A stretch of DNA of 58,667 nucleotides from Halanaerobiaceae bacterium (lineage in GTDB: Bacteria > Bacillota > Halanaerobiia > Halanaerobiales > Halarsenatibacteraceae), in contig PWDW01000100.1 in assembly GCA_003553225.1 (NCBI GenBank), positions 1-58,667 on the forward strand, given 5' to 3'. Made by a program: the position numbers and the translations under genes. Under the pieces are notes generated by a model. The model saw only the letters and a program-made list of their open reading frames with translations, was not told the DNA's origin and did not search any database. This document shows, in pieces, positions 1 through 58,667 of this stretch. Within the stretch, counting starts at the first letter, position 1. Every line of letters begins with the position of its first letter.

Positions 1-32
1 AAATACTTAAAAAAAGGGGTGCCGGATATAAA

Positions 33-1295
33 ATGATGCAGGAACAGAATATACAGCTGACCAAAATTAAACAGAAACTGGACCAGACCAGAATTGAGGA
101 TATTCCCGCCCATATTAAACAGGAGTTTAACCACTCAAAGCTTCCCGAACAGATAGGTTCGGGGGACCGGGTGGCCCTGACTGCGGGCAGCAGAGGAATT
201 ACTGATATAAAGTTAATTTTAGTGGAGCTGATTAAAAACTTAAAAGATCTGGGGGCCCGGCCCTTTCTGGTGCCGGCCATGGGCAGTCACGGAGGGGCAG
301 TACCGGCCGGGCAGGAAGAGATACTGGCCTCTTATGGTATAACTGAATCCGAAATGGAGGTCCCCATAAAATCGAGTATGGAAACAGTGAAGCTGGGAGA
401 GGTGGGTTCAGGAGTGCCGGTTTATTTCAGCCGTCCGGCCCGGGAGGCAGACGCTATAATAGCCGTGAACCGTGTTAAAAAACATACTGATTTTCACAGC
501 CCGACCCTGGAGAGCGGGATGTCGAAAATTCTGGTGATAGGGCTGGGTAAACACCGGGGGGCCCGGGCCATTCATTCCCAAGGGGTTTACGGTCTCCAGG
601 AACTGATACCGGAAGCTGCCGAAATGATAATTGACAGAACTCCGGTGCTGCAGGGCATAGGGCTGGTTGAAAATGGATATAAAGAGATTTCTGATTTGGT
701 CTTTACGCCTCCGGAAGAGATTATAAAACGGGATGGGGAGCTGCTGGAGATAGCTGCCGGGAGGATGCCGACTCTGCCGGTGGATAAAATTGATATTCTG
801 GTGGTTCAGGAAATGGGTAAGGATATCAGCGGCACCGGTCTGGATACCAACATTATTGGCAGAATGTATATCAATGGAGCCCGGGAGTACTCCCGACCCA
901 AAGTGAAAAGACTGATTGTACTGGATATCTCTGAGGCCTCCCACGGAAATGCCATTGGTATAGGTCTGGCCGATATTACCACCAAAAAACTGGTGGATAA
1001 AATAGATTTTAATGATACATACAAAAACATAATTACCAGTTCTTTTCTAAGAAGGGGCAAGATTCCGCTGACTATGGATAGTGAAAAGGAAGCCTTTGAA
1101 CTGGCAGAAGACACCTGCTGGCTGGGTGAGGGGGAGATACCGGGTGTGGTGATTATCAAAAACACCTCCCAGCTGGAGGAGCTCTATGTTTCTGCTCCCC
1201 TCCTGAAAGATATAGATGAGGATATGAGGGAAATAGTTTCTCACAGTCAGCTAAACTTTACTGAAGATGGCTGTATCAGGCCCAGACTGAATTAA
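33..1295 (+). CDS. LarA-like (DUF2088) nickel-pincer-type racemase/epimerase family protein
   Basis: This 420-residue protein resembles the DUF2088/LarA family, whose characterised members (lactate racemase) racemise 2-hydroxy acids with a nickel-pincer nucleotide. Visible signatures are MGSHGG at about residues 83-88, a VNRVKKHTDFH segment at 145-155, and GLGKHRGA at 170-177, which supply the conserved His/Lys residues expected of the family. The double ATG at 33/36 follows an AAAAGGGG stretch. It lies 20 nt before a four-carbon acid-sugar kinase and upstream of a PdxA2-type dehydrogenase, so I infer that it racemises or epimerises a four-carbon sugar acid such as threonate or erythronate. 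The substrate is not shown by the sequence. No larB, larC or larE cofactor gene is in the window. Confidence 0.75.
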   Translation: MMQEQNIQLTKIKQKLDQTRIEDIPAHIKQEFNHSKLPEQIGSGDRVALTAGSRGITDIKLILVELIKNLKDLGARPFLVPAMGSHGGAVPAGQEEILASYGITESEMEVPIKSSMETVKLGEVGSGVPVYFSRPAREADAIIAVNRVKKHTDFHSPTLESGMSKILVIGLGKHRGARAIHSQGVYGLQELIPEAAEMIIDRTPVLQGIGLVENGYKEISDLVFTPPEEIIKRDGELLEIAAGRMPTLPVDKIDILVVQEMGKDISGTGLDTNIIGRMYINGAREYSRPKVKRLIVLDISEASHGNAIGIGLADITTKKLVDKIDFNDTYKNIITSSFLRRGKIPLTMDSEKEAFELAEDTCWLGEGEIPGVVIIKNTSQLEELYVSAPLLKDIDEDMREIVSHSQLNFTEDGCIRPRLN

Positions 1296-1315
1296 CAGCA
1301 GGGAGAGGATAATAT

Positions 1316-2626
1316 ATGCTGCAGAAAAAAATAGCAGTTCTGGCTGATGATTTGACCGGAGCCTGTGATACCGGGGTTCAGTTTAAAAAACAGGGCAGTC
1401 GGGCGGCGGTATATCTGAAACCTGACTTTGTAAGAAAAACGGCCCGGGGCGCTGAAACCTTTATTTTTGACACAGAGAGCCGGGCAGATAATCCCTCCCG
1501 GGCCCGCAAAAAGGTTCGGGATTGGTGCCGTCAGCTTAAACCTTTTGAAATTAATCATATCTATAAGAAAATAGATTCCACTCTCAGAGGCAATATAGGG
1601 GTGGAGATTGATGAAATTCTGACATTTTTTGACAAAAAAGCGGCGTTTATTGCTCCCGCCTATCCTGAAAAGGGCCGGACCACCCGGCAGGGTTATCATT
1701 ATGTTGATGACACCCTGCTGGCAGAAACTGAATATGGAGCTGATCTGCTGTCCCCACTGCAGGATAGTTTTATTCCGGATATTCTAAAAAAAGGGGGTAT
1801 AGATCCCGGAAGGGTGGAGGTCTTCCGGCGAGAACAGATCCAAAAAAATGATCTATTAGACCAAATTCGGGCTAATTTAGCTCAGGATCGGGATATATTT
1901 ATTTTTGATGCACAAACCAGGGAGGACCTGGGCCTGCTGGCAGAAAAACTATTTTCTTTTCCCGGTATACCGCTTTTTTGTGGAAGTGCCGGCCTGGCCG
2001 AAGAACTGGCCCCCCTCTGGCTGACCCGTGATCAAGAGCCAGCTCACCGGGTCCGGAGCATACAGAAAAACAGAACTGCTTCTAAAACTGGAGCCGGCAA
2101 AATTGTGGTCCTGGCCGGTTCAGTCAGAAATAAAACTACAGCTCAGCTGCGGTATCTACATCAGCAAAAAGGAGTGGACCGGGTTATATTAAAGACCGCT
2201 CAACTTCTGGCTGAACCACAAAAAAGAGATCAGGAGCTAAATAGGGTTTTTGCCAGAATTGATTCTTTGCTGCAGGAAAATGACCGAATAATCATTTCTC
2301 TCACAAAAGAAAAATGGTCCAAAACAGCTGCTGAGATTCGTCAGGACAGTGAAAAAATCCTGGCTTCACTGAGAGAAGTGGCCGGGTTTGTGGTCGATAA
2401 TTTTATATGTCGGGGATTTGTGTTAACCGGGGGTGACACGGCCCTTAATTTCTGCCGGGCCATGGGTGTTCCCGGACTGCACATTATTGAAGAAGTAGAG
2501 CCCGGAATTCCGGCAGTTAATATTCTGGGAGGCCGGCTGGCCGGAAGGCTGCTGGTAACAAAAGCAGGTGGGTTTGGAAAAAAAGATTCTTTGTTAAAGG
2601 CTCTGAGGTATATTGAACAGACTTAG
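1316..2626 (+). CDS. Four-carbon acid sugar kinase family protein (DtnK/OtnK type)
   Basis: A 436-residue kinase of the DUF1537 family. These enzymes phosphorylate the 4-hydroxyl of D-threonate, erythronate or related acids with ATP. The N-terminal motif ADDLTGACDTG at residues 10-20 and a C-terminal nucleotide-binding segment containing VLTGGDTALN followed by EEVEPGIP are diagnostic, and length is normal for the family. A GGGAGAGG ribosome site precedes the ATG. It sits between a LarA-like gene and a pdxA2-type gene, the usual partner that oxidises and decarboxylates the 4-phosphate to dihydroxyacetone phosphate. The exact acid (D-threonate, L-threonate or erythronate) cannot be told from sequence. 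Confidence 0.88.
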   Translation: MLQKKIAVLADDLTGACDTGVQFKKQGSRAAVYLKPDFVRKTARGAETFIFDTESRADNPSRARKKVRDWCRQLKPFEINHIYKKIDSTLRGNIGVEIDEILTFFDKKAAFIAPAYPEKGRTTRQGYHYVDDTLLAETEYGADLLSPLQDSFIPDILKKGGIDPGRVEVFRREQIQKNDLLDQIRANLAQDRDIFIFDAQTREDLGLLAEKLFSFPGIPLFCGSAGLAEELAPLWLTRDQEPAHRVRSIQKNRTASKTGAGKIVVLAGSVRNKTTAQLRYLHQQKGVDRVILKTAQLLAEPQKRDQELNRVFARIDSLLQENDRIIISLTKEKWSKTAAEIRQDSEKILASLREVAGFVVDNFICRGFVLTGGDTALNFCRAMGVPGLHIIEEVEPGIPAVNILGGRLAGRLLVTKAGGFGKKDSLLKALRYIEQT

Positions 2627-2667
2627 TATATTTTGCTATTTAAAAATAAAGAAATGAGGTAAAAACT

Positions 2668-3696
2668 GTGGGAAATAATATAATGGCGGTAACCATGGGT
2701 GATCCAGCCGGAATTGGACCGGAGATTGTGCTGAAAGCTTTTTCTGAAAATAATTTTTCTAAAGCAGGCAGGTTAGTGGTTATTGGTTCTCTGGAGGTTC
2801 TTAAAAAAACAAAAGAGCAAAATGGAATAAATGTTGAGCTTATCAAAATTAGTGATATTGAGGAAGCAAAAGCCCTGTCAGCAGACACCCGGGACTCAAT
2901 TAAGGTGCTTGATCTGGATAATATCAAGTTTTCTGATTACCGGATTGGTCAAATTCAAAAAAATTGCGGCCGGGCCGCAGCCGATTATATATACCGGGGG
3001 ATTGAACTGGCCCGGAGGGGAGAACTGCAGGCCTTAATTACAGGGCCCATCCACAAAGAAGCCCTTAAACTGGCCGGAATTAAGGAGGCCGGACATACTG
3101 AAATACTGGCTTCAGAATTTAATGTACAAAATTACGCAATGCTTTTGGCTGAAAAAAGTTTTAGCATTTCCCATGTGTCAACTCATGTTTCCCTGAAAGA
3201 GGCCTGTGAGCTGGTGAAAGAAGACCGGGTATTTCAGGTAATAAAGCTGACAGATGAGTTTTTGGGTGATCTTAATCTGGATAAAAAGAAAATAGCGGTG
3301 GCCGGTCTTAATCCCCATGCCGGAGAACACGGACTTTTTGGTCAGGAAGAAAAACAGGAAATCAAACCTGCCCTGGACCGGGCGGCTGGGCAAAACATTG
3401 ATGTTGAGGGGCCCTTTCCTCCGGATACTATTTTTGCCCGGGCCCGGGCTGGAGAATTTCAGGCAGTGGTGGCCATGTATCATGATCAGGGGCATATCCC
3501 CATGAAAACTGTCGGTTTTCAATTTGATGCAAAAAAAGACTCCTGGCTTGCTGTGTCCGGAGTTAATGTTACTCTGGGTCTGCCGGTGATTCGAACTTCT
3601 GTGGACCACGGTGTTGCCTTTGATATAGCAGGAAAAAACAGGGCCCGTCCGGACAGCCTGAAAGAAGCTGTTATGCTGGCCGGTGAACTTGTCTGA
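2668..3696 (+). CDS. pdxA2: PdxA2-type 4-phospho-threonate/erythronate dehydrogenase
   Basis: A 342-residue member of the PdxA family (NAD-dependent 4-hydroxythreonine-4-phosphate dehydrogenase fold). The opening MAVTMGDPAGIGPEI motif and the three metal-ligand histidine regions, AGHTEIL, NPHAGEHG and YHDQGHIP, are intact. Start is GTG at 2668 with GAGGT 7 nt upstream; an in-frame ATG at 2683 is the alternative. Because it follows a four-carbon acid-sugar kinase and no vitamin B6 gene is near, the catabolic PdxA2 role (oxidative decarboxylation of a 4-phospho sugar acid to dihydroxyacetone phosphate) is more likely than pyridoxal synthesis. Confidence 0.85.
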   Translation: MGNNIMAVTMGDPAGIGPEIVLKAFSENNFSKAGRLVVIGSLEVLKKTKEQNGINVELIKISDIEEAKALSADTRDSIKVLDLDNIKFSDYRIGQIQKNCGRAAADYIYRGIELARRGELQALITGPIHKEALKLAGIKEAGHTEILASEFNVQNYAMLLAEKSFSISHVSTHVSLKEACELVKEDRVFQVIKLTDEFLGDLNLDKKKIAVAGLNPHAGEHGLFGQEEKQEIKPALDRAAGQNIDVEGPFPPDTIFARARAGEFQAVVAMYHDQGHIPMKTVGFQFDAKKDSWLAVSGVNVTLGLPVIRTSVDHGVAFDIAGKNRARPDSLKEAVMLAGELV

Positions 3697-3751
3697 AGTA
3701 GGGCTGTGGTTAGAGAAAAGGACCACCGTAAATTTTTTCAGTTAGATTTTT

Positions 3752-4333
3752 TTAGGCAAATTTTTTAGCTTTGAGAATGTACAGTGTTTGAGAAACATTA
3801 AACTGTTCAACCTGCCAGCCGCTCTTTGCTATTAAAGAGGAGAGCTCCTGGGGCCGCAAAAAATTGGCCGGCTCTCCGGCCGCTTTTTCAGCCAGAGATA
3901 TAATTTTAGTAAAAAAGAACCGGGGGTTAAACTCCATGATATAGAGAGCCCCGGTCGGTTTTAAAACTCTTTTTGCTTCTCTGATAGTCTCTTCTATTTT
4001 TTCAAAATGGTGTAAAGCATCTGCTATTACGACATGTTCAAAATGATTATTTTCAAGAGGGAGGCTGCTGCCTGAGGCTTGAACATAATTTACTTTCTGT
4101 TTTCTGTCTTTGTTTTTAGCTTTATTCAGCATACTATCCGAACTGTCAACCAGGGTAATTTCCAGGTCTTCGGGCAGATATTCCAAAAGGAGACCCGTAC
4201 CTCCTCCCAGATCCAGGAGTTTGTCTTTTTTGGTTAGCTCCATTTTTTCTATTATTTTCTGCAGTGTTTTTTCATGGCCGACCAGCTTCATGGCCGGGTC
4301 ATAAAAAGGGGCCAGCCAGCGGAATAAAGGCAT
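3752..4333 (-). CDS. Class I SAM-dependent methyltransferase
   Basis: About 193 residues with the Rossmann methyltransferase core: motif I DLGGGTG at residues 41-47, an acidic post-I region (ITLVDSSDSM), and VIADALHHFE and LKPTGALYIMEF as motifs II/III. I chose ATG at 4333 rather than the in-frame GTG at 4342 because a GGAGGTGATC ribosome site then lies at proper distance. It is convergent with pdxA2 and divergent from the following genes, so it is probably a single-gene unit. Proteins of this type methylate small molecules, quinones or lipids; the substrate is unknown. Confidence 0.82.
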   Translation of the reverse strand: MPLFRWLAPFYDPAMKLVGHEKTLQKIIEKMELTKKDKLLDLGGGTGLLLEYLPEDLEITLVDSSDSMLNKAKNKDRKQKVNYVQASGSSLPLENNHFEHVVIADALHHFEKIEETIREAKRVLKPTGALYIMEFNPRFFFTKIISLAEKAAGEPANFLRPQELSSLIAKSGWQVEQFNVSQTLYILKAKKFA

Positions 4334-4518
4334 TCTGATCACCTCCGGAGAATATTTAACAAAAATGTATATAAGTGGTTGATGAAACTAGCTTGTGGAA
4401 GAAACACTTTATAGTTTTTTATATTTTTTATAGTTTTAAGTTCATTCTTTTTTATCTTATATGATAACTTTTTTATTGTCTGTAAAATAGTCCACGTTTT
4501 TGTTTTTTGGGCCTGTCA

Positions 4519-4692
4519 ATGATAAAATTAAGAGCACATATTTATAAAACATACAAAAAATTTTATAACACTTTTGCCGGTGACCCCCTGGTTACTATTA
4601 ATTATACAGATGCTGAGAAGCTGTTCACGGAAATGGTGGCCCGGACTACAGATTATTTACCGGATTATATCAAGGAATGGGCCCGTAAATAA
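4519..4692 (+). CDS. Possible small protein of 57 residues, unknown function
   Basis: The frame from ATG 4519 encodes a basic, soluble-looking peptide ending in PDYIKEWARK. A TTG at 4507 in the same frame is an alternative start. No good ribosome binding site is visible, which lowers confidence. Amino acid composition is protein-like, with no low-complexity run, and it lies 107 nt before the HPP-family membrane protein gene on the same strand. I do not recognise the family. Confidence 0.35.
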   Translation: MIKLRAHIYKTYKKFYNTFAGDPLVTINYTDAEKLFTEMVARTTDYLPDYIKEWARK

Positions 4693-4799
4693 TATTTTTA
4701 AAATAGCAGCCTGCAAGCTTTTTAATCACCATAAATATTTGATTTTAAAGGTTAGATTAAAAAAAGGAGGGAGGACAGGCCCGGAGGGGTCCGGAATAT

Positions 4800-5354
4800 A
4801 TGCTATCAGAAATAAAAGAAAAACTGCCTTCAATTGTGATTGTCAACAGTAAATTTATTGATAACTGGTTCAATTTTGTCTGGCAGAGTACGGCAGTCGG
4901 TGTTTTAACGGGGTTCAGTATTTATTTTTTCGGCACCTTAATGGGCCAGGTGCTGGTGGTGGGTACGGCTTCCACTTTTTTTACGGTTTTCACCATACCC
5001 ACCAACCGGACAGCCAAGGTGCGGAATATTCTGGGTTCCTATTTGATATCTATTATAACTGCTTATCTGGGTTTTTATTTTTTTAGTTATGCTCCGGCTA
5101 CTGTTATTTCGGTTATACTTGCCTCTTTTCTGATGGATATAACTGATACCGAACATCCTCCGGCAGCCGGTATTGTTCTGGGTTTGCTGTTATCAGCGAA
5201 TCGGGAAATATTTTTCCAGAAAGCCTATTTTGCCCTGAGTTCTGCAGTTTTATCCGTTTTATTAAAATATTTTTTGGCTCCTTATCTGATAGATTTAATA
5301 CCGGAAGGGGGCAAAAAAGTTCAGGAACCGGATTATATTGAACTTGATATTTGA
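4800..5354 (+). CDS. HPP family membrane protein
   Basis: A 184-residue integral membrane protein with about four hydrophobic helices (near residues 30-50, 50-66, 80-110 and 122-165) and the family hallmark HPP in TEHPPAAG at residues 117-124, followed by a glycine-rich helix. Some HPP proteins in cyanobacteria and plastids carry nitrite; for most bacterial members the substrate is unknown. The ATG follows GGAGGGG at a spacing of about ten. The charged C-terminal tail (QEPDYIELDI) is probably cytoplasmic. It precedes a nitroreductase, but with a 98-nt gap, so a shared operon is uncertain. Confidence 0.85.
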   Translation: MLSEIKEKLPSIVIVNSKFIDNWFNFVWQSTAVGVLTGFSIYFFGTLMGQVLVVGTASTFFTVFTIPTNRTAKVRNILGSYLISIITAYLGFYFFSYAPATVISVILASFLMDITDTEHPPAAGIVLGLLLSANREIFFQKAYFALSSAVLSVLLKYFLAPYLIDLIPEGGKKVQEPDYIELDI

Positions 5355-5452
5355 TATACTGATGTTTTAATTGCTGCCTGTAATTGTAAAGCTTGGTTGG
5401 TGTGAGCTTAAAATAAACATTAATAAATAAAATTTCTAAGGGGGTATTAGAT

Positions 5453-5953
5453 ATGGATATCATTTTGAACAGGAGGAGTATTAGAAAATATACGGATCAG
5501 GAGGTATCTGATTCAGATATACATGATTTACTGAAAGCGGGGATGAGTGCACCTTCTGCAGGCAACCAGCAGCCCTGGCATTTTATAATAATTGAGGACA
5601 AAGAAATTTTACAGAAGATACCTGACATACATCCCTATGCAGGTATGGCCGCTCAGGCTCCCCGGGCCCTGCTGGTGTGCGGGGATCTCAGTGAGGAAAC
5701 AAGTCCCGGTTTCTGGGTACAGGACTGTTCAGCTGCCACCCAGAATATTCTGCTGGCTGCTGAAAGTAAAGGGTTAGGAGCGGTCTGGGCCGGTATTTAT
5801 CCCCGGGAAGATAGAGTGAAAAATTTCACTGAACTTTTCAATTTACCGGAACAGGTAATTCCTTTTTCTATAATACCGGTGGGTTATCCTGCCGAAGAGA
5901 AAGGTCGGGCTGATAGATTTAAGGAAGAGAGGATTCATAAAAATAAGTGGTGA
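5453..5953 (+). CDS. Nitroreductase family protein (FMN-dependent)
   Basis: A 166-residue flavoprotein of the nitroreductase/NADH dehydrogenase fold. FMN-binding signatures are the N-terminal RRSIRKY at residues 7-13 and SAPSAGNQQPWHF at 32-44; the later segment GLGAVWAGIYPRED and the ending IPVGYPAEEKG are typical. Such enzymes are homodimers that reduce nitro compounds, quinones or flavins with NAD(P)H in the cytosol. AAGGGGG lies upstream of the ATG at slightly long spacing. Nothing in the neighbourhood fixes the substrate. Confidence 0.9.
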   Translation: MDIILNRRSIRKYTDQEVSDSDIHDLLKAGMSAPSAGNQQPWHFIIIEDKEILQKIPDIHPYAGMAAQAPRALLVCGDLSEETSPGFWVQDCSAATQNILLAAESKGLGAVWAGIYPREDRVKNFTELFNLPEQVIPFSIIPVGYPAEEKGRADRFKEERIHKNKW

Positions 5954-6164
5954 TTATTCGGACAGGTGAAGCCCGGTACAAAAATCAGGGCAGAGTGAAG
6001 TTCAGTAAAAAGGTAAGGGCAATGAACATAAAAACATAGAGGCTTATAAAGGAAGATTTCATAATAAGTAATTAAGTAATAATGTTTTTCCTTTTAAGAT
6101 TAGAATTTGAATCAGGAAATTATATCAGCCCAAAATTTTGAAGATAGAGGGTGTTATTCTAAAA

Positions 6165-7283
6165 ATGGCAAATTACAGTGATTTGGACATTAAACCCATA
6201 ATCAATGCTGCGGGGACCTATACCAGATACGGGGGGTCACTGGTGGATAGGGAAGTGATAGCGGCCATGGAACAGGCGGCCGGGACTTTTGTGGATATTG
6301 ACCGGCTGTTAAAAAAATCCGGGCAGTATATTGCTGAGCTGCTTGATGTTGAAGCGGCCCTGGTTACTTCCGGAGCTGCGGCAGGTATTGTTCTGGCCTC
6401 TGCAGCCTGTATGGCTGGTAAGGATAAACAGCTTATGGCCAGCCTGCCAGATACAGAGGGCATAAAAAATGAATTTATTATCATGAAATGCCACCGTAAC
6501 CCCTATGACCGCTCGGTGAAATTGACTGGAGCCGAATTTGTGGAAATAGGAGATGCCATTGAAACTTCTTTATGGGAGCTCCAGGGGGCGGTCGGTGAAA
6601 ACACCGCCGGGGTGATTTACTCCATACAGTCCAGTATGCTGGAGGCTTCACTGCCCTTAAAGCAAGTAATTGAGGCCGCCCATGAAAAGGAACTGCCCGT
6701 GATCGTGGATGCTGCAGCCGAGATTCCCCCGGCAGAAAATTTAACTAAATTTACCGAGCTGGGGGCTGATTTAGTTTTGTTTAGTGGGGGAAAAGAGCTG
6801 CGGGGGCCCCAGTCTTCAGGTTTGATTACCGGCCGAAAAAATCTTATTGAGGCCTGTCGCCTGAACGGTTTTCCCCATCATACGGTGGGCAGGCCCATGA
6901 AACTTGATAAAGAAACGATCATGGGTTTTGTCCGGGCCCTGGAGCTTTATCTAAAAGAAGACCATAACCAACGGGCAAAAAGATGGACCCAGCAGGTAGA
7001 TTACATGGTAGGTGAGCTGGAGAAGATACCCGTGGTCACGGCCAGAAAGGGTTTTCCGTCCCAGCCTCTGGTTCAGCCTCCTTCAGTACCCCGGGTCTAT
7101 GTCAACTTTAAATCAAAAGAGCTGGATAAAGAAAAGGCCCAGGAAAAACTGTCGGTGGGAGAGCCCCGGATAGTGGTGGTGACTGACCGAAATTCTTTAA
7201 TTTTAAATCCCCATATGCTGCAGGAGGGAGAGGAAAAAATAGTAATCAAAAAATTGAAAAGAATAATCGCCGAATATAGTTAG
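6165..7283 (+). CDS. SelA-like PLP-dependent enzyme (DgaE/aminotransferase-V-fold family)
   Basis: About 372 residues related to selenocysteine synthase SelA and to D-glucosaminate-6-phosphate ammonia-lyase. The start region IKPIINAAGTYTRYGG, the central PVIVDAAAEIPP and the PLP-lysine motif SGGKELRGPQ (Lys near residue 210) are characteristic. I chose ATG 6165 because an AGAGGGTG site lies upstream; the frame is also open to a TTG at 6138. No selB or tRNA-Sec is present, so a true SelA role is unlikely. Position before GH38 suggests a PLP-dependent elimination or deamination on an amino-sugar derivative. No DgaF-type aldolase follows, so this remains inference. Confidence 0.75.
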   Translation: MANYSDLDIKPIINAAGTYTRYGGSLVDREVIAAMEQAAGTFVDIDRLLKKSGQYIAELLDVEAALVTSGAAAGIVLASAACMAGKDKQLMASLPDTEGIKNEFIIMKCHRNPYDRSVKLTGAEFVEIGDAIETSLWELQGAVGENTAGVIYSIQSSMLEASLPLKQVIEAAHEKELPVIVDAAAEIPPAENLTKFTELGADLVLFSGGKELRGPQSSGLITGRKNLIEACRLNGFPHHTVGRPMKLDKETIMGFVRALELYLKEDHNQRAKRWTQQVDYMVGELEKIPVVTARKGFPSQPLVQPPSVPRVYVNFKSKELDKEKAQEKLSVGEPRIVVVTDRNSLILNPHMLQEGEEKIVIKKLKRIIAEYS

Positions 7284-7335
7284 TCTAAAAGCATTGTTGG
7301 TGAATTATAAAATAAGATTATAGGAGGAAATTCAA

Positions 7336-10128
7336 GTGCAGATTAATGATATTGAAAAAATTTCTAAAATAGCTGATCAGGGTTACTGGGGTCAAAGAAT
7401 TCTGGGTGAGCTTAAATATGCGGCTCGTTTATCACAAACTGAAGGGAATAAATTTGATAAGTTAATAGATTCTGTTCTGCAGTATTTGAAAAAAGAAGCA
7501 AAAGATGCCATAAAAGAAGAACATGTTCGGTGGAGTGAAGAACGCCTGGCGGAGATGGAAGAGCTTGCCAGACAGTATACTATGCTTTGTGCCGGCCATG
7601 CTCATATTGATATGAACTGGCAGTGGCGCTGGGATGAAACTGTTTCTATTACCATTGACACCTTCCGCACCGTGCTGGAGCTCATGGAGGAGTATCCGGA
7701 TTTTAAATTTTCTCAGTCCCAGGCTTCGGTCTACCGGATAATGGAAAATTATGCTCCTGAGATGCTGGAAAAAATTAGACAGAGGGTCCAGGAAGGACGC
7801 TGGGAAGTAACAGCTTCCACCTGGGTTGAAGCGGATAAGAATGTATCCGGAGGAGAGAGTATGGTCAAACATCTGCTTTATACCAAAAGATATCTGGCCG
7901 ACCTGCTTGATATTGCTCCCTCTGCTCTGGATATTAATTTTGAACCGGATACTTTTGGTCACAGTTTTAATGTTCCGGAAGTACTAAACAAAGGGGGAAT
8001 AAAATATTATTATCACTGCCGGGGTTATGATGGTCATAATCTATACCGCTGGCAGGGTAAATCAGGACGTTCTGTTCTGGTTAATCGGGAAGGAGCCTGG
8101 TATAATGACCGCATTGTCCCTGAGATGGCGGAAAGGGTTCCCGGTTTCTGTTCTGAGCATGGACTTGATTATCTGCTTAAAGTTTATGGAGTCGGAGATC
8201 ACGGGGGTGGACCGACCAGGCGGGATCTGGAAAGGCTGGAAGATATGCAGAAGTGGCCTGTTTTCCCGGTGGTTAAGTTTGGCACCTTCCGGGAGTATTT
8301 TCAAAAATTAGAAGAAATTGAAGAAAGCCTGCCGGTGGTTAATGATGAACTGAATTTTGTTTTTACCGGCTGTTATTCCTCACAGTCCAGGATTAAAAAG
8401 GGTAATCGTATAACCGAGAATAAACTGGTAGATGCGGAAATATACAGCACTCTGGCTGATTTAATTGGTGGTTATTCCTATAATAATGAAGACTTTTTTT
8501 CCGGCTGGGAAAAAACACTTCTCAATCAGTTTCATGATATTCTGCCGGGTTCTGGCACCCGGGAGACCCGCCAGCATGCCATGGGACTTTATCAGGAATC
8601 ACTGGCGGTTTCCGGCAGTAAAAGGAATCTGGCTTTAAATAGTATAGTCGAACAAATTGACACCACTTCACTTTTGGGTGAAGAAGAAAATGCGGCAGAA
8701 ACAGTTTCTGAAGGGGCGGGAGTCGGTTTTGGAGTTGAGGATTATCAGGTGGCTCAGACTTCGCGTGGTCGTGGTGATAGGCGGGTGTTCCATGTGTTTA
8801 ATTCAGCTCCCGAACAGAGGCATGAAATTGTGGAGTTTGTGGTCTGGGACTGGCCTCAGGATGAAAAGAAAATTGAGATAACAGATACCGGGGGCCGGAA
8901 AGTGGCCCACCAGGTTATTTCTTCCGGCAGGAGCCACTACTGGGGTCATGAATATCTTAAAGTACTGGTTGAGGTCCAGATACCACCTCTGGGATATAGT
9001 TCTTATGTTCTGCAGACAAAAGAGCCGGACAAACTGCCTCCCCTGGATGATCATAACCCCCGGATAGAGGAGATAGATGAATTCTGTCTGGAAAATGAAA
9101 AAATAAGAGCTGAGTTTGATCCCCGGAATGGGGCCCTGGTTTCACTGGTGGATAAAGAATCCGGTCTGGATCTTATTGCGGAGGAAGCACAGAGTGTTTT
9201 CCGGCTGATTGATGAAGATGATAACAAAGGGATGACTTCCTGGATTGTGGGGCGTTATATGAACATTGAGCCCCTTGATCATCAGGTTAAGATTAAAGAA
9301 CTGGCCCGGGGCCAGTTAAGAAATTCCCTACAGATAACTGCCTCTATCCGCAATTCGAAGCTGAAAGTGGTTATCTCTCTGGACAAAAACAGCAGTCAGC
9401 TTGATTTTCAGGTGGAATGTGACTGGCAGGAAAAAGGAGAACCGGGTCACAGTATTCCTCAGCTTAATTACCGGGTTCCCCTGGCTTATGATTGTCAGAA
9501 CTATAAATATGATATTCCGTTTGGAACTATAGAGCGCAAAGGGATGAGAAGAGATGTTCCGGCCAGCAGTTTTGCGCTGGGAGTACCGGCCGCTTCGGGG
9601 AAAAAAGCCCTGCAGCTGATAACCGGTTCCCGGCACGGTTTCCGGTGTAAGGACAGCAGTCTGGCCGTAACTCTGCTTCGGAGCTCCTATGATCCCGACC
9701 CCTATCCAGAACTGGGGGAACACAAATTTAGTTTTGCCCTTAATCTGACAGAAAATGAAGATCACAGACTTTTGGGGCAGGCCTATAATTACAACCATCC
9801 TCTGGAGGTTGTTTCCGGTTCACGCCATACAGGTAAACTACCTGCAGAAAAGAGTTTTATTCAAAGAGAAAAAGGTGCGGTAATCCTGTCCGATATCAAA
9901 GTTCCCGAACAGGATCCTGATGGTGACTCCTGTATTATTAGATTGTTTGAAACAGCAGGCCAGAACAGGGAAACTGTTCTTAAACTTTTTGCCGAGCCCC
10001 GGGAAGCCTATTTTGTGGACCTCAATGAAAGAAAGCCGGCTGAACAGGATGAGATTAAAATTACCGGAGACACTATTCACTTTACGGTTGAACCCTACAG
10101 TATCGCCAGTGTGTTGATTAAATTTTAG
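7336..10128 (+). CDS. Alpha-mannosidase, glycoside hydrolase family 38
   Basis: A 930-residue GH38 enzyme that would release alpha-linked mannose using a catalytic zinc. The N-terminal GHAHIDMNWQWRWDE motif (residues 87-101) supplies His and Asp zinc ligands. NFEPDTFGHSFNVPEV (201-216) carries the nucleophile Asp near 205, and FHDILPGSGTR is the later conserved loop. The C-terminal half is the usual beta-sandwich region. There is no signal peptide, so it acts in the cytosol on imported oligosaccharide. Start is GTG at 7336 with TAGGAGGA 8 nt upstream. It leads into GH4 and the rest of the glycan island. Confidence 0.95.
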   Translation: MQINDIEKISKIADQGYWGQRILGELKYAARLSQTEGNKFDKLIDSVLQYLKKEAKDAIKEEHVRWSEERLAEMEELARQYTMLCAGHAHIDMNWQWRWDETVSITIDTFRTVLELMEEYPDFKFSQSQASVYRIMENYAPEMLEKIRQRVQEGRWEVTASTWVEADKNVSGGESMVKHLLYTKRYLADLLDIAPSALDINFEPDTFGHSFNVPEVLNKGGIKYYYHCRGYDGHNLYRWQGKSGRSVLVNREGAWYNDRIVPEMAERVPGFCSEHGLDYLLKVYGVGDHGGGPTRRDLERLEDMQKWPVFPVVKFGTFREYFQKLEEIEESLPVVNDELNFVFTGCYSSQSRIKKGNRITENKLVDAEIYSTLADLIGGYSYNNEDFFSGWEKTLLNQFHDILPGSGTRETRQHAMGLYQESLAVSGSKRNLALNSIVEQIDTTSLLGEEENAAETVSEGAGVGFGVEDYQVAQTSRGRGDRRVFHVFNSAPEQRHEIVEFVVWDWPQDEKKIEITDTGGRKVAHQVISSGRSHYWGHEYLKVLVEVQIPPLGYSSYVLQTKEPDKLPPLDDHNPRIEEIDEFCLENEKIRAEFDPRNGALVSLVDKESGLDLIAEEAQSVFRLIDEDDNKGMTSWIVGRYMNIEPLDHQVKIKELARGQLRNSLQITASIRNSKLKVVISLDKNSSQLDFQVECDWQEKGEPGHSIPQLNYRVPLAYDCQNYKYDIPFGTIERKGMRRDVPASSFALGVPAASGKKALQLITGSRHGFRCKDSSLAVTLLRSSYDPDPYPELGEHKFSFALNLTENEDHRLLGQAYNYNHPLEVVSGSRHTGKLPAEKSFIQREKGAVILSDIKVPEQDPDGDSCIIRLFETAGQNRETVLKLFAEPREAYFVDLNERKPAEQDEIKITGDTIHFTVEPYSIASVLIKF

Positions 10129-10217
10129 CTGTTGATGTCTGGGGGCAGACGGTAAAGACATAAATAAAAAGACGTTTTTAAACAGCACAATATATTAAAT
10201 CCAGGAGGGAGCTGGTC

Positions 10218-11594
10218 ATGATGGCGGGACCTAAAGTAACAGTTATTGGAGCCGGGAGTTATTTTTTCGGACGGGAAGTTATTCATAAGATGGCTACCAG
10301 CAGCATAATGGGTGGTGGGACCCTGGCTCTGGTGGATATTGATGAGGATGTGCTAAACACGATGGAGGAGCTGGCCCGCAGAGTTTTTGCGGAGACAGGC
10401 TGTAAGGTTGAGGTAATGGCCTCAACTGACCGAAGAGAGGTTATGGAGGATTCTGATTTTGTGGTACTCACCTTTTCCAAAGATAATGCCTATTACCGGG
10501 GTCTGGATACCGAAATTGCGGCCGAACATGGAATTCGGATGTGCAGTTCAGATACTATTGGACCCGGGGGTGCTTTCCGGGCTCTGAGGGAGATTCCTAA
10601 AGCTCTGGATATGGCCCGTGATACCCGGGAACTGGCACCTGAAGCCTGGTTAATTAATTTTGTTAATCCCACCACGGTTCTGGGAATGGCTCTTAGACGT
10701 TATGTGCCTGAAGTAAAGAGTTTTGCTCTCTGTGATAGTTTACATGAACCCTATAATACCTTAAACTGGTGCAAAAAGGCGGGAATCCTGCCTGAAGATG
10801 CGGACCGGGTTCCACCCCGGGTGCTGAATAAACTGGATCTGGCCATAGGGGGTGTAAATCACTGTACCTGGATGATTCGTTTTAATTATGGCAGTGAGGA
10901 TATGATGCCCGTGCTGCTGGCAGAACTGCAAAAGAGAGCGGACCGTGAGCAGGAAAATCCCTCCGAAGGGGCCAAAGCAAGGTTTAATGCCAATTATGCT
11001 CTTCAGCTTTATGATATATACGGGGCTCTGCCGGTGGTAACCTCACATACTAAAGAATATGTACCCTTTTTTCAGGGTTATGGCCAGCGGGATATACAGC
11101 CTGAACCTTTATCCCTTTTTGATGCTGACAACAGGGCGGCCCAGATGGAAGCTTCCTGGCAGAGAACAGAAGCTTTTTCGGAAGGAAAAATTGAAGTGGA
11201 AACTTTTCTCAAAGAAGTCAGTGATGATCATGCTACTGATATAATTGAATCTATGTGGGGTGATCTGGGGAAACAGTTTTACATTAATACGGCCAATAAC
11301 CAGGCCGTAAAAAACCTGGCCGATGATGCTTTTCTGGAATTAAGATGTGATGTTGATATGCAGGGGCCCCGGCCCCAGCCATTGGGCAGATTTGAAAGGG
11401 GTCTTCTGGCCTTACAGCAGCAGATACTTGATACCCATGAACTCACTGCCGAAGCGGCAGTAACAGGTGATAAATCACTTTTAAAAAGAGCCCTGCTGAC
11501 TGATCCTCTGGGTAATAATATTGCTGATGTGGAAGCCTGTATTGAAGACCTGCTGAAGGCAGAAAAAAAAGCACTTCCTGATTACTGGTATTAA
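10218..11594 (+). CDS. Glycoside hydrolase family 4 NAD-dependent glycosidase
   Basis: A 458-residue GH4 protein. These cytosolic enzymes use NAD+ and a divalent metal to cleave glycosides by a redox elimination mechanism. The N-terminal dinucleotide fold VTVIGAGSYFFG, the block DTIGPGGAFRALREIP, INFVNPTT, and the metal-site segments ALCDSLH (Cys) and GVNHCTW (His) identify it. The Cys is followed by Asp where the common alpha-glucosidase/galactosidase members have CH, so substrate class should not be assumed. AGGAGGGA lies upstream of ATG 10218. It follows the GH38 gene by 89 nt on the same strand, consistent with a shared operon. Confidence 0.9.
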   Translation: MMAGPKVTVIGAGSYFFGREVIHKMATSSIMGGGTLALVDIDEDVLNTMEELARRVFAETGCKVEVMASTDRREVMEDSDFVVLTFSKDNAYYRGLDTEIAAEHGIRMCSSDTIGPGGAFRALREIPKALDMARDTRELAPEAWLINFVNPTTVLGMALRRYVPEVKSFALCDSLHEPYNTLNWCKKAGILPEDADRVPPRVLNKLDLAIGGVNHCTWMIRFNYGSEDMMPVLLAELQKRADREQENPSEGAKARFNANYALQLYDIYGALPVVTSHTKEYVPFFQGYGQRDIQPEPLSLFDADNRAAQMEASWQRTEAFSEGKIEVETFLKEVSDDHATDIIESMWGDLGKQFYINTANNQAVKNLADDAFLELRCDVDMQGPRPQPLGRFERGLLALQQQILDTHELTAEAAVTGDKSLLKRALLTDPLGNNIADVEACIEDLLKAEKKALPDYWY

Positions 11595-11713
11595 GAACTC
11601 TCCCGGCTGACCAAAATATGGTTTGTTTCGCCCGGTATCCGGGTTTGAAAATTTAGTTTATCTCTTAATTCTCATGAAATTTTTAATAAATCGGGCAGGA
11701 AAGGAGGAGATAT

Positions 11714-12817
11714 ATGGTGATCAATATAAGAAAAGCCCACAGAGAGGACCTGCCCCTGATTGTGGACCTGGTAAATAGTATATTCAAGGAGCCGAAGGAC
11801 CTTCCCCCTTCTATGGGCAAGCAGTTTCCCACCCTTTTTGCGGAAAACAATGCTGAGAATCTATATCTGGCTGAAAATGAACAGGGTGAGATAATCTCCC
11901 ATAATGGTATAAAAAAACATCCGATTGTGATTAATGGTCATCAGCTGAGTATGGCCAGTATGGGGGCAGTATGCACTGATCCCGATTATCAGGGCCAGGG
12001 TATTGCCACCCGTATTCTAAAAGAAATTTTTACAAGGCTGAAACAGGAGAATATTGCTTTACTGACCATTTCCGGAGGCAGGAGTCTGTACACCAGACAG
12101 GGAGCCGAACATACTTCCGGAAAAAGAGACTATGTGATAGAAAAAAAGCTGGCTCTAGAAGATACTTTTCCGGGAGAGGTTAAATTATGGTCGGGCAGAT
12201 TTCCGGAAGAATTGACCTCTTTGTCGAGAATATATCAGCAGGAAAATGTCCGTTATCTTCGCAGCAGCCGGGAGTTCAAACAGCTGGCAAAAAACATGCC
12301 CCCTGCCCAGGATGTTCCTTTCCCTCCCCCAAAATTGCTTTTATCTTACCGGGTGGAAGGTCAGCCTGCGGCATATGTTCTGGGCTATCTGGATTCTAAA
12401 AAGCGATTTAAGGTGGTGGAGTATGCCGGTCAAAGAAGAGCGGTTATTCATTGCCTGGGCTATTTCCAAAAAGTCAGACCCGGAATAGACGTTTTAGTGT
12501 CGGTACCCTTTTATGATCGGGTCTTAATTAATATGCTGCAGCAGGCCGGCTGCAGGGGTGAAGAATCATGTCTGGATATGACCTATAAGATAATAAATTT
12601 GGATATTTTTCTGGCCCAGATAGAACCTCTGGCCGCAGAACTGTCCTGTGAAGAAAATTTTTCCCTCACTGAAGAGCTCCCCGCTAAAACAAAAGATGAT
12701 TCCCGGAAACTGCTGCATTTTATTTTTGACAAGGTGGAAACTGCCCATCGGAAGGCCCAATGGCGTAATATACTGCCTCTGCCGCTGCCTTCCCCGACCG
12801 GATTAAATTTTATTTAA
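11714..12817 (+). CDS. GNAT family N-acetyltransferase, two-domain type
   Basis: A 367-residue protein with an N-terminal GNAT domain carrying the acetyl-CoA pyrophosphate loop in CTDPDYQGQGIATRIL (around residues 90-105), then a second region of roughly 200 residues and the ending LPLPLPSPTGLNFI seen in the larger Eis-like GNAT proteins. It probably acetylates an amine in the cytosol; an amino sugar is plausible from context but not shown. AAAGGAGGAG lies directly upstream of the ATG. It sits between GH4 and a sulfatase, on the same strand. Confidence 0.82.
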   Translation: MVINIRKAHREDLPLIVDLVNSIFKEPKDLPPSMGKQFPTLFAENNAENLYLAENEQGEIISHNGIKKHPIVINGHQLSMASMGAVCTDPDYQGQGIATRILKEIFTRLKQENIALLTISGGRSLYTRQGAEHTSGKRDYVIEKKLALEDTFPGEVKLWSGRFPEELTSLSRIYQQENVRYLRSSREFKQLAKNMPPAQDVPFPPPKLLLSYRVEGQPAAYVLGYLDSKKRFKVVEYAGQRRAVIHCLGYFQKVRPGIDVLVSVPFYDRVLINMLQQAGCRGEESCLDMTYKIINLDIFLAQIEPLAAELSCEENFSLTEELPAKTKDDSRKLLHFIFDKVETAHRKAQWRNILPLPLPSPTGLNFI

Positions 12818-12847
12818 GACTTTTTTAATAAAGGAGCTGTTTTAAAA

Positions 12848-14290
12848 ATGGCAGAAAAACCTAACATAATTTTCATTTTAATTGATGATCTGGGCTGGAA
12901 GGATATCGGCTGTTATGGCAGTGAATTTTATGAAACTCCGGCCCTGGATAAACTGGCCGGAGAGGGTATGAGATTTACCGATGCTTATGCGGCAGCTCCG
13001 GTCTGTTCTCCAACCCGGGCCAGTATTATGAGTGGTAAATATCCGGCCCGGGTGGGAGTGACGGACTGGATTGATCAGGGGGGTAATTTTCATCCCTGTA
13101 AAGGTAAACTTATCGATGCCCCCTATATTGACCATCTCGCTGATTCAGAAAAAAGCATTGCCCGGGCTTTAAAAGAAGGTGGATATAATACCTGGCATGT
13201 TGGAAAATGGCATCTGGGTGATGAACCATACTATCCGGAACATCATGGGTTTGATGTTAATATAGCCGGCTGTGAGATGGGGAATCCCGGCCCGGAAGGA
13301 TATTTCAGCCCCTATAATGTCAGGAATTTATCCGATGGGCCGGAAGGTGAGTATCTCACTGATCGTCTGACTTCTGAGGCTGTAAAACTGATTAAAAATA
13401 ATGAAGAGCGGCCTTTTTTCTTAAATCTAAACTATTATGCCGTACACACTCCTATCATGGGCAAAGAAAAATATACTGCAAAATACAGGGCCAAAGCAAA
13501 GAGCCTGGGCCTGGACCGGGTTCAGACCTTTGCTGAAGGAGATTATTTTCCGGCTGAACATAAAAAAGACCGGAGAATTAAAAGAAGGCTTGTTCAATCC
13601 AATCCCGAGTATGCGGCTATGGTTCAGAGTGTGGATGAAAATGTGGGCCGTATTATGGAGGTTCTAAAAGAGACCGGAAAAGAAGAAAATACGATAATAA
13701 TTTTTACCTCTGATAACGGAGGTCTGGCCACAGCAGAGGGTTCTCCCACATGTAATGCCCCTTTGAATGAAGGAAAAGGCTGGATGTATGAAGGAGGCAC
13801 CAGAGAGCCCTTAATTGTGAGATGGCCCGCTGAAATAGAAGAAGATACTATCTGCAGAGAGCCGGTTACCAGTCCCGATTTTTATCCTACCATTATGGAG
13901 ATGGTGGGGCTTGATCTGCTGCCGGAACAGCATAAAGATGGAGTAAGCCTGCTTTCAATGCTGAAAGGTGAACAGGATTGTCTGAATAGAGAAGCTATTT
14001 ACTGGCATTATCCCCATTATGGCAACCAGGGTGGGACACCCGGTTCTTCAATAAGGATGGGAGATTACAAATTAATACACTTTTATGAGAATGATAGGGT
14101 TGAACTGTACAATCTGGCAGAGGATATTGGGGAGAAAAATGACATATCAGCAGTAAAGTCTGATCTTGCCGCTAAAATGAGAAAGATGCTGGCTGAATGG
14201 AGAGAGGATATGGCTGCAGAAGCACCTGAGCCCAACCCTGATTTTGAACCCTGGCGGGAAGACCAGGGACCAGGGGAGGGTTGTTTTTGA
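12848..14290 (+). CDS. Sulfatase (family S1, Cys-type formylglycine), arylsulfatase A-like
   Basis: A 480-residue S1 sulfatase. The calcium-binding DD occurs at residues 13-14 (ILIDDLGW), the activation motif CSPTRAS has Cys near residue 53, and VGKWHLGD and FTSDNGG are further active-site blocks. The CxPxR cysteine must be oxidised to formylglycine; the anaerobic maturase encoded at 30956 is the obvious candidate. No signal peptide is visible, so it acts in the cytosol. It resembles arylsulfatase A-like members (ARVGVTDWI after the motif), but the sulfated sugar is unknown. An AAAGGAG site precedes the ATG. Confidence 0.93.
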   Translation: MAEKPNIIFILIDDLGWKDIGCYGSEFYETPALDKLAGEGMRFTDAYAAAPVCSPTRASIMSGKYPARVGVTDWIDQGGNFHPCKGKLIDAPYIDHLADSEKSIARALKEGGYNTWHVGKWHLGDEPYYPEHHGFDVNIAGCEMGNPGPEGYFSPYNVRNLSDGPEGEYLTDRLTSEAVKLIKNNEERPFFLNLNYYAVHTPIMGKEKYTAKYRAKAKSLGLDRVQTFAEGDYFPAEHKKDRRIKRRLVQSNPEYAAMVQSVDENVGRIMEVLKETGKEENTIIIFTSDNGGLATAEGSPTCNAPLNEGKGWMYEGGTREPLIVRWPAEIEEDTICREPVTSPDFYPTIMEMVGLDLLPEQHKDGVSLLSMLKGEQDCLNREAIYWHYPHYGNQGGTPGSSIRMGDYKLIHFYENDRVELYNLAEDIGEKNDISAVKSDLAAKMRKMLAEWREDMAAEAPEPNPDFEPWREDQGPGEGCF

Positions 14291-14415
14291 AAAATATTGA
14301 CAGTATTCAGGAATTTAGTGAACAGGACATAGCCCACTGGGCCTATTTTTGCTGTTATCACCGTGGTGAGTACTTAAATAGATTAATGGACACCCCCTTA
14401 GCCAAAATCAGGTGA
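14287..14415 (+). CDS. Possible 42-residue protein translationally coupled to the sulfatase
   Basis: A TTG codon at 14287 overlaps the sulfatase stop by four bases (TTGA) and is preceded by GGGGAGG at 14273-14279, a very good ribosome site at 7 nt. The frame runs 42 residues and contains SEQDIAHWAYFCCYHRGEYL, rich in aromatic and Cys residues and not obviously random. It could be a true microprotein or the remnant of a longer gene whose 3' part is lost, since the following 236 nt are non-coding. I do not recognise it. Confidence 0.4.
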   Translation: MKNIDSIQEFSEQDIAHWAYFCCYHRGEYLNRLMDTPLAKIR

Positions 14416-14559
14416 GCGGGCTGGCTGTTTTATCGTTTTCAGGCTTTGGGCTTTTTACAAAAATTTTTCCAAAGATAGATGCTGGTATCAGACCAACCGA
14501 ACCCGGCTTATTGATCGTTCCTGAGATCCCCGGGCTTTTATATTCATGTAATGTTTAAG

Positions 14560-14624
14560 TTCTCCGCCATAACCCCCGGTATGATTTGAGTATATTTTTC
14601 CCGGTTGATGAAGTGGAGTGTTCC
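14560..14624 (+). repeat. Interspersed repeat copy G (short, degenerate)
   Basis: It contains both arms of the repeat family with almost no middle: TTCTCCGCCATAAC...TTTGAGTATAT matches the left arm of copies at 34789 and 15714, and GAAGTGGAGTGTTCC matches the right arm. It lies 27 nt upstream of the sialidase-like gene start. The rest of the interval 14416-14651 shows nothing else I can support. Confidence 0.45.
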
Positions 14625-14651
14625 GATATTTAATAGTAGGGAGAGAAGAAA

Positions 14652-15665
14652 ATGAATTGTCAAAATGGGTTGACCCTTAACCAAAAAGAATTTATATTCA
14701 CCAGAGAGGTGCCGTTTGAGAGCTGTCATGCTTCAACACTGGTGGTGCTTCCCGGAGGCCAGATCATGTCCACCTGGTTTGGTGGTTCACAGGAAGGTGC
14801 CGGAGATGTTGCCATCTGGGGCTCCTGGAGAGAAAATGGACAGTGGAGCCAGCCTGTTAAGGTAGCTGACAGAGATGACCTGCCCCACTGGAATCCCGTA
14901 CTTTTCCGGGATAGGGAGAATCAGATTTATTTATTTTACAGGGTGGGGTGGGAGATTCCAGACTGGAGAACAAGGGTCATGGTTTCTCAGGACGGAAAAA
15001 ACTGGTCAGCCCCCCATCCCCTGGTACCCGGTGACCGGGGAGGGCGGGGACCGGTGAAAAACAAACCCCTAATCCGGGAAGATGGTACCTGGCTGGCCCC
15101 GGCCTCTCTGGAGACAGAGGACAGGTGGGATGCTTTTGTGGATCTTTCCCGGGACCGGGGGGAAACCTGGCAGAAAAGTGAACTGGTTCCTCTGCAGAGG
15201 GCAGACCAAAAAGAAGCTGAGACCAAAGAAAGTGTGGTGGTTGAAGGCAAAGGGGTGATCCAGCCCACCTTATGGACTTCAGGACCTAAAACTGTCCATA
15301 TGCTGCTGAGGAGCACTGAAGGTCGGGTTTTCCGCAGTGATTCCCGGGATGGGGGCTGGACCTGGAGTAGGGCCTATCCTGTTGAAGTACCCAATAATAA
15401 CAGTGGGCTGGATGCTGTTCAGACCCGGGATGGAAATCTGATTCTGGTATGTAATCCGGTGGAAAAAAATTGGGGCCCCCGGAGTCCCCTCACCATTTTT
15501 CTGTCAACAGATAATGGTACCGGCTGGCAGAGAATTATGGATCTGGAAGAGGGAGCAGGTGAGTATTCCTATCCTTCAGCTGTCATTGAGGGTAAAAAGA
15601 TTCATCTGACCTATACTTATGATCGGGCAAGGATTGTTTATGTGGGCCTGAAATTACTTATTTAA
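14652..15665 (+). CDS. BNR/Asp-box sialidase-like beta-propeller protein
   Basis: A 337-residue predicted six-bladed propeller of the BNR_2 (sialidase-like) family. At least four Asp-box motifs are visible: VSQDGKNWSAP, LSRDRGETWQKS, SDSRDGGWTWS and STDNGTGWQ. The N-terminal RIP motif of true GH33 sialidases is absent; the equivalent strand reads ESCHASTLVVLPGGQ. Glycosidase or lyase activity on a sulfated or acidic glycan is therefore more likely than classic sialidase activity, but is not proven. There is no signal peptide. AGGGAGAGAAG precedes the ATG. Confidence 0.8.
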   Translation: MNCQNGLTLNQKEFIFTREVPFESCHASTLVVLPGGQIMSTWFGGSQEGAGDVAIWGSWRENGQWSQPVKVADRDDLPHWNPVLFRDRENQIYLFYRVGWEIPDWRTRVMVSQDGKNWSAPHPLVPGDRGGRGPVKNKPLIREDGTWLAPASLETEDRWDAFVDLSRDRGETWQKSELVPLQRADQKEAETKESVVVEGKGVIQPTLWTSGPKTVHMLLRSTEGRVFRSDSRDGGWTWSRAYPVEVPNNNSGLDAVQTRDGNLILVCNPVEKNWGPRSPLTIFLSTDNGTGWQRIMDLEEGAGEYSYPSAVIEGKKIHLTYTYDRARIVYVGLKLLI

Positions 15666-15713
15666 AATGTTGGCCGGGGACTATCTTTCTCGGTAAGAAT
15701 AACTTTAAAAAAA

Positions 15714-15774
15714 TGGTTCTCCTCCATAACGGTTGATAGGTTTAAGTATATGCTGCTGTCAGCTGATATGAACA
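15714..15774 (+). repeat. Interspersed repeat copy F (left arm only)
   Basis: About 60 bp beginning TGGTTCTCCTCC and including AAGTATATGCTGCTGTCAGC; it is nearly identical over most of its length to the left arm of copy E at 34789. The right arm is not recognisable. It lies between the convergent sialidase-like and UroD-family genes. Confidence 0.7.
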
Positions 15775-15828
15775 TTTGGCTGCCCCTCCATTTGATACAC
15801 ATGGTTGGGCCAGCATTAGCAGCATTTA

Positions 15829-16920
15829 TCATCTCAATTTTTCGACTTCTGCGGCCAGGTCTCTGGCTTCTTTTTCGGAATCAGCCCTGGTAATAACAAA
15901 CATACCCTCGGTCCCCATCTCTTTAAACAGGGGGATTACCTCTTCGGGGGCGACCCCTATTGCCTGGACCGCTTTACCGGCTTCCAGTATTTTGTGGTAC
16001 AGATCATACCATTTCGGACTACCCCCTCCGGGAAGACCGGCCTGGGGTGTCCATTCCACGGCATTAAGCTCTTCTATTTCCAGCAGCAGATCCAGGTGCT
16101 GAAGGCACTGGGTCCCATCCAGATGAAACATTGAATAGTCCAGCCAGCGGCACTGCTCCCGCAGGGCAGGTATGACAAACTCAGCCATCATGTCTGGAGA
16201 GATCATGGCTGCGGCATCACACTGTACTTTGGCAGTCCGGCCGGGGCCCCATATCTGAAAAGCAGCAAAAGCATTACCCTGATGAGAATCTTTTATTTTT
16301 TCATATATTTTATCAAAAACTTTAAAATAGACCTCATTAATTTCTTTTATTCTGGTCTTAACAAATTCCGGTCTTTCAATAAGATCAATAAGCAGTGGTT
16401 CTGTACCACGCATTGAAGCAAGAATATCCAGATTTTCAACCAGATCGGGCATACCGACCAGGAAACGACCCTTAGAGGCTTCCAGCCCCCGGTCAATAAT
16501 CTCCATCTGATTTTGAAACCACCTATTTTCAGGGTTAAAAGATATTTTATCCATTTCTGAGGGTGATTTACTTATTTTTTCAAACCAGACTGTATTTTGA
16601 TCAAAATTAGGTTTACATCCGATAAAAGAGGCCAGGTTACCGGGACCAATCTGGGTGTCAAAATAGGGAAAAGATTCGGCTCCAAAGTATGTATTGGCCA
16701 GCTCATATTCAGCTTTCTGGAGTCGATATTTTGGATCTGTCCACCACTGTTTAGGCTCCCTGGGAGCCTCCGGTTCGGGAATATCAATCCGGGCTTCATT
16801 TCGGGGTGCTGTTAAAGAGAGTACTGCTCCCTCCCCCTCCCCCCAGCTGATCAGCCTCCGGCGGGTTTGCGGCCAGTCATTTTTCCAGATATTTTTTTCA
16901 TAATCCAAACCAATCACCAC
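15829..16920 (-). CDS. Uroporphyrinogen decarboxylase (UroD/MtaA) family protein, paralogue 1
   Basis: A 363-residue UroD-fold (TIM barrel) protein of the kind often annotated as corrinoid methyltransferase-like. The segment MFHLDGTQCLQHLD occupies the place of the HxCG zinc motif of MtaA-type methyltransferases, with Asp instead of Cys, and AVEWTPQAGLPGG follows. No heme biosynthesis gene is nearby, so tetrapyrrole decarboxylation is unlikely. Start is one of two tandem GTG codons at 16920/16917 with only a weak AAAGG upstream. It is convergent with the sialidase-like gene and divergent from the second UroD-family gene. Function is unknown; a methyl-transfer or sugar-acid role is possible. 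Confidence 0.78.
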   Translation of the reverse strand: MVIGLDYEKNIWKNDWPQTRRRLISWGEGEGAVLSLTAPRNEARIDIPEPEAPREPKQWWTDPKYRLQKAEYELANTYFGAESFPYFDTQIGPGNLASFIGCKPNFDQNTVWFEKISKSPSEMDKISFNPENRWFQNQMEIIDRGLEASKGRFLVGMPDLVENLDILASMRGTEPLLIDLIERPEFVKTRIKEINEVYFKVFDKIYEKIKDSHQGNAFAAFQIWGPGRTAKVQCDAAAMISPDMMAEFVIPALREQCRWLDYSMFHLDGTQCLQHLDLLLEIEELNAVEWTPQAGLPGGGSPKWYDLYHKILEAGKAVQAIGVAPEEVIPLFKEMGTEGMFVITRADSEKEARDLAAEVEKLR

Positions 16921-17115
16921 CTTTAAGATATTTAAAAACTTGATAATTTAATTATAAGTTATATTATAAAATTATACAATAAATTAAGAAATTAAGGAAG
17001 ATTGAAGAAGATTAAAGAAAAGGGGACACTGCCCCTTCCGATGGAAAAATATGGGTATAGAAAAAACCAAAAATAATTAAAGATTAAAGAAAGAAAGCTG
17101 AAAGGAGTGCTCAAT

Positions 17116-18144
17116 ATGAACTCTACAAAAATTCCTCCCCTGCCCAAAAACGAGGTTAAAAAAGCTGTGGACCGAAAAAATCCCGCCCGGGTTCCTCTTA
17201 TCAGGTGCCTCTGGTGGGGCGAAGGTCTGGAGGAAGAATATGGGGCCGGGCTGGACCGGTTTTCTGATTATCCGGATGATGCCGAGTTTGTGCTGATTGA
17301 CCCCCTAAGTGAGATGGATTGGGTCCAAAAACAGGAGGAGCAGAGTCAGGCCCATGATGCAGCCGGTATTCTGGCTGACTGGAAAGATCTTGAAAAGTTT
17401 GTATCTGCTCTTCCGGATCCCGATCGGGAAGATCTTTTTAGTGATCTTAAGGAAACGGCTCAAAAAGCTCACCAGGAGGACCGCTATTTACTATTTGGCT
17501 GGTGGCGGTTATTTTTTGAACGCCCCTGGGGTCTGAGAGGTATGGAAAATTTGCTGACAGATTATTATGTTAATCCCGAGCAGGTCCACCACCTGCAGGA
17601 GATTTTAGGTGATTATTATTTAAAACTGCTGGCAAGAGCCGTATGTGAACTAAACCCGGATGGATTCTGGACCAGTGATGATCTGGGGCACCAGAAGCAG
17701 CTGATGATGAGTCCCCGGCATTTTCGTGAATTTATCAAACCCTATTATGCTGAAATTGGTGACTTCTGCCGTCAGCATAATTTACATTTCTGGCTGCACA
17801 GCTGTGGGGACAACAGTGCCATAGTGGAGGATCTGATCGAGGTGGGAGTGGATATCTTTCACCCGGTACAGAAACACACCATGGATGAAAAGAAAACAGC
17901 CGAAAAGTACGGCTCAAAGCTAAGTTTTCTGGCCGGTTTTGATGTCCAGCATATCCTGCAGGAGGGCACACCTGCTGATGTGCGCCGGGAGGTACGCTTT
18001 CTGATAGACACTTTTGACGGCCCGGACGGGGGAATGTGCCTGGCGGCCGGGAATGGGATTTTACCCGGCACCCCTCTGGAAAACATTGAGGCCTTTCTGG
18101 ATGAGGGTTTGTCTTATGGCCGGCAGCACCGCAAACAGTTCTAA
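17116..18144 (+). CDS. Uroporphyrinogen decarboxylase (UroD/MtaA) family protein, paralogue 2
   Basis: About 342 residues with the UroD barrel. It keeps the HSCG motif (WLHSCGDNS) corresponding to the zinc-binding HxC of MtaA/CmuA-like methyltransferases, followed by LAGFDVQHIL and the C-terminal CLAAGNGILPGTPLEN block. I start at ATG 17116, nine nt after AAGGAG, rather than at GTG 17107 which lies on the ribosome site. It is divergent from paralogue 1 and lies upstream of the GH29 gene. No corrinoid-binding protein is encoded in the window, so the methyl acceptor, if any, is not visible. Confidence 0.82.
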   Translation: MNSTKIPPLPKNEVKKAVDRKNPARVPLIRCLWWGEGLEEEYGAGLDRFSDYPDDAEFVLIDPLSEMDWVQKQEEQSQAHDAAGILADWKDLEKFVSALPDPDREDLFSDLKETAQKAHQEDRYLLFGWWRLFFERPWGLRGMENLLTDYYVNPEQVHHLQEILGDYYLKLLARAVCELNPDGFWTSDDLGHQKQLMMSPRHFREFIKPYYAEIGDFCRQHNLHFWLHSCGDNSAIVEDLIEVGVDIFHPVQKHTMDEKKTAEKYGSKLSFLAGFDVQHILQEGTPADVRREVRFLIDTFDGPDGGMCLAAGNGILPGTPLENIEAFLDEGLSYGRQHRKQF

Positions 18145-18190
18145 TTGTTTCTGTGTTTTTTTCTGCTGTCAAATTATTGTCTTAAATTAG

Positions 18191-18219
18191 TGTATAACAG
18201 AAAAAATTTGTGTTATAAT
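18191..18219 (+). promoter_or_regulatory. Candidate extended -10 promoter for the GH29 gene
   Basis: TGTTATAAT at 18211-18219 is a perfect -10 hexamer with a TGn extension; the -35 region at 18191 (TGTATA) is poor. It would give a leader of about 170-180 nt before the GH29 start at 18400. Confidence 0.4.
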
Positions 18220-18399
18220 CAAACAAAAGCTGCTTAAATAATGCTTTTTAAGGTACAGCTCTGTTGAGGTTAACTCTAATTTAGCGTGAGATGCACTTTC
18301 ATTTCGTTGAATTAAAGGTTTATAAAAGCATTAAAGCAAAAATCATATTGATAAAAAATAAAAAAGTTGTATTATTTACAGGGGAGGACAGAAATTATA

Positions 18400-19665
18400 A
18401 TGAATAGCAGAGAAAAAAGAATTGAGTGGTTTGAAAAGGCACGTTTTGGAATGTTTATTCACTGGGGACTGTATGCCATCCCGGCCCGGGGAGAGTGGGT
18501 GCGCAGTTTTGAGAAAATAAGTAATGAGGAGTATGAAAAGTATTTTCATGAATTTGATCCGGTAGATTATGATCCCCAAAGCTGGGCCCGGCTGGCCCGA
18601 GAAGCGGGCATGAAATATGCCGTGATCACCACCAAACACCATGATGGTTTCTGCCTTTTTGACAGCAAACTGACCGATTATAAGGCTCCCAATACCCCGG
18701 CGGGCCGTGACTTAATTGCGGAATTTGTGGAGGCTTTCCGTGCTGAAGGTTTAAAAATTGGTTTTTATCACTCCCTTATTGACTGGCATCATCCTGATTA
18801 TCCGGCCTATGGGGATGCTAACCATCCCCTGCGGGATAATGAAGAATTTAAGGATAAAGAACATAATTTTGACCACTACCTTGACTATATGCACGGACAG
18901 GTCAAGGAGCTGTTAACCAATTATGGCAAAATTGATATTATGTGGTTTGATTTTTCTTATGATGATATGAGTGGTGAAACCTGGAGGGCTTCTGAACTGG
19001 TCAAAAGGACCCACGAACTGCAGCCGGATATCATAATTGACAACCGGCTGGGAGGGGATATAAAAAAAGAAGACCCGGAGATTTATGCCGGTGATTTTGC
19101 TTCTCCAGAAAAAATCATTCCACCCGAAGGTGTGGTCGATGAAAAAGGAGAACATGTGCCCTGGGAAGCCTGTATTACTTTGAACAACAACTGGGGCTAC
19201 TGTGCTGCTGATAATGACTATAAATCTCCCCGGCAGGTAGTCAGAGCCCTGGTGGAGTGTGTGAGTAAAAACGGAAATATGCTGCTTAATGTTGGTCCTG
19301 ATGCCCGGGGCCGGATCCCCGAACAGTCCCGGTCTATTTTAAAAGAAGTGGGCCGGTGGATGGCAGAAAATGGAGACAGTATATACGGCTGTCAGGGGGC
19401 CGAACTTCCCAAACCGGAATGGGGTCGTTATACTAGAAAGGGAGACCGCCTGTATGCCCACATCATGGAGCGGGGTATCGGCCCGGTTAATTTCCGGAAA
19501 ATGGGGGGTAAAATAGAAAAAGCCCGCCTGTTAAGTGATGGTTCAGAAAAAAGAGTCCACCGTCCCTGGAATGCGGCTGAATTTGAAGAAGATGCTTTTG
19601 TTGAATTTTCTTCAGCCCGGCTGCCCGACCGGAAGGACACGGTGGTGGAGTTATATTTGAAATAA
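18400..19665 (+). CDS. Alpha-L-fucosidase, glycoside hydrolase family 29
   Basis: About 421 residues. FGMFIHWGLYAIPARGEW near the N-terminus, TTKHHDGFCLFDS and IDIMWFDF with the nucleophile Asp near residue 184 are the GH29 signature blocks; the later GNMLLNVGPDARG is also typical. It would remove terminal alpha-L-fucose in the cytosol, as no signal peptide is present. I start at ATG 18400 after GGGGAGGA; the frame is open 11 codons further upstream to 18367. It follows a UroD-family gene by a 255-nt gap that holds a candidate promoter, so it may begin a separate unit. Confidence 0.93.
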   Translation: MNSREKRIEWFEKARFGMFIHWGLYAIPARGEWVRSFEKISNEEYEKYFHEFDPVDYDPQSWARLAREAGMKYAVITTKHHDGFCLFDSKLTDYKAPNTPAGRDLIAEFVEAFRAEGLKIGFYHSLIDWHHPDYPAYGDANHPLRDNEEFKDKEHNFDHYLDYMHGQVKELLTNYGKIDIMWFDFSYDDMSGETWRASELVKRTHELQPDIIIDNRLGGDIKKEDPEIYAGDFASPEKIIPPEGVVDEKGEHVPWEACITLNNNWGYCAADNDYKSPRQVVRALVECVSKNGNMLLNVGPDARGRIPEQSRSILKEVGRWMAENGDSIYGCQGAELPKPEWGRYTRKGDRLYAHIMERGIGPVNFRKMGGKIEKARLLSDGSEKRVHRPWNAAEFEEDAFVEFSSARLPDRKDTVVELYLK

Positions 19666-19835
19666 AAATCATTATTTGATTTCAGGAATAGTAACTGCCA
19701 ATTGAAAAGATTGATTAACCGGATGGATTATTGTTTTTAGTTTTTAATAATTATTTGGCTATTTTAAAAATAGCAAAAAAGCTTCAATAAATTAATATTG
19801 TCCAAAATTAACTACAGCTGAAAGGAGAAATTTAA

Positions 19836-20684
19836 ATGAAGCAATTTCCTCGTACCGAAGTGGCCGGCAAATCACTGTCCCGGATGATCATCGGAACCAA
19901 CTGGATTTTGGGTTACAGTCATCAGGGACCGGCTGCTGACCATACCATTAAAAACAGACATGACAGCCCGGAGCCTATCGCCGCTGTACTGCAGGAATTT
20001 TTAAGCAGGGGTGTGGACACAATTATGGCTCCTTTTGCCGGTAATGAAAACCTGATTGAGGCCATTAAGATTGCCGAAGAAAGTGCTGGAGAGGAGATGA
20101 TTCTGGTTGATACACCTATTATTAATGTTGATGATAACCGCCAGGCGCGGAGGGAAGCCGAACAGGTTATTGACCAGAGCCGAAAGCTGGGTGCTGATTT
20201 CTGTCTGCCCCATCACTCTTCGGTGGAACAGTTAATTAACAAAAACAAAGAAGAGATTGAGCGTCTGCCCGATTATTTACAGATGATCCGCGATCGGGAT
20301 ATGATTCCCGGCCTATCAGCTCATATGCCGGAAGTTATCGTTTATGCCGATCAGAATGAATATGATGTGGAAACCTATGTGCAGATATTTAACTGTATGG
20401 GTTTTTTGATGCAGGTTGAGATCGAGTATATTCATAAAGTGATTCAGAATGCGCGCTGTCCGGTGATGACCATAAAACCGATGGCCGCGGGGCGGGTTAC
20501 TCCCTTTGTGGGGCTGACCTTTGTCTGGAATACAATCCGGGAACAGGATCTGGTGACTGTGGGCTGTACCAACCGCTGGGAGGTTGCCGAAGATGTTGAG
20601 ATCTCCCGGGCAGCCCTGGAAGGTCGGCCCCCTAATCTGGAAGGGCGGGGCAGTCCCAGCAAAACATCAATTATGCAGGAATAA
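19836..20684 (+). CDS. Aldo/keto reductase-fold protein with degenerate active site
   Basis: A 282-residue protein resembling the aldo/keto reductase barrel: RGVDTIMAPFAGNENL aligns with the usual D-T-A-x-x-Y-G-N-E segment, CLPHHSS with the His strand, IKPMAAGRV with the typical MKPLAGG block, and DLVTVGCTN with the C-terminal cofactor region. The catalytic Tyr is replaced (APFAGNE) and the catalytic Lys strand is not evident, so reductase activity is doubtful. The ATG follows AAAGGAG. It lies between GH29 and glgC on the same strand. It could be an isomerase, lyase or binding protein built on this fold. Confidence 0.6.
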   Translation: MKQFPRTEVAGKSLSRMIIGTNWILGYSHQGPAADHTIKNRHDSPEPIAAVLQEFLSRGVDTIMAPFAGNENLIEAIKIAEESAGEEMILVDTPIINVDDNRQARREAEQVIDQSRKLGADFCLPHHSSVEQLINKNKEEIERLPDYLQMIRDRDMIPGLSAHMPEVIVYADQNEYDVETYVQIFNCMGFLMQVEIEYIHKVIQNARCPVMTIKPMAAGRVTPFVGLTFVWNTIREQDLVTVGCTNRWEVAEDVEISRAALEGRPPNLEGRGSPSKTSIMQE

Positions 20685-20830
20685 AGCCTTTTTAGCCCCC
20701 TTATAAGCCACCTGTATAAGATATCAGCTTAACCACAGAGGCTGTTTAGGTCCGGTCTGGATTAAAACTAATTGAAAATTAAGTTTGAAATTTAAAGGAA
20801 TATTTAGATTTTTAGTGAATTTTATAAATA

Positions 20831-20868
20831 CAGAGTTTCTTAACCACTAAAAAATTACTAAAACTCTG
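20831..20868 (+). other. Long-loop inverted repeat in glgC leader
   Basis: CAGAGTTT at 20831-20838 is exactly complementary to AAACTCTG at 20861-20868, with a 22-nt loop. Three copies of a TAACCAC motif occur in and around it. It lies about 73 nt upstream of glgC; a regulatory role is only possible, not shown. Confidence 0.3.
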
Positions 20869-20941
20869 CCCGGAACAGATCGGGAGATCTAACCACAAAG
20901 CATAATTTATCAAAAAATATAATATAAGGAGGGAATGACAG

Positions 20942-22255
20942 ATGGCCGGGAATCTGGCTTTAATTTTGGCAGGTGGGAGAGGGACCAGACTGGATCTTTT
21001 GTCAGCACACCGGGCTAAACCGAGTGTTCCGTTTGCCGGCAAATTCAGGTTGATTGATTTTGCTTTAAGCAACTGTGTTAACTCCGGGATATATAATGTG
21101 GGAGTTTTGACCCAGTATCTACCATTATCACTAAACAACCACATCGGGATAGGTAAACCCTGGGATCTGGACCGCAAAAGGGGTGGAGTTACCATTCTGC
21201 AGCCCTTTAAAGGCAAGCCCGGTTCTACAGACTGGTATGAAGGAACGGCCCATGCAATTTATAAAAATATCAGCTTTTTGCGCAGCCAGAACCCGGATAA
21301 TGTTGTAATTCTATCCGGGGACCATGTTTATAAAATGGATTACAGCCAGCTGATTGATCAGCACCGGCAAAAAAATGCTGACTTGACCATTGCCGCTCAG
21401 CCGGTGGACTATGAAGAAGCCAGCCGGTTTGGAATTCTGGATGCCCGAAAAGATCTAAAAATCACGGATTTTGTGGAAAAACCTGAAGAGCCGCCCAGCA
21501 ATCTGGCTTCAATGGGTATTTATGTTTTTAAAACAGATATTCTTCTGGAAGTGCTTGAGAAATACTGCAGCCGGGAGGATTCTGATTTCGGCCATCATAT
21601 TATCCCACCCATGATCGAGAACAATGAAGTATATGTCTTTAAATATAATGGCTACTGGAGGGATGTTGGTACTCTGGATTCCTACTGGCAGACCAACCAG
21701 GAGCTTATTCAGCCGGTCCCTGATCTTAATTTATATGACAGTTACTGGAAGTTTTATACCCGGGGAGAGGAACAGCCCCCCGTTAAATTCAGGACCGATG
21801 GTCATGCAGAACAGAGTCTGGTGGCCAATGGCTCTATTATCAACGGCCGGGTGGAAAATTCTGTGATAAGCCCGGGGGTCCACATCAAAAAGGGAGCTGT
21901 GGTTAAAGACTCAATAATTTTCAATGATTCTGTAATAGCAGAAAAGGCCATTGTGGATAAAACAATTATCGATAAAGAAGTTCAGGTTAAAGCTAACTGT
22001 GAAATTGGCACCGGAGACGATTATACTCCCAATCAGGAAAAACCAGACCTGCTTTACAATGGTTTAAACCTGATTGCCAAAAGAGCCACTATTCCGGCCG
22101 GAACAACAATTAAGAGGAACTGCCGGATCTTCTCCTATGCAGAAGTGGATGATTTTGCCAGTCAGCATGTTGCCAGCGGCACAACAGTAACCTCAGAAAT
22201 AGGCAAGATGATTACTTCCGGAGATGAAGATCAGGTACGAAGGGTCAATATATAA
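20942..22255 (+). CDS. glgC: Glucose-1-phosphate adenylyltransferase (ADP-glucose pyrophosphorylase)
   Basis: A 437-residue GlgC that makes ADP-glucose for glycogen from glucose-1-phosphate and ATP. Motifs are [13 protein letters not shown] at the N-terminus, [49 protein letters not shown] and DFGHHIIPP, followed by a left-handed beta-helix region with repeated hydrophobic hexads. GGAGGGA precedes the ATG at 942 within the 20-21 kb block. No glgA, glgD or glgB is adjacent, so it is a stand-alone copy, ended by a strong terminator at 22445-22481. Confidence 0.95.
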
Positions 22256-22444
22256 TGAGGTATGGGCTGTGTTTGCTGGAAAACTTTCCTGCTGACCATT
22301 ACAATTTTTGTCGGCAGCAGCCTGTATTCTGTTTGTCGGGCTGATACTGCTGTTTTGAAAGTTGAAAGATTTTCAAATTAACAGAAGATGATTTTTGATT
22401 TTAAGGGTCAGGCTCACCAAAATGATATACCAGAAATATGTTTT

Positions 22445-22484
22445 AAAATAATATTGCCCCTTATTATGGCAATATTATTTTTTT
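22445..22484 (+). terminator. Rho-independent terminator downstream of glgC
   Basis: A perfect 14-bp inverted repeat (AAAATAATATTGCC at 22445-22458, GGCAATATTATTTT at 22468-22481) with a 9-nt loop, running into a T tract. Confidence 0.8.
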
Positions 22485-22661
22485 ACAGGGAAACAGGACC
22501 CGATTGGGCCCGTGGTTAGCATAAAAAATGGCAAAATAAAACCCCACAAAAAATAGCATTACAAAATAGCATTATAAAACAGCATATCAAAACAGCATAT
22601 CAAAACAGTACAATAATAAAGTACAATGATAAAGCACATCAAAACAGTACAACATAAGAGC

Positions 22662-22765
22662 ACATCAAAACAGAACAACAATAAAGTACATCAAAACAGA
22701 ACAACAATAAAGTACATCAAAACAGAACAACAATAAAGTACATCAAAACAGAACAACAATAAAGT
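22662..22765 (+). repeat. 26-bp tandem repeat, four exact copies
   Basis: The unit ACATCAAAACAGAACAACAATAAAGT occurs four times without a mismatch at 22662-22687, 22688-22713, 22714-22739 and 22740-22765. Degenerate relatives (CATATCAAAACAG, CACATCAAAACAGTACAAC) extend back to about 22555, and a partial fifth copy follows. The strand is very A-rich and nearly free of G, so the RNA would be unstructured. The array ends about 40 nt before the nucleoside hydrolase start. The remaining part of the 552-nt gap holds only the glgC terminator. Confidence 0.95.
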
Positions 22766-22807
22766 ACATCAAAAACATAAAAAACATAAAAAAGAAAGGA
22801 GCAGCAA

Positions 22808-23719
22808 ATGAAAACACCTCAATTTAGGCAATCAGAACTGGTAGAAAGGCTGAGCCCACCTCAGGGCAAAATTAAGATGGTGCTGGATACAGATACCTAT
22901 AATGAAGTGGATGACCAGTTTGCTCTGGCGTATACTTTGAAATCTCAGGAGAAACTGGACCTGAAGGCTGTATATGCGGCCCCTTTTCATAATGACCGCT
23001 CGTCAGGACCGGAGGATGGAATGGAAAAAAGCTATCAGGAGATAAATAAAATCCTGTCCCATCTGAATATTCAGAAGGATGATTTTGTTTTTCGGGGCAG
23101 CCGGCAGTATCTGCCGGGACCGGAAAAACCGGTGGCCAGTGAGGCTGCTGAGGATCTTATTGATAAAGCCCTGAATATAAAAGAAGGCCCCCTGTATGTG
23201 GTGGCCATCGGGGCGGCAACCAATGTGGCTTCTGCTATTTTAAAAAAACCGTCAATAATCAAAAACATAGTGGTGGTCTGGCTGGGAGGTAATGCCCTGT
23301 ACTGGCCGCATACATATGAGTTTAACCTGCAGCAGGACCTCCATTCCTCCCGGGTCCTTTTCGACAGCGGGGTACCTCTGGTCCAGATTCCCTGTATGGG
23401 GGTGGCCGATCATCTGCTGACCACTATTCCCGAGCTAAAAGAGCATCTGGAGGGTAAAAGTAAAATAGGCAGCTATCTCACGGATATTGTCAGCAGCTAT
23501 ACTGATGACCCTTTCGGCTGGTCCAAGGTTATCTGGGATATTTCGGCCCCGGCTTATCTAATTAACAGTGATTGGGTGGCTACCAGTCTGGTGCACAGTC
23601 CGGTTCTGACCGATCAGATGACCTGGAGTGAGGACCGGGAGCGGCATTTTATCAGAAGTGCCTATCAGGTGGACCGGGATCAGATTTTCACCGATGTCTT
23701 TACAAAATTAAGTAAATAA
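22808..23719 (+). CDS. Nucleoside hydrolase family protein (IUNH fold)
   Basis: A 303-residue protein with the calcium/ribose-binding signature DTDTYNEVDDQFALAY near residues 27-42, YVVAIGAATNVASAIL, and VVWLGGNALYWPHTYEFN in the middle. The family splits N-ribosides into base and ribose. In this glycan-rich setting the natural substrate may be another N- or O-glycoside, so only the family is assigned. AAAGGAG precedes the ATG. It starts a same-strand run with glycerate kinase, an epimerase and a sulfatase. Confidence 0.85.
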   Translation: MKTPQFRQSELVERLSPPQGKIKMVLDTDTYNEVDDQFALAYTLKSQEKLDLKAVYAAPFHNDRSSGPEDGMEKSYQEINKILSHLNIQKDDFVFRGSRQYLPGPEKPVASEAAEDLIDKALNIKEGPLYVVAIGAATNVASAILKKPSIIKNIVVVWLGGNALYWPHTYEFNLQQDLHSSRVLFDSGVPLVQIPCMGVADHLLTTIPELKEHLEGKSKIGSYLTDIVSSYTDDPFGWSKVIWDISAPAYLINSDWVATSLVHSPVLTDQMTWSEDRERHFIRSAYQVDRDQIFTDVFTKLSK

Positions 23720-23813
23720 ATGAAGCTGGAAAAATTTAAAGGACCAAAGCAGGTGGCCGAAATGGAAAAACAGGAGATGATTAAACAGGCAGCCGGCAGG
23801 GAGGTAAAGAAAA

Positions 23814-24950
23814 ATGAAAATTATGATTGCACCCGATTCTTTTAAAGAGAGTCTGTCCACTGTTGAGGTGGTGGACAGTATAGCCCGGGGGATCAAAAAG
23901 GTTAAACCCGGAGCTGACATTATTAAAGTACCCATGGCTGATGGAGGGGAAGGTACGGTTCAGGCCCTGACTGCCGGAGCAGGGGGTGAGATTTTTCAGC
24001 AAAAGGTTACCGGACCCCTGGGTGATGAAGTTGAAGCCTTTTTTGGTATTCTGGGTGAGGGCAGGACGGCCGTAATTGAGATGGCAGCTGCTTCCGGTCT
24101 CCCCCTGGTTCCAGAAGAAAAAAGGGATCCCACCCGGACTACCACCCTGGGTACCGGAGAGCTGATAGCAGCTGCTCTGGATAAAGGTGTGGACAAAATA
24201 ATTCTGGGTATTGGCGGCAGTGCCACCAATGATGCCGGGGTGGGCCTGGCTCAGGCCCTGGGGGCTGAATTTAAAAATACCGAAGGCCGGGAAGTTGGTC
24301 CCGGTGGTGGAAAGCTGTCTGAAATTGCCTCCATTGATCTTTCCGGTCTGGACAGCCGGCTGCAGGAGGTTGATATTGAGGCAGCATGTGATGTTGATAA
24401 TCCCCTGTATGGGCCGGAAGGTGCGGCCTATGTTTATGCTCCCCAGAAGGGGGCAGATGAAGAGATGACAGCCTTACTGGATGAAAACTTAAGACATCTC
24501 AGCGAGATTATTAAAAAAGAGCTGGGCCGGGACATACAGCAGATACCGGGTTCCGGGGCAGCCGGAGGTCTGGGGGCCGGATTGGTGGCCTTTCTGGGAG
24601 CAGAATTGAGACCGGGAGTAGAGATTGTACTGGAAGTTAATGATGTGTATGATAAAATCAAAGATGTAGATCTGGTATTTACCGGTGAAGGGAAAATTGA
24701 TGATCAGACTCTGCAGGGTAAAACAGTGTCGGGTATTGCTCAAACCGCCGGAGCCCACAATATACCAGTGATTGCCCTGTGTGGGGCAGCCGGAAGGGGA
24801 GCAGATAGTATTTTATCGGCCGGGATCACCGCCTTTTTCCCCATCATACAGGATATCCTGCCCCGCAGGGAGATATATGAGAACACTTCTTTATGGCTGG
24901 AAAGAACTGCCCGGCAGATCATGAGAGTTCTGGAACTTAATATTAGTTAG
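23814..24950 (+). CDS. Glycerate kinase (GarK/GlxK family)
   Basis: A 378-residue type I glycerate kinase that phosphorylates D-glycerate, usually at the 2-hydroxyl, feeding glycolysis. MIAPDSFKESLS at the N-terminus, PMADGGEGTVQALTAG, LGIGGSATNDAGVGLAQALG and LVFTGEGKIDDQT are diagnostic, and length is normal. A GGGAGG site lies 10 nt upstream of the ATG. It is 94 nt after the nucleoside hydrolase and 49 nt before a sugar epimerase, consistent with one transcript for sugar-acid breakdown. Confidence 0.95.
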   Translation: MKIMIAPDSFKESLSTVEVVDSIARGIKKVKPGADIIKVPMADGGEGTVQALTAGAGGEIFQQKVTGPLGDEVEAFFGILGEGRTAVIEMAAASGLPLVPEEKRDPTRTTTLGTGELIAAALDKGVDKIILGIGGSATNDAGVGLAQALGAEFKNTEGREVGPGGGKLSEIASIDLSGLDSRLQEVDIEAACDVDNPLYGPEGAAYVYAPQKGADEEMTALLDENLRHLSEIIKKELGRDIQQIPGSGAAGGLGAGLVAFLGAELRPGVEIVLEVNDVYDKIKDVDLVFTGEGKIDDQTLQGKTVSGIAQTAGAHNIPVIALCGAAGRGADSILSAGITAFFPIIQDILPRREIYENTSLWLERTARQIMRVLELNIS

Positions 24951-24999
24951 GCAGTCAGCAGGATTTATAATTTTATTTTTAACACAGGAGGGTATAAAA

Positions 25000-25773
25000 A
25001 TGAGTGATATTAAACTCGGTATCCAGCTTTATTCAGTGAGAGGAATTCTGGAAGATGATGTGGAACAAACCATGAAAGAGCTTGCCGCAATGGGCTATGA
25101 AGGTGTGGAATTTTTTGGTCCCAGTCCTGCCTCGGCCCAGGATCTGAAAACCTATCTGGAAAAATATGATCTGGAGTGCTGTGGCTGGCATTACTGGGGT
25201 GATCCTCTGGGACTGAGAAAAGAGGAAAAGCTGAAAAAAACGGTGGAGCTCTATGAAACGATTGATAATAACAGTCTGGTGATTTCTTCGATTCCGGAAA
25301 AATACCGCAGTACTATCCAGGACTGGGAGAAAATGGCTGAATATTTTAATCAGCTGGCTGAAACTCTGGCTCCCTATGACATTAAACTGGGTTATCACAA
25401 CCATGATTTTGAGTTTAAAACTCTTGAGGACCAGATACCCTGGAATGTTTTCTTTGATAACCTGGACCCGAAGATAACTATGCAGCTGGATGTGGGTAAT
25501 GCTTATTATGGGGGAGCCGATCCGGTGGAGGTACTCCGAAAGTATGGTGATAGAGCCCACAGTGTGCACCTGAAACCTTATTCCCCTGACCAGGAAGATG
25601 GTTTTCAGGCAATCATCGGTGAGGATCAGGTACCCTGGGAGGAGATTTTTGCAGTATGTGATGAAATTGGTAATACAGAATGGTATATTGTTGAATATGA
25701 AGCCCGGGTTGCTGACCCCCTCCAGGAAGTAAAAAGATGTCTGGAGGGTATTAAAAAGATCAGGGGAAGATAA
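25000..25773 (+). CDS. Sugar phosphate isomerase/epimerase (AP endonuclease 2-like TIM barrel)
   Basis: A 257-residue barrel of the IolE/IolH/xylose isomerase-like superfamily. GIQLYSVRGIL at the start, LGYHNHDFEF and MQLDVGNAYYGG carry the typical metal-ligand residues, and EWYIVEYEAR closes the barrel. It would isomerise or epimerise a keto sugar or sugar acid using a divalent metal; substrate unknown. CAGGAGGG precedes the ATG. It ends 24 nt before the SGSH-like sulfatase and is probably co-transcribed with it. Confidence 0.88.
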   Translation: MSDIKLGIQLYSVRGILEDDVEQTMKELAAMGYEGVEFFGPSPASAQDLKTYLEKYDLECCGWHYWGDPLGLRKEEKLKKTVELYETIDNNSLVISSIPEKYRSTIQDWEKMAEYFNQLAETLAPYDIKLGYHNHDFEFKTLEDQIPWNVFFDNLDPKITMQLDVGNAYYGGADPVEVLRKYGDRAHSVHLKPYSPDQEDGFQAIIGEDQVPWEEIFAVCDEIGNTEWYIVEYEARVADPLQEVKRCLEGIKKIRGR

Positions 25774-25797
25774 AATTTTTTAGTCAGGAGGCTAACC

Positions 25798-27126
25798 GTG
25801 AATATTGTATATTTTCATACCCATGATACTGGCAGGTATATAGAACCCTATGGTTATAATGTGGATACCCCCAATTTGATGGAACTGGCCCGGGAGGGAA
25901 CACTTTTCAGACAGGCCTTCTGTGCTGCTCCGACCTGCTCTCCCAGCAGGGCTTCACTGCTGACCGGACGTTATCCTCATAATAATGGTATGCTGGGGCT
26001 GGCTCACCGGGGATTTGAACTGGACAATTATAACCAGCATCTGGCTTCATTTCTGGGCAGTGAGGGCTGGGAGACTGTTCTCTGTGGAGTACAGCATGTG
26101 GCCTCAGGTGAAAAATCGGCAGAAAAAATAGGATATCAAAAACAGCTGGTCACTTCAGGAGAACAGCAGAATGCAGTGGAGACTGATCGGGCCCTGGCCA
26201 GCCGGGCGGCCGAGTATATCCGGCATGAAGCAGACCAGCCCTTTTTCCTTTCTTTAGGTCTGTTAAATACTCACCGTGAATTTCCCGATATTGATGAGAA
26301 TATTAATCCTGATTATGTTCAGACTCCTGCTCCTCTGCCCGATGATCCTGATATCAGAGAGGATATGGCCGCATTTTATTCTTCGGTACAGGTTGTGGAC
26401 CACTGTCTGGGACTCATCCAGGATGCTCTAAGAGAAAGCGGTCTTGAAGAAGAGACTATTTTTATTTTTACCACAGACCATGGGATTGCTTTTCCCCGCA
26501 TGAAATGCAATCTTTATGACTCGGGAATAGGGGTTTCTTTGCTTCTTAAATATCCGGATAACCCCGGTCAGGGAGCAGCAGTAGATGCTCTGGTTTCCCA
26601 AATAGACCTGTTCCCCACTCTTTGTGAACTGACAGGTTTAAACAGGCCGGACTGGCTGGAAGGACATTCTTTGCTCCCTCTGCTGGAGGGAAGTCGGGAA
26701 AAGATACGGGACAGCTTGTTTGCTGAAGTTACATACCATGCTTCCTATGAACCGATGCGCTGTATCAGGACAGAACGGTATAAATACATTAAATACTTTG
26801 GGGAACATGAAGGTGTGGTTCCGGCCAACATTGATGAAAGTCCCGGAAAATCTCTGCTGATGGAACACGGACTGCTGGAGGAAAAGCGGGATCGGGAGCA
26901 GCTTTTTGATTTGTATTTTGATCCCCAGGAAAAAAATAATCTTATAGATGAGAACCACTGTCAGGATATTTACCAGCAGCTTTCAGGTGAACTTGAAAGA
27001 TGGATGGTAGAAACTGATGATCCTTTACTTGAAGGTCCGGTACCCCTTCCGGAAGGGGCGAAAATAAACCGTATATCCTCTGTAGATCCGGGCAGCAGTG
27101 ATCCCGATGATTATATATATGGATAG
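25798..27126 (+). CDS. Sulfatase (family S1), N-sulfoglucosamine sulfohydrolase-like
   Basis: A 442-residue S1 sulfatase with activation motif CSPSRASLLTG (Cys near residue 47) followed by NNGMLGLAHRGF, which resembles the heparan N-sulfatase (SGSH) type rather than arylsulfatases. IFTTDHGIAFPRMKCNLYDSG is a second SGSH-like block. It would remove sulfate, possibly N-linked, from a sugar after conversion of the Cys to formylglycine. No signal peptide is present. Start is GTG at 25798, with AGGAGG 8 nt upstream. It lies 24 nt after the epimerase gene. Confidence 0.88.
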   Translation: MNIVYFHTHDTGRYIEPYGYNVDTPNLMELAREGTLFRQAFCAAPTCSPSRASLLTGRYPHNNGMLGLAHRGFELDNYNQHLASFLGSEGWETVLCGVQHVASGEKSAEKIGYQKQLVTSGEQQNAVETDRALASRAAEYIRHEADQPFFLSLGLLNTHREFPDIDENINPDYVQTPAPLPDDPDIREDMAAFYSSVQVVDHCLGLIQDALRESGLEEETIFIFTTDHGIAFPRMKCNLYDSGIGVSLLLKYPDNPGQGAAVDALVSQIDLFPTLCELTGLNRPDWLEGHSLLPLLEGSREKIRDSLFAEVTYHASYEPMRCIRTERYKYIKYFGEHEGVVPANIDESPGKSLLMEHGLLEEKRDREQLFDLYFDPQEKNNLIDENHCQDIYQQLSGELERWMVETDDPLLEGPVPLPEGAKINRISSVDPGSSDPDDYIYG

Positions 27127-27153
27127 CGGATTATAGACCTGGGGCCGTCGGAA

Positions 27154-27275
27154 GTGAGTTAAAGTCAGTTTCTTCTTGACCGAAAGAGAAGATGGGAGCC
27201 AGTCCTTTTCGTGAATGAAGCAACAGCAGCATATGTCAATATTTTTCACCAGCAGAAGTGGAGATGATCCATATT
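27154..27275 (+). repeat. Interspersed repeat copy A
   Basis: About 120 bp. The left part (GTGAGTTAAAGTCAG...CTTGACCGAAAGAGAAG) matches copy B at 42828, and the right arm GCATATGTCAATATTTTTCACC...GAAGTGGAGATGATCC matches copies B, C, D and E. It lies between the SGSH-like sulfatase and the third UroD-family gene, ending about 110 nt before the latter's start. Confidence 0.85.
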
Positions 27276-27384
27276 TAAGTATTTACGGAGCTTGTTTATT
27301 TAAACAGGTAGATAATAAGGTAGATATAATTTAAGGATTCTGTATACATATTTCCAAAGGAGTATTTTCAAAGGAGGCCGGACC

Positions 27385-28428
27385 ATGAGAAAACCTGATT
27401 TTAACAATCTGCTTCAGGTGCTAAACAACAAAAAACCGGAGCGGGCCACACTTTTTGAGCTGTTTTTAAATGACAGGTTATATAGAAAACTTGCAGATAC
27501 GGAGGTGCTTGACAGAACAGAGCCCCTCCCCGATTTAAGAATCCAGATAAGTGCTTTCTGTAATTCTGGTTATGATTACGCCACGGTTCATGGTTCGGAT
27601 TTCCATTTTCCACTGGGTGAAAAAGAACAGAAAGAATCTCATTCTCTAAATGAGGGTGGTCTGATTAAAAATCGTCAGGACTTTATAGATTATCCCTGGC
27701 CGGATCCAGCTGAATTTGATTATTCCCGGCTGGAGTTAGTCAAAGAGATACTTCCACCGGGGATGAAGGTAATTGTAATGGGTCCTTCCGGAGTACTGGA
27801 AAACACCATTGCTCTGGTCGGATATGAAAGGCTGTGTTATCTGCTTACTGATGATCCCGAACTGGCCACAGATATTTTTTCTGCGGTAGGGTCCAGACTG
27901 GTAGAGTATTATGCTCTTTGTACTGAATATGAAGCTGTGGGAGCCTTTATTGCCAATGATGACTGGGGTTTTAAAACTCAGACCATGCTGGCTCCCGATG
28001 ATATGAGAAAATATGTTTTTCCCTGGCATGAAAGAATTGTCAGTAAAATACACAGCAGCGGGAAACCGGTGATTCTTCATTCCTGTGGAAATCTGGAACA
28101 GGTTATGGAAGATATTATAGAAAAAATGAAGTTTGATGCCCGGCATTCTTTTGAAGACAGTATTCTGCCCGTAGAAGAAGCCTATGATAAATGGGGTGAC
28201 CGGATAGCTATTCTGGGTGGTATTGATATGGATTTTATGTGTCAGAAGACACCCCGGGAAATAAAAGACCGGGCCCGGGCTATGCTGGAGAAAACAGCTG
28301 AGGGGGGCGGGTATGCCCTGGGTACGGGAAACAGTGTCCCGGAATATGTTCCCGAGGAGAATTTCAGGGCCCTGATTGAGGCCGCCCACAGCTTTGATTA
28401 TCAAAAACAGGGAGAGGAGAGTAAATAA
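27385..28428 (+). CDS. Uroporphyrinogen decarboxylase (UroD/MtaA) family protein, paralogue 3
   Basis: A 347-residue UroD-barrel protein. It retains the HxCG motif in VILHSCGNLEQ, then ILGGIDMDFMCQ and the C-terminal YALGTGNSVPEYVP block common in catabolic members. It differs clearly from paralogues 1 and 2. AAAGGAGG precedes the ATG. Its stop codon abuts the GH3 start (28428/28429), indicating tight co-translation with a glycosidase. That argues for a role in handling a sugar, perhaps demethylating it, rather than in heme synthesis. No corrinoid protein is nearby. Confidence 0.82.
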   Translation: MRKPDFNNLLQVLNNKKPERATLFELFLNDRLYRKLADTEVLDRTEPLPDLRIQISAFCNSGYDYATVHGSDFHFPLGEKEQKESHSLNEGGLIKNRQDFIDYPWPDPAEFDYSRLELVKEILPPGMKVIVMGPSGVLENTIALVGYERLCYLLTDDPELATDIFSAVGSRLVEYYALCTEYEAVGAFIANDDWGFKTQTMLAPDDMRKYVFPWHERIVSKIHSSGKPVILHSCGNLEQVMEDIIEKMKFDARHSFEDSILPVEEAYDKWGDRIAILGGIDMDFMCQKTPREIKDRARAMLEKTAEGGGYALGTGNSVPEYVPEENFRALIEAAHSFDYQKQGEESK

Positions 28429-30810
28429 ATGAATCAGGAAAATAATAATAAAATGGCAGCAGAAAAAGCAGCTGAACTATTAGCCGAGATGACACTTGAA
28501 GAAAAGGTGGCCCAGCTATCATCAGCCTCACTGGGTGATGTTATTTCTGATCTGGAAAATTTTACTTTTGATACTGCTCTGGCCCGGGAGCATATTCCCC
28601 TGGGCTGTGGTTATATGGGCCGTATTGGAGGCTCTACTGACCTGTGGCCCGAAGAGATGGCTGCCCTTATGAATGAAATTCAGGAGTATTTCATAAAAGA
28701 AACCCGTCTGGGAATACCGGTTATTTTTATGACCGAGGCCACAACAGGTGTGCTCAGCAGAGATCACACTTTGTTTCCCCAGAACATCGGGGCCGGAGCT
28801 ATGTTTAATGAAAAGTTAGTGGAAAAGATGGCCTCAGTAATCAGAAAGGAAATGACAGCAACCGGGGAACGGATGGCCCTGGCTCCGGTGGTAGATGTGG
28901 TTCGTGATCACCGCTATGGGCGCTATGAAGAATCTTTTGGAGAAGATATCTATCTGACAGCTCAGTATGGTAAGGCCTATACCCGGGGTTTGCAGTCAGA
29001 AGATTTGACATCCGGGGTGGCGGCCACTTTAAAACATTATGTGGCTCAGGGAATAAGTGATGGTGGGCGCAACTGCGGCCCCATCCATGCCACGGATCGT
29101 GAACTTTTGGATGGTTATGCTGTCCCTTTTGCCGCGGCAATTGAGGATTGTGAAGCTGCAGCCCTGATGGCCGCCTATCATGAGATCGATCAGATACCCT
29201 GTCATGCTTCAAAAAAGGTACTGGATGAAATGCTGAGAGAGGATATTGGGTTTAAAGGTTTGGTCACCTCTGATGGGGGAGGAATAAAACTGCTCAAGGA
29301 ATTTCAGGAGTACTGTGCCACAGAAGAAGAGGCTGCAGTTCTGGCCCTTAAGGCCGGAATTGAACTTGAGCTGGACAGTATGTACAAAAAACATCTGGTA
29401 AAGCTGGTTCGTGAGGGGCGGGCTGCTGAAGAGCTGGTCGATCAGGCAGCTCAAAGAATGCTTGCTCTAAAATTTCGGCTGGGCCTTTTTGAAGAGCCCT
29501 ATGTCAAAGAACAGGGAATTAAAGAAAGGGTGGGCTCTGAAAAGAACCAAAAAGTATCAGCCGATATGGCTCATCAGTCAATGACCCTGCTGAAAAATGA
29601 GGATAATCTTCTGCCCCTGACCGGTGGTGAAGAGAGTATTGCTGTAGTGGGCCCCCTGGCGGACAATAAAAAATTTGCTTATGGAGATTATTCTTATCCA
29701 ACTCACTTTGAAGAGGTATACCATAAATCAGATGAACTGTCTGCAGATGAGGTTCTGGCCCGCTCTCTGTTTTTTAAAAGAGCAGAGACTTCCTATCAGG
29801 ACCTGTTTCATGAGACAAAGACTATATATGAAAAAGTGGACTCTTATACAGATGAAAAAACAGAAATATTTTTTGCACCCGGACTCAAGGACACCTATAA
29901 TTATCATGATGATGAGGATTTTTCTCATATCGAAGAGGCTGTCAAAACTGCAGATAAGGCTGAAGTTATAATTGCCGTCTGTGGTGATACCAGTGGGATG
30001 GGGCCTCATAATGACAGTGGTGAATCCGTGGACCGGGTTGAGATAACCCTGCCTTTAGAACAGAGAAAACTGCTCCGGGCCCTTAAGGAGCTGGGAAAAC
30101 CGATAATTCTGGTCCTGTGCAATGGACGGCCTCTGGAGCTTTCCTATGAAAGTGAGAATATAGATGCCATCCTGGAGGCCTGGAAACCCGGCCAAAAAGG
30201 TGCTGAGGCGATCTGTGATGTCCTTTTTGGTGCCTATAATCCCGCCGGCCGTCTGCCGGTAACAATTCCCCGTTCTCTGGGCCAGCTGCCGGTATATTAT
30301 TCCCGACGCCCGAGCGGCAAAAAACAGTTCTGGCGTAATACCTATCTGGAGATGGGGCTGGAACCGCTATATGAATTTGGCTATGGTCAAAGTTATACTG
30401 AGTTTACCTACCGGGAAATTACTATGGATAAAAAGGAAGAGGGTATAACCGTCAGGCTGAAGGTGGAAAACACCGGAGCTTATGATGGTGAGGAAGTTAT
30501 ACAGCTTTATGCCCGCAAGAAATATACTTCTGTTCTGCAGCCGGAGCGGGAACTGAAAGCATATAAAAGGGTTTTTATTGAACAGGGCGCTTTGGTGGAA
30601 CTGGAGTTTGAACTGCTGTTTTCTTCTCTCTGCTATCACAACAAAGAGCAGAATCTGGCTCTGGAGGACTGTGAGCTGGAAGTGATGGTGGGAGCTTCTT
30701 CTGAAGATATCAAAGGTCGGGAATCCTTTAACCTTAAGTTCCCCGGAGGAGCTAAACATTTCTCTGAAAGGACCTACACCAATCCGGTTCAGGTTAACCG
30801 GAATATATGA
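28429..30810 (+). CDS. Glycoside hydrolase family 3 (beta-glucosidase/xylosidase-like)
   Basis: A 793-residue GH3 enzyme with the barrel domain, an alpha/beta sandwich and a C-terminal fibronectin III-like domain. RDHRYGRYEESFGEDIYL (160-177), KHYVAQG and the nucleophile block LVTSDGGGI (Asp near 282) are visible; GYGQSYTEF begins the C-terminal part. It would remove terminal beta-linked sugars in the cytosol, since no signal peptide is present. The ATG directly follows the UroD-family stop codon, with GGGAGAGGAG inside the preceding gene. Substrate (glucose, xylose or N-acetylglucosamine) is not resolved. Confidence 0.94.
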   Translation: MNQENNNKMAAEKAAELLAEMTLEEKVAQLSSASLGDVISDLENFTFDTALAREHIPLGCGYMGRIGGSTDLWPEEMAALMNEIQEYFIKETRLGIPVIFMTEATTGVLSRDHTLFPQNIGAGAMFNEKLVEKMASVIRKEMTATGERMALAPVVDVVRDHRYGRYEESFGEDIYLTAQYGKAYTRGLQSEDLTSGVAATLKHYVAQGISDGGRNCGPIHATDRELLDGYAVPFAAAIEDCEAAALMAAYHEIDQIPCHASKKVLDEMLREDIGFKGLVTSDGGGIKLLKEFQEYCATEEEAAVLALKAGIELELDSMYKKHLVKLVREGRAAEELVDQAAQRMLALKFRLGLFEEPYVKEQGIKERVGSEKNQKVSADMAHQSMTLLKNEDNLLPLTGGEESIAVVGPLADNKKFAYGDYSYPTHFEEVYHKSDELSADEVLARSLFFKRAETSYQDLFHETKTIYEKVDSYTDEKTEIFFAPGLKDTYNYHDDEDFSHIEEAVKTADKAEVIIAVCGDTSGMGPHNDSGESVDRVEITLPLEQRKLLRALKELGKPIILVLCNGRPLELSYESENIDAILEAWKPGQKGAEAICDVLFGAYNPAGRLPVTIPRSLGQLPVYYSRRPSGKKQFWRNTYLEMGLEPLYEFGYGQSYTEFTYREITMDKKEEGITVRLKVENTGAYDGEEVIQLYARKKYTSVLQPERELKAYKRVFIEQGALVELEFELLFSSLCYHNKEQNLALEDCELEVMVGASSEDIKGRESFNLKFPGGAKHFSERTYTNPVQVNRNI

Positions 30811-30871
30811 TTTTTTTATTTTTGTTTCTAAAATAGCAGATTACAAATACAACAGATAATTATAACTTTAC

Positions 30872-30885
30872 TTTCAAAGTTGAAA
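30872..30885. other. Palindrome upstream of the sulfatase maturase gene
   Basis: TTTCAA-AG-TTGAAA is an inverted repeat with 6-bp arms in the 145-nt gap between GH3 and the maturase gene. It could be an operator, but nothing else supports that. Confidence 0.25.
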
Positions 30886-30955
30886 ATATAATTAACCGGC
30901 TGCAGGATAACAAGTTGCTCTTAACAATATTTACCCAGGACTGGAGGTAGAGAGT

Positions 30956-32209
30956 GTGGCTCACAGAAATTTTAATATAATGGCTTTTCCCGCCGGCTCA
31001 AGATGTAATCTGGATTGTGACTACTGTTATTATTCAAATGAATCAGCTCTTTATCCTGACCGTGATGATTATATGATGAGTGAAAAGGTTTTAGAAGAAT
31101 ATATCAAACAGTATGTTGAGGCCCTGTCCGGACCGGGAATAAATTTCGGCTGGCAGGGAGGAGAGCCCATGCTGCGGGGGCTTGACTTTTTCCGCAGAGC
31201 TTTTGCCCTACAGGACAAATATGTCCCTGCGGAATGGGAACTGCAGAATAGTTTTCAGACCAATGGGACCCTGCTGAATGGCGAATGGGCCCATTTTTTG
31301 GCCGAACATGAAGTACTGGTCGGTATCAGTATTGATGGTCCTTCAGAAATACACAATACTTACCGTACTAACCGGGAGCACAAACCTTCCTTTGCGGGAG
31401 TCAGGGCCGGTCTGGAGTTTCTTCAGGAGTATGAGGTTGATTATAATATTTTGTGTGTGGTTCATGAGGCCAATGCAGACTATCCGCAGAAAGTATATGA
31501 TTTTTTTCGGAATCTGGGAGCTGAATTTGTGCAGTTTATCCCCCTGGTTGAAACTGATGATCAGGGTCAGCTGACCGAAAGGTCGGTTAAGCCGGAAAAA
31601 TTTGGTCGTTTTATGATTGAGATTTTTAACCAGTGGCTGTTAAACAAGGATATTGGTGATGTTTTTGTGCGTACTATTGAGCAGTGTATGGCCGCCTGGA
31701 GTGGTTATCAGCCCGGGATCTGTGTTATGCAAAAAACCTGTGGACAGGCCGCGGTGCTGGAATTTAATGGTGATCTTTACTGCTGTGACCATTTTGTGTA
31801 TCCAGAATACAAACTGGGCAATATAATGCAGGACAGTATTGATCAGCTGATGGCCCAGGATAAGATGGAAAAATTTGGTCAGGATAAGCTTAATCTGCTT
31901 AATGAGGACTGCCGGGAATGTGAGTACAGCTTTACCTGTCATGGAGGGTGTCCTAAAAACAGGTCGGGATATCTGCATGATCTACCCGGTGACCGTTATA
32001 AAAATTATCTCTGTGCCGGTTATTATCGATTTTTTGATTATATTGACCCCTTTATGAAAGAGGCAGAAAAGAGAATTAAAAAAAGACAGCATCCCCGTTT
32101 AATTCAGAAAAAGCTGCGGAAAATATATGATAAAATATGGTCTGATGTGGGTCGGAATGATCCCTGCCCCTGTGGTAGTGGGAAAAAATATAAAAAATGC
32201 TGCCTGTGA
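30956..32209 (+). CDS. Anaerobic sulfatase-maturating enzyme (radical SAM/SPASM) with SEC-C tail
   Basis: A 417-residue radical SAM enzyme that converts the CxPxR cysteine of sulfatases to formylglycine. The SAM cluster motif is CNLDCDYC (Cys 17, 21, 24), then GWQGGEP and GISIDGP. The SPASM-type cysteines appear in CVMQKTCGQ, LYCCDHF and DCRECEYSFTCHGGCPKN. The C-terminus ends in a SEC-C zinc motif, DPCPCGSGKKYKKCC. Start is GTG 30956 after GGAGGTAGAG. Both sulfatases in this window are Cys-type, so they are its likely clients. It closes the glycan island. Confidence 0.95.
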   Translation: MAHRNFNIMAFPAGSRCNLDCDYCYYSNESALYPDRDDYMMSEKVLEEYIKQYVEALSGPGINFGWQGGEPMLRGLDFFRRAFALQDKYVPAEWELQNSFQTNGTLLNGEWAHFLAEHEVLVGISIDGPSEIHNTYRTNREHKPSFAGVRAGLEFLQEYEVDYNILCVVHEANADYPQKVYDFFRNLGAEFVQFIPLVETDDQGQLTERSVKPEKFGRFMIEIFNQWLLNKDIGDVFVRTIEQCMAAWSGYQPGICVMQKTCGQAAVLEFNGDLYCCDHFVYPEYKLGNIMQDSIDQLMAQDKMEKFGQDKLNLLNEDCRECEYSFTCHGGCPKNRSGYLHDLPGDRYKNYLCAGYYRFFDYIDPFMKEAEKRIKKRQHPRLIQKKLRKIYDKIWSDVGRNDPCPCGSGKKYKKCCL

Positions 32210-32230
32210 GGGATTATTTAAGCTGTATTC

Positions 32231-32259
32231 TTGTCTTTGCTCGATATTTTAGATAAAAT
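32231..32259 (+). promoter_or_regulatory. Candidate promoter for the WD40 gene
   Basis: TTGTCT at 32231-32236 and TAAAAT at 32254-32259 are separated by 17 bp, a plausible sigma-A promoter in the gap before the secreted WD40 protein. Confidence 0.4.
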
Positions 32260-32405
32260 GATAATATAATGTAAATAAATTGTAATTTTCCTGTTATTTT
32301 CAATACTTTATTTTTGTGCTGTTCAGGCCTAATTTTAATACTATTTATTTCTATTACTGCAGGATTGTGGTCTGTAAAAAAATTAAAAGAGGAGTGTGGA
32401 GGAGA

Positions 32406-33866
32406 ATGGAATTAAAGTACAGCCGAACTGTCCTGTTTTTTGCAGTTGTGATTATAAGTGGACTTTTAATAATGTCTGGTTTTTCCAGAGTATATGCCGG
32501 GGAACTGCCCAGAGCGGGAGAAGAGTTTGAACTGGAAGTGACCGCATTTAGTGATGTGGTTGAAGATAATGGATATCCCGTGGAAGTGACCAGTAATCGG
32601 GAAGGAGAGGATGCGGTCAACCACTGGAATATTGAATTTACCGAGGGAGTGGCCATGGTACCTGTTGAGTTTGTAACCGCCGGAGAACATGAGCTGACTA
32701 TTATTGTGGATAATGAACATGAAGCGGTTATGACCGTTGAATTGAGACCTGGAGAAGCTGCCGAGGTCAGTATTTCCCCTCAGGAAGAACAGCGAATTAA
32801 TCTGCGGCAGAAAATAGAATTTTCTGCTGAAGCAGCCGATGAATATGGAAATGTAATCACCTCCGAAGTGGAGGATTTTATCTGGCATAACACTGATCAG
32901 AACGGTGTTTTCTCTCCTGCTGAAATGAGGGAGTATGAAGTTAAAGCAGAATATGATGAAGTGGAATCGGAAACAGTACAGGTGGTTGTGGAGTTAATTG
33001 ATTTTCAGGAACATGAAGGCAGTATTCGGACTCTAGCTTTTTCCCCCGATGGTGAACGAATGGTGTCCGGAAGCTATGATAATACTGTTAAAGTATGGAA
33101 TATAACCCGGGAGGAGACAGAAATTAATTTTACTGAACATGAAGAAAATATTCGTTCAGTACAGTTTTCTCCTTCAGGTGAGAGAATTGCTTCTGCCAGT
33201 GTTGATAATACGGTAAAAGTCTGGAATGCGGTCAATGGTGATGTGGAAATTAATTTTACAGACCATGAGGAGAGTGTTTATAAGGTTGATTTTTCTCCTG
33301 ATGGAAGTTTAATTGCCTCCGGAGGCTGGGATCAGGTTATAAAAATCTGGGATGCAGAAAGTGGTGCCCTAGAAACAGAATTAAGCGGTCATCAGGGCTC
33401 GATCCGTGATCTGTCCTTTCTGCCCGGGGGAGATAAAATTGTTTCCGCCAGCTGGGATGGTACTGTAAAAATATGGGATATTGAAAGCGGTGAACAGATT
33501 TTTGAATTTACCGAACATGAAGGTTCAGTGGAAGCTCTGGCTGTTTCTCCGGCAGTAGGTATGATTGTGTCCGGAGATAGTGAAGGAAACATTTTTGTCT
33601 GGAACCTGGAAACGGGCAATATTATTTCGGAGATGGATGTCCACCAGGGCTGGATCTGGTCGCTGGATTTTGCTCCTAATGGCAGCAGGGTGGTCTCCGG
33701 CAGTGAGGAACACGTAGTTAAAGTGTGGGATGTGCTGAGTGAAGAAGTGGTTTCTGAATTTGAACTGCATAACGGGAGTATCCGGGCGGTTTCTTTTGAT
33801 GGCTCAGGAGACTGGGTTGCTTCCGGAAGCAATGACCGGACCATTAAGGTCTGGCTGTGGGAATAG
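32406..33866 (+). CDS. Secreted WD40 repeat (seven-bladed propeller) protein
   Basis: About 486 residues. A signal peptide is visible (basic MELKYSR, hydrophobic core FFAVVIISGLLIMSGF, cleavage likely after VYA). Two Ig/bacterial-surface-type beta domains follow (about residues 33-195), then seven WD40 repeats from about residue 199, each ending in VW or IW (for example NTVKVWN, QVIKIWD, RTIKVW). Start ATG 32406 is chosen because it gives a clean signal peptide and has AGAGGAG upstream; the frame is open to 32316. It should be exported and act as a scaffold or binding protein; partner unknown. Confidence 0.88.
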   Translation: MELKYSRTVLFFAVVIISGLLIMSGFSRVYAGELPRAGEEFELEVTAFSDVVEDNGYPVEVTSNREGEDAVNHWNIEFTEGVAMVPVEFVTAGEHELTIIVDNEHEAVMTVELRPGEAAEVSISPQEEQRINLRQKIEFSAEAADEYGNVITSEVEDFIWHNTDQNGVFSPAEMREYEVKAEYDEVESETVQVVVELIDFQEHEGSIRTLAFSPDGERMVSGSYDNTVKVWNITREETEINFTEHEENIRSVQFSPSGERIASASVDNTVKVWNAVNGDVEINFTDHEESVYKVDFSPDGSLIASGGWDQVIKIWDAESGALETELSGHQGSIRDLSFLPGGDKIVSASWDGTVKIWDIESGEQIFEFTEHEGSVEALAVSPAVGMIVSGDSEGNIFVWNLETGNIISEMDVHQGWIWSLDFAPNGSRVVSGSEEHVVKVWDVLSEEVVSEFELHNGSIRAVSFDGSGDWVASGSNDRTIKVWLWE

Positions 33867-33871
33867 AGCCC

Positions 33872-34732
33872 ATGGCAGATGAAAAATGTGGAAGGCCTGG
33901 AGCGAATATTTTAAAAAATGCTGGTTATCATATTTCCTCGCGTCATTTGACCGGTAATGATTTTCTGGAGGCAAAAATCAGTGAATATGGGCTGGGGTGG
34001 GTTCAGTTTTTTCTGGGCAATCCCCAGTCTTATAAACTCGGTCAGCCTACCCTGGAGAGGCTCAAAAAAACCTCTCTTTCAGTTAATTTTATTGTCCACA
34101 GTCCTTATATTATCAATATTGTTAATGAAAACAAAGATTTTTATGAACGGTCTCTGGAATGTATTATTGAGGCTCTGAATACGGGAGATAAATTTGGTGT
34201 TCACAGCTATGTGACCCATCTGGGTTCAGTGGACAAACGAGAGGACAAAAAACAGACTGTAAAGAAGCTGATCCGTTCCTGCAGTTATATTCTGGACAAA
34301 ACAGATCCTGATAATGAAATAAAACTTCTGCTGGAAACTTCTCCGGGTTCTAAATCAGGTACCAGAATTGGAACCCTGGAGGAAATTAGGGAGGTGGTGC
34401 AGAACATAGATTCCGATAGACTGGGAGTTTGTCTGGATACCGAACATGCCTATGCCAATGGCCTTGAACTGACTGATCTTGATTTGAATGAACTGGCTCC
34501 AGAAATTGAGGTAATACATCTTAACTCAATTCCCGAAAGTGTTGATCTTAATTCACACAGGGATGAACACGGGACCACAGCTCTTAGAGATACAAAACCA
34601 CAGCTGAAGGAGGCCCTGGAAAGAATTATTTTATTTTTTAATAAGCGTAATATACCCCTTATCCTTGAGAGATCAGGTGAAGATGTAATTGAAAATGATC
34701 TGAGCTATCTTCAGGAACTGCTTTCCTGTTAA
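33872..34732 (+). CDS. nfo: Endonuclease IV (AP endonuclease, Nfo)
   Basis: About 286 residues. All nine metal ligands of E. coli endonuclease IV have counterparts: His in VHSPYIIN, His in VTHLGS, Glu in LLLETSPG, Asp and His in CLDTEHAY, His in VIHLNS, Asp and His in HRDEH, and Glu in LILERSG. It would cut abasic sites in DNA with a trinuclear zinc centre. The start is unclear: ATG 33872 lacks a good ribosome site, and GTG 33857 overlaps the WD40 gene. Placement after a secreted WD40 protein looks incidental. Confidence 0.88.
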   Translation: MADEKCGRPGANILKNAGYHISSRHLTGNDFLEAKISEYGLGWVQFFLGNPQSYKLGQPTLERLKKTSLSVNFIVHSPYIINIVNENKDFYERSLECIIEALNTGDKFGVHSYVTHLGSVDKREDKKQTVKKLIRSCSYILDKTDPDNEIKLLLETSPGSKSGTRIGTLEEIREVVQNIDSDRLGVCLDTEHAYANGLELTDLDLNELAPEIEVIHLNSIPESVDLNSHRDEHGTTALRDTKPQLKEALERIILFFNKRNIPLILERSGEDVIENDLSYLQELLSC

Positions 34733-34788
34733 AGAACCGGACGATTTTTGTTAAATTACATTTTTTTCATTTCTCCACATGAATTATG

Positions 34789-34907
34789 TGGTTCTCCTCC
34801 CTAACCGTTAGTAGATTTAAGTATATGCTGCTGTCAGCTGATATGAATATTTCTCGACTACTCATTATATAGCAATATTTTTTACCAGCGGAAGTGGAGA
34901 TGATCCA
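34789..34907 (+). repeat. Interspersed repeat copy E (both arms)
   Basis: About 119 bp with left arm TGGTTCTCCTCCCTAACCG...TATATGCTGCTGTCAGCTG and right arm GCAATATTTTTTACCAGCGG...GTGGAGATGATCCA. The ends are imperfect inverted repeats of each other. It lies in the 262-nt gap before the epimerase gene, about 88 nt from its start. A separate perfect palindrome, CCACAT-GAATT-ATGTGG (34775-34791), abuts its left end. Confidence 0.85.
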
Positions 34908-34994
34908 ATTATGTTAAGTGATGTGAGGTGTGTTTAACCTGGAGTTAGGTGATAAGAAAGTCCATCAATTTTTATACGGGAAGGAATGATTGAT

Positions 34995-35825
34995 ATGTTT
35001 AAATCACTGGGACCCGGAGCACTGGGACTTGATGTATCTTTCACAGAGGCGGCTGAGCTTTCTGCGGATAATGGGTTTTCCGGTCTTCAGCTGGATACTT
35101 CTTTTTTAAGAGACCGGGGAGCTGACAGGACAAAAGAAATTTATGATAGATTTTCACTAAAACCGGGCAGTTTTGGACTACCGGTTGATATTTATGCCGA
35201 TGATGATGATTTTCAAAAAAGCCTCTTTGAGCTAAAAAAGACGGCAGAGCTGGCTTCTGATGTGGGCTGCAGCAGAGCTTCCACTTATATAATGTCCTTT
35301 AGTGACCGGCTTTCTTTTGAAGAAAATTTTTCTTTTCATCGGGAGCGGATCAGTCAGGCAGCTGAAATTCTGGCCGACCATAATATAAGTCTGGGTCTGG
35401 AATTTCTGGGTCCCAAGACTATTCGAGAAGGACATGAATATGAATTTATATACACCATAGAAGGGATGCTTAACCTGGCCTCTGAAGTCAAAACGGATAA
35501 TATGGGTCTGCTGCTGGATGCCTGGCACTGGTATACTTCCGGGGAGGATATAAAGTCACTAAAAAAACTAAAACGGGATGATGTGATTGATGTTCATGTT
35601 AATGATGCCCCGGCCGGGATAGCAAGGGATAAGCAGCAGGACACCACACGCTGCCTGCCTGGTGAAACCGGAGTTATTAAGATTGATGTATTTATGCAGC
35701 ATTTAAAGGATATTGGTTATCAGGGACCGGTTATGGTTGAACCTTTCAGCAGTGAACTGGAGGACATGCCTCCCGGGGAAGTGGTGGGGACTGTGGCCCG
35801 AGCTCTGGATAAAATCTGGATATAA
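34995..35825 (+). CDS. Sugar phosphate isomerase/epimerase (TIM barrel)
   Basis: About 276 residues of the AP endonuclease 2-like superfamily. LGLEFLGPKTIREGHEYEF and GLLLDAWHWYTSGED carry metal-ligand positions, followed by VIDVHVNDAP and VMVEPFSSEL. I use ATG 34995 because GGGAAGGA lies about nine nt upstream; the ATG at 34986 sits on the ribosome site. It leads a run with a Gfo/Idh/MocA oxidoreductase, an RraA-like and a PPC-domain protein, which suggests catabolism of an unusual sugar or cyclitol. Substrate unknown. Confidence 0.87.
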   Translation: MFKSLGPGALGLDVSFTEAAELSADNGFSGLQLDTSFLRDRGADRTKEIYDRFSLKPGSFGLPVDIYADDDDFQKSLFELKKTAELASDVGCSRASTYIMSFSDRLSFEENFSFHRERISQAAEILADHNISLGLEFLGPKTIREGHEYEFIYTIEGMLNLASEVKTDNMGLLLDAWHWYTSGEDIKSLKKLKRDDVIDVHVNDAPAGIARDKQQDTTRCLPGETGVIKIDVFMQHLKDIGYQGPVMVEPFSSELEDMPPGEVVGTVARALDKIWI

Positions 35826-35907
35826 AAATTATTTTAATATCTGTTTTTGCCCTGACAGCTTTTTATAATTTTGATTCAGTCACTCTACAGACATTCTATC
35901 TCACCAG

Positions 35908-35929
35908 GGACAGTATGTCTGGTTTTTGA
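35908..35929 (+). terminator. Candidate terminator after the epimerase gene
   Basis: CCAGGGACA...TGTCTGG forms a short hairpin with a two-base bulge and is followed by TTTTT. A TTGACA element starts just downstream at 35931 and may belong to a promoter for the next gene, though no good -10 is seen. Confidence 0.4.
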
Positions 35930-35975
35930 GTTGACAATATTTTCATAAAATACATAACTGAGAGGAGTTTAACTG

Positions 35976-37046
35976 ATGGCAAAATATAAAATAGCTTTCA
36001 TTGGAACAGGCCCTGACCCTGAGAACCCCAGCCGCTTTGGTTTTGCTATGGCCTATGACCATGCAGAAGCCTATCAAAAGCTGGACAGCTGTGAAATGGT
36101 TGCCGGAGCTGATCTGGAGGAAGAAAATATCAGAGCTTTTGCAGAAGAATTTGAAATACCTGGTATTTATACTGATTATAAAGAGATGCTGAACAATGAA
36201 AAACCGGATATTGTCAGTATCTGCACCTGGCCCAGGGATCATAGGAAACTGGTAGTCGGTACAGCTGAGACAGGTATAGTTCAGGCTATTCACTGTGAAA
36301 AACCGGTGGCCTATAACTGGGCTGACTGTAAGGAGATGAAGCAGGTTTGTGATCAAAACAATGTTCGGCTGACCTTTAATCATCAGCGCCGCTTTGGTAA
36401 ACCTTTTCGGAAAACAAAAGAGCTGATTGACGGAGGTGCAGTAGGCAAGCTGGAGCGGCTTGAATTTTCTTTTGGTAATCTTTATGATAATGGAGCACAT
36501 GCTTTTGATATGTGCAATTATTTTAATGATCAGAACCCGATCAGCTGGGCAATGGCTCAGGTGGATTATCGTGAAGAGAATTTGATATTTGGGGCCCACA
36601 ATGAAAATCAGGCTCTGGCTCTCTGGGAATATGAAAATGGTGTGTTTGGACTGGCTGCTACCGGCAAAGGTGGAGGAGCGCTCAACTGTCAGAACCGTAT
36701 TCTGGGCAGTGAAGGAGTAATTGAGATAGAAGTAGAAGATGGTCCTATGCTGAGGGTGAAAAGGACGGGAAGTTCCGGCTGGGAAGAGATTGACTGTGAG
36801 GGTGAACATTATCATGGTCCCGGTTATATTGATCGGGCAATTGCGGATATTGTGAGTGCTTTAGATGAGGGACGGAAATCTGAGCTCTGTGCCTCCAATG
36901 CCCTGCAGGCCGCCGAATTGTCTTTTGCCTGTTATGAGTCTGTCCGCCGCCGGGGACGGGTTGACCTTCCACTGGAGATTGAGGATCATCCCCTGGTTGA
37001 TATGGTGGAACGAGGAGAACTTAAGCCGGGTCCCAGGAAAGAGTAG
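35976..37046 (+). CDS. Gfo/Idh/MocA family oxidoreductase
   Basis: A 356-residue NAD(P)-dependent dehydrogenase. The N-terminal Rossmann start IAFIGTGPDPENPSRFG has an insertion compared with the usual GxGxxG. HCEKPVAYNW contains the catalytic EKP lysine, NHQRRFGKPF and NGAHAFDMCNYF carry the substrate-binding residues. It probably oxidises a ring hydroxyl of a sugar or cyclitol. GAGAGGAG precedes the ATG. It sits between a TIM-barrel epimerase and an RraA-like gene on the same strand. Confidence 0.9.
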   Translation: MAKYKIAFIGTGPDPENPSRFGFAMAYDHAEAYQKLDSCEMVAGADLEEENIRAFAEEFEIPGIYTDYKEMLNNEKPDIVSICTWPRDHRKLVVGTAETGIVQAIHCEKPVAYNWADCKEMKQVCDQNNVRLTFNHQRRFGKPFRKTKELIDGGAVGKLERLEFSFGNLYDNGAHAFDMCNYFNDQNPISWAMAQVDYREENLIFGAHNENQALALWEYENGVFGLAATGKGGGALNCQNRILGSEGVIEIEVEDGPMLRVKRTGSSGWEEIDCEGEHYHGPGYIDRAIADIVSALDEGRKSELCASNALQAAELSFACYESVRRRGRVDLPLEIEDHPLVDMVERGELKPGPRKE

Positions 37047-37158
37047 ATTTATGTTTCCATGTTTAAAACTTTACAGCAGCTGGTGGTAAATAATTGTGAG
37101 GTTAGAACACCGGTAGTTTTAATATTATAAAATATTATTTATAGGGGAGCTGATCAAG

Positions 37159-37860
37159 GTGGATGGTAAAGAGATACCGGATAGAGAAGAACTGTTAGAG
37201 CTTTATGAGGACCTCAGGGTCGCCGATGTACGGGATGGGCTGGATTTTCTGGGTCTGCATCAATATGGATCAATGGATCCTGAGATCAGGCCTCTGAAAA
37301 GAAGCAGGGCTGTGGGTATTGCCCGCACTGCCAGGTATTTACCCTATGAAGGAGAAATTCCTGATCTTACTCCGGAGGAATATGAAGAATGGTCGGGCTG
37401 GTATTATGGTGAAGTATGTACCTATCCCTGGATGGAAGAGCTGCAGGAGGGAGACTTTGTGGTTATCGACCAGAGCAGAGTGGATGTGGGCTTGATGGGT
37501 TCAAATAATGCTCTGGAAGGTAAGAAAAATGGAGTTAAAGGATATGTTACCAATGGTGGAGTTCGGGATACAGATGAGATTATTCTGCAGGATATTCCCT
37601 TCTGGTCAAGTATGGTTTCCCAGTCCATGGTTCAGGGCCGTCTGCGCTTTGATGAACACAATGTTCCGGTCAATGTAGGGGGAGTAATGGTTAATCCCGG
37701 TGATGTTGTTGTGGCTGATGGTGATGGGGTGATAGTGGTACCCCGCAAAAAAGCTGTTGATGCTGCTCACTGGGCTCACCACATGTTAAAAGAAGATAAA
37801 GAGAGCCGCCGTAAACTATATGAGGATCTGGGCTGGGAGCTTGATGACACGGTTAAATAA
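37159..37860 (+). CDS. RraA-like family protein (oxo-acid aldolase/demethylmenaquinone methyltransferase-like fold)
   Basis: A 233-residue protein of the RraA/HMG-aldolase family. YVTNGGVRDTDEI holds the conserved Arg and Asp used by 4-hydroxy-4-methyl-2-oxoglutarate aldolases, and VNPGDVVVADGDGVIVVP is the usual C-terminal block. Members act as pyruvate or oxaloacetate aldolases/decarboxylases; only RraA proper inhibits RNase E. Start is GTG 37159 with GGGGAG about nine nt upstream. Next to an oxidoreductase and a PPC-domain protein, it may cleave a keto-acid intermediate. Substrate not known. Confidence 0.85.
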   Translation: MDGKEIPDREELLELYEDLRVADVRDGLDFLGLHQYGSMDPEIRPLKRSRAVGIARTARYLPYEGEIPDLTPEEYEEWSGWYYGEVCTYPWMEELQEGDFVVIDQSRVDVGLMGSNNALEGKKNGVKGYVTNGGVRDTDEIILQDIPFWSSMVSQSMVQGRLRFDEHNVPVNVGGVMVNPGDVVVADGDGVIVVPRKKAVDAAHWAHHMLKEDKESRRKLYEDLGWELDDTVK

Positions 37861-37916
37861 CCAATAAGGTTCCCAAGATTAGGTTCTCATCAGGCTTTCA
37901 CACAAGGAGGTAAAAA

Positions 37917-38345
37917 ATGCGCACGGGAAAAGGAAAAATCAGGGAAACGGTAGTTGTCAGTCTGGATAAAGGGGAGGATCTGCTGGCCTCGCTGGAAGAT
38001 GTTATTGCTGAATATGAAATTGAAAGTGGAGTTATTCTCTCCGGTTATGGGACAGTTGACCGCAGCACCCTTCATATGGTAACCACCACCGGGTTCCCTC
38101 CTGAGGAGTATTTTGACAAAAAGGAAGGACCACTGGAAGTGATTTCACTGGATGGCATCATTGCCGAAGGTAAGCTGCATGCCCACATAACACTTTCGGA
38201 TACAGAGCAGGCCTATGGCGGTCATCTGGAACCCGGCTGTCGAATACTTTACTTGGGAGAAGTGGTGATTGGAGTATTTGGGAATGATAGCCTGCTGACC
38301 AGAAAAGAAAATGAGCATGGCATACCGGAGCTGCACATTAATTAA
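37917..38345 (+). CDS. PPC (DUF296) domain protein
   Basis: A 142-residue single-domain protein. GVILSGYGTVDRSTLH and the core GKLHAHITLSDTEQAYGGHL, followed by CRILYLGEVVI, match the PPC domain found alone in bacteria and fused to AT-hooks in plants. The bacterial role is unclear: it forms trimers and may bind a ligand or DNA. It has AAGGAGG before the ATG and follows the RraA-like gene by 56 nt, so it probably belongs to the same transcript. Confidence 0.85.
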   Translation: MRTGKGKIRETVVVSLDKGEDLLASLEDVIAEYEIESGVILSGYGTVDRSTLHMVTTTGFPPEEYFDKKEGPLEVISLDGIIAEGKLHAHITLSDTEQAYGGHLEPGCRILYLGEVVIGVFGNDSLLTRKENEHGIPELHIN

Positions 38346-38392
38346 AGCAGATATAATTTTAAATTTTTCCGTTTGTTTTGGGGGGGATTGAG

Positions 38393-39697
38393 ATGGACAA
38401 AGAACAATTTGTACACAGGCTGGAAAGAATAACCAACCTGCAGGATACTGTGGCTGAAGTGCTGGATGTTCTGCCGGTTAAATTACCGGGAGGCACCAAA
38501 CAGAAACTTATGGACTGGATTCTGCAGGATGAAAAGATTGATGAGATGCTTTCCGGAATCAAAAAGAGACGCCCCCCACGCTTTATTCTGCTGGGCCGGA
38601 CCGGTGCTGGAAAAAGCAGTCTGATCAATGCCATGATGGGCTCCTATCTGGCTGAAACCAGTGATGTGCTTACCGGTACCTGGGCTGCTGAAAAGTATCG
38701 GTATCATGATAATTCCGGTGAGGTGGTTCTGGAAGTGATTGATACCCGTGGATTTGGTTCTCTAAAAGAAGAAAACCCGGTTAGTGCCCGTAAGGAACTG
38801 GCAGAAGTTTTCCGTAAATTTGCCCCCGATGCAGTCCTGTTTATGGTTCGGGCCAAGGAACGCAGTTACCTAAACCGGGATCTAAGTCTTCTACAGGAGA
38901 TGGGAGATTTATTTCCCGAAGGAATTCCCGTTCTGGCTTTAGCCTCCCAGGTGGATGAACTGGAGCCTTCCCGGTATAAAGATCCTTCAGCATACCCATC
39001 CCGCAAAAAGGAAAACATTTCTCAGGTTATTAATAGGCTGGAGGAAATTATGCCTGATTGTTTACCGGTGCTGGAAGTTATGCCTGTTTCTTCCTATATA
39101 GAGTGGGTGAAAGCTGATGGTTCTGCTGTGGATCCCGGGGATCTAACAGCCGAGGAAGCCCGGGAGCTGAAGATTCATTTTGATGGCCGCTTCGGAATTG
39201 AAAAGCTGACAGAACTGCTGGAAAACAACATGGATCTTAGGGCCCGCATTCAGTTCATGATGTCCAGCAAAATGGACCATCTGATTGATGATCTGTGTGA
39301 TTTATTTATAAACAGATTTTCTGTGATCGCAGGGGCAGTGGGGACTACTCCTGTTCCTACCTCTGATATGTTTATTTTAACCCCACTGCAGATTGTAATG
39401 ATCACCCTTATTGCCTATCTTTCCGGCCGGGAAATTAGTTTCAGCAGTTCCAGAGAGTTTTTGCTTACTGCTGGAGGAACCGGTCTGGTGGGTAAGATTT
39501 TTCAGCAGGGTGCAAAGCTGCTGAATCTGGTGGTACCCGGTACCGGAAGTGCGGTCAGTGGTTCTATTGCCGCTTCCGGCACCTATGCCATCGGTAAAGC
39601 CGCCAAACATTACTACCTGCGAGATGTCTCCGAAGAGAAGCTTTCTGAAATTATAAAGCAGGCCAGGGAAAAATACCAGGCAGACCGGGGGGAATAA
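38393..39697 (+). CDS. P-loop GTPase with hydrophobic C-terminal region (DUF697-like)
   Basis: About 434 residues. The P-loop GRTGAGKSS is near residue 69, the switch II DTRGFGSL near 117, and a G4-like ASQVDE replaces the usual NKxD. An alpha-helical region leads to hydrophobic segments (LTPLQIVMITLIAYLSG; VPGTGSAVSGSIAASG) resembling DUF697-type membrane-associated GTPases. I chose ATG 38393; the frame extends to 38378. It is two nt from the FIST gene, which in turn overlaps a GGDEF/HD-GYP gene, so all three are likely translated together. It may couple GTP state to membrane or signalling; target unknown. Confidence 0.85.
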   Translation: MDKEQFVHRLERITNLQDTVAEVLDVLPVKLPGGTKQKLMDWILQDEKIDEMLSGIKKRRPPRFILLGRTGAGKSSLINAMMGSYLAETSDVLTGTWAAEKYRYHDNSGEVVLEVIDTRGFGSLKEENPVSARKELAEVFRKFAPDAVLFMVRAKERSYLNRDLSLLQEMGDLFPEGIPVLALASQVDELEPSRYKDPSAYPSRKKENISQVINRLEEIMPDCLPVLEVMPVSSYIEWVKADGSAVDPGDLTAEEARELKIHFDGRFGIEKLTELLENNMDLRARIQFMMSSKMDHLIDDLCDLFINRFSVIAGAVGTTPVPTSDMFILTPLQIVMITLIAYLSGREISFSSSREFLLTAGGTGLVGKIFQQGAKLLNLVVPGTGSAVSGSIAASGTYAIGKAAKHYYLRDVSEEKLSEIIKQAREKYQADRGE

Positions 39698-39699
39698 TT

Positions 39700-40848
39700 A
39701 TGTTTACTCTTGATAAAAAGAATAAAGCTGAATTCAAAAAGAAAATATCAGAAATGAAGCTAAAAGAACGGGAGGTTCTTCTGGTTTTAATGGGAGAAGA
39801 ATGTGTATTTGAATATCAGGAGATTGCAGATATATTAAATAATAATAATATTACCTTTGTGGGTGGATTTTTTCCGGCCGTAATTATAGAAAACAAAAAA
39901 ACAAAGCAGGGGCTTATTGTGGTAAAACTACCCGTACAGAGAGAACCACTTCTGATTAAAAATATGGAACGTATATCAAAATACAAAAACCAGCTGGAAG
40001 ATATGAAGAAAATAATTGACAGGGGAGCCAAAAACAAGACTGTTTTTATTATCGGTGATGGGCATAATGATTTTCTTGATGATTTTCTGGATGAAATTTT
40101 TAACTTTTTTGCCAATTCAGTTGATTATATAGGTGGTGCTGCCGGAGGTGCTGAACCAATTTGTATTTTTAACAACCAGGACAGTTATAGAAATGCGGCA
40201 TGTGTATTACTCCTTGATTTATACTGTCAGCAGGGTATAAAACACGGCCTGCAGGATGTTTTCAATCCCCTGATTGCTACTAAAATAGATAGGAATGTTA
40301 TTAAAGAATTAAACTGGGATAATCCCTTTAAAGTATACAGTGAACAGGTTAATGCTATTTTAGCTCAGGAGGACAAACAGCAGAAACTAAAAAAGGAGAG
40401 ATTTCAGGATATTTCCCGGTTTTTTCCTGTGGGGATAATAAGAGAAAATCAGGATAAAATAATTAGAGATATATGGGGGGTAAATGAAAAGGGGGAACTG
40501 CTGTGTGGGGGAAAAGTTCCCGAAAATGGAGTTCTGTCCCTGATGAAAGCAGAAAAAAAGAATTTGATTGAGGCTTCAGGAAAGGCAGTTGAACAGATAT
40601 CCGAAAAACTTGAAAAAAAAGAAACAGCAGTAAAACCCAAAATTATACTTTTTATTGACTGTATTGCCCGGGCTCAGGTACTGGGTGCTGATTACAACAA
40701 AGCGGTTCAGATGATATATGAAAAAAACAGGCTTATTGGTCAACAGAGAGTGGTGGGGGTGCTTTCTATGGGGGAATTTTCTTCCGCCCAAAAAGGATTT
40801 ATAGAATATTACAACATGACAACTGTGGTGGGTGCTTTATATGAATAA
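39700..40848 (+). CDS. FIST N/FIST C domain sensor protein
   Basis: A 382-residue protein with the FIST_N pattern (VGGFFPAVIIENKKT, YIGGAAGGAEPICIF) and a FIST_C half (FFPVGIIRENQDKI, GGKVPENGVLSLM, LFIDCIARAQVLG, VGVLSMGEFSSAQKG). FIST domains are predicted to bind small ligands such as amino acids and often sit in signalling proteins. There is no output domain in this chain; the output is probably the c-di-GMP enzyme encoded immediately downstream with an 8-nt overlap. GGGGGGA precedes the ATG. Cytosolic. Confidence 0.85.
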   Translation: MFTLDKKNKAEFKKKISEMKLKEREVLLVLMGEECVFEYQEIADILNNNNITFVGGFFPAVIIENKKTKQGLIVVKLPVQREPLLIKNMERISKYKNQLEDMKKIIDRGAKNKTVFIIGDGHNDFLDDFLDEIFNFFANSVDYIGGAAGGAEPICIFNNQDSYRNAACVLLLDLYCQQGIKHGLQDVFNPLIATKIDRNVIKELNWDNPFKVYSEQVNAILAQEDKQQKLKKERFQDISRFFPVGIIRENQDKIIRDIWGVNEKGELLCGGKVPENGVLSLMKAEKKNLIEASGKAVEQISEKLEKKETAVKPKIILFIDCIARAQVLGADYNKAVQMIYEKNRLIGQQRVVGVLSMGEFSSAQKGFIEYYNMTTVVGALYE

Positions 40849-42742
40849 TTTTACTCATCAGGGAAACATTATTGATAAAATATCAGTTTTATATGAATTA
40901 TCTCTGGCAGTTGGCCAGTCTCTGGAGCTGCAAAAAAACTGTGATTATTTTTTAACAAAACTTTTGAAAAGAAAAAACCTGACCTATACCGCACTATGGA
41001 TAAAAAATAGATTTTTGGATAATAACCTGTTTGAGGGAATGAATATGGTATATGCTAAACCAGCCTATTTTTCAAGTAATAAGAAGAAAGTAGATTTTTT
41101 AAATTATCTGGGTAATGAAAAGAAAAAAAGAATCACCTGCAGGGATGAACTTTTTGCTAAAGTTAGCAGTAAAAATATTCAAGGGGGTACTTATGCCCTG
41201 TTTAAACTGGAGGACTTTGCAGTTCTCAAGTTATATTCTGAATTTGAGGAGCCACATGTTTTTGATGCTTATGAATTAAAACAGCTGGAAAATGTAATTG
41301 CCAATTTTGCCACCTCTGTCAGAGCCTGTTTATCTTATTCAGAGCTGCAGAACAAATTTAAAATGATTACTGATTCTGTACGTGAAGCAATTGTGATGCT
41401 CGATAGTAGAGGAGAAATAACCTTCTGGAATCCTGCTGCCGAGAGAATTCTGGGTTTTCAGGAAAGAGAAATAGTCGGGAAAAAGTTTAGTCAGGTTCTG
41501 TTAACTTCTGACAGCCGGGAATATTTTAAGCAGGCCTTGATCGACCTTGAAAAAGAAGAGAAAGACCAGCGGGGTAAGAATATAGAATTAAAAGGTGTAA
41601 AAAAGGGATCCGAAAAAATTGATCTTTCAATCTCACTATCTCCTTTAAGATTAAAAGGGAAAAATCAAAAAATAGCCGTGATCAGAGATATTACTGAGCG
41701 CAGACAAAAAGAGAAAAGAATAGAGCAGCTTCTTTTTCAGGATAGCCTTACCGGACTTTATAATCACCGTTATTTTAAAGAAGAAATGAACAGGCTGGAT
41801 ACAGAAAGACAGCTTCCTATCGGCCTGATTATGATGGATATCAATGGGTTAAAGATTATAAATGACACCTATGGTCATCAAAAAGGAGACCAGTTATTAA
41901 AAAAAACGAGTGATATTTTAACTGATAGACTTAGAGCAGAAGACATTGTGTCCCGCTGGGGTGGGGATGAATTTGCTGTTTTACTTCCCCGGACCGGCAG
42001 AGAAAAGATAGAAGGTATTGTCCGGAGGATAAAACAGGGTGCTCCCGAGACGGAAGAAAAAATACCGATTTCTCTGGCAGTGGGTTTTGCGGTAAAAGAA
42101 AAACCGGCAGAAAACTTCAGTGAAGTACTGGACCGGGCTGATGAAAAGATGTATCATGATAAACTGGAAAATAGCCGGAAGGTTAAAACCAGAATTATAG
42201 ACAGTATTCTGGAAAATATTTTTAAAAAAAGCAATGAAAGTGAAAAACATGTTCAAAGAATGACCAGACTGGCCTTTATGATGGGCCAGGAACTGGGTTT
42301 TAGTGAAAATGATTTGGAAAGATTGGCTTTACTGGCCAAACTTCATGATATCGGGAAAGCTGCTATTTCAGAAAAAATACTAAAAAAACCCGGCAGTCTG
42401 AATGAACAGGAATGGAATATAATCAAAGAACATCCCAGGAGAGGTTATAGAATCACGACCGCAACGGGTGATTTTGCAGAAGCTGCCCGGGATGTATATA
42501 CCCATCATGAGCGCTGGGATGGTGGAGGTTACCCTCAGGGTCTTAAAGCCGATGAGATACCCCTGAATGCCCGGATTATAGCTATAATAGATGCTTTTGA
42601 TGTTATGACCCGTAATGTTTCTTACAGTGAGGCCCTAACAAAATCAGAAGCTTTATCAGAAATACAGGCTCAGGCTGGCTCACAGTTTGATCCGGAACTT
42701 GTGTCTATATTTATTAATCTATCCTGTTTTAAAAAATCATAA
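40841..42742 (+). CDS. PAS-GGDEF-HD-GYP protein, c-di-GMP synthase/hydrolase
   Basis: About 633 residues in one soluble chain: an N-terminal GAF-like region (to about 165), a PAS domain (about 174-285), GGDEF, and HD-GYP. The GGDEF motif WGGDEF (near residue 373) is intact, with an inhibitory-site RAED five residues before it. The HD-GYP part has HDIGK (near 501) and HHERWDGGGYP, so both c-di-GMP synthesis and hydrolysis are possible. The start ATG overlaps the FIST stop by 8 nt, indicating coupled translation. A preceding GTG at 40832 is a less likely start. Confidence 0.93.
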   Translation: MNNFTHQGNIIDKISVLYELSLAVGQSLELQKNCDYFLTKLLKRKNLTYTALWIKNRFLDNNLFEGMNMVYAKPAYFSSNKKKVDFLNYLGNEKKKRITCRDELFAKVSSKNIQGGTYALFKLEDFAVLKLYSEFEEPHVFDAYELKQLENVIANFATSVRACLSYSELQNKFKMITDSVREAIVMLDSRGEITFWNPAAERILGFQEREIVGKKFSQVLLTSDSREYFKQALIDLEKEEKDQRGKNIELKGVKKGSEKIDLSISLSPLRLKGKNQKIAVIRDITERRQKEKRIEQLLFQDSLTGLYNHRYFKEEMNRLDTERQLPIGLIMMDINGLKIINDTYGHQKGDQLLKKTSDILTDRLRAEDIVSRWGGDEFAVLLPRTGREKIEGIVRRIKQGAPETEEKIPISLAVGFAVKEKPAENFSEVLDRADEKMYHDKLENSRKVKTRIIDSILENIFKKSNESEKHVQRMTRLAFMMGQELGFSENDLERLALLAKLHDIGKAAISEKILKKPGSLNEQEWNIIKEHPRRGYRITTATGDFAEAARDVYTHHERWDGGGYPQGLKADEIPLNARIIAIIDAFDVMTRNVSYSEALTKSEALSEIQAQAGSQFDPELVSIFINLSCFKKS

Positions 42743-42827
42743 AGGCAGCTTAATCTCATATAATATTTTCTCTTTAATCTCAATCTTTTTCAATAAATTT
42801 TTTGACAGTCTTCATATTATTTTAAGA

Positions 42828-42950
42828 GTGAGTTGAATTTAGTTTTTTCTTGACCTAAAGAGAAGAAGAAAGTTAGTCCTTTTTGTGAAGGAAGCAATAG
42901 AAACATATATCAATATTTTTCCCCAGGGAAGTGGAGCTGATCCATATAAT
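42828..42950 (+). repeat. Interspersed repeat copy B
   Basis: About 120 bp, starting GTGAGTTGAATTTAG, with CTTGACCTAAAGAGAAG and the right arm CATATATCAATATTTTTCCCC...GTGGAGCTGATCC. It is closely alignable with copy A over its full length. It lies in the leader of the DUF6171-like gene, about 70 nt before the start. Confidence 0.85.
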
Positions 42951-43012
42951 TTAACTGGATAAATACAGTATATTAATCTTAAATTAAGGAAGTATAGGAG
43001 GGAGTATGATAA

Positions 43013-43279
43013 ATGAGATCCAATTGTAAGGGCTGTCAGGCAAGTGTAAATTTAAGTGAGACCCGGATTGAAGAAATGTTAGCAGAACTGAAAGAACAAA
43101 AAGGAACTGAAGTGGTTTCTGAGAAAGTTTATCAGAAGCGGCTGGCAGAATGCCGGAAATGCAAATATTTTGTCCATAATACAACCTGCAGACAGAATGG
43201 TAGTATTATAGTAATCAAAGCCAAACTATCTTCAGCAGCATGTGTTAATCCCGGAGGGGCAAGGTGGGAACAGCAGTGA
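43013..43279 (+). CDS. Small Cys-rich protein, DUF6171-like
   Basis: An 88-residue protein with six cysteines arranged as CKGC near the N-terminus, CRKC in the middle (AECRKCKYF), and single Cys at TTCRQNG and AACVNPGG. The pattern suggests a structural zinc or iron site and resembles the uncharacterised DUF6171 family. AGGAGGGAG precedes the ATG. It follows a repeat copy, and the 277-nt gap after it shows no further gene. Function unknown. Confidence 0.7.
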   Translation: MRSNCKGCQASVNLSETRIEEMLAELKEQKGTEVVSEKVYQKRLAECRKCKYFVHNTTCRQNGSIIVIKAKLSSAACVNPGGARWEQQ

Positions 43280-43556
43280 TGCAATCTATTAATTCAAGCG
43301 GTATATTAAGGACCCCACATTTCAGCATATAAAGGAGGAAGGATAAAGGGAAAAGGGAGATAGGGAACTGAGATAATAGATAATGACTATTATTTATTTC
43401 CTGACAAGGGATAGGAAAAATTATCATCTGCATTATTATCCAAAACTAGCCGCTCAAAATTTAAAGAGAATTTTTAAATAGATGCCGTTTCCTCATGTTG
43501 ACCGGGATACCGGGCTGTGAAAAAATCAAACTAACTTTTTTATAGGGGGAGCAGAT

Positions 43557-44921
43557 ATGAGTATAGATATTGAATATAAGGGGAGTAAACTTGAATTATC
43601 AGAGCTGGTTTGTGACTGTGGAATAGAGCACACCCAGCCGGAGATGGATATTTATCTGGGCAGTGGAATTGTTGATCAGAGTGTAAAGTATATAGAGAAT
43701 GGTAATATTTCCGGGCGAAAAGTACTTATTGTAACCGATAATGTAGTATATGACCATGCAGAGAAATTTCGGGATATACTTCAGGAGGGAGGTTATAAAC
43801 CTGAAATCTGTCTGCTGGACCGGGAAGAGGAACTGGTCCCCGACCAGACAGCTCTGGGAGAGATCCTTTTGGCTCTGGATAAAGATATTGATTTTCTGGC
43901 CGCTGTAGGCTCCGGAACACTTAATGACCTGACACGCTATACAGCTTATCATACCGGCCGCCCTTTTGTAAGCCTGGGTACAGCACCATCTATGGATGGC
44001 TATACTTCAGTAATAGCTCCTCTGATATATAATGATCTCAAGGTGAATAAACCGGCCTTAAATCCGGAAGTTTTAATCCTGGATCTGGAAGTTATGCAGA
44101 CCGCCCCTTATGAATTAATTCTGGCCGGGTTTGGCGATGTTATTGGAAAATATATTGCTCTGGCTGACTGGAAGCTGGGTCAAATTATAAATGATGAAGA
44201 TTACTGCCCGGCTGTGGTGGAGATTATCCGGCAGGCAGTTGACAGGTGTATGAATAATGCTGATGCTATTGCCGGTCAGACTAAAACCGGGATTAAAAAT
44301 TTAATTGAAGCTTTAATTTTAGCCGGTCTTACCATATTAATTATTGACAATACCCGGCCGGTGTCTTCAATTGAACACGGGATGGGTCATTATCTGGAAA
44401 TGATGAAACTTTTGCAAAAAGAAAAGCCAGCCCGGCACGGGATAACTGTAGGTGTAACCACCGGTTATGCAGTTCAGATGTATGAACATTTCTTGAAACT
44501 GGATCCGGATAATATTAATATTGAACAAATTAAAAACAGCAGACCGGCTCACAAAGAATGGGAACAGCAGGTACTTGATAATTACGGGGATCGGCTGGGG
44601 TCTTTGATTCTAAAGAAAAATGCTCAGGGTTATCCTGACTGGCAGGAGCAGAAAAGAAGGATAGAAAAAGTCAGAAAGGAATGGCCTGAAATTAAAAGAG
44701 AAATGGAGTTTCTGCCTGGCTGGGAAGAGCTGAAGGGAGTTTATAAAAAACTGGGTTTCCCCCTCAGGGCCCAAAAGATAGGTGTTTCAGAAACTCTGAT
44801 AAAAAAGGCCCTGCTGTATGGCAAAGATTACCGGGACCGGTATACTGTTTTTAAAACTATGAGTGAACTGGGGCTACTGGGAGAATATACAGATAAAATA
44901 CTGGAGAATATGAAAAAGTAA
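43557..44921 (+). CDS. araM: sn-Glycerol-1-phosphate dehydrogenase, AraM family
   Basis: A 454-residue member of the iron-alcohol-dehydrogenase-like superfamily. AAVGSGTLNDLTRYTAY and SLGTAPSMDGYTSVIAPL are diagnostic of AraM/EgsA, and IEHGMGHYLEMM carries metal-ligand histidines. AraM reduces dihydroxyacetone phosphate to sn-glycerol-1-phosphate, the archaeal-type stereoisomer, used in Firmicutes for heptaprenylglyceryl phosphate. The length matches AraM with its C-terminal extension. A GGGGGAGC site precedes the ATG. It is alone here, without arabinose genes or pcrB, so its pathway partner must be elsewhere. Confidence 0.88.
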   Translation: MSIDIEYKGSKLELSELVCDCGIEHTQPEMDIYLGSGIVDQSVKYIENGNISGRKVLIVTDNVVYDHAEKFRDILQEGGYKPEICLLDREEELVPDQTALGEILLALDKDIDFLAAVGSGTLNDLTRYTAYHTGRPFVSLGTAPSMDGYTSVIAPLIYNDLKVNKPALNPEVLILDLEVMQTAPYELILAGFGDVIGKYIALADWKLGQIINDEDYCPAVVEIIRQAVDRCMNNADAIAGQTKTGIKNLIEALILAGLTILIIDNTRPVSSIEHGMGHYLEMMKLLQKEKPARHGITVGVTTGYAVQMYEHFLKLDPDNINIEQIKNSRPAHKEWEQQVLDNYGDRLGSLILKKNAQGYPDWQEQKRRIEKVRKEWPEIKREMEFLPGWEELKGVYKKLGFPLRAQKIGVSETLIKKALLYGKDYRDRYTVFKTMSELGLLGEYTDKILENMKK

Positions 44922-44963
44922 CCTTTTATTAAAAAAATCAGGGGTGGGGACTGTATTTGATAT

Positions 44964-45035
44964 AGTTTCGTGAATGAAGCAATAGCAACATATATCAATA
45001 TTTTTCACCAAAGGAAGTGGAGATGATCCTATTTT
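44964..45035 (+). repeat. Interspersed repeat copy C
   Basis: TTTCGTGAATGAAGCAATAG followed by the right arm CATATATCAATATTTTTCACC...GAAGTGGAGATGATCC, nearly identical to copies A and D. It lies between the convergent araM and small hypothetical gene, ending 15-20 nt from the latter's stop. Confidence 0.85.
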
Positions 45036-45049
45036 TATAAAAAATCCTG

Positions 45050-45343
45050 TTAAATCAAATCTATAGTCATGACCCTGTTGGTCCTGGTGATTACTTTAAT
45101 GTGGTCATATTGTTCTTCATATTCAACTTTTCCCCGCCCCACGCTAAAATCGGATTTATAATCCAGCCCATATATCAGATCACTGGATAGAGTGTGCAGA
45201 CATTCTATTTTTATCTTTTCTTCCATATTATCCCAGACAGTTTTTTTCATCTCCATAAATTCATTTATATCTTCAATCTCCCGGAGAGCACTGCTCAGCT
45301 CTTCAACAATATCCTCATAATCTCTCTGGAAACTGATCCCCAT
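45050..45343 (-). CDS. Hypothetical protein, 97 residues
   Basis: A small acidic, probably helical then beta-rich protein beginning MGISFQRDYEDIVEEL and ending VITRTNRVMTIDLI. A strong GGGAGGTG ribosome site about eight nt before the ATG supports that it is real. I do not recognise a family and see no transmembrane segment. It is convergent with araM and downstream of the PatB-like gene on the same strand, with a 143-nt gap. Confidence 0.7.
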   Translation of the reverse strand: MGISFQRDYEDIVEELSSALREIEDINEFMEMKKTVWDNMEEKIKIECLHTLSSDLIYGLDYKSDFSVGRGKVEYEEQYDHIKVITRTNRVMTIDLI

Positions 45344-45486
45344 GACAGCACACCTCCCTTATATTTCCATTCTCCCTTCAAGTCTATTCTATTATACTTA
45401 AGGATAATTGTTAAGGGAGAAATGAAAATATATTTGTCTTTATTCTTTTCACTGTCTTCAGGAATCAAATCCTAAAATAATTTTTG

Positions 45487-46644
45487 TCATAAAAATGATT
45501 TAAGATTGGCAGCAGCTTTTTGGAGACGGGAATGAGGACAGGCAATGTTTATTCTCATAAAACCTTCTCCTGCTTTACCAAAAGTATGTCCCGGAGTAAG
45601 TTTTAAATTGGCTTCAGTTTTCAGTTTATAGAAAAGTTTTTTACTGCTCATGTTCAGCTGCCGAAAATTTAGCCACACCAGGTAAGTACCTTCTGGTTTA
45701 ATGACCTGGATCTCCGGAATATTTTCTTCAATGAAATGCACAAGATAGGAAAGATTGTTATCCAGATAGGCCAGCAGTTCATTAAGCCAGGGTTCACCAT
45801 GTTTGTATACAGCTTTAGTTGCTTCGGCGGCCGGAATAGTAAGGTGCTCAAAATCAAATCTCTGCCTCTGGGAATGATAGATATTGCGCAGTTTTTCTCC
45901 GGGAATTATCATATTACCGGGCTGTAGTCCGGGACAGTTGAAGGTTTTGCTGGGTGAAGTACAGACCACCGTATTTTCAGCCAGCCTGGAGTCCAGGGCC
46001 GGCAGTGGTATATGTCGGTTACCGGTATAGATTAAATCAGAATGTATCTCATCGGAAATAATTGTAATATTATTTTCCAGACATATTTCTCCCAGCCGGG
46101 TTAGCTCTTCTTCCTTCCAGACTCTGCCCACTGGATTGTGGGGACTGCAGAGAATAAGCAGTCTTGTTTTTGAACTAATTTTTGCTTTTAGATCCCGAAA
46201 GTCCATAGTATAATAGCCATCTTCGTATTTAAGCGGGTTGGCAACAACCTGCCGCCCATTTTTCCTTATAAGAGGGAAAAAGGAGAAATAGACGGGAGGC
46301 TGAACAATAATCTCATCTCCGGGATTGGTTAAACCCTCGATGAGAAAACTGAGCCCGGAAAGAATACCCGGACTGATCTCAATCCATTCCTGTTTAATCT
46401 CCCAGCTGTGGCGTTTTTTCATCCAGTTTTTTATCTGTTGAAAATAATCTTTGCCTTCTCTGCGGTAACCATAGATCCCGTGTTCATTATTTTTTTGAAG
46501 TGCTTTTCTAAGACAGGGTGGTGAGCGGAAATCCATATCGGCCAGACTGAGAGCCAGCAGATCTTTCCTATCTTCATCCCACTTGATTGAACCGGAAGCC
46601 CGGCGGTTAATCGCACTGTCGAATTCATCTTTAAAGTTATCCAT
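45487..46644 (-). CDS. PatB/MalY-type PLP-dependent C-S lyase (aminotransferase fold)
   Basis: A 385-residue fold-type I PLP enzyme. The Schiff-base lysine motif SPSKTFNCPGL has Lys near residue 233, IISDEIHSDL carries the Asp that binds the pyridine nitrogen, and ILCSPHNPVGRVW binds the cofactor. The N-terminus with WDEDRKDLLALSLADMDF is typical of the PatB/MalY group, which cleaves cystathionine or cysteine to give pyruvate, ammonia and a thiol. An AGGAGCG site precedes the ATG. The gene stands alone on the minus strand next to the Mrp operon. Confidence 0.9.
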   Translation of the reverse strand: MDNFKDEFDSAINRRASGSIKWDEDRKDLLALSLADMDFRSPPCLRKALQKNNEHGIYGYRREGKDYFQQIKNWMKKRHSWEIKQEWIEISPGILSGLSFLIEGLTNPGDEIIVQPPVYFSFFPLIRKNGRQVVANPLKYEDGYYTMDFRDLKAKISSKTRLLILCSPHNPVGRVWKEEELTRLGEICLENNITIISDEIHSDLIYTGNRHIPLPALDSRLAENTVVCTSPSKTFNCPGLQPGNMIIPGEKLRNIYHSQRQRFDFEHLTIPAAEATKAVYKHGEPWLNELLAYLDNNLSYLVHFIEENIPEIQVIKPEGTYLVWLNFRQLNMSSKKLFYKLKTEANLKLTPGHTFGKAGEGFMRINIACPHSRLQKAAANLKSFL

Positions 46645-46786
46645 ATTATTCGCTCCTGTTGTATTATTTTATAATTATTAAGTGCTCAATAATAAATATA
46701 CCAGATTTTATTTTACGGGCAGCAAAATGTATATTCCAGGATTTATCACTAAAGCAGTATTATATATATTATGTATTTTTTAAGAT

Positions 46787-48382
46787 TCATCTCCAAAGCA
46801 GACTGATCCAGATGAAAAGAAGAATATTGAAAGCCCAGAACAGGTATCGCGACAGATCACCATTATGCCAGTAAGAAAATTTTTCTCCCACAAGCAGGTA
46901 GTATTTTTTGCTCTGCAGATAGGGGTCAAAATTTAAATATTTTCTGTGCTGAAATCCGGGCTCCAGCCCCAAAAAGTCCCGGGAGCCGACAAAATATCCG
47001 GCAACAAACAGCAGTCCGGCGATCAGGACCGGCTGCAGACTGCTCCAGAGAAAGTAAGGCTGGAAAAAGGAAAGCTCCAGAACAGTTTCCTCAAGTTCCA
47101 TAAGATTAAAAACAGGTTTCGGCCTTAAACCGGGAATAAAAATCACGGAAACCAGTATCAGCAGAGGGGCCTGCAGTGATAAAGGTGGTTTTTTTCTGAA
47201 AACCGTATTTCTTTTCTGCTTTTTTAAAAAAACTGAATAGAAAACCTTCAAAAAAACCAGAATAGTACCCACCTCGATCAGGGTTAACAGGATATAGGGA
47301 CCGGAGGTTAATCCTTCTTTGAGAATTATTTTGCTTATATAGCTGCCGGTCAAAGGCAGGCCGGCTGCGGCAGCAGAGGCCAGCAGAGTACAGACCATCG
47401 TGAATGGCATTTTGCCGGCCAATCCACCCAGCTGATCCAGCTTTTCCTTACCGGTGGCATAAATTATGATTCCTGAAATCATGAATAACAAAGTTTTATA
47501 GATTATATGGTTGGTTAAATACATCAATCCTCCAATTCTGCTTATCCAGGACCCGGATCCCATAGTGACCAGGACATATCCGAGCTTGGTGATTATACTG
47601 TAGCATAATATGGTCCGCAGTTTGTTTGCCCTCAGAGCCAGAATCACTCCCAGCAGGGCGGAGCAGCCTCCTCCCCAGATCAGAAAATTATGCGGCTCTA
47701 GAAGACGGAAAACACCGTAAATCCCAATTTTGGTTGTAAAGATGGCCAGAAAAACACTAATATGATAGGGTACCCGGGAATAAGTTCGGGGCAGCCAGGT
47801 ATGGACCCCGATAAAGGCCATTTTTATGCCCAGGGCCAGGATCAGCCAGGGCTGTCCGGCCTGCAGGGGAGCCAACATCAGGTGGCCGGTTTCTCCATAA
47901 TGAACCATTACAGCTCCCAGAAGGCTTAAGCCTCCGACCATATGCATCAGAAAGTAATATATTCCGGTTTTTTTTGTTCTTCGTTGTCTGGAGTTCAGGA
48001 TCAAAAAGAAGGAGCTGATAGTCATTAATTCCCAGAACACAAAAAAGGTGAGCAGGTCTCCGGCAAACACAACCATCAGGGAGCTTCCGGCATATAAAGG
48101 TGCCAGCAGATAAAATTTGCTCCCGGCAGAAAGGCGGGCAAAAAGAAGAGCACCCAGAGCGGCAAGGGTTAAAACCACACCCATTATTTGGGCCGGCCCA
48201 TCCACCCGAAACAGGAGTAATTCAAAATCGAGATAAGAAAAAGACCAGTAAGCTCCCGGATTTAAGGTGGGAATAATTACTAAGGCTGCCAGCCCAGAAA
48301 TTAATGCTATGAAAAACTTATATTTTTTTCTGGCCAAAAGAGAGCCCAAACCTCCGATAAGCAATATTATTCCTGGGTGCAT
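46787..48382 (-). CDS. MrpA/NuoL-like antiporter subunit (second MrpD-like protein)
   Basis: A 531-residue polytopic protein (about 14 helices) of the complex I/Mrp antiporter family. FFVFWELMTISSFFLI contains the helix-5 Glu and LGIKMAFIGVHTWLP the helix-7 Lys used for proton transfer. It is shorter than full MrpA and lacks its MbhD and MbhE regions, which are found in other genes upstream. It is the last gene of the minus-strand Mrp cluster, three nt after mrpD. It probably fills the place of the MrpA N-terminal half, but a second MrpD-type subunit is equally consistent. Confidence 0.85.
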   Translation of the reverse strand: MHPGIILLIGGLGSLLARKKYKFFIALISGLAALVIIPTLNPGAYWSFSYLDFELLLFRVDGPAQIMGVVLTLAALGALLFARLSAGSKFYLLAPLYAGSSLMVVFAGDLLTFFVFWELMTISSFFLILNSRQRRTKKTGIYYFLMHMVGGLSLLGAVMVHYGETGHLMLAPLQAGQPWLILALGIKMAFIGVHTWLPRTYSRVPYHISVFLAIFTTKIGIYGVFRLLEPHNFLIWGGGCSALLGVILALRANKLRTILCYSIITKLGYVLVTMGSGSWISRIGGLMYLTNHIIYKTLLFMISGIIIYATGKEKLDQLGGLAGKMPFTMVCTLLASAAAAGLPLTGSYISKIILKEGLTSGPYILLTLIEVGTILVFLKVFYSVFLKKQKRNTVFRKKPPLSLQAPLLILVSVIFIPGLRPKPVFNLMELEETVLELSFFQPYFLWSSLQPVLIAGLLFVAGYFVGSRDFLGLEPGFQHRKYLNFDPYLQSKKYYLLVGEKFSYWHNGDLSRYLFWAFNILLFIWISLLWR

Positions 48383-48385
48383 TTT

Positions 48386-49864
48386 TTAACCTCCCGGAAA
48401 CAGTTCAATAAAGTTAATACTTTCCATTAAATGATGGGGTATCTTATTTATAATTTTAAGCGGCAGGGAAGGAACCAGGCCCAAAATCAGACATAGAGAA
48501 CTTAAAAGCAGAGCCGGAGCCTTCAGTGACCACAAACCAGCTGGATCATATTTTTTTATTTCGGATGAACCTTTCTTAGAGTAAAGGATGGTGAATATTT
48601 TTAGATAATAGATCAAAGACAAAAAACTGCCCAGCAGAATGATCAGGGCCGGCAGAAATTGTTCTGATTCCAGGGTGGCCTGCAGCAGCAGCAGTTTACT
48701 GACAAAACCATTAAATGGCGGTAGACCTACTATGGCCAGCCCCGAGATCACAAAAGCGGCAGAGACCAGGGGCAGACTGGAGCCCAGGCCCTGAAAATCA
48801 TTTATATTTCTGCTTCTGGCCTTTATAATAATCAGACCTGCCGAGAAGAAAAGAGCTCCCTTCATGAGGGCATGATTTAACATATGGAGACTGCCCCCGA
48901 TCAGGCCCGCCTCTGTTGCCAGGGCCGGACCAATAATAATGTAGCCCATTTGGGCAACACTGGAATAGGCTAAAAGACGCATTATATTATCCTGCTGATA
49001 GGCTGTTATATGACCTACAATAATGGTGAGGGCTCCCAGCATAATCAGCAGGCCAGTTATTCCACCACTTTGTATGAGTTCTGGATTTAAAAAAAGATAC
49101 AATATCCTGAGTAGAGCCAGTAAAGGAGCATTAATAACCAGGCCTGATGATAGTACATTATAAGGCAGGGGAGCCCCGGTATAGCTGTCAGGAAGCCAGG
49201 TGTGCAGGGGGACAAGAGCTATCTTAAGTCCAAAACCAAACACAAAAAAAGTAATTATAGTTTTTTGAATAAGCTCCGGTATTAGATGAAATTCACGGGC
49301 AATTCCGGCCAGACCAAGGTGACCGGTTCCCTGATAGGTTAAAATAATTCCGGCCAGCACAAAAAGCCCTCCAATTGTGCCCGGTATAATATATTTAAGA
49401 GTTCCTTCTATGCTGGCATCTTTTTTGGGTATGGCCACCAGAGCATAGGAGGCAATAGAGGTAATTTCAAAAAAGACAAACAGATTAAAAAGATCAGCTG
49501 TAATGACCATTCCTGAAATACCGGCCGTGAGTATAAACAGAAGTATATAATATTTGGCTTCATTATGGTCCACCCATCTCCAGGAATAAATTACAGCCAG
49601 AGGTACCAGCAGCCCGGTGAGAGAAAGCATTAATACTGAGAAGGAATCTACCAGCAAAAAAATTCCCAGTCTGTCCCAGTCCCCGGGGCTATAAAGGAGT
49701 GGTTCAAACAGAGCCTGCCGGGATATCCAGAAAATGAGACCTGAATGCAGCAGTACACTAACCAGAATCAGTGAACGGCTGTAGGTTTTCTTGAAGAAAT
49801 ATAATATGCCCAGCAGGAAGGCTGTGCCCAGCGGCAGGACCACCAGATATATTATGGCATTCAT
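48386..49864 (-). CDS. mrpD: Mrp Na+/H+ antiporter subunit D
   Basis: A 492-residue polytopic membrane protein. FVFFEITSIASYALVAI (helix 5 Glu), FGFGLKIALVPLHTWLPDSY (helix 7 Lys) and MRLLAYSSVAQMGYI are the conserved antiporter blocks. It moves protons or sodium as part of the multi-subunit Mrp complex in the cytoplasmic membrane. It is separated from mrpC by 366 nt without a gene, so it and the following gene may have their own transcript. Confidence 0.93.
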   Translation of the reverse strand: MNAIIYLVVLPLGTAFLLGILYFFKKTYSRSLILVSVLLHSGLIFWISRQALFEPLLYSPGDWDRLGIFLLVDSFSVLMLSLTGLLVPLAVIYSWRWVDHNEAKYYILLFILTAGISGMVITADLFNLFVFFEITSIASYALVAIPKKDASIEGTLKYIIPGTIGGLFVLAGIILTYQGTGHLGLAGIAREFHLIPELIQKTIITFFVFGFGLKIALVPLHTWLPDSYTGAPLPYNVLSSGLVINAPLLALLRILYLFLNPELIQSGGITGLLIMLGALTIIVGHITAYQQDNIMRLLAYSSVAQMGYIIIGPALATEAGLIGGSLHMLNHALMKGALFFSAGLIIIKARSRNINDFQGLGSSLPLVSAAFVISGLAIVGLPPFNGFVSKLLLLQATLESEQFLPALIILLGSFLSLIYYLKIFTILYSKKGSSEIKKYDPAGLWSLKAPALLLSSLCLILGLVPSLPLKIINKIPHHLMESINFIELFPGG

Positions 49865-50230
49865 GGTTTTAGGTACTCCTTTTTAGAACAGTTTTTCAAA
49901 TCAAGCTCTATATAAGTTACTTAAATGGCCGATAAAATAATCATCTGATGAACTATAATCAGTTGAGGAGCCATAATCATCAATTAGTGGTGTTAAAATA
50001 TTTTCACTGATTATTGGAAATAAATTTTTAACAGAAATTTGTTTGTATAAGCAGTTAAAGGATTTCCGGAGTCTACTGGTATAATAAATTATTGAATTTC
50101 AGAAACTTCAAGGGCCTTTTATATAAGTGATGACCGGGGGACAACAGAGGTATAACCGAAAGTAGATTCAGGAAGATAACAAGAAAATAAAGTGTTTTTT
50201 AACTTCCTTTTGGGTATAATATTTAGGTTA
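49865..50230. other. Gene-free gap inside the Mrp cluster (366 nt)
   Basis: AT-rich sequence between mrpC and mrpD. The motif ATAATCA occurs several times around 49938-49982, but I see no gene, terminator or confident promoter. Confidence 0.5.
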
Positions 50231-50566
50231 TTAACCCCTGAGATTCTTGATCTCATGTATGCTGCAGGTGCCATACCTTTTATGTATTTTTATAATTATT
50301 GCCAGCAGGAAGGCGGTGGTGCTGGCCGAAATAACAATAGCCGTCAGGGCCAGGGCCTGGGGCAGGGGATCAACCACCTGCTCAAGTTCCTGATTAAGTA
50401 TAGGTGCCGCTGCTCCGGGACGGAATCCCGCTGATATGAGCAGCAGTATAAGGGCTGATTCTATAATATTAATACCAATAACGATTTTTATCAGATTTTC
50501 TTTTATCAATATGGTGTAAATGCCCAGTATAATTAAAATACCTGTAGTGATATATGCCGGCAGCAT
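50231..50566 (-). CDS. mrpC: Mrp Na+/H+ antiporter subunit C (NuoK-like)
   Basis: A 111-residue protein with three transmembrane helices. IVIGINIIESALILLLIS carries the helix-2 Glu, and DPLPQALALTAIVISAS is the conserved block of MrpC/MnhC. It lies one nt after mrpB, so translation is coupled. The C-terminal tail after HKRYGT is charged and cytoplasmic. Confidence 0.93.
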   Translation of the reverse strand: MLPAYITTGILIILGIYTILIKENLIKIVIGINIIESALILLLISAGFRPGAAAPILNQELEQVVDPLPQALALTAIVISASTTAFLLAIIIKIHKRYGTCSIHEIKNLRG

Positions 50567-50567
50567 A

Positions 50568-51290
50568 TTATTCCTCCTTAATCAGGCTGTTGAATATGGT
50601 GGATAGTCCGGCCCCAACTTTTAGACCCACAATTATATTGAGGTGGGGTATAATTCCGGCACTGATTAAAGTTCCAGCCTCCCCCAGACTTATACCGGAC
50701 CGTCCACTGGCCAAAAAGGTGCTTCCCCGTAGGATACCCATAAATCCAGCAATAAGAAACATAAGTGCTCCCACATTTTCCACCAGAGATTTATAGGAGG
50801 GGGGTACTTTTTGTTCAGTATAGGAAATTCCATAGGTAATAGTAAGCAGGATAGGAATAGTCGCCAGAACCACCCCACCTGTAAATCCACCTCCTGGTGA
50901 AAGGTGGCCAAATATTATAAGATATACGCCCATTATGGCCATTACAGGAAGTATCAATGATATAATTTGATAGACAATGATGGTGAATTCGGACTGCAGC
51001 AGGGGAGTTCTCCTTTTGGGCAGCAGAAAAGCCAGAGCTGCCGCAGCACTCAAAATTACGGTAGCTTCGCCCAGAGTATCAAAAGCCCGGTAATCAAAAA
51101 GAATTCCGGTTACCAAATTGACAGCTCCAGTTTCTTCTACCCCATGATGGATATAATGGGAGCTGATTTCGGGAATCACGGTAAATTCAGATATATGGTA
51201 GAGTATGGTAATCAGCAGTCCCCCTAAAATCAGGATAAGTATTTTTTTATACCAGGTAATAAAGCTGCCATGAGAGTCTTTGTTTATCAT
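50568..51290 (-). CDS. mrpB: Mrp antiporter subunit B fused to an MbhE-like (MrpA C-terminal) domain
   Basis: A 240-residue protein, about 100 residues longer than a typical MrpB. The C-terminal half has the MnhB block FGHLSPGGGFTGGVVLA. The N-terminal half contains VNLVTGILFDYRAFDTLGE, which matches the end of classical MrpA (the MbhE domain). So the last part of MrpA appears fused to MrpB here. It precedes mrpC by one nt and is separated from the MbhD-like gene by a 399-nt gap. Confidence 0.88.
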   Translation of the reverse strand: MINKDSHGSFITWYKKILILILGGLLITILYHISEFTVIPEISSHYIHHGVEETGAVNLVTGILFDYRAFDTLGEATVILSAAAALAFLLPKRRTPLLQSEFTIIVYQIISLILPVMAIMGVYLIIFGHLSPGGGFTGGVVLATIPILLTITYGISYTEQKVPPSYKSLVENVGALMFLIAGFMGILRGSTFLASGRSGISLGEAGTLISAGIIPHLNIIVGLKVGAGLSTIFNSLIKEE

Positions 51291-51689
51291 TTAAAATACT
51301 CCTTATATAGTATGGTTAAAGGTGTTTGGGGTAAATTTTTTCATAAATATTTTTGAGTTTTCATCCATTTTAGTTGATAGCTGTAAATTGTGATTACTTT
51401 CATGCAGAAATAAATCCTATATTAATGAAGAAATAAATACCAATATTTTAATTGAGACAGCCAAAATTATTTAATTGTGGTCTACACTGTTTTTTTACCT
51501 AAATCGATTAAGGACCCAACACATTTTTACTTTTATTAGTTTCCCTAATTTCAAAAAGGATATGGAAAAGTTTCAAATTTAATAAGATGTATTTTAAAGT
51601 ATCTTTAAGTATAAAGCATAACAAAAGAAGTATAATAAAAGTATATTAATATTAAGTATCCTTAAGTTAAATTTTGATTTCACATAGAT
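51291..51689. other. Gene-free gap inside the Mrp cluster with AAGTAT direct repeats (399 nt)
   Basis: The region is AT-rich. AAGTATCTTTAAGT at 51597-51610 and AAGTATCCTTAAGT at 51654-51667 are near-identical direct repeats 57 bp apart, with further AAGTAT copies between them. It may hold a promoter for mrpB-mrpC or a transcript end after the MbhD-like gene. No gene is seen. Confidence 0.5.
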
Positions 51690-51953
51690 TCAGGATTCGT
51701 TTTGGGATTCACTGTCTTCGAGATCACAGGTTTTATTGATGGCAATTATGAAAAAGGTGGTGGTAATCCCGGCCGCGATTACGGCTTCGGCCAGAGCCAC
51801 ATCCGGGGCCTGTAAAAAAACGAAAATTATAACCAGCAGACCACTGAACACCGAGAGGCTGATTAAGGAATTGATAAGATTTTCAGAAAATACTGCAGCC
51901 GCAGCTGAGCCTACTAAAAAGAATAACAGCAGATAAAAAATTATATTATTCAT
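51690..51953 (-). CDS. MbhD/MrpA C-terminal-like subunit (DUF4040)
   Basis: About 87 residues, three helices, with LQAPDVALAEAVIAAGITT, the conserved block of the MbhD part of MrpA. ATG 51953 overlaps the mrpG stop by 8 nt; the frame is open upstream to 52082, but that part is only the mrpG region in another frame. In hydrogenase Mbh complexes this domain is a separate subunit as well. The C-terminal tail is acidic. Confidence 0.88.
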   Translation of the reverse strand: MNNIIFYLLLFFLVGSAAAAVFSENLINSLISLSVFSGLLVIIFVFLQAPDVALAEAVIAAGITTTFFIIAINKTCDLEDSESQNES

Positions 51954-52308
51954 CGGACTGCTCCTTTCCGGTTTCTTTTTTTGAGGACAGCTGTCCGGGG
52001 CTAACCGGCAGGTGACCGGAGTGAAAGGCTGATCGGGCCAGTGCGTGAACTGCTGTGGGGTTAATTGCAAACAGTACGGCAATCAGAAGCAGTAATTTTA
52101 GTGATACCGGGCTGAGCCCCTCATATATTATAAAACCAATAAAAATAGACCCTCCTCCAGCTACCAGACATTTTGAACCGGCATGCAGGCGGGTGAAAAA
52201 GTCCGGAAAACGGATCATGCCTATAGCTGTACTTATCAAAAAAAAAGTGCCGGACAGAATAAAATAATAAAATAATAAAACCCGTAAAAAATGAAGAAAA
52301 TCATTCAC
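51946..52308 (-). CDS. mrpG: Mrp Na+/H+ antiporter subunit G
   Basis: A 120-residue protein with three helices. GMIRFPDFFTRLHAGSKC is the typical MrpG/MnhG block, and NPTAVHALARSAFHSG is the conserved C-terminal part. Its start overlaps the mrpF stop by four nt, and its end overlaps the MbhD-like gene by 8 nt, so these genes are translationally coupled. Confidence 0.92.
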   Translation of the reverse strand: MNDFLHFLRVLLFYYFILSGTFFLISTAIGMIRFPDFFTRLHAGSKCLVAGGGSIFIGFIIYEGLSPVSLKLLLLIAVLFAINPTAVHALARSAFHSGHLPVSPGQLSSKKETGKEQSDE

Positions 52309-52565
52309 CTGGATTCACTCCCGGTTTTCCCAAAATATTTGGCCATGATCAGGATATCAATGAACAGCAGCAGCCCGTAAACTAAAGCTACATCCATGAA
52401 AATCTGGCGCTCAAAATAATAGCTCATAAAAACCAGGATCACCAAAAACATTATTCCAATGGAGTCCACAGCGGCTATGCGGTCAAAAACAGAAGGTCCC
52501 TTTAGCACCCGGTAAAAAGCAGCTATAGCGGCAAGTAAATTCACAATAATAATTATTCCCAGCAT
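52305..52565 (-). CDS. mrpF: Mrp Na+/H+ antiporter subunit F
   Basis: About 86 residues with three helices. YRVLKGPSVFDRIAAVDSIG is the MrpF/MnhF signature, and FMDVALVYGLLLFIDIL the C-terminal helix. I use ATG 52565, four nt after the mrpE stop; the frame extends to 52625 within mrpE. Confidence 0.92.
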   Translation of the reverse strand: MLGIIIIVNLLAAIAAFYRVLKGPSVFDRIAAVDSIGIMFLVILVFMSYYFERQIFMDVALVYGLLLFIDILIMAKYFGKTGSESR

Positions 52566-52569
52566 TATT

Positions 52570-53085
52570 TCACTCTCCTGTAGACTCAAAAATATTTTTA
52601 ATCCATTTTTCATGCTGGCCCACAATTATATTTTTGATTTCCTTTTCGTTTTCAGCCTGAACATTAATCCAGTGAATGAGGTACTCCTTTTGCCTTAAAT
52701 TATAATCAATTACCACTGTACCAGGAGTTAGTGTAATCAGATTGGCCAGTACTGCAATACCCAGCAGATTGTTCAAATTTGTTTTTATTTTCACGATTCC
52801 GGGATCCAGAGCAGGATTTTTTTTCAGGGCATGTAGTGAGACTTCTATAGCTGATTTATAGGAATCATAAAGATAGGTTCCGATAAGCACAAAAACATAA
52901 AATATTTTCTTTATCCAGCCCCGGATATTACCGGCTGGCTGGTAAAAATTGAAAACAATACTGCTGAGTAATATAGAAATTAAAGCTGAGATGAGAAGAC
53001 CGGTAAGCAAAAGGGCAGGGTCCAGCGACCCGGTAAATAAGAACCATATAATAAAGGATAAAAGGAAGGTAAGCAGTTTTTTCAT
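52570..53085 (-). CDS. mrpE: Mrp Na+/H+ antiporter subunit E
   Basis: A 171-residue protein with two or three N-terminal helices and a cytosolic C-terminal domain. ANLITLTPGTVVID is the diagnostic MrpE/MnhE motif. It is the first gene of the minus-strand cluster and faces nifJ across a 348-nt divergent intergenic region. The order E-F-G-MbhD-B-C-D is that of the Mrp-like module of Mbh complexes, but no hydrogenase or ferredoxin-oxidising subunit follows. Confidence 0.92.
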   Translation of the reverse strand: MKKLLTFLLSFIIWFLFTGSLDPALLLTGLLISALISILLSSIVFNFYQPAGNIRGWIKKIFYVFVLIGTYLYDSYKSAIEVSLHALKKNPALDPGIVKIKTNLNNLLGIAVLANLITLTPGTVVIDYNLRQKEYLIHWINVQAENEKEIKNIIVGQHEKWIKNIFESTGE

Positions 53086-53134
53086 TTTTTTAAAATCGCT
53101 CCCAATATTTAAAAAGCTTATTTATTTCATGTGA

Positions 53135-53164
53135 ATTAAATGTAATATGTGAATTTTATGTCAA
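53135..53164 (-). promoter_or_regulatory. Candidate promoter for the Mrp cluster
   Basis: On the minus strand, TTGACA (53164-53159) and TTTAAT (53140-53135) are 18 bp apart, about 50 nt upstream of mrpE. The match of the -10 is only fair. Confidence 0.35.
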
Positions 53165-53353
53165 CTGAACAATTACATATAAAAAGAGCAATAAATAATT
53201 ATGTATTATCTATTTACAGCCTATGAATTTTTCAAATTTAGTTTAACATATCCGCTATTTTTATGCAAAATATTTGAATCACATACTTCAGGGCAGCTGT
53301 TTTTGCGGGTTAATAAAGGAATAATATTTTAAAAAAATTCAGGCCTATATTAT

Positions 53354-53382
53354 TTGACACTGTTTTTAAAGTATAATATACT
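53354..53382 (+). promoter_or_regulatory. Consensus promoter of nifJ
   Basis: TTGACA at 53354-53359 and TATACT at 53377-53382 with exactly 17 bp between them. Transcription should start near 53389, giving a leader of about 45 nt. The rest of the 53086-53433 region is AT-rich without a gene. Confidence 0.75.
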
Positions 53383-53398
53383 GAAAGAGGAAATGATT

Positions 53399-53413
53399 AA
53401 ATGTGACACATTT
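53399..53413. promoter_or_regulatory. Palindromic candidate operator in the nifJ leader
   Basis: AAATGTG-A-CACATTT is a perfect 15-bp palindrome just downstream of the predicted start site and upstream of the TAGGAGGG ribosome site. Its position suggests repressor binding; the regulator is not identified. Confidence 0.5.
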
Positions 53414-53433
53414 CATATAGGAGGGAAAATATA

Positions 53434-56400
53434 ATGGCAAATAAGTGGAAATCCATGGATGGAAATACTGCTGCCGCTCATATTGGTTATGCCTTTACAG
53501 ATGTAGCAGCTATTTATCCAATCACCCCATCATCTCCCATGGCTGAAATGGTTGATGAATGGAGTGCCCATGGGCGTAAGAACATTTTTGATCAAGAGGT
53601 AAGCTTAACAGAGATGCAGTCTGAGGGAGGTGCTTCCGGTGCGGTGCATGGTTCCCTGGTTGCGGGGGCCTTAACAACAACTTTTACGGCTTCTCAGGGC
53701 CTGCTGCTGATGATTCCCAATATGTACAAGATTGCCGGGGAACAGCTGCCGGGAGTTTTCCATGTGAGTTCACGTTCTGTGGCCACACATGCCCTGTCTA
53801 TTTTTGGGGATCATTCTGATGTAATGGCCGCCCGGCAGACCGGATGTGCAATGATTGCCTCAGGCAGTGTTCAGGAGGTTATGGACCTGGGAGGTATAGC
53901 CCACCTTTCTGCCATTAAATCCAGTCTTCCTTTTGTTCACTTTTTTGATGGTTTCCGCACTTCACATGAAATTCAGAAAATACAGGTACTGGATTACGAT
54001 GACCTGGCAGAACTGGTGGATTATGATGCTGTTCGTGAGTTCCGGAAAACCGCATTGAATCCCGAACATCCGGTAACTATGGGGACAGCACAGAATCCTG
54101 ATATTTTCTTTCAGGCTCGTGAATCCTGTAACAAGTTTTATGATGCCACTCCCGATATTGTGGCCAATTACATGGCTGAAATCAGTAAGCTGACCGGCCG
54201 GGAGTACCATCTCTTTGATTACTATGGTGCTGAAGATGCCGAACGGATACTGGTGGCCATGGGTTCAATTACAGAAACACTTGAGGAAACAGTTGATTAT
54301 CTGACCGAGCAGGGAGAAAAAGTTGGGGTTATTAAAGTCCGACTTTATCGTCCTTTCTCTGAAGAGTATTTCCTGAAAGCTCTTCCGGATACGGTAAATA
54401 AAATTGCAGTGCTTGATAGAACCAAAGAAGCTGGTTCCCTGGGTGAACCACTTTATGAAGATGTCAGGACTCTATTTTATAATAAGGATGGAGCCCCGGA
54501 AGTTGTTGGTGGTCGTTATGGTCTGAGTTCTAAAAACACTACTCCTTCCGATGTTAAGGCTGCTTTTGATAATCTAAAAAAAGATCAGCCTAAAGATGGC
54601 TTCACCATGTCAATTGTTGATGATGTAACCAATACTCATCTAAAAGTTGAGGAAACAATCGATTCAGAGCCCGAGAGTACTGTAGCCTGTAAGTTCTGGG
54701 GTATTGGTGGAGATGGAACTGTAAGTGCCAATAAAAATGCTATCAAGATTATTGGTGATAATACAGATAAATATGCTCAGGGTTATTTCTCCTATGACTC
54801 TAAAAAGTCGGGTGGGGTAACTGTATCTCACCTGCGATTTGGAGATGACCCGATTAAATCGACATATTTAATTGAACATGCTGATTATGTGGCCTGTCAC
54901 AAGGCTTCTTATGTCGATAAATTTGACATGGTTTCTGATCTGAAAGCCGGAGGCACATTTGTGCTGAACTGCAGCTGGACAAAAGATGAGCTTGAGGAGC
55001 ATCTGCCGGCTGAGATGAAGCGCTTCCTGGCTGAAAATGATATTGAATTATATACGATTGATGCTGTTGACATTGCTACAGATGTGGGTCTGGGTGAAAG
55101 AATAAATACGGTAATGCAGACCGCATTTTTCCTGCTGGCTGATATTTTACCTGTGGATGAGGCGATTGATTATCTCAAACAGGCTATTGAAGACAGTTAT
55201 GGAGACAAAGGGGAAAAAATAGTACAGATGAACTGGGATGCTGTTGATAGAGCCCGGGAAGCACTGGTTAAAGTTGAAGTACCTGCTCACTGGGCTGAGG
55301 CAGAAGATGAAGCAGATGAACAAGATGATAGACCTGACTTTATAAAAAATGTAGTGGATCCGGTTCTCAAACAGGAGGGTGATGACCTGCCGGTTAGTGC
55401 CTTTGAAGGCCGAGAAGATGGCAGCTTTCCTCCGGGAATTTCCGCTTATGAGAAGCGGGGAGTTGCAATTGAGGTACCGAACTGGATTCCGGATAACTGT
55501 ATTCAGTGTAATCAGTGTTCTCTGGTCTGTCCCCATTCAGTTATTAGACCTTTCCTGTTTGATGAAGAAGAAGAGGCCGACAGGCCTGAAGATATGACAA
55601 CCATTGATGCCCTGGGTAAAGATCTCAGTGGTTATCAGTACAGAATACAGGTTAGTCCCCACGACTGTATTGGATGCAGGAGCTGTTATGAGGTCTGTCC
55701 CGCTCCTCAAAAAGCACTGGAAATGACCCCTTATGATGAAATGGTTGCTAAAGAAGCAGATAACTGGGAATATATTACTGAAAATGTAACTTATAAAGAG
55801 GAACTGATGGCCAAAGATTCCATTAAAGGCAGTCAGTTCCAGCAGCCCCTGCTTGAGTTCCATGGGGCCTGTGGTGGCTGTGGAGAAACACCCTATGCCA
55901 AACTGGTTACCCAGCTGTTTGGTGATCGCATGCTGATTGCCAATGCGACCGGCTGTTCTTCCATCTGGGGAGGTTCAGCACCCACCTCGGTTTACACTAC
56001 CAATGATGAGGGGCATGGGCCCGCCTGGGCTAACTCCCTGTTTGAGGATAATGCCGAGTATGGTTATGGTATGTTTTTGGGCATGGAAAAAGTCAGAGAA
56101 AAAGCCGGTCAGCTGATGGAGGAAGCACTGGATAATGGTCTTCCCGATGAGCTGGAAGAAGCCTTTAGAATGTGGCTGGATAACAAAAAAGACCCGGAAG
56201 CCACCAAAAAAGCTAAAAAAATGATGATGCCCTATCTTGAAGATAAGGCCGATGATCCTCTGCTGGGACAGATTCTGGATAGAGAGAGTTACCTGGTTAA
56301 AAAATCTCAGTGGATATTCGGTGGAGATGGCTGGGCTTATGATATTGGTTATGGGGGTTTAGACCATGTATTAGCCCAGGATGATGATGTTAATGTAATG

Positions 56401-56970
56401 GTTTTTGATACTGAGGTATATTCCAATACCGGTGGTCAGGCATCTAAAGCCACTCCCCGGGCCGCAGCAGCAGCTTTTGCAGCTTCCGGAAAAGAGGTTA
56501 AAAAGAAAGACCTGGGTCGAATGGCCATGACTTACGGTTATGTTTATGTGGCCCAGATTGCCATGGGGGCGGACATGAATCAGACCGTTAAAGCCATTGC
56601 AGAGGCTGAAGCCTATGATGGTCCCTCCCTGATAATTGCCTATTCTCCCTGTATTGCTCATGGTCTAAAAGAAGGTATGGGCAGGAGCATTGAGCAGGAG
56701 GAAAAAGCAGTTAAAGCAGGTTACTGGCATCTGTACAGATATGATCCCCGACGTAAAGAAGAAGAAGGTAAAAACCCCTTTGTTCTGGACTCCGATGAAC
56801 CGGAAGAATCTTTCCGGGATTTCCTTCTGAGTGAGACCAGATTCTCCAAGCTGCAGATTAATTTCCCGGATATTGCCGAAGAATTATTTGAAAAGGCAGA
56901 AGAGGATGCCCGGCAAAGATATCAAGATTATAAACGCCTGGCGGAATCATATGGAGGGGATGAAGAGTAA
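53434..56970 (+). CDS. nifJ: Pyruvate:ferredoxin (flavodoxin) oxidoreductase, single chain
   Basis: A 1178-residue homodimeric PFOR that converts pyruvate and CoA to acetyl-CoA, CO2 and reduced ferredoxin. Domain I starts with AYPITPSSPMAE-like AIYPITPSSPMAE. Two 4Fe-4S motifs occur near residues 689 (CIQCNQCSLVCP) and 745 (CIGCRSCYEVCP). The proximal cluster and TPP region include HGACGGCGETPYAKL and GDGWAYDIGYGGLDH (near 964), followed by DTEVYSNTGGQ. Full length, no frameshift. TAGGAGGG precedes the ATG. It has its own strong promoter and hairpin terminator, as expected for a central fermentation enzyme. Confidence 0.97.
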   Translation: MANKWKSMDGNTAAAHIGYAFTDVAAIYPITPSSPMAEMVDEWSAHGRKNIFDQEVSLTEMQSEGGASGAVHGSLVAGALTTTFTASQGLLLMIPNMYKIAGEQLPGVFHVSSRSVATHALSIFGDHSDVMAARQTGCAMIASGSVQEVMDLGGIAHLSAIKSSLPFVHFFDGFRTSHEIQKIQVLDYDDLAELVDYDAVREFRKTALNPEHPVTMGTAQNPDIFFQARESCNKFYDATPDIVANYMAEISKLTGREYHLFDYYGAEDAERILVAMGSITETLEETVDYLTEQGEKVGVIKVRLYRPFSEEYFLKALPDTVNKIAVLDRTKEAGSLGEPLYEDVRTLFYNKDGAPEVVGGRYGLSSKNTTPSDVKAAFDNLKKDQPKDGFTMSIVDDVTNTHLKVEETIDSEPESTVACKFWGIGGDGTVSANKNAIKIIGDNTDKYAQGYFSYDSKKSGGVTVSHLRFGDDPIKSTYLIEHADYVACHKASYVDKFDMVSDLKAGGTFVLNCSWTKDELEEHLPAEMKRFLAENDIELYTIDAVDIATDVGLGERINTVMQTAFFLLADILPVDEAIDYLKQAIEDSYGDKGEKIVQMNWDAVDRAREALVKVEVPAHWAEAEDEADEQDDRPDFIKNVVDPVLKQEGDDLPVSAFEGREDGSFPPGISAYEKRGVAIEVPNWIPDNCIQCNQCSLVCPHSVIRPFLFDEEEEADRPEDMTTIDALGKDLSGYQYRIQVSPHDCIGCRSCYEVCPAPQKALEMTPYDEMVAKEADNWEYITENVTYKEELMAKDSIKGSQFQQPLLEFHGACGGCGETPYAKLVTQLFGDRMLIANATGCSSIWGGSAPTSVYTTNDEGHGPAWANSLFEDNAEYGYGMFLGMEKVREKAGQLMEEALDNGLPDELEEAFRMWLDNKKDPEATKKAKKMMMPYLEDKADDPLLGQILDRESYLVKKSQWIFGGDGWAYDIGYGGLDHVLAQDDDVNVMVFDTEVYSNTGGQASKATPRAAAAAFAASGKEVKKKDLGRMAMTYGYVYVAQIAMGADMNQTVKAIAEAEAYDGPSLIIAYSPCIAHGLKEGMGRSIEQEEKAVKAGYWHLYRYDPRRKEEEGKNPFVLDSDEPEESFRDFLLSETRFSKLQINFPDIAEELFEKAEEDARQRYQDYKRLAESYGGDEE

Positions 56971-57040
56971 TTAACTGCTCTTTTCTGGTTTGAAGATATA
57001 GTCCACACACTACAGCTGGACATAAAAATATAAAATACAC

Positions 57041-57074
57041 AAGAAAGGGTGGGGGTCTTATCCCACCCTTTCTT
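57041..57074 (+). terminator. Hairpin terminator after nifJ
   Basis: A perfect 13-bp inverted repeat, AAGAAAGGGTGGG and CCCACCCTTTCTT, with an 8-nt loop, 70 nt after the nifJ stop. No long T tract follows, so termination efficiency is uncertain. Confidence 0.65.
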
Positions 57075-57242
57075 AAGTGATTATATATAAGAACATATCT
57101 GCAGATTTATTTCTGGAGATTAATTCAAAAGAAAGCAGGGATATATAAGTTATTATAGAATATTTACAATAAGAAAGAAAACAAAAAAAACGATAAATTT
57201 TAGAGATTGTGAATTAAGGTTTATAATGAGTGGAGATTTATA

Positions 57243-57306
57243 ATGAATGAAGCAATAGCAGCATATATCAATATTTTTCACCAACGGAAGTGGAGATGAT
57301 CCATAA
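57243..57306 (+). repeat. Interspersed repeat copy D
   Basis: GAATGAAGCAATAGCAGCAT followed by the right arm ATATCAATATTTTTCACC...GAAGTGGAGATGATCC. Nearly identical to copies A and C. It lies about 70 nt before the following membrane protein gene. Confidence 0.88.
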
Positions 57307-57310
57307 TTAA

Positions 57311-57354
57311 TAAAGATTTAAAATGAATAAAGATTTAAAATGAATAAAGGTTTA
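57311..57354 (+). repeat. 17-bp tandem repeat, about 2.6 copies
   Basis: TAAAGATTTAAAATGAA is repeated exactly at 57311-57327 and 57328-57344, followed by the partial copy TAAAGGTTTA. It separates repeat copy D from the next gene. Similar degenerate words occur just upstream of copy D, at about 57217-57246. Confidence 0.8.
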
Positions 57355-57375
57355 TCGTGAATGGAGGTTTGTTAA

Positions 57376-57897
57376 TTGTTTAATATAATTCTTCTGCTTC
57401 TGCTGGCAGGACTTGTCATATATTTTGTACCTTCGGTAATTAGATATTTTCTGCGGGATCCTAAGAAGAATATATTAATCACTCTGATTTGGTTTGTTAA
57501 CAGCATATTGGCCCTTTTTTGTGCCAGCTTTTTTCGCAATCTTTATCTATTAGATGAAGAAGTAGAATCCTTTTTTCGGGCCGGTGGTCCCTGGGACCGA
57601 TCTTTTATCTGGTTTTCATTTGGACTGGCCATTATATTTATTTTATTGCTTTTTTCATTTTATCAGAAAAATTTTTATGAGCGCTTTTTACTGATAACAG
57701 CTGTTCAGGTTGCTTTGATTTCCGGTGGTTATCTGCTTGATTTTCTGGTACTGCAGGAAACATATTCAGAAAATATTCTGCTTCCGGTCCTGTTTTTGCT
57801 GGTGGCGGTGATTATGTTTATTTTCAGCCGTAAAAAAAGTGAGGAAACCCTTAAGGAGCTGCTGGTTGCTTTTTTCGAGCGCCTATTTGCAGTATAA
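57376..57897 (+). CDS. Membrane protein of unknown function, 173 residues
   Basis: Four or five hydrophobic helices (near residues 3-25, 32-52, 75-98, 103-123 and 133-152) and a basic, cytosolic C-terminal tail containing RKKSEETLKELL. Start is TTG at 57376 with GGAGG eight nt upstream; no ATG fits better. I do not recognise a family. It lies 77 nt before the bifunctional-nuclease-domain gene and may be co-transcribed with it. Confidence 0.7.
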   Translation: MFNIILLLLLAGLVIYFVPSVIRYFLRDPKKNILITLIWFVNSILALFCASFFRNLYLLDEEVESFFRAGGPWDRSFIWFSFGLAIIFILLLFSFYQKNFYERFLLITAVQVALISGGYLLDFLVLQETYSENILLPVLFLLVAVIMFIFSRKKSEETLKELLVAFFERLFAV

Positions 57898-57974
57898 AAT
57901 AGCCTGAAGGGCTGAAAATAGATGTGAAATAATAAAATAGCATAGATTATAAATATTTTGGGGAGGGTTTAGTT

Positions 57975-58427
57975 ATGATTGAAGCAGAAGTGAAAGTAGT
58001 AGGATCCGGTATGGAGAACAATATGCCAATTGTTATTCTGGAAGCCAAAGATGAGGAGCAAAAAGGGAGTCTGCCGATGAGGATTGGTTCTATGGAGGCT
58101 CTGTCAATTGTACTGGCCCTGGAAGATAAAGAAGTTCCCCGCCCTCTGACTCATGATTTATTCACCCGGGTACTGGGAGAATGGGATATTGAGCTTAAGA
58201 AAATAGAAATAATAAAAATGGAGAATAATGTCTTTTTTGCAGAGCTGGTTACCGGCAAAAAAGGGGAAGAAAAAAGAATTGATGCCCGCCCCAGTGATTC
58301 GGTGGCCCTGGCCTTAAGAAAAGGGGCACCAATTTATATTGCCGAACAGGTTGTTGAAGAGAATTTTGTTTATATTGATTCCTCGGAATTTGTTAATGAA
58401 TACCGTCTGGAAGATTTTAATATTTAG
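57975..58427 (+). CDS. Bifunctional nuclease (BFN/DUF151) family protein
   Basis: A 150-residue single-domain protein. PMRIGSMEALSIVLAL and IDARPSDSVALALRKGAPIY are the family's two conserved blocks. Plant relatives cleave RNA and DNA; bacterial function is less clear. GGGGAGGG precedes the ATG. It is followed by a rho-independent terminator and is the last gene in the window. Confidence 0.9.
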   Translation: MIEAEVKVVGSGMENNMPIVILEAKDEEQKGSLPMRIGSMEALSIVLALEDKEVPRPLTHDLFTRVLGEWDIELKKIEIIKMENNVFFAELVTGKKGEEKRIDARPSDSVALALRKGAPIYIAEQVVEENFVYIDSSEFVNEYRLEDFNI

Positions 58428-58480
58428 AAGAGTGGTCGTATAATAAAAAATATGGATTAATAAATTATTTTCATATTCTT

Positions 58481-58507
58481 AAGACCCTTAAACAGGGTCT
58501 TTTTTTA
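58481..58507 (+). terminator. Rho-independent terminator
   Basis: AAGACCCT and AGGGTCTT form an 8-bp stem with a 5-nt loop, followed by a run of T. It ends the bifunctional nuclease transcript. The rest of the window to 58667 is AT-rich, with an AATTTACGAAAAAAA/AATTACGAAAAAAA direct repeat and no gene seen. Confidence 0.88.
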
Positions 58508-58667
58508 TTGCTTAATTACCGGTGAGGTAACGGTTTACACAATATATACAATAATTTACGAAAAAAACAAAAATAATTACGAAAAAAAGCAGGAAAAAGA
58601 AATTTAATCTTTAATATTATAAATACCGGTATTTTATTTATTCAGCAAGCTGATGAAAGTGAGCCCG

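What the first reader, a model, noticed from the sequence alone, without database searches (positions are those of the whole stretch)
38393..42742. Coupled GTPase, FIST sensor and PAS-GGDEF-HD-GYP operon
The three genes are 2 nt apart and overlapping by 8 nt, so they are probably made together. FIST is an input domain without its own output, the third protein can both make and break c-di-GMP (WGGDEF with RAED I-site; HDIGK and HHERWDGGGYP intact), and the first is a P-loop GTPase with hydrophobic C-terminal segments and a non-canonical G4 motif. This suggests a signalling unit where ligand sensing and GTP state set c-di-GMP level, possibly at the membrane. I do not know a described system with this trio.
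Basis: partly seen in the sequence, partly recalled or inferred. Interest (0 to 1): 0.55.

Follow-up and report, generated by a model that had tools for sequence, protein, structure and literature searches.

The report
FIST sensor paired with c-di-GMP enzyme
Two of the three neighbouring genes form a widespread sensor-and-output pair, in which a FIST protein is inherited together with a partner that starts with a hidden GAF-type domain and can carry different outputs (here an enzyme that can make and break the messenger c-di-GMP), while the third gene, a GTPase, is probably just a neighbour.

Summary
The trio as a system finds no support: the GTPase stands beside none of 108 other FIST loci (88 with at least 1.5 kb upstream), the 9 GTPase relatives whose surroundings I read show no FIST, and its GC3 (0.47) differs from that of the other two (0.32, 0.33).

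The FIST and PAS-GGDEF-HD-GYP pair is recurrent. In 71 of 80 named FIST loci a same-strand gene just downstream begins with the same ~165-residue domain, which Pfam mostly misses. AlphaFold and PDB comparison make it a divergent GAF domain. Outputs behind it vary: mostly histidine kinases, also GGDEF, GGDEF-EAL and GGDEF-HD-GYP. In 54 kinase-type loci, FIST distances follow those of this domain (r 0.85), not those of the kinase core of the same protein (0.21). So FIST plus GAF behaves as one input module with exchangeable outputs. This is the NosP kind of system, here wired straight to c-di-GMP. The window's FIST is unusually diverged, so its ligand is open.

The parts
39700..40848 (+). Stand-alone FIST (FIST N + FIST C) protein, 382 aa: proposed auxiliary sensor
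   Evidence: Pfam; AlphaFold pLDDT 95.1; best PDB match human FBXO22, E 1.7e-8; departs at 18 of 53 columns conserved in 90% or more of 71 relatives
40841..42742 (+). Partner protein: divergent GAF - PAS - GGDEF - HD-GYP, 633 aa; overlaps the FIST gene by 8 nt
   Evidence: motifs RAED, GGDEF, HDIGK, HHERWDGGGYP read in the translation
40841..41353 (+). Part that encodes the divergent N-terminal GAF domain (residues 1-171), the proposed FIST receiver
   Evidence: no Pfam match; AlphaFold pLDDT 89.7; GAF structures Z up to 14.8; found just downstream of FIST in 71 of 80 named loci; co-varies with FIST
41366..41701 (+). PAS domain (residues about 176-287)
   Evidence: Pfam
41738..42172 (+). GGDEF domain with RxxD motif (residues 300-444)
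   Evidence: Pfam; sequence
42218..42700 (+). HD-GYP domain (residues 460-620)
   Evidence: Pfam HD_5; sequence
38393..39697 (+). P-loop GTPase with DUF697-like C-terminal part; judged a neighbour, not part of the module

Best explanation
The FIST protein and the downstream protein form a two-protein sensor. FIST binds a small ligand and docks on the divergent GAF domain at the start of its partner. That contact changes the GAF domain and its long C-terminal helix, and the change passes through PAS to the GGDEF and HD-GYP domains, shifting the balance between making and breaking c-di-GMP. It works like the NosP systems, but without the histidine kinase and response regulator in between. The GTPase is a neighbour with a separate history. 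Shown here: gene order, the shared domain, its GAF fold (predicted), its co-variation with FIST rather than with the output, exchange of outputs. Inferred: physical docking, the ligand, the direction of the effect, the enzyme activities.
For: Of 80 named FIST loci from many phyla, 71 have the domain in a same-strand gene that starts within 600 nt downstream, 55 of those at a gap of 20 nt or less, and only one further match lies elsewhere among 900 ORFs of 150 aa or more; a first profile from 6 proteins, 2 of them from contigs also in the set, already gave 53 of 80. In 398 genomes of the phylum, 16 of 17 FIST genes of this clade have it directly downstream. Fold: AlphaFold pLDDT 89.7, GAF structure 3ci6 at Z 14.8, rmsd 3.0 over 153 residues. 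Co-variation: FIST-domain r 0.853, FIST-kinase core 0.214, partial 0.845 and 0.026, split-half 0.81-0.91 (54 loci). The output class changes at least 7 times on the FIST tree, 2 of these forced by starred branches (quick tree). Published NosP binds and regulates a kinase whose ~130 N-terminal residues have no recognised sensory domain (PMC12570481 passages). GTPase set aside.
Against: No complex was modelled and no assay exists; co-variation could partly reflect that the domain lies next to the FIST gene on the DNA. The second profile was built largely from the loci it was then run on. Three of 15 strong domain matches in 398 genomes have no FIST beside them, two of them in genomes without a FIST match at E <= 1e-10. 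Nine of 80 named loci lack the domain match. Of the 19 other FIST + GGDEF-HD-GYP pairs only 4 carry the domain by profile. The window's FIST has changed several residues that are the same in 71 of 71 relatives, so it might be decaying. Whether the window's pairing arose independently of the L049 group is unresolved (AU p 0.364).
Confidence: 0.7

Rival explanations
1. The trio is one signalling unit in which GTP state and ligand together set c-di-GMP.
For: 2 nt gap between GTPase and FIST, same strand; the FIST departs from conserved columns more than any other of 72, which would fit a changed input.
Against: GTPase beside 0 of 108 other FIST loci, 88 with 1.5 kb or more upstream (two weak matches elsewhere in L108 and L115); GTPase relatives in 5 genomes and 4 plasmids have other neighbours; GC3 0.469 against 0.319 and 0.328, the two lowest of 42 window genes; by single-sequence search FIST is in no other genome of 38 in the order and the GTPase has only weak matches there.
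Confidence: 0.08
2. FIST and the GAF-fronted partner are simply adjacent genes transferred together; the GAF domain senses its own ligand and there is no docking.
For: GAF domains often bind small molecules (general knowledge); linkage alone would give some shared history.
Against: Linkage does not readily explain why the same GAF type follows FIST in 71 of 80 loci, or why the kinase core of the same gene shows no residual correlation with FIST (partial r 0.026). NosP is published to bind its partner kinase in a two-hybrid assay (PMC12570481 passage).
Confidence: 0.17
3. The FIST here is a haem-bound nitric oxide sensor like NosP (a claim about the ligand, compatible with the best explanation).
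For: Same domain make-up and gene arrangement; NosP binds haem and senses NO (PMC12570481 passages).
Against: No ferrochelatase family match in this genome (96% complete, 269 contigs) although HemC is there (other haem routes and uptake not tested); many conserved residues changed.
Confidence: 0.25

Closest known systems
NosP-NosK-NosR / NosP-NahK-NarR (FIST auxiliary sensor with histidine kinase and c-di-GMP response regulator)
   Same: Stand-alone FIST gene beside the protein it is thought to control; end effect on c-di-GMP. Among our kinase-type relatives L045 is followed by a REC-HD-GYP gene and L048 by a REC-GGDEF-EAL gene, L047 by an HD-GYP gene.
   Different: No kinase or receiver in the partner here; it is itself PAS-GGDEF-HD-GYP. 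Haem and NO binding untested, FIST strongly diverged. The published NosK itself was not tested for the GAF domain.
CdpA of Vibrio cholerae (FIST fused to an EAL domain)
   Same: FIST input to a c-di-GMP enzyme (PMC8846402 passages).
   Different: One fused protein with EAL; here two proteins, a GAF front end, GGDEF and HD-GYP.
H-NOX proteins with partner kinases or DGC-PDE
   Same: Separate soluble sensor controlling a signalling enzyme (PMC8846402 passages).
   Different: Different sensor domain (HNOB against FIST).
MMR_HSR1-DUF697 type GTPases
   Same: The upstream gene matches this domain order.
   Different: Not found beside FIST or c-di-GMP genes in the other loci examined.

Membership tests
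NosP-type auxiliary sensor | Stand-alone protein of FIST N + FIST C | tested here: met
   Pfam 48.0 and 73.1 bits, both over cut-off
NosP-type auxiliary sensor | Gene next to the regulated signalling partner | tested here: met
   8 nt overlap; same arrangement in 71 of 80 named loci. That the partner is regulated is inferred.
NosP-type auxiliary sensor | Binds haem and nitric oxide | not testable with these tools
   Ferrochelatase family not found, HemC found; haem ligand of NosP not found in the papers held
NosP-type auxiliary sensor | Alters activity of the partner | not testable with these tools
   needs an assay
NosP-NosK-NosR two-component system | Partner is a histidine kinase with a response regulator | tested here: not met
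   Partner has no kinase domain, and none of the 9 window proteins scanned has a kinase or receiver domain; the rest of the window was not scanned
GAF domain | GAF fold | tested here: met
   AlphaFold pLDDT 89.7; GAF structures Z up to 14.8, rmsd 3.0, 153 aligned; predicted, not solved
GAF domain | Match to a curated GAF profile | tested here: not met
   window 0 matches; 3 of 47 members match PF01590 at E <= 1, best 0.0011
Bifunctional GGDEF-HD-GYP enzyme | Intact catalytic and I-site motifs | tested here: met
   RAED, GGDEF, HDIGK, HHERWDGGGYP in sequence, profiles; activity itself not testable
DUF697 GTPase | MMR_HSR1 GTPase domain followed by DUF697 | tested here: inconclusive
   MMR_HSR1 over cut-off; DUF697 26.6 bits against 27.7

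The most novel reading that the evidence does not exclude
FIST plus a divergent GAF domain, mostly missed by Pfam, is a general two-gene input module across bacteria and archaea. The GAF is the missing receiver of NosP-type sensors, and it is plugged onto kinases, diguanylate cyclases, c-di-GMP phosphodiesterases and possibly phosphatases. The window holds a version wired directly to c-di-GMP with a FIST retooled for another ligand.
Probability: 0.55. Interest if true: 0.65.

Novelty: new variant of a known kind. Interest (0 to 1): 0.48.

Why it matters
A 2022 review says that little is known about how FIST proteins bind substrate and pass on the signal (PMC8846402 passage), and a 2025 study found no recognised sensory domain in the partner kinase NosK (PMC12570481 passage). 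A shared, co-varying GAF domain at the start of FIST partners names the likely point of contact, predicts FIST partners in genomes by sequence, and makes the question testable by binding and domain-swap assays, including with outputs that need no phosphorelay.

Tried and rejected
GTPase as part of the unit: rejected. GTPase as a defence protein: PADLOC gave only weak matches (best E 3.7e-5) and PHROGs weaker ones (best E 0.0055); not pursued. Trio tied to the upstream RraA-like/PCC genes: a paralogous RraA-PCC pair in the same genome is followed by other genes, so no link. Promoters and terminators: no better than shuffles. FIST in solved structures by sequence: nothing credible (best E 0.31). 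GTPase in solved structures: distant MnmE, Der and, weaker, IMAP-type GTPases. Independent origin of the window's GGDEF-HD-GYP pairing: not decided (AU p 0.364). Haem ligand residues of NosP: not found in the papers held. The flanking Fe-ADH-like gene in the order gave no bearing on the trio; its surroundings were not compared.

That 'FIST partners share a GAF domain' is not in print rests on searches of an open-access library only. Most of the listed papers I saw as listings; passages only of PMC12570481 (also its introduction), PMC8846402, PMC6769237, PMC8738867 and PMC6195638. The original NosP papers were not read (one look-up failed).

Two weak GTPase matches in FIST loci, L108 (23% identity, E 2.9e-5, about 2 kb downstream of the partner) and L115 (E 1.2e-4), were not counted as the GTPase.
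Full report
Observation. The three ORFs are as described: GTPase 38393-39697, FIST 39700-40848, PAS-GGDEF-HD-GYP 40841-42742, with a 2 nt gap and an 8 nt overlap. Pfam confirms the domains, and the RxxD, GGDEF, HDIGK and HHERWDGGGYP motifs are intact in the translation. Residues 1-170 of the third protein have no Pfam match.

The GTPase is not part of a conserved unit. By single-sequence search FIST is found in 1 of 38 genomes of the order, the window's own; the GTPase matches 12 of 38 including its own, the best other at E 2.2e-7. In 398 genomes of the phylum (Bacillota, judging from a contig of the same length that carries that name), FIST matches occur in 48 (E <= 1e-3) and GTPase matches in 6 (E <= 1e-15; at most 4 candidates per genome were scored). 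Only the window's own genome is in both lists. The five other GTPases have neither FIST nor the third protein within about 3.5 kb. In plasmids 29 records match the GTPase, 6 over at least 80% of its length. I read 4 of these 6 (Priestia, Rossellomorea, Natrinema, Streptomyces); none has FIST or a c-di-GMP gene annotated within 5-6 kb, though these gene tables are incomplete. None of 108 other FIST loci has the GTPase; 88 of these have at least 1.5 kb upstream of FIST. GC3 is 0.469 for the GTPase, within the range of the upstream genes, and 0.319 and 0.328 for FIST and the third gene, the two lowest of 42 window genes. Separate histories of the GTPase and the pair fit best (inference).

The FIST-partner pair is conserved. 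Around the 20 best FIST matches of the phylum, 19 have a signalling gene directly downstream on the same strand; the exception is L059 (for L060 the start was misplaced, and the domain begins right after FIST). The N-terminal ~165 residues of many of these partners are alike although what follows differs: kinase, hybrid kinase, GGDEF, GGDEF-EAL, GGDEF-HD-GYP. A scan of named genomes with the FIST alignment gave 227 relatives, 80 kept, by their titles from Bacillota, Bacteroidota, Chloroflexota, Cyanobacteria, Spirochaetes, Desulfobacterota, other Proteobacteria, haloarchaea and others, most of them metagenome assemblies. A profile from six partners found the domain in the downstream gene of 53 of these 80 (54 ORFs in all; two of the six come from contigs that also occur in the 80). 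A second profile (47 sequences, most from these loci, so partly circular) found it in 71 of 80, in a same-strand gene starting within 600 nt, 55 of them at a gap of 20 nt or less, with one further match elsewhere among 900 ORFs of at least 150 aa. The nine without it are L110, L113, L120, L124, L128, L134, L151, L152 and L158; L151 and L158 have a partner whose start looks similar by eye, and in L152 a gene with the domain lies about 2 kb away on the other strand.

The converse test. In 398 genomes the domain profile matches 31 (E <= 1e-3) and the FIST profile 66 (E <= 1e-10). With thresholds chosen after seeing a gap in the scores, 17 FIST genes in 16 genomes score below 1e-100, and 16 of the 17 have the domain directly downstream; the exception is the second FIST of G335. 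Of 15 domain matches below 1e-20, 12 lie directly after FIST. The three others are G335 (which thus has one unpaired FIST and one unpaired domain protein), G244 and G345, the last two without a FIST match at E <= 1e-10. Weaker domain matches away from FIST mostly lie inside other proteins and may be ordinary GAF relatives. Both profiles include sequences from some of these genomes.

What the domain is. Of 47 members, 3 match Pfam GAF at E <= 1 and the window does not. AlphaFold gives pLDDT 89.7, pTM 0.85. Foldseek's best matches in the PDB are only moderate (a dual-sensor histidine kinase, E 1.3e-4; GAF domains from rank 8 on), but in the second look GAF domains and phytochrome PAS-GAF fragments fill the top rows: Z 14.8, rmsd 3.0 over 153 residues for 3ci6. 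It ends in a long helix (143-170) that leads into PAS, as expected for a transmitting linker (inference). The FIST model (pLDDT 95.1) matches human FBXO22 (E 1.7e-8), which papers listed connect with the name FIST.

Co-variation. For 54 loci with kinase-type partners I compared pairwise distances of FIST, of the domain and of the kinase core. The 54 are those of 59 kinase-type loci left after dropping short FIST rows and loci without a long enough domain or kinase match; some near-duplicates remain. Simple identity distances: FIST-domain r 0.819, FIST-HATPase 0.315, and 1000 permutations never exceeded 0.110. Similarity distances with the longer DHp-CA region: 0.853 against 0.214; partial correlations 0.845 (FIST-domain given kinase) and 0.026 (FIST-kinase given domain); split-half reliabilities 0.81-0.91, so noise does not explain the difference; among the 1268 pairs of loci with FIST distance over 0.5 the values are 0.791 and 0.120. 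The domain follows FIST, and the kinase core of its own protein does not. Closeness on the DNA may contribute, but the simplest reading is selection on contact between FIST and the domain.

Outputs. Of the 71 named partners, HATPase_c is found in 56, GGDEF in 5, HD_5 in 5, EAL in 2, SpoIIE in 1 (some partners are cut by contig ends). With home-made profiles, 109 loci including the window and without 5 duplicates: 59 kinase, 20 GGDEF+HD-GYP, 5 GGDEF+EAL, 4 GGDEF, 2 HD-GYP, 19 none or cut off. Of the 19 other GGDEF+HD-GYP pairs, 16 have a gap of 2-4 nt; only 4 of the 19 (L049-L051, L053) carry the domain by profile, and the rest belong to a second FIST clade whose partner starts looked GAF-like by eye in the few that I read (L061-L064). 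On a quick tree of 87 FIST proteins the output class changes at least 7 times (2 forced by starred branches; shuffled mean 25). The window is a long branch without a sure place, and grouping it with the L049 set is not rejected (p 0.364). Nine of 59 kinase-type pairs have a separate c-di-GMP gene within 3 kb on the same strand (43 of the 59 have at least 2.5 kb downstream), somewhat like published NosR; in two of them a receiver domain was confirmed (L045, L048).

The window's FIST is odd. Of 53 columns conserved in at least 90% of 71 relatives it departs at 18, among them G147A, W184L, S323A and E335A, where the other 71 agree; the next highest count is 10, in the unpaired L059. Its GAF domain departs at 1 of 13 columns conserved in at least 80%. 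The genome has HemC but no match to the ferrochelatase family. So a changed ligand, or a weakened sensor, is possible, and nitric oxide sensing should not be assumed.

What is known. NosP proteins are FIST sensors of nitric oxide that inhibit or activate kinases feeding c-di-GMP enzymes (PMC12570481: passages and introduction; PMC8846402, PMC6769237 and PMC8738867: passages). PMC6195638 states that genes of NosP and H-NOX lie in operons with kinases or cyclic dinucleotide enzymes (it prints di-AMP; passage), so the FIST-enzyme pairing as such is in print. NosK is described as having no recognised sensory domain in its ~130 N-terminal residues. I did not test the published NosK, NahK or VpsS. 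The shared GAF front end was not mentioned in the passages that I read; searches of the open-access library listed 5, 3 and 2 papers, of which I saw passages of PMC8846402, PMC12570481 and PMC6195638 only.

Verdict. The trio is two things: a GTPase that probably happens to be next door, and a recurrent FIST plus GAF-fronted enzyme pair. The general result, that FIST and a hidden GAF domain form one input module with exchangeable outputs, is the part worth following up.

Noticed in passing
window 37159-38345 and L233:5950-7474: The RraA-like and PCC genes upstream of the trio have a second copy in the same genome (74% and 75% identical), followed there by a gene that looks like an aldehyde dehydrogenase by eye instead of the GTPase.
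   Followed up: partly
L059 and L198 (both genome G335): One genome holds an unpaired FIST and, far away, an unpaired protein with the GAF domain next to genes that look like response regulators by eye; they may be a split pair working in trans.
   Followed up: partly
L212, L213 (plasmids pHsi139 and pSR84): FIST genes followed by genes annotated as GAF- or PAS-containing lie on plasmids of Haloarcula and Salinibacter, so the pair may move between distant hosts.
   Followed up: no
L229-L232 (plasmids): Relatives of the GTPase sit apart from FIST on plasmids of Priestia (43% identical), Natrinema, Rossellomorea and Streptomyces, two of them within a few kb of transposase or recombinase genes; function unknown.
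   Followed up: partly
L108:8399-9838: A 479-aa weak relative (23%) of the GTPase, matching also the C-terminal part, lies about 2 kb downstream of a FIST pair in a Leptolyngbyaceae assembly.
   Followed up: no
genomes G014, G019 (same order) and G331 (same class): FIST-like profile matches inside long open frames (649-1169 codons), perhaps FIST fused to other domains.
   Followed up: no
window 43013-43279: Small cysteine-containing protein with a sub-threshold DUF6171 match (21.6 bits against 27) about 270 nt after the module.
   Followed up: no
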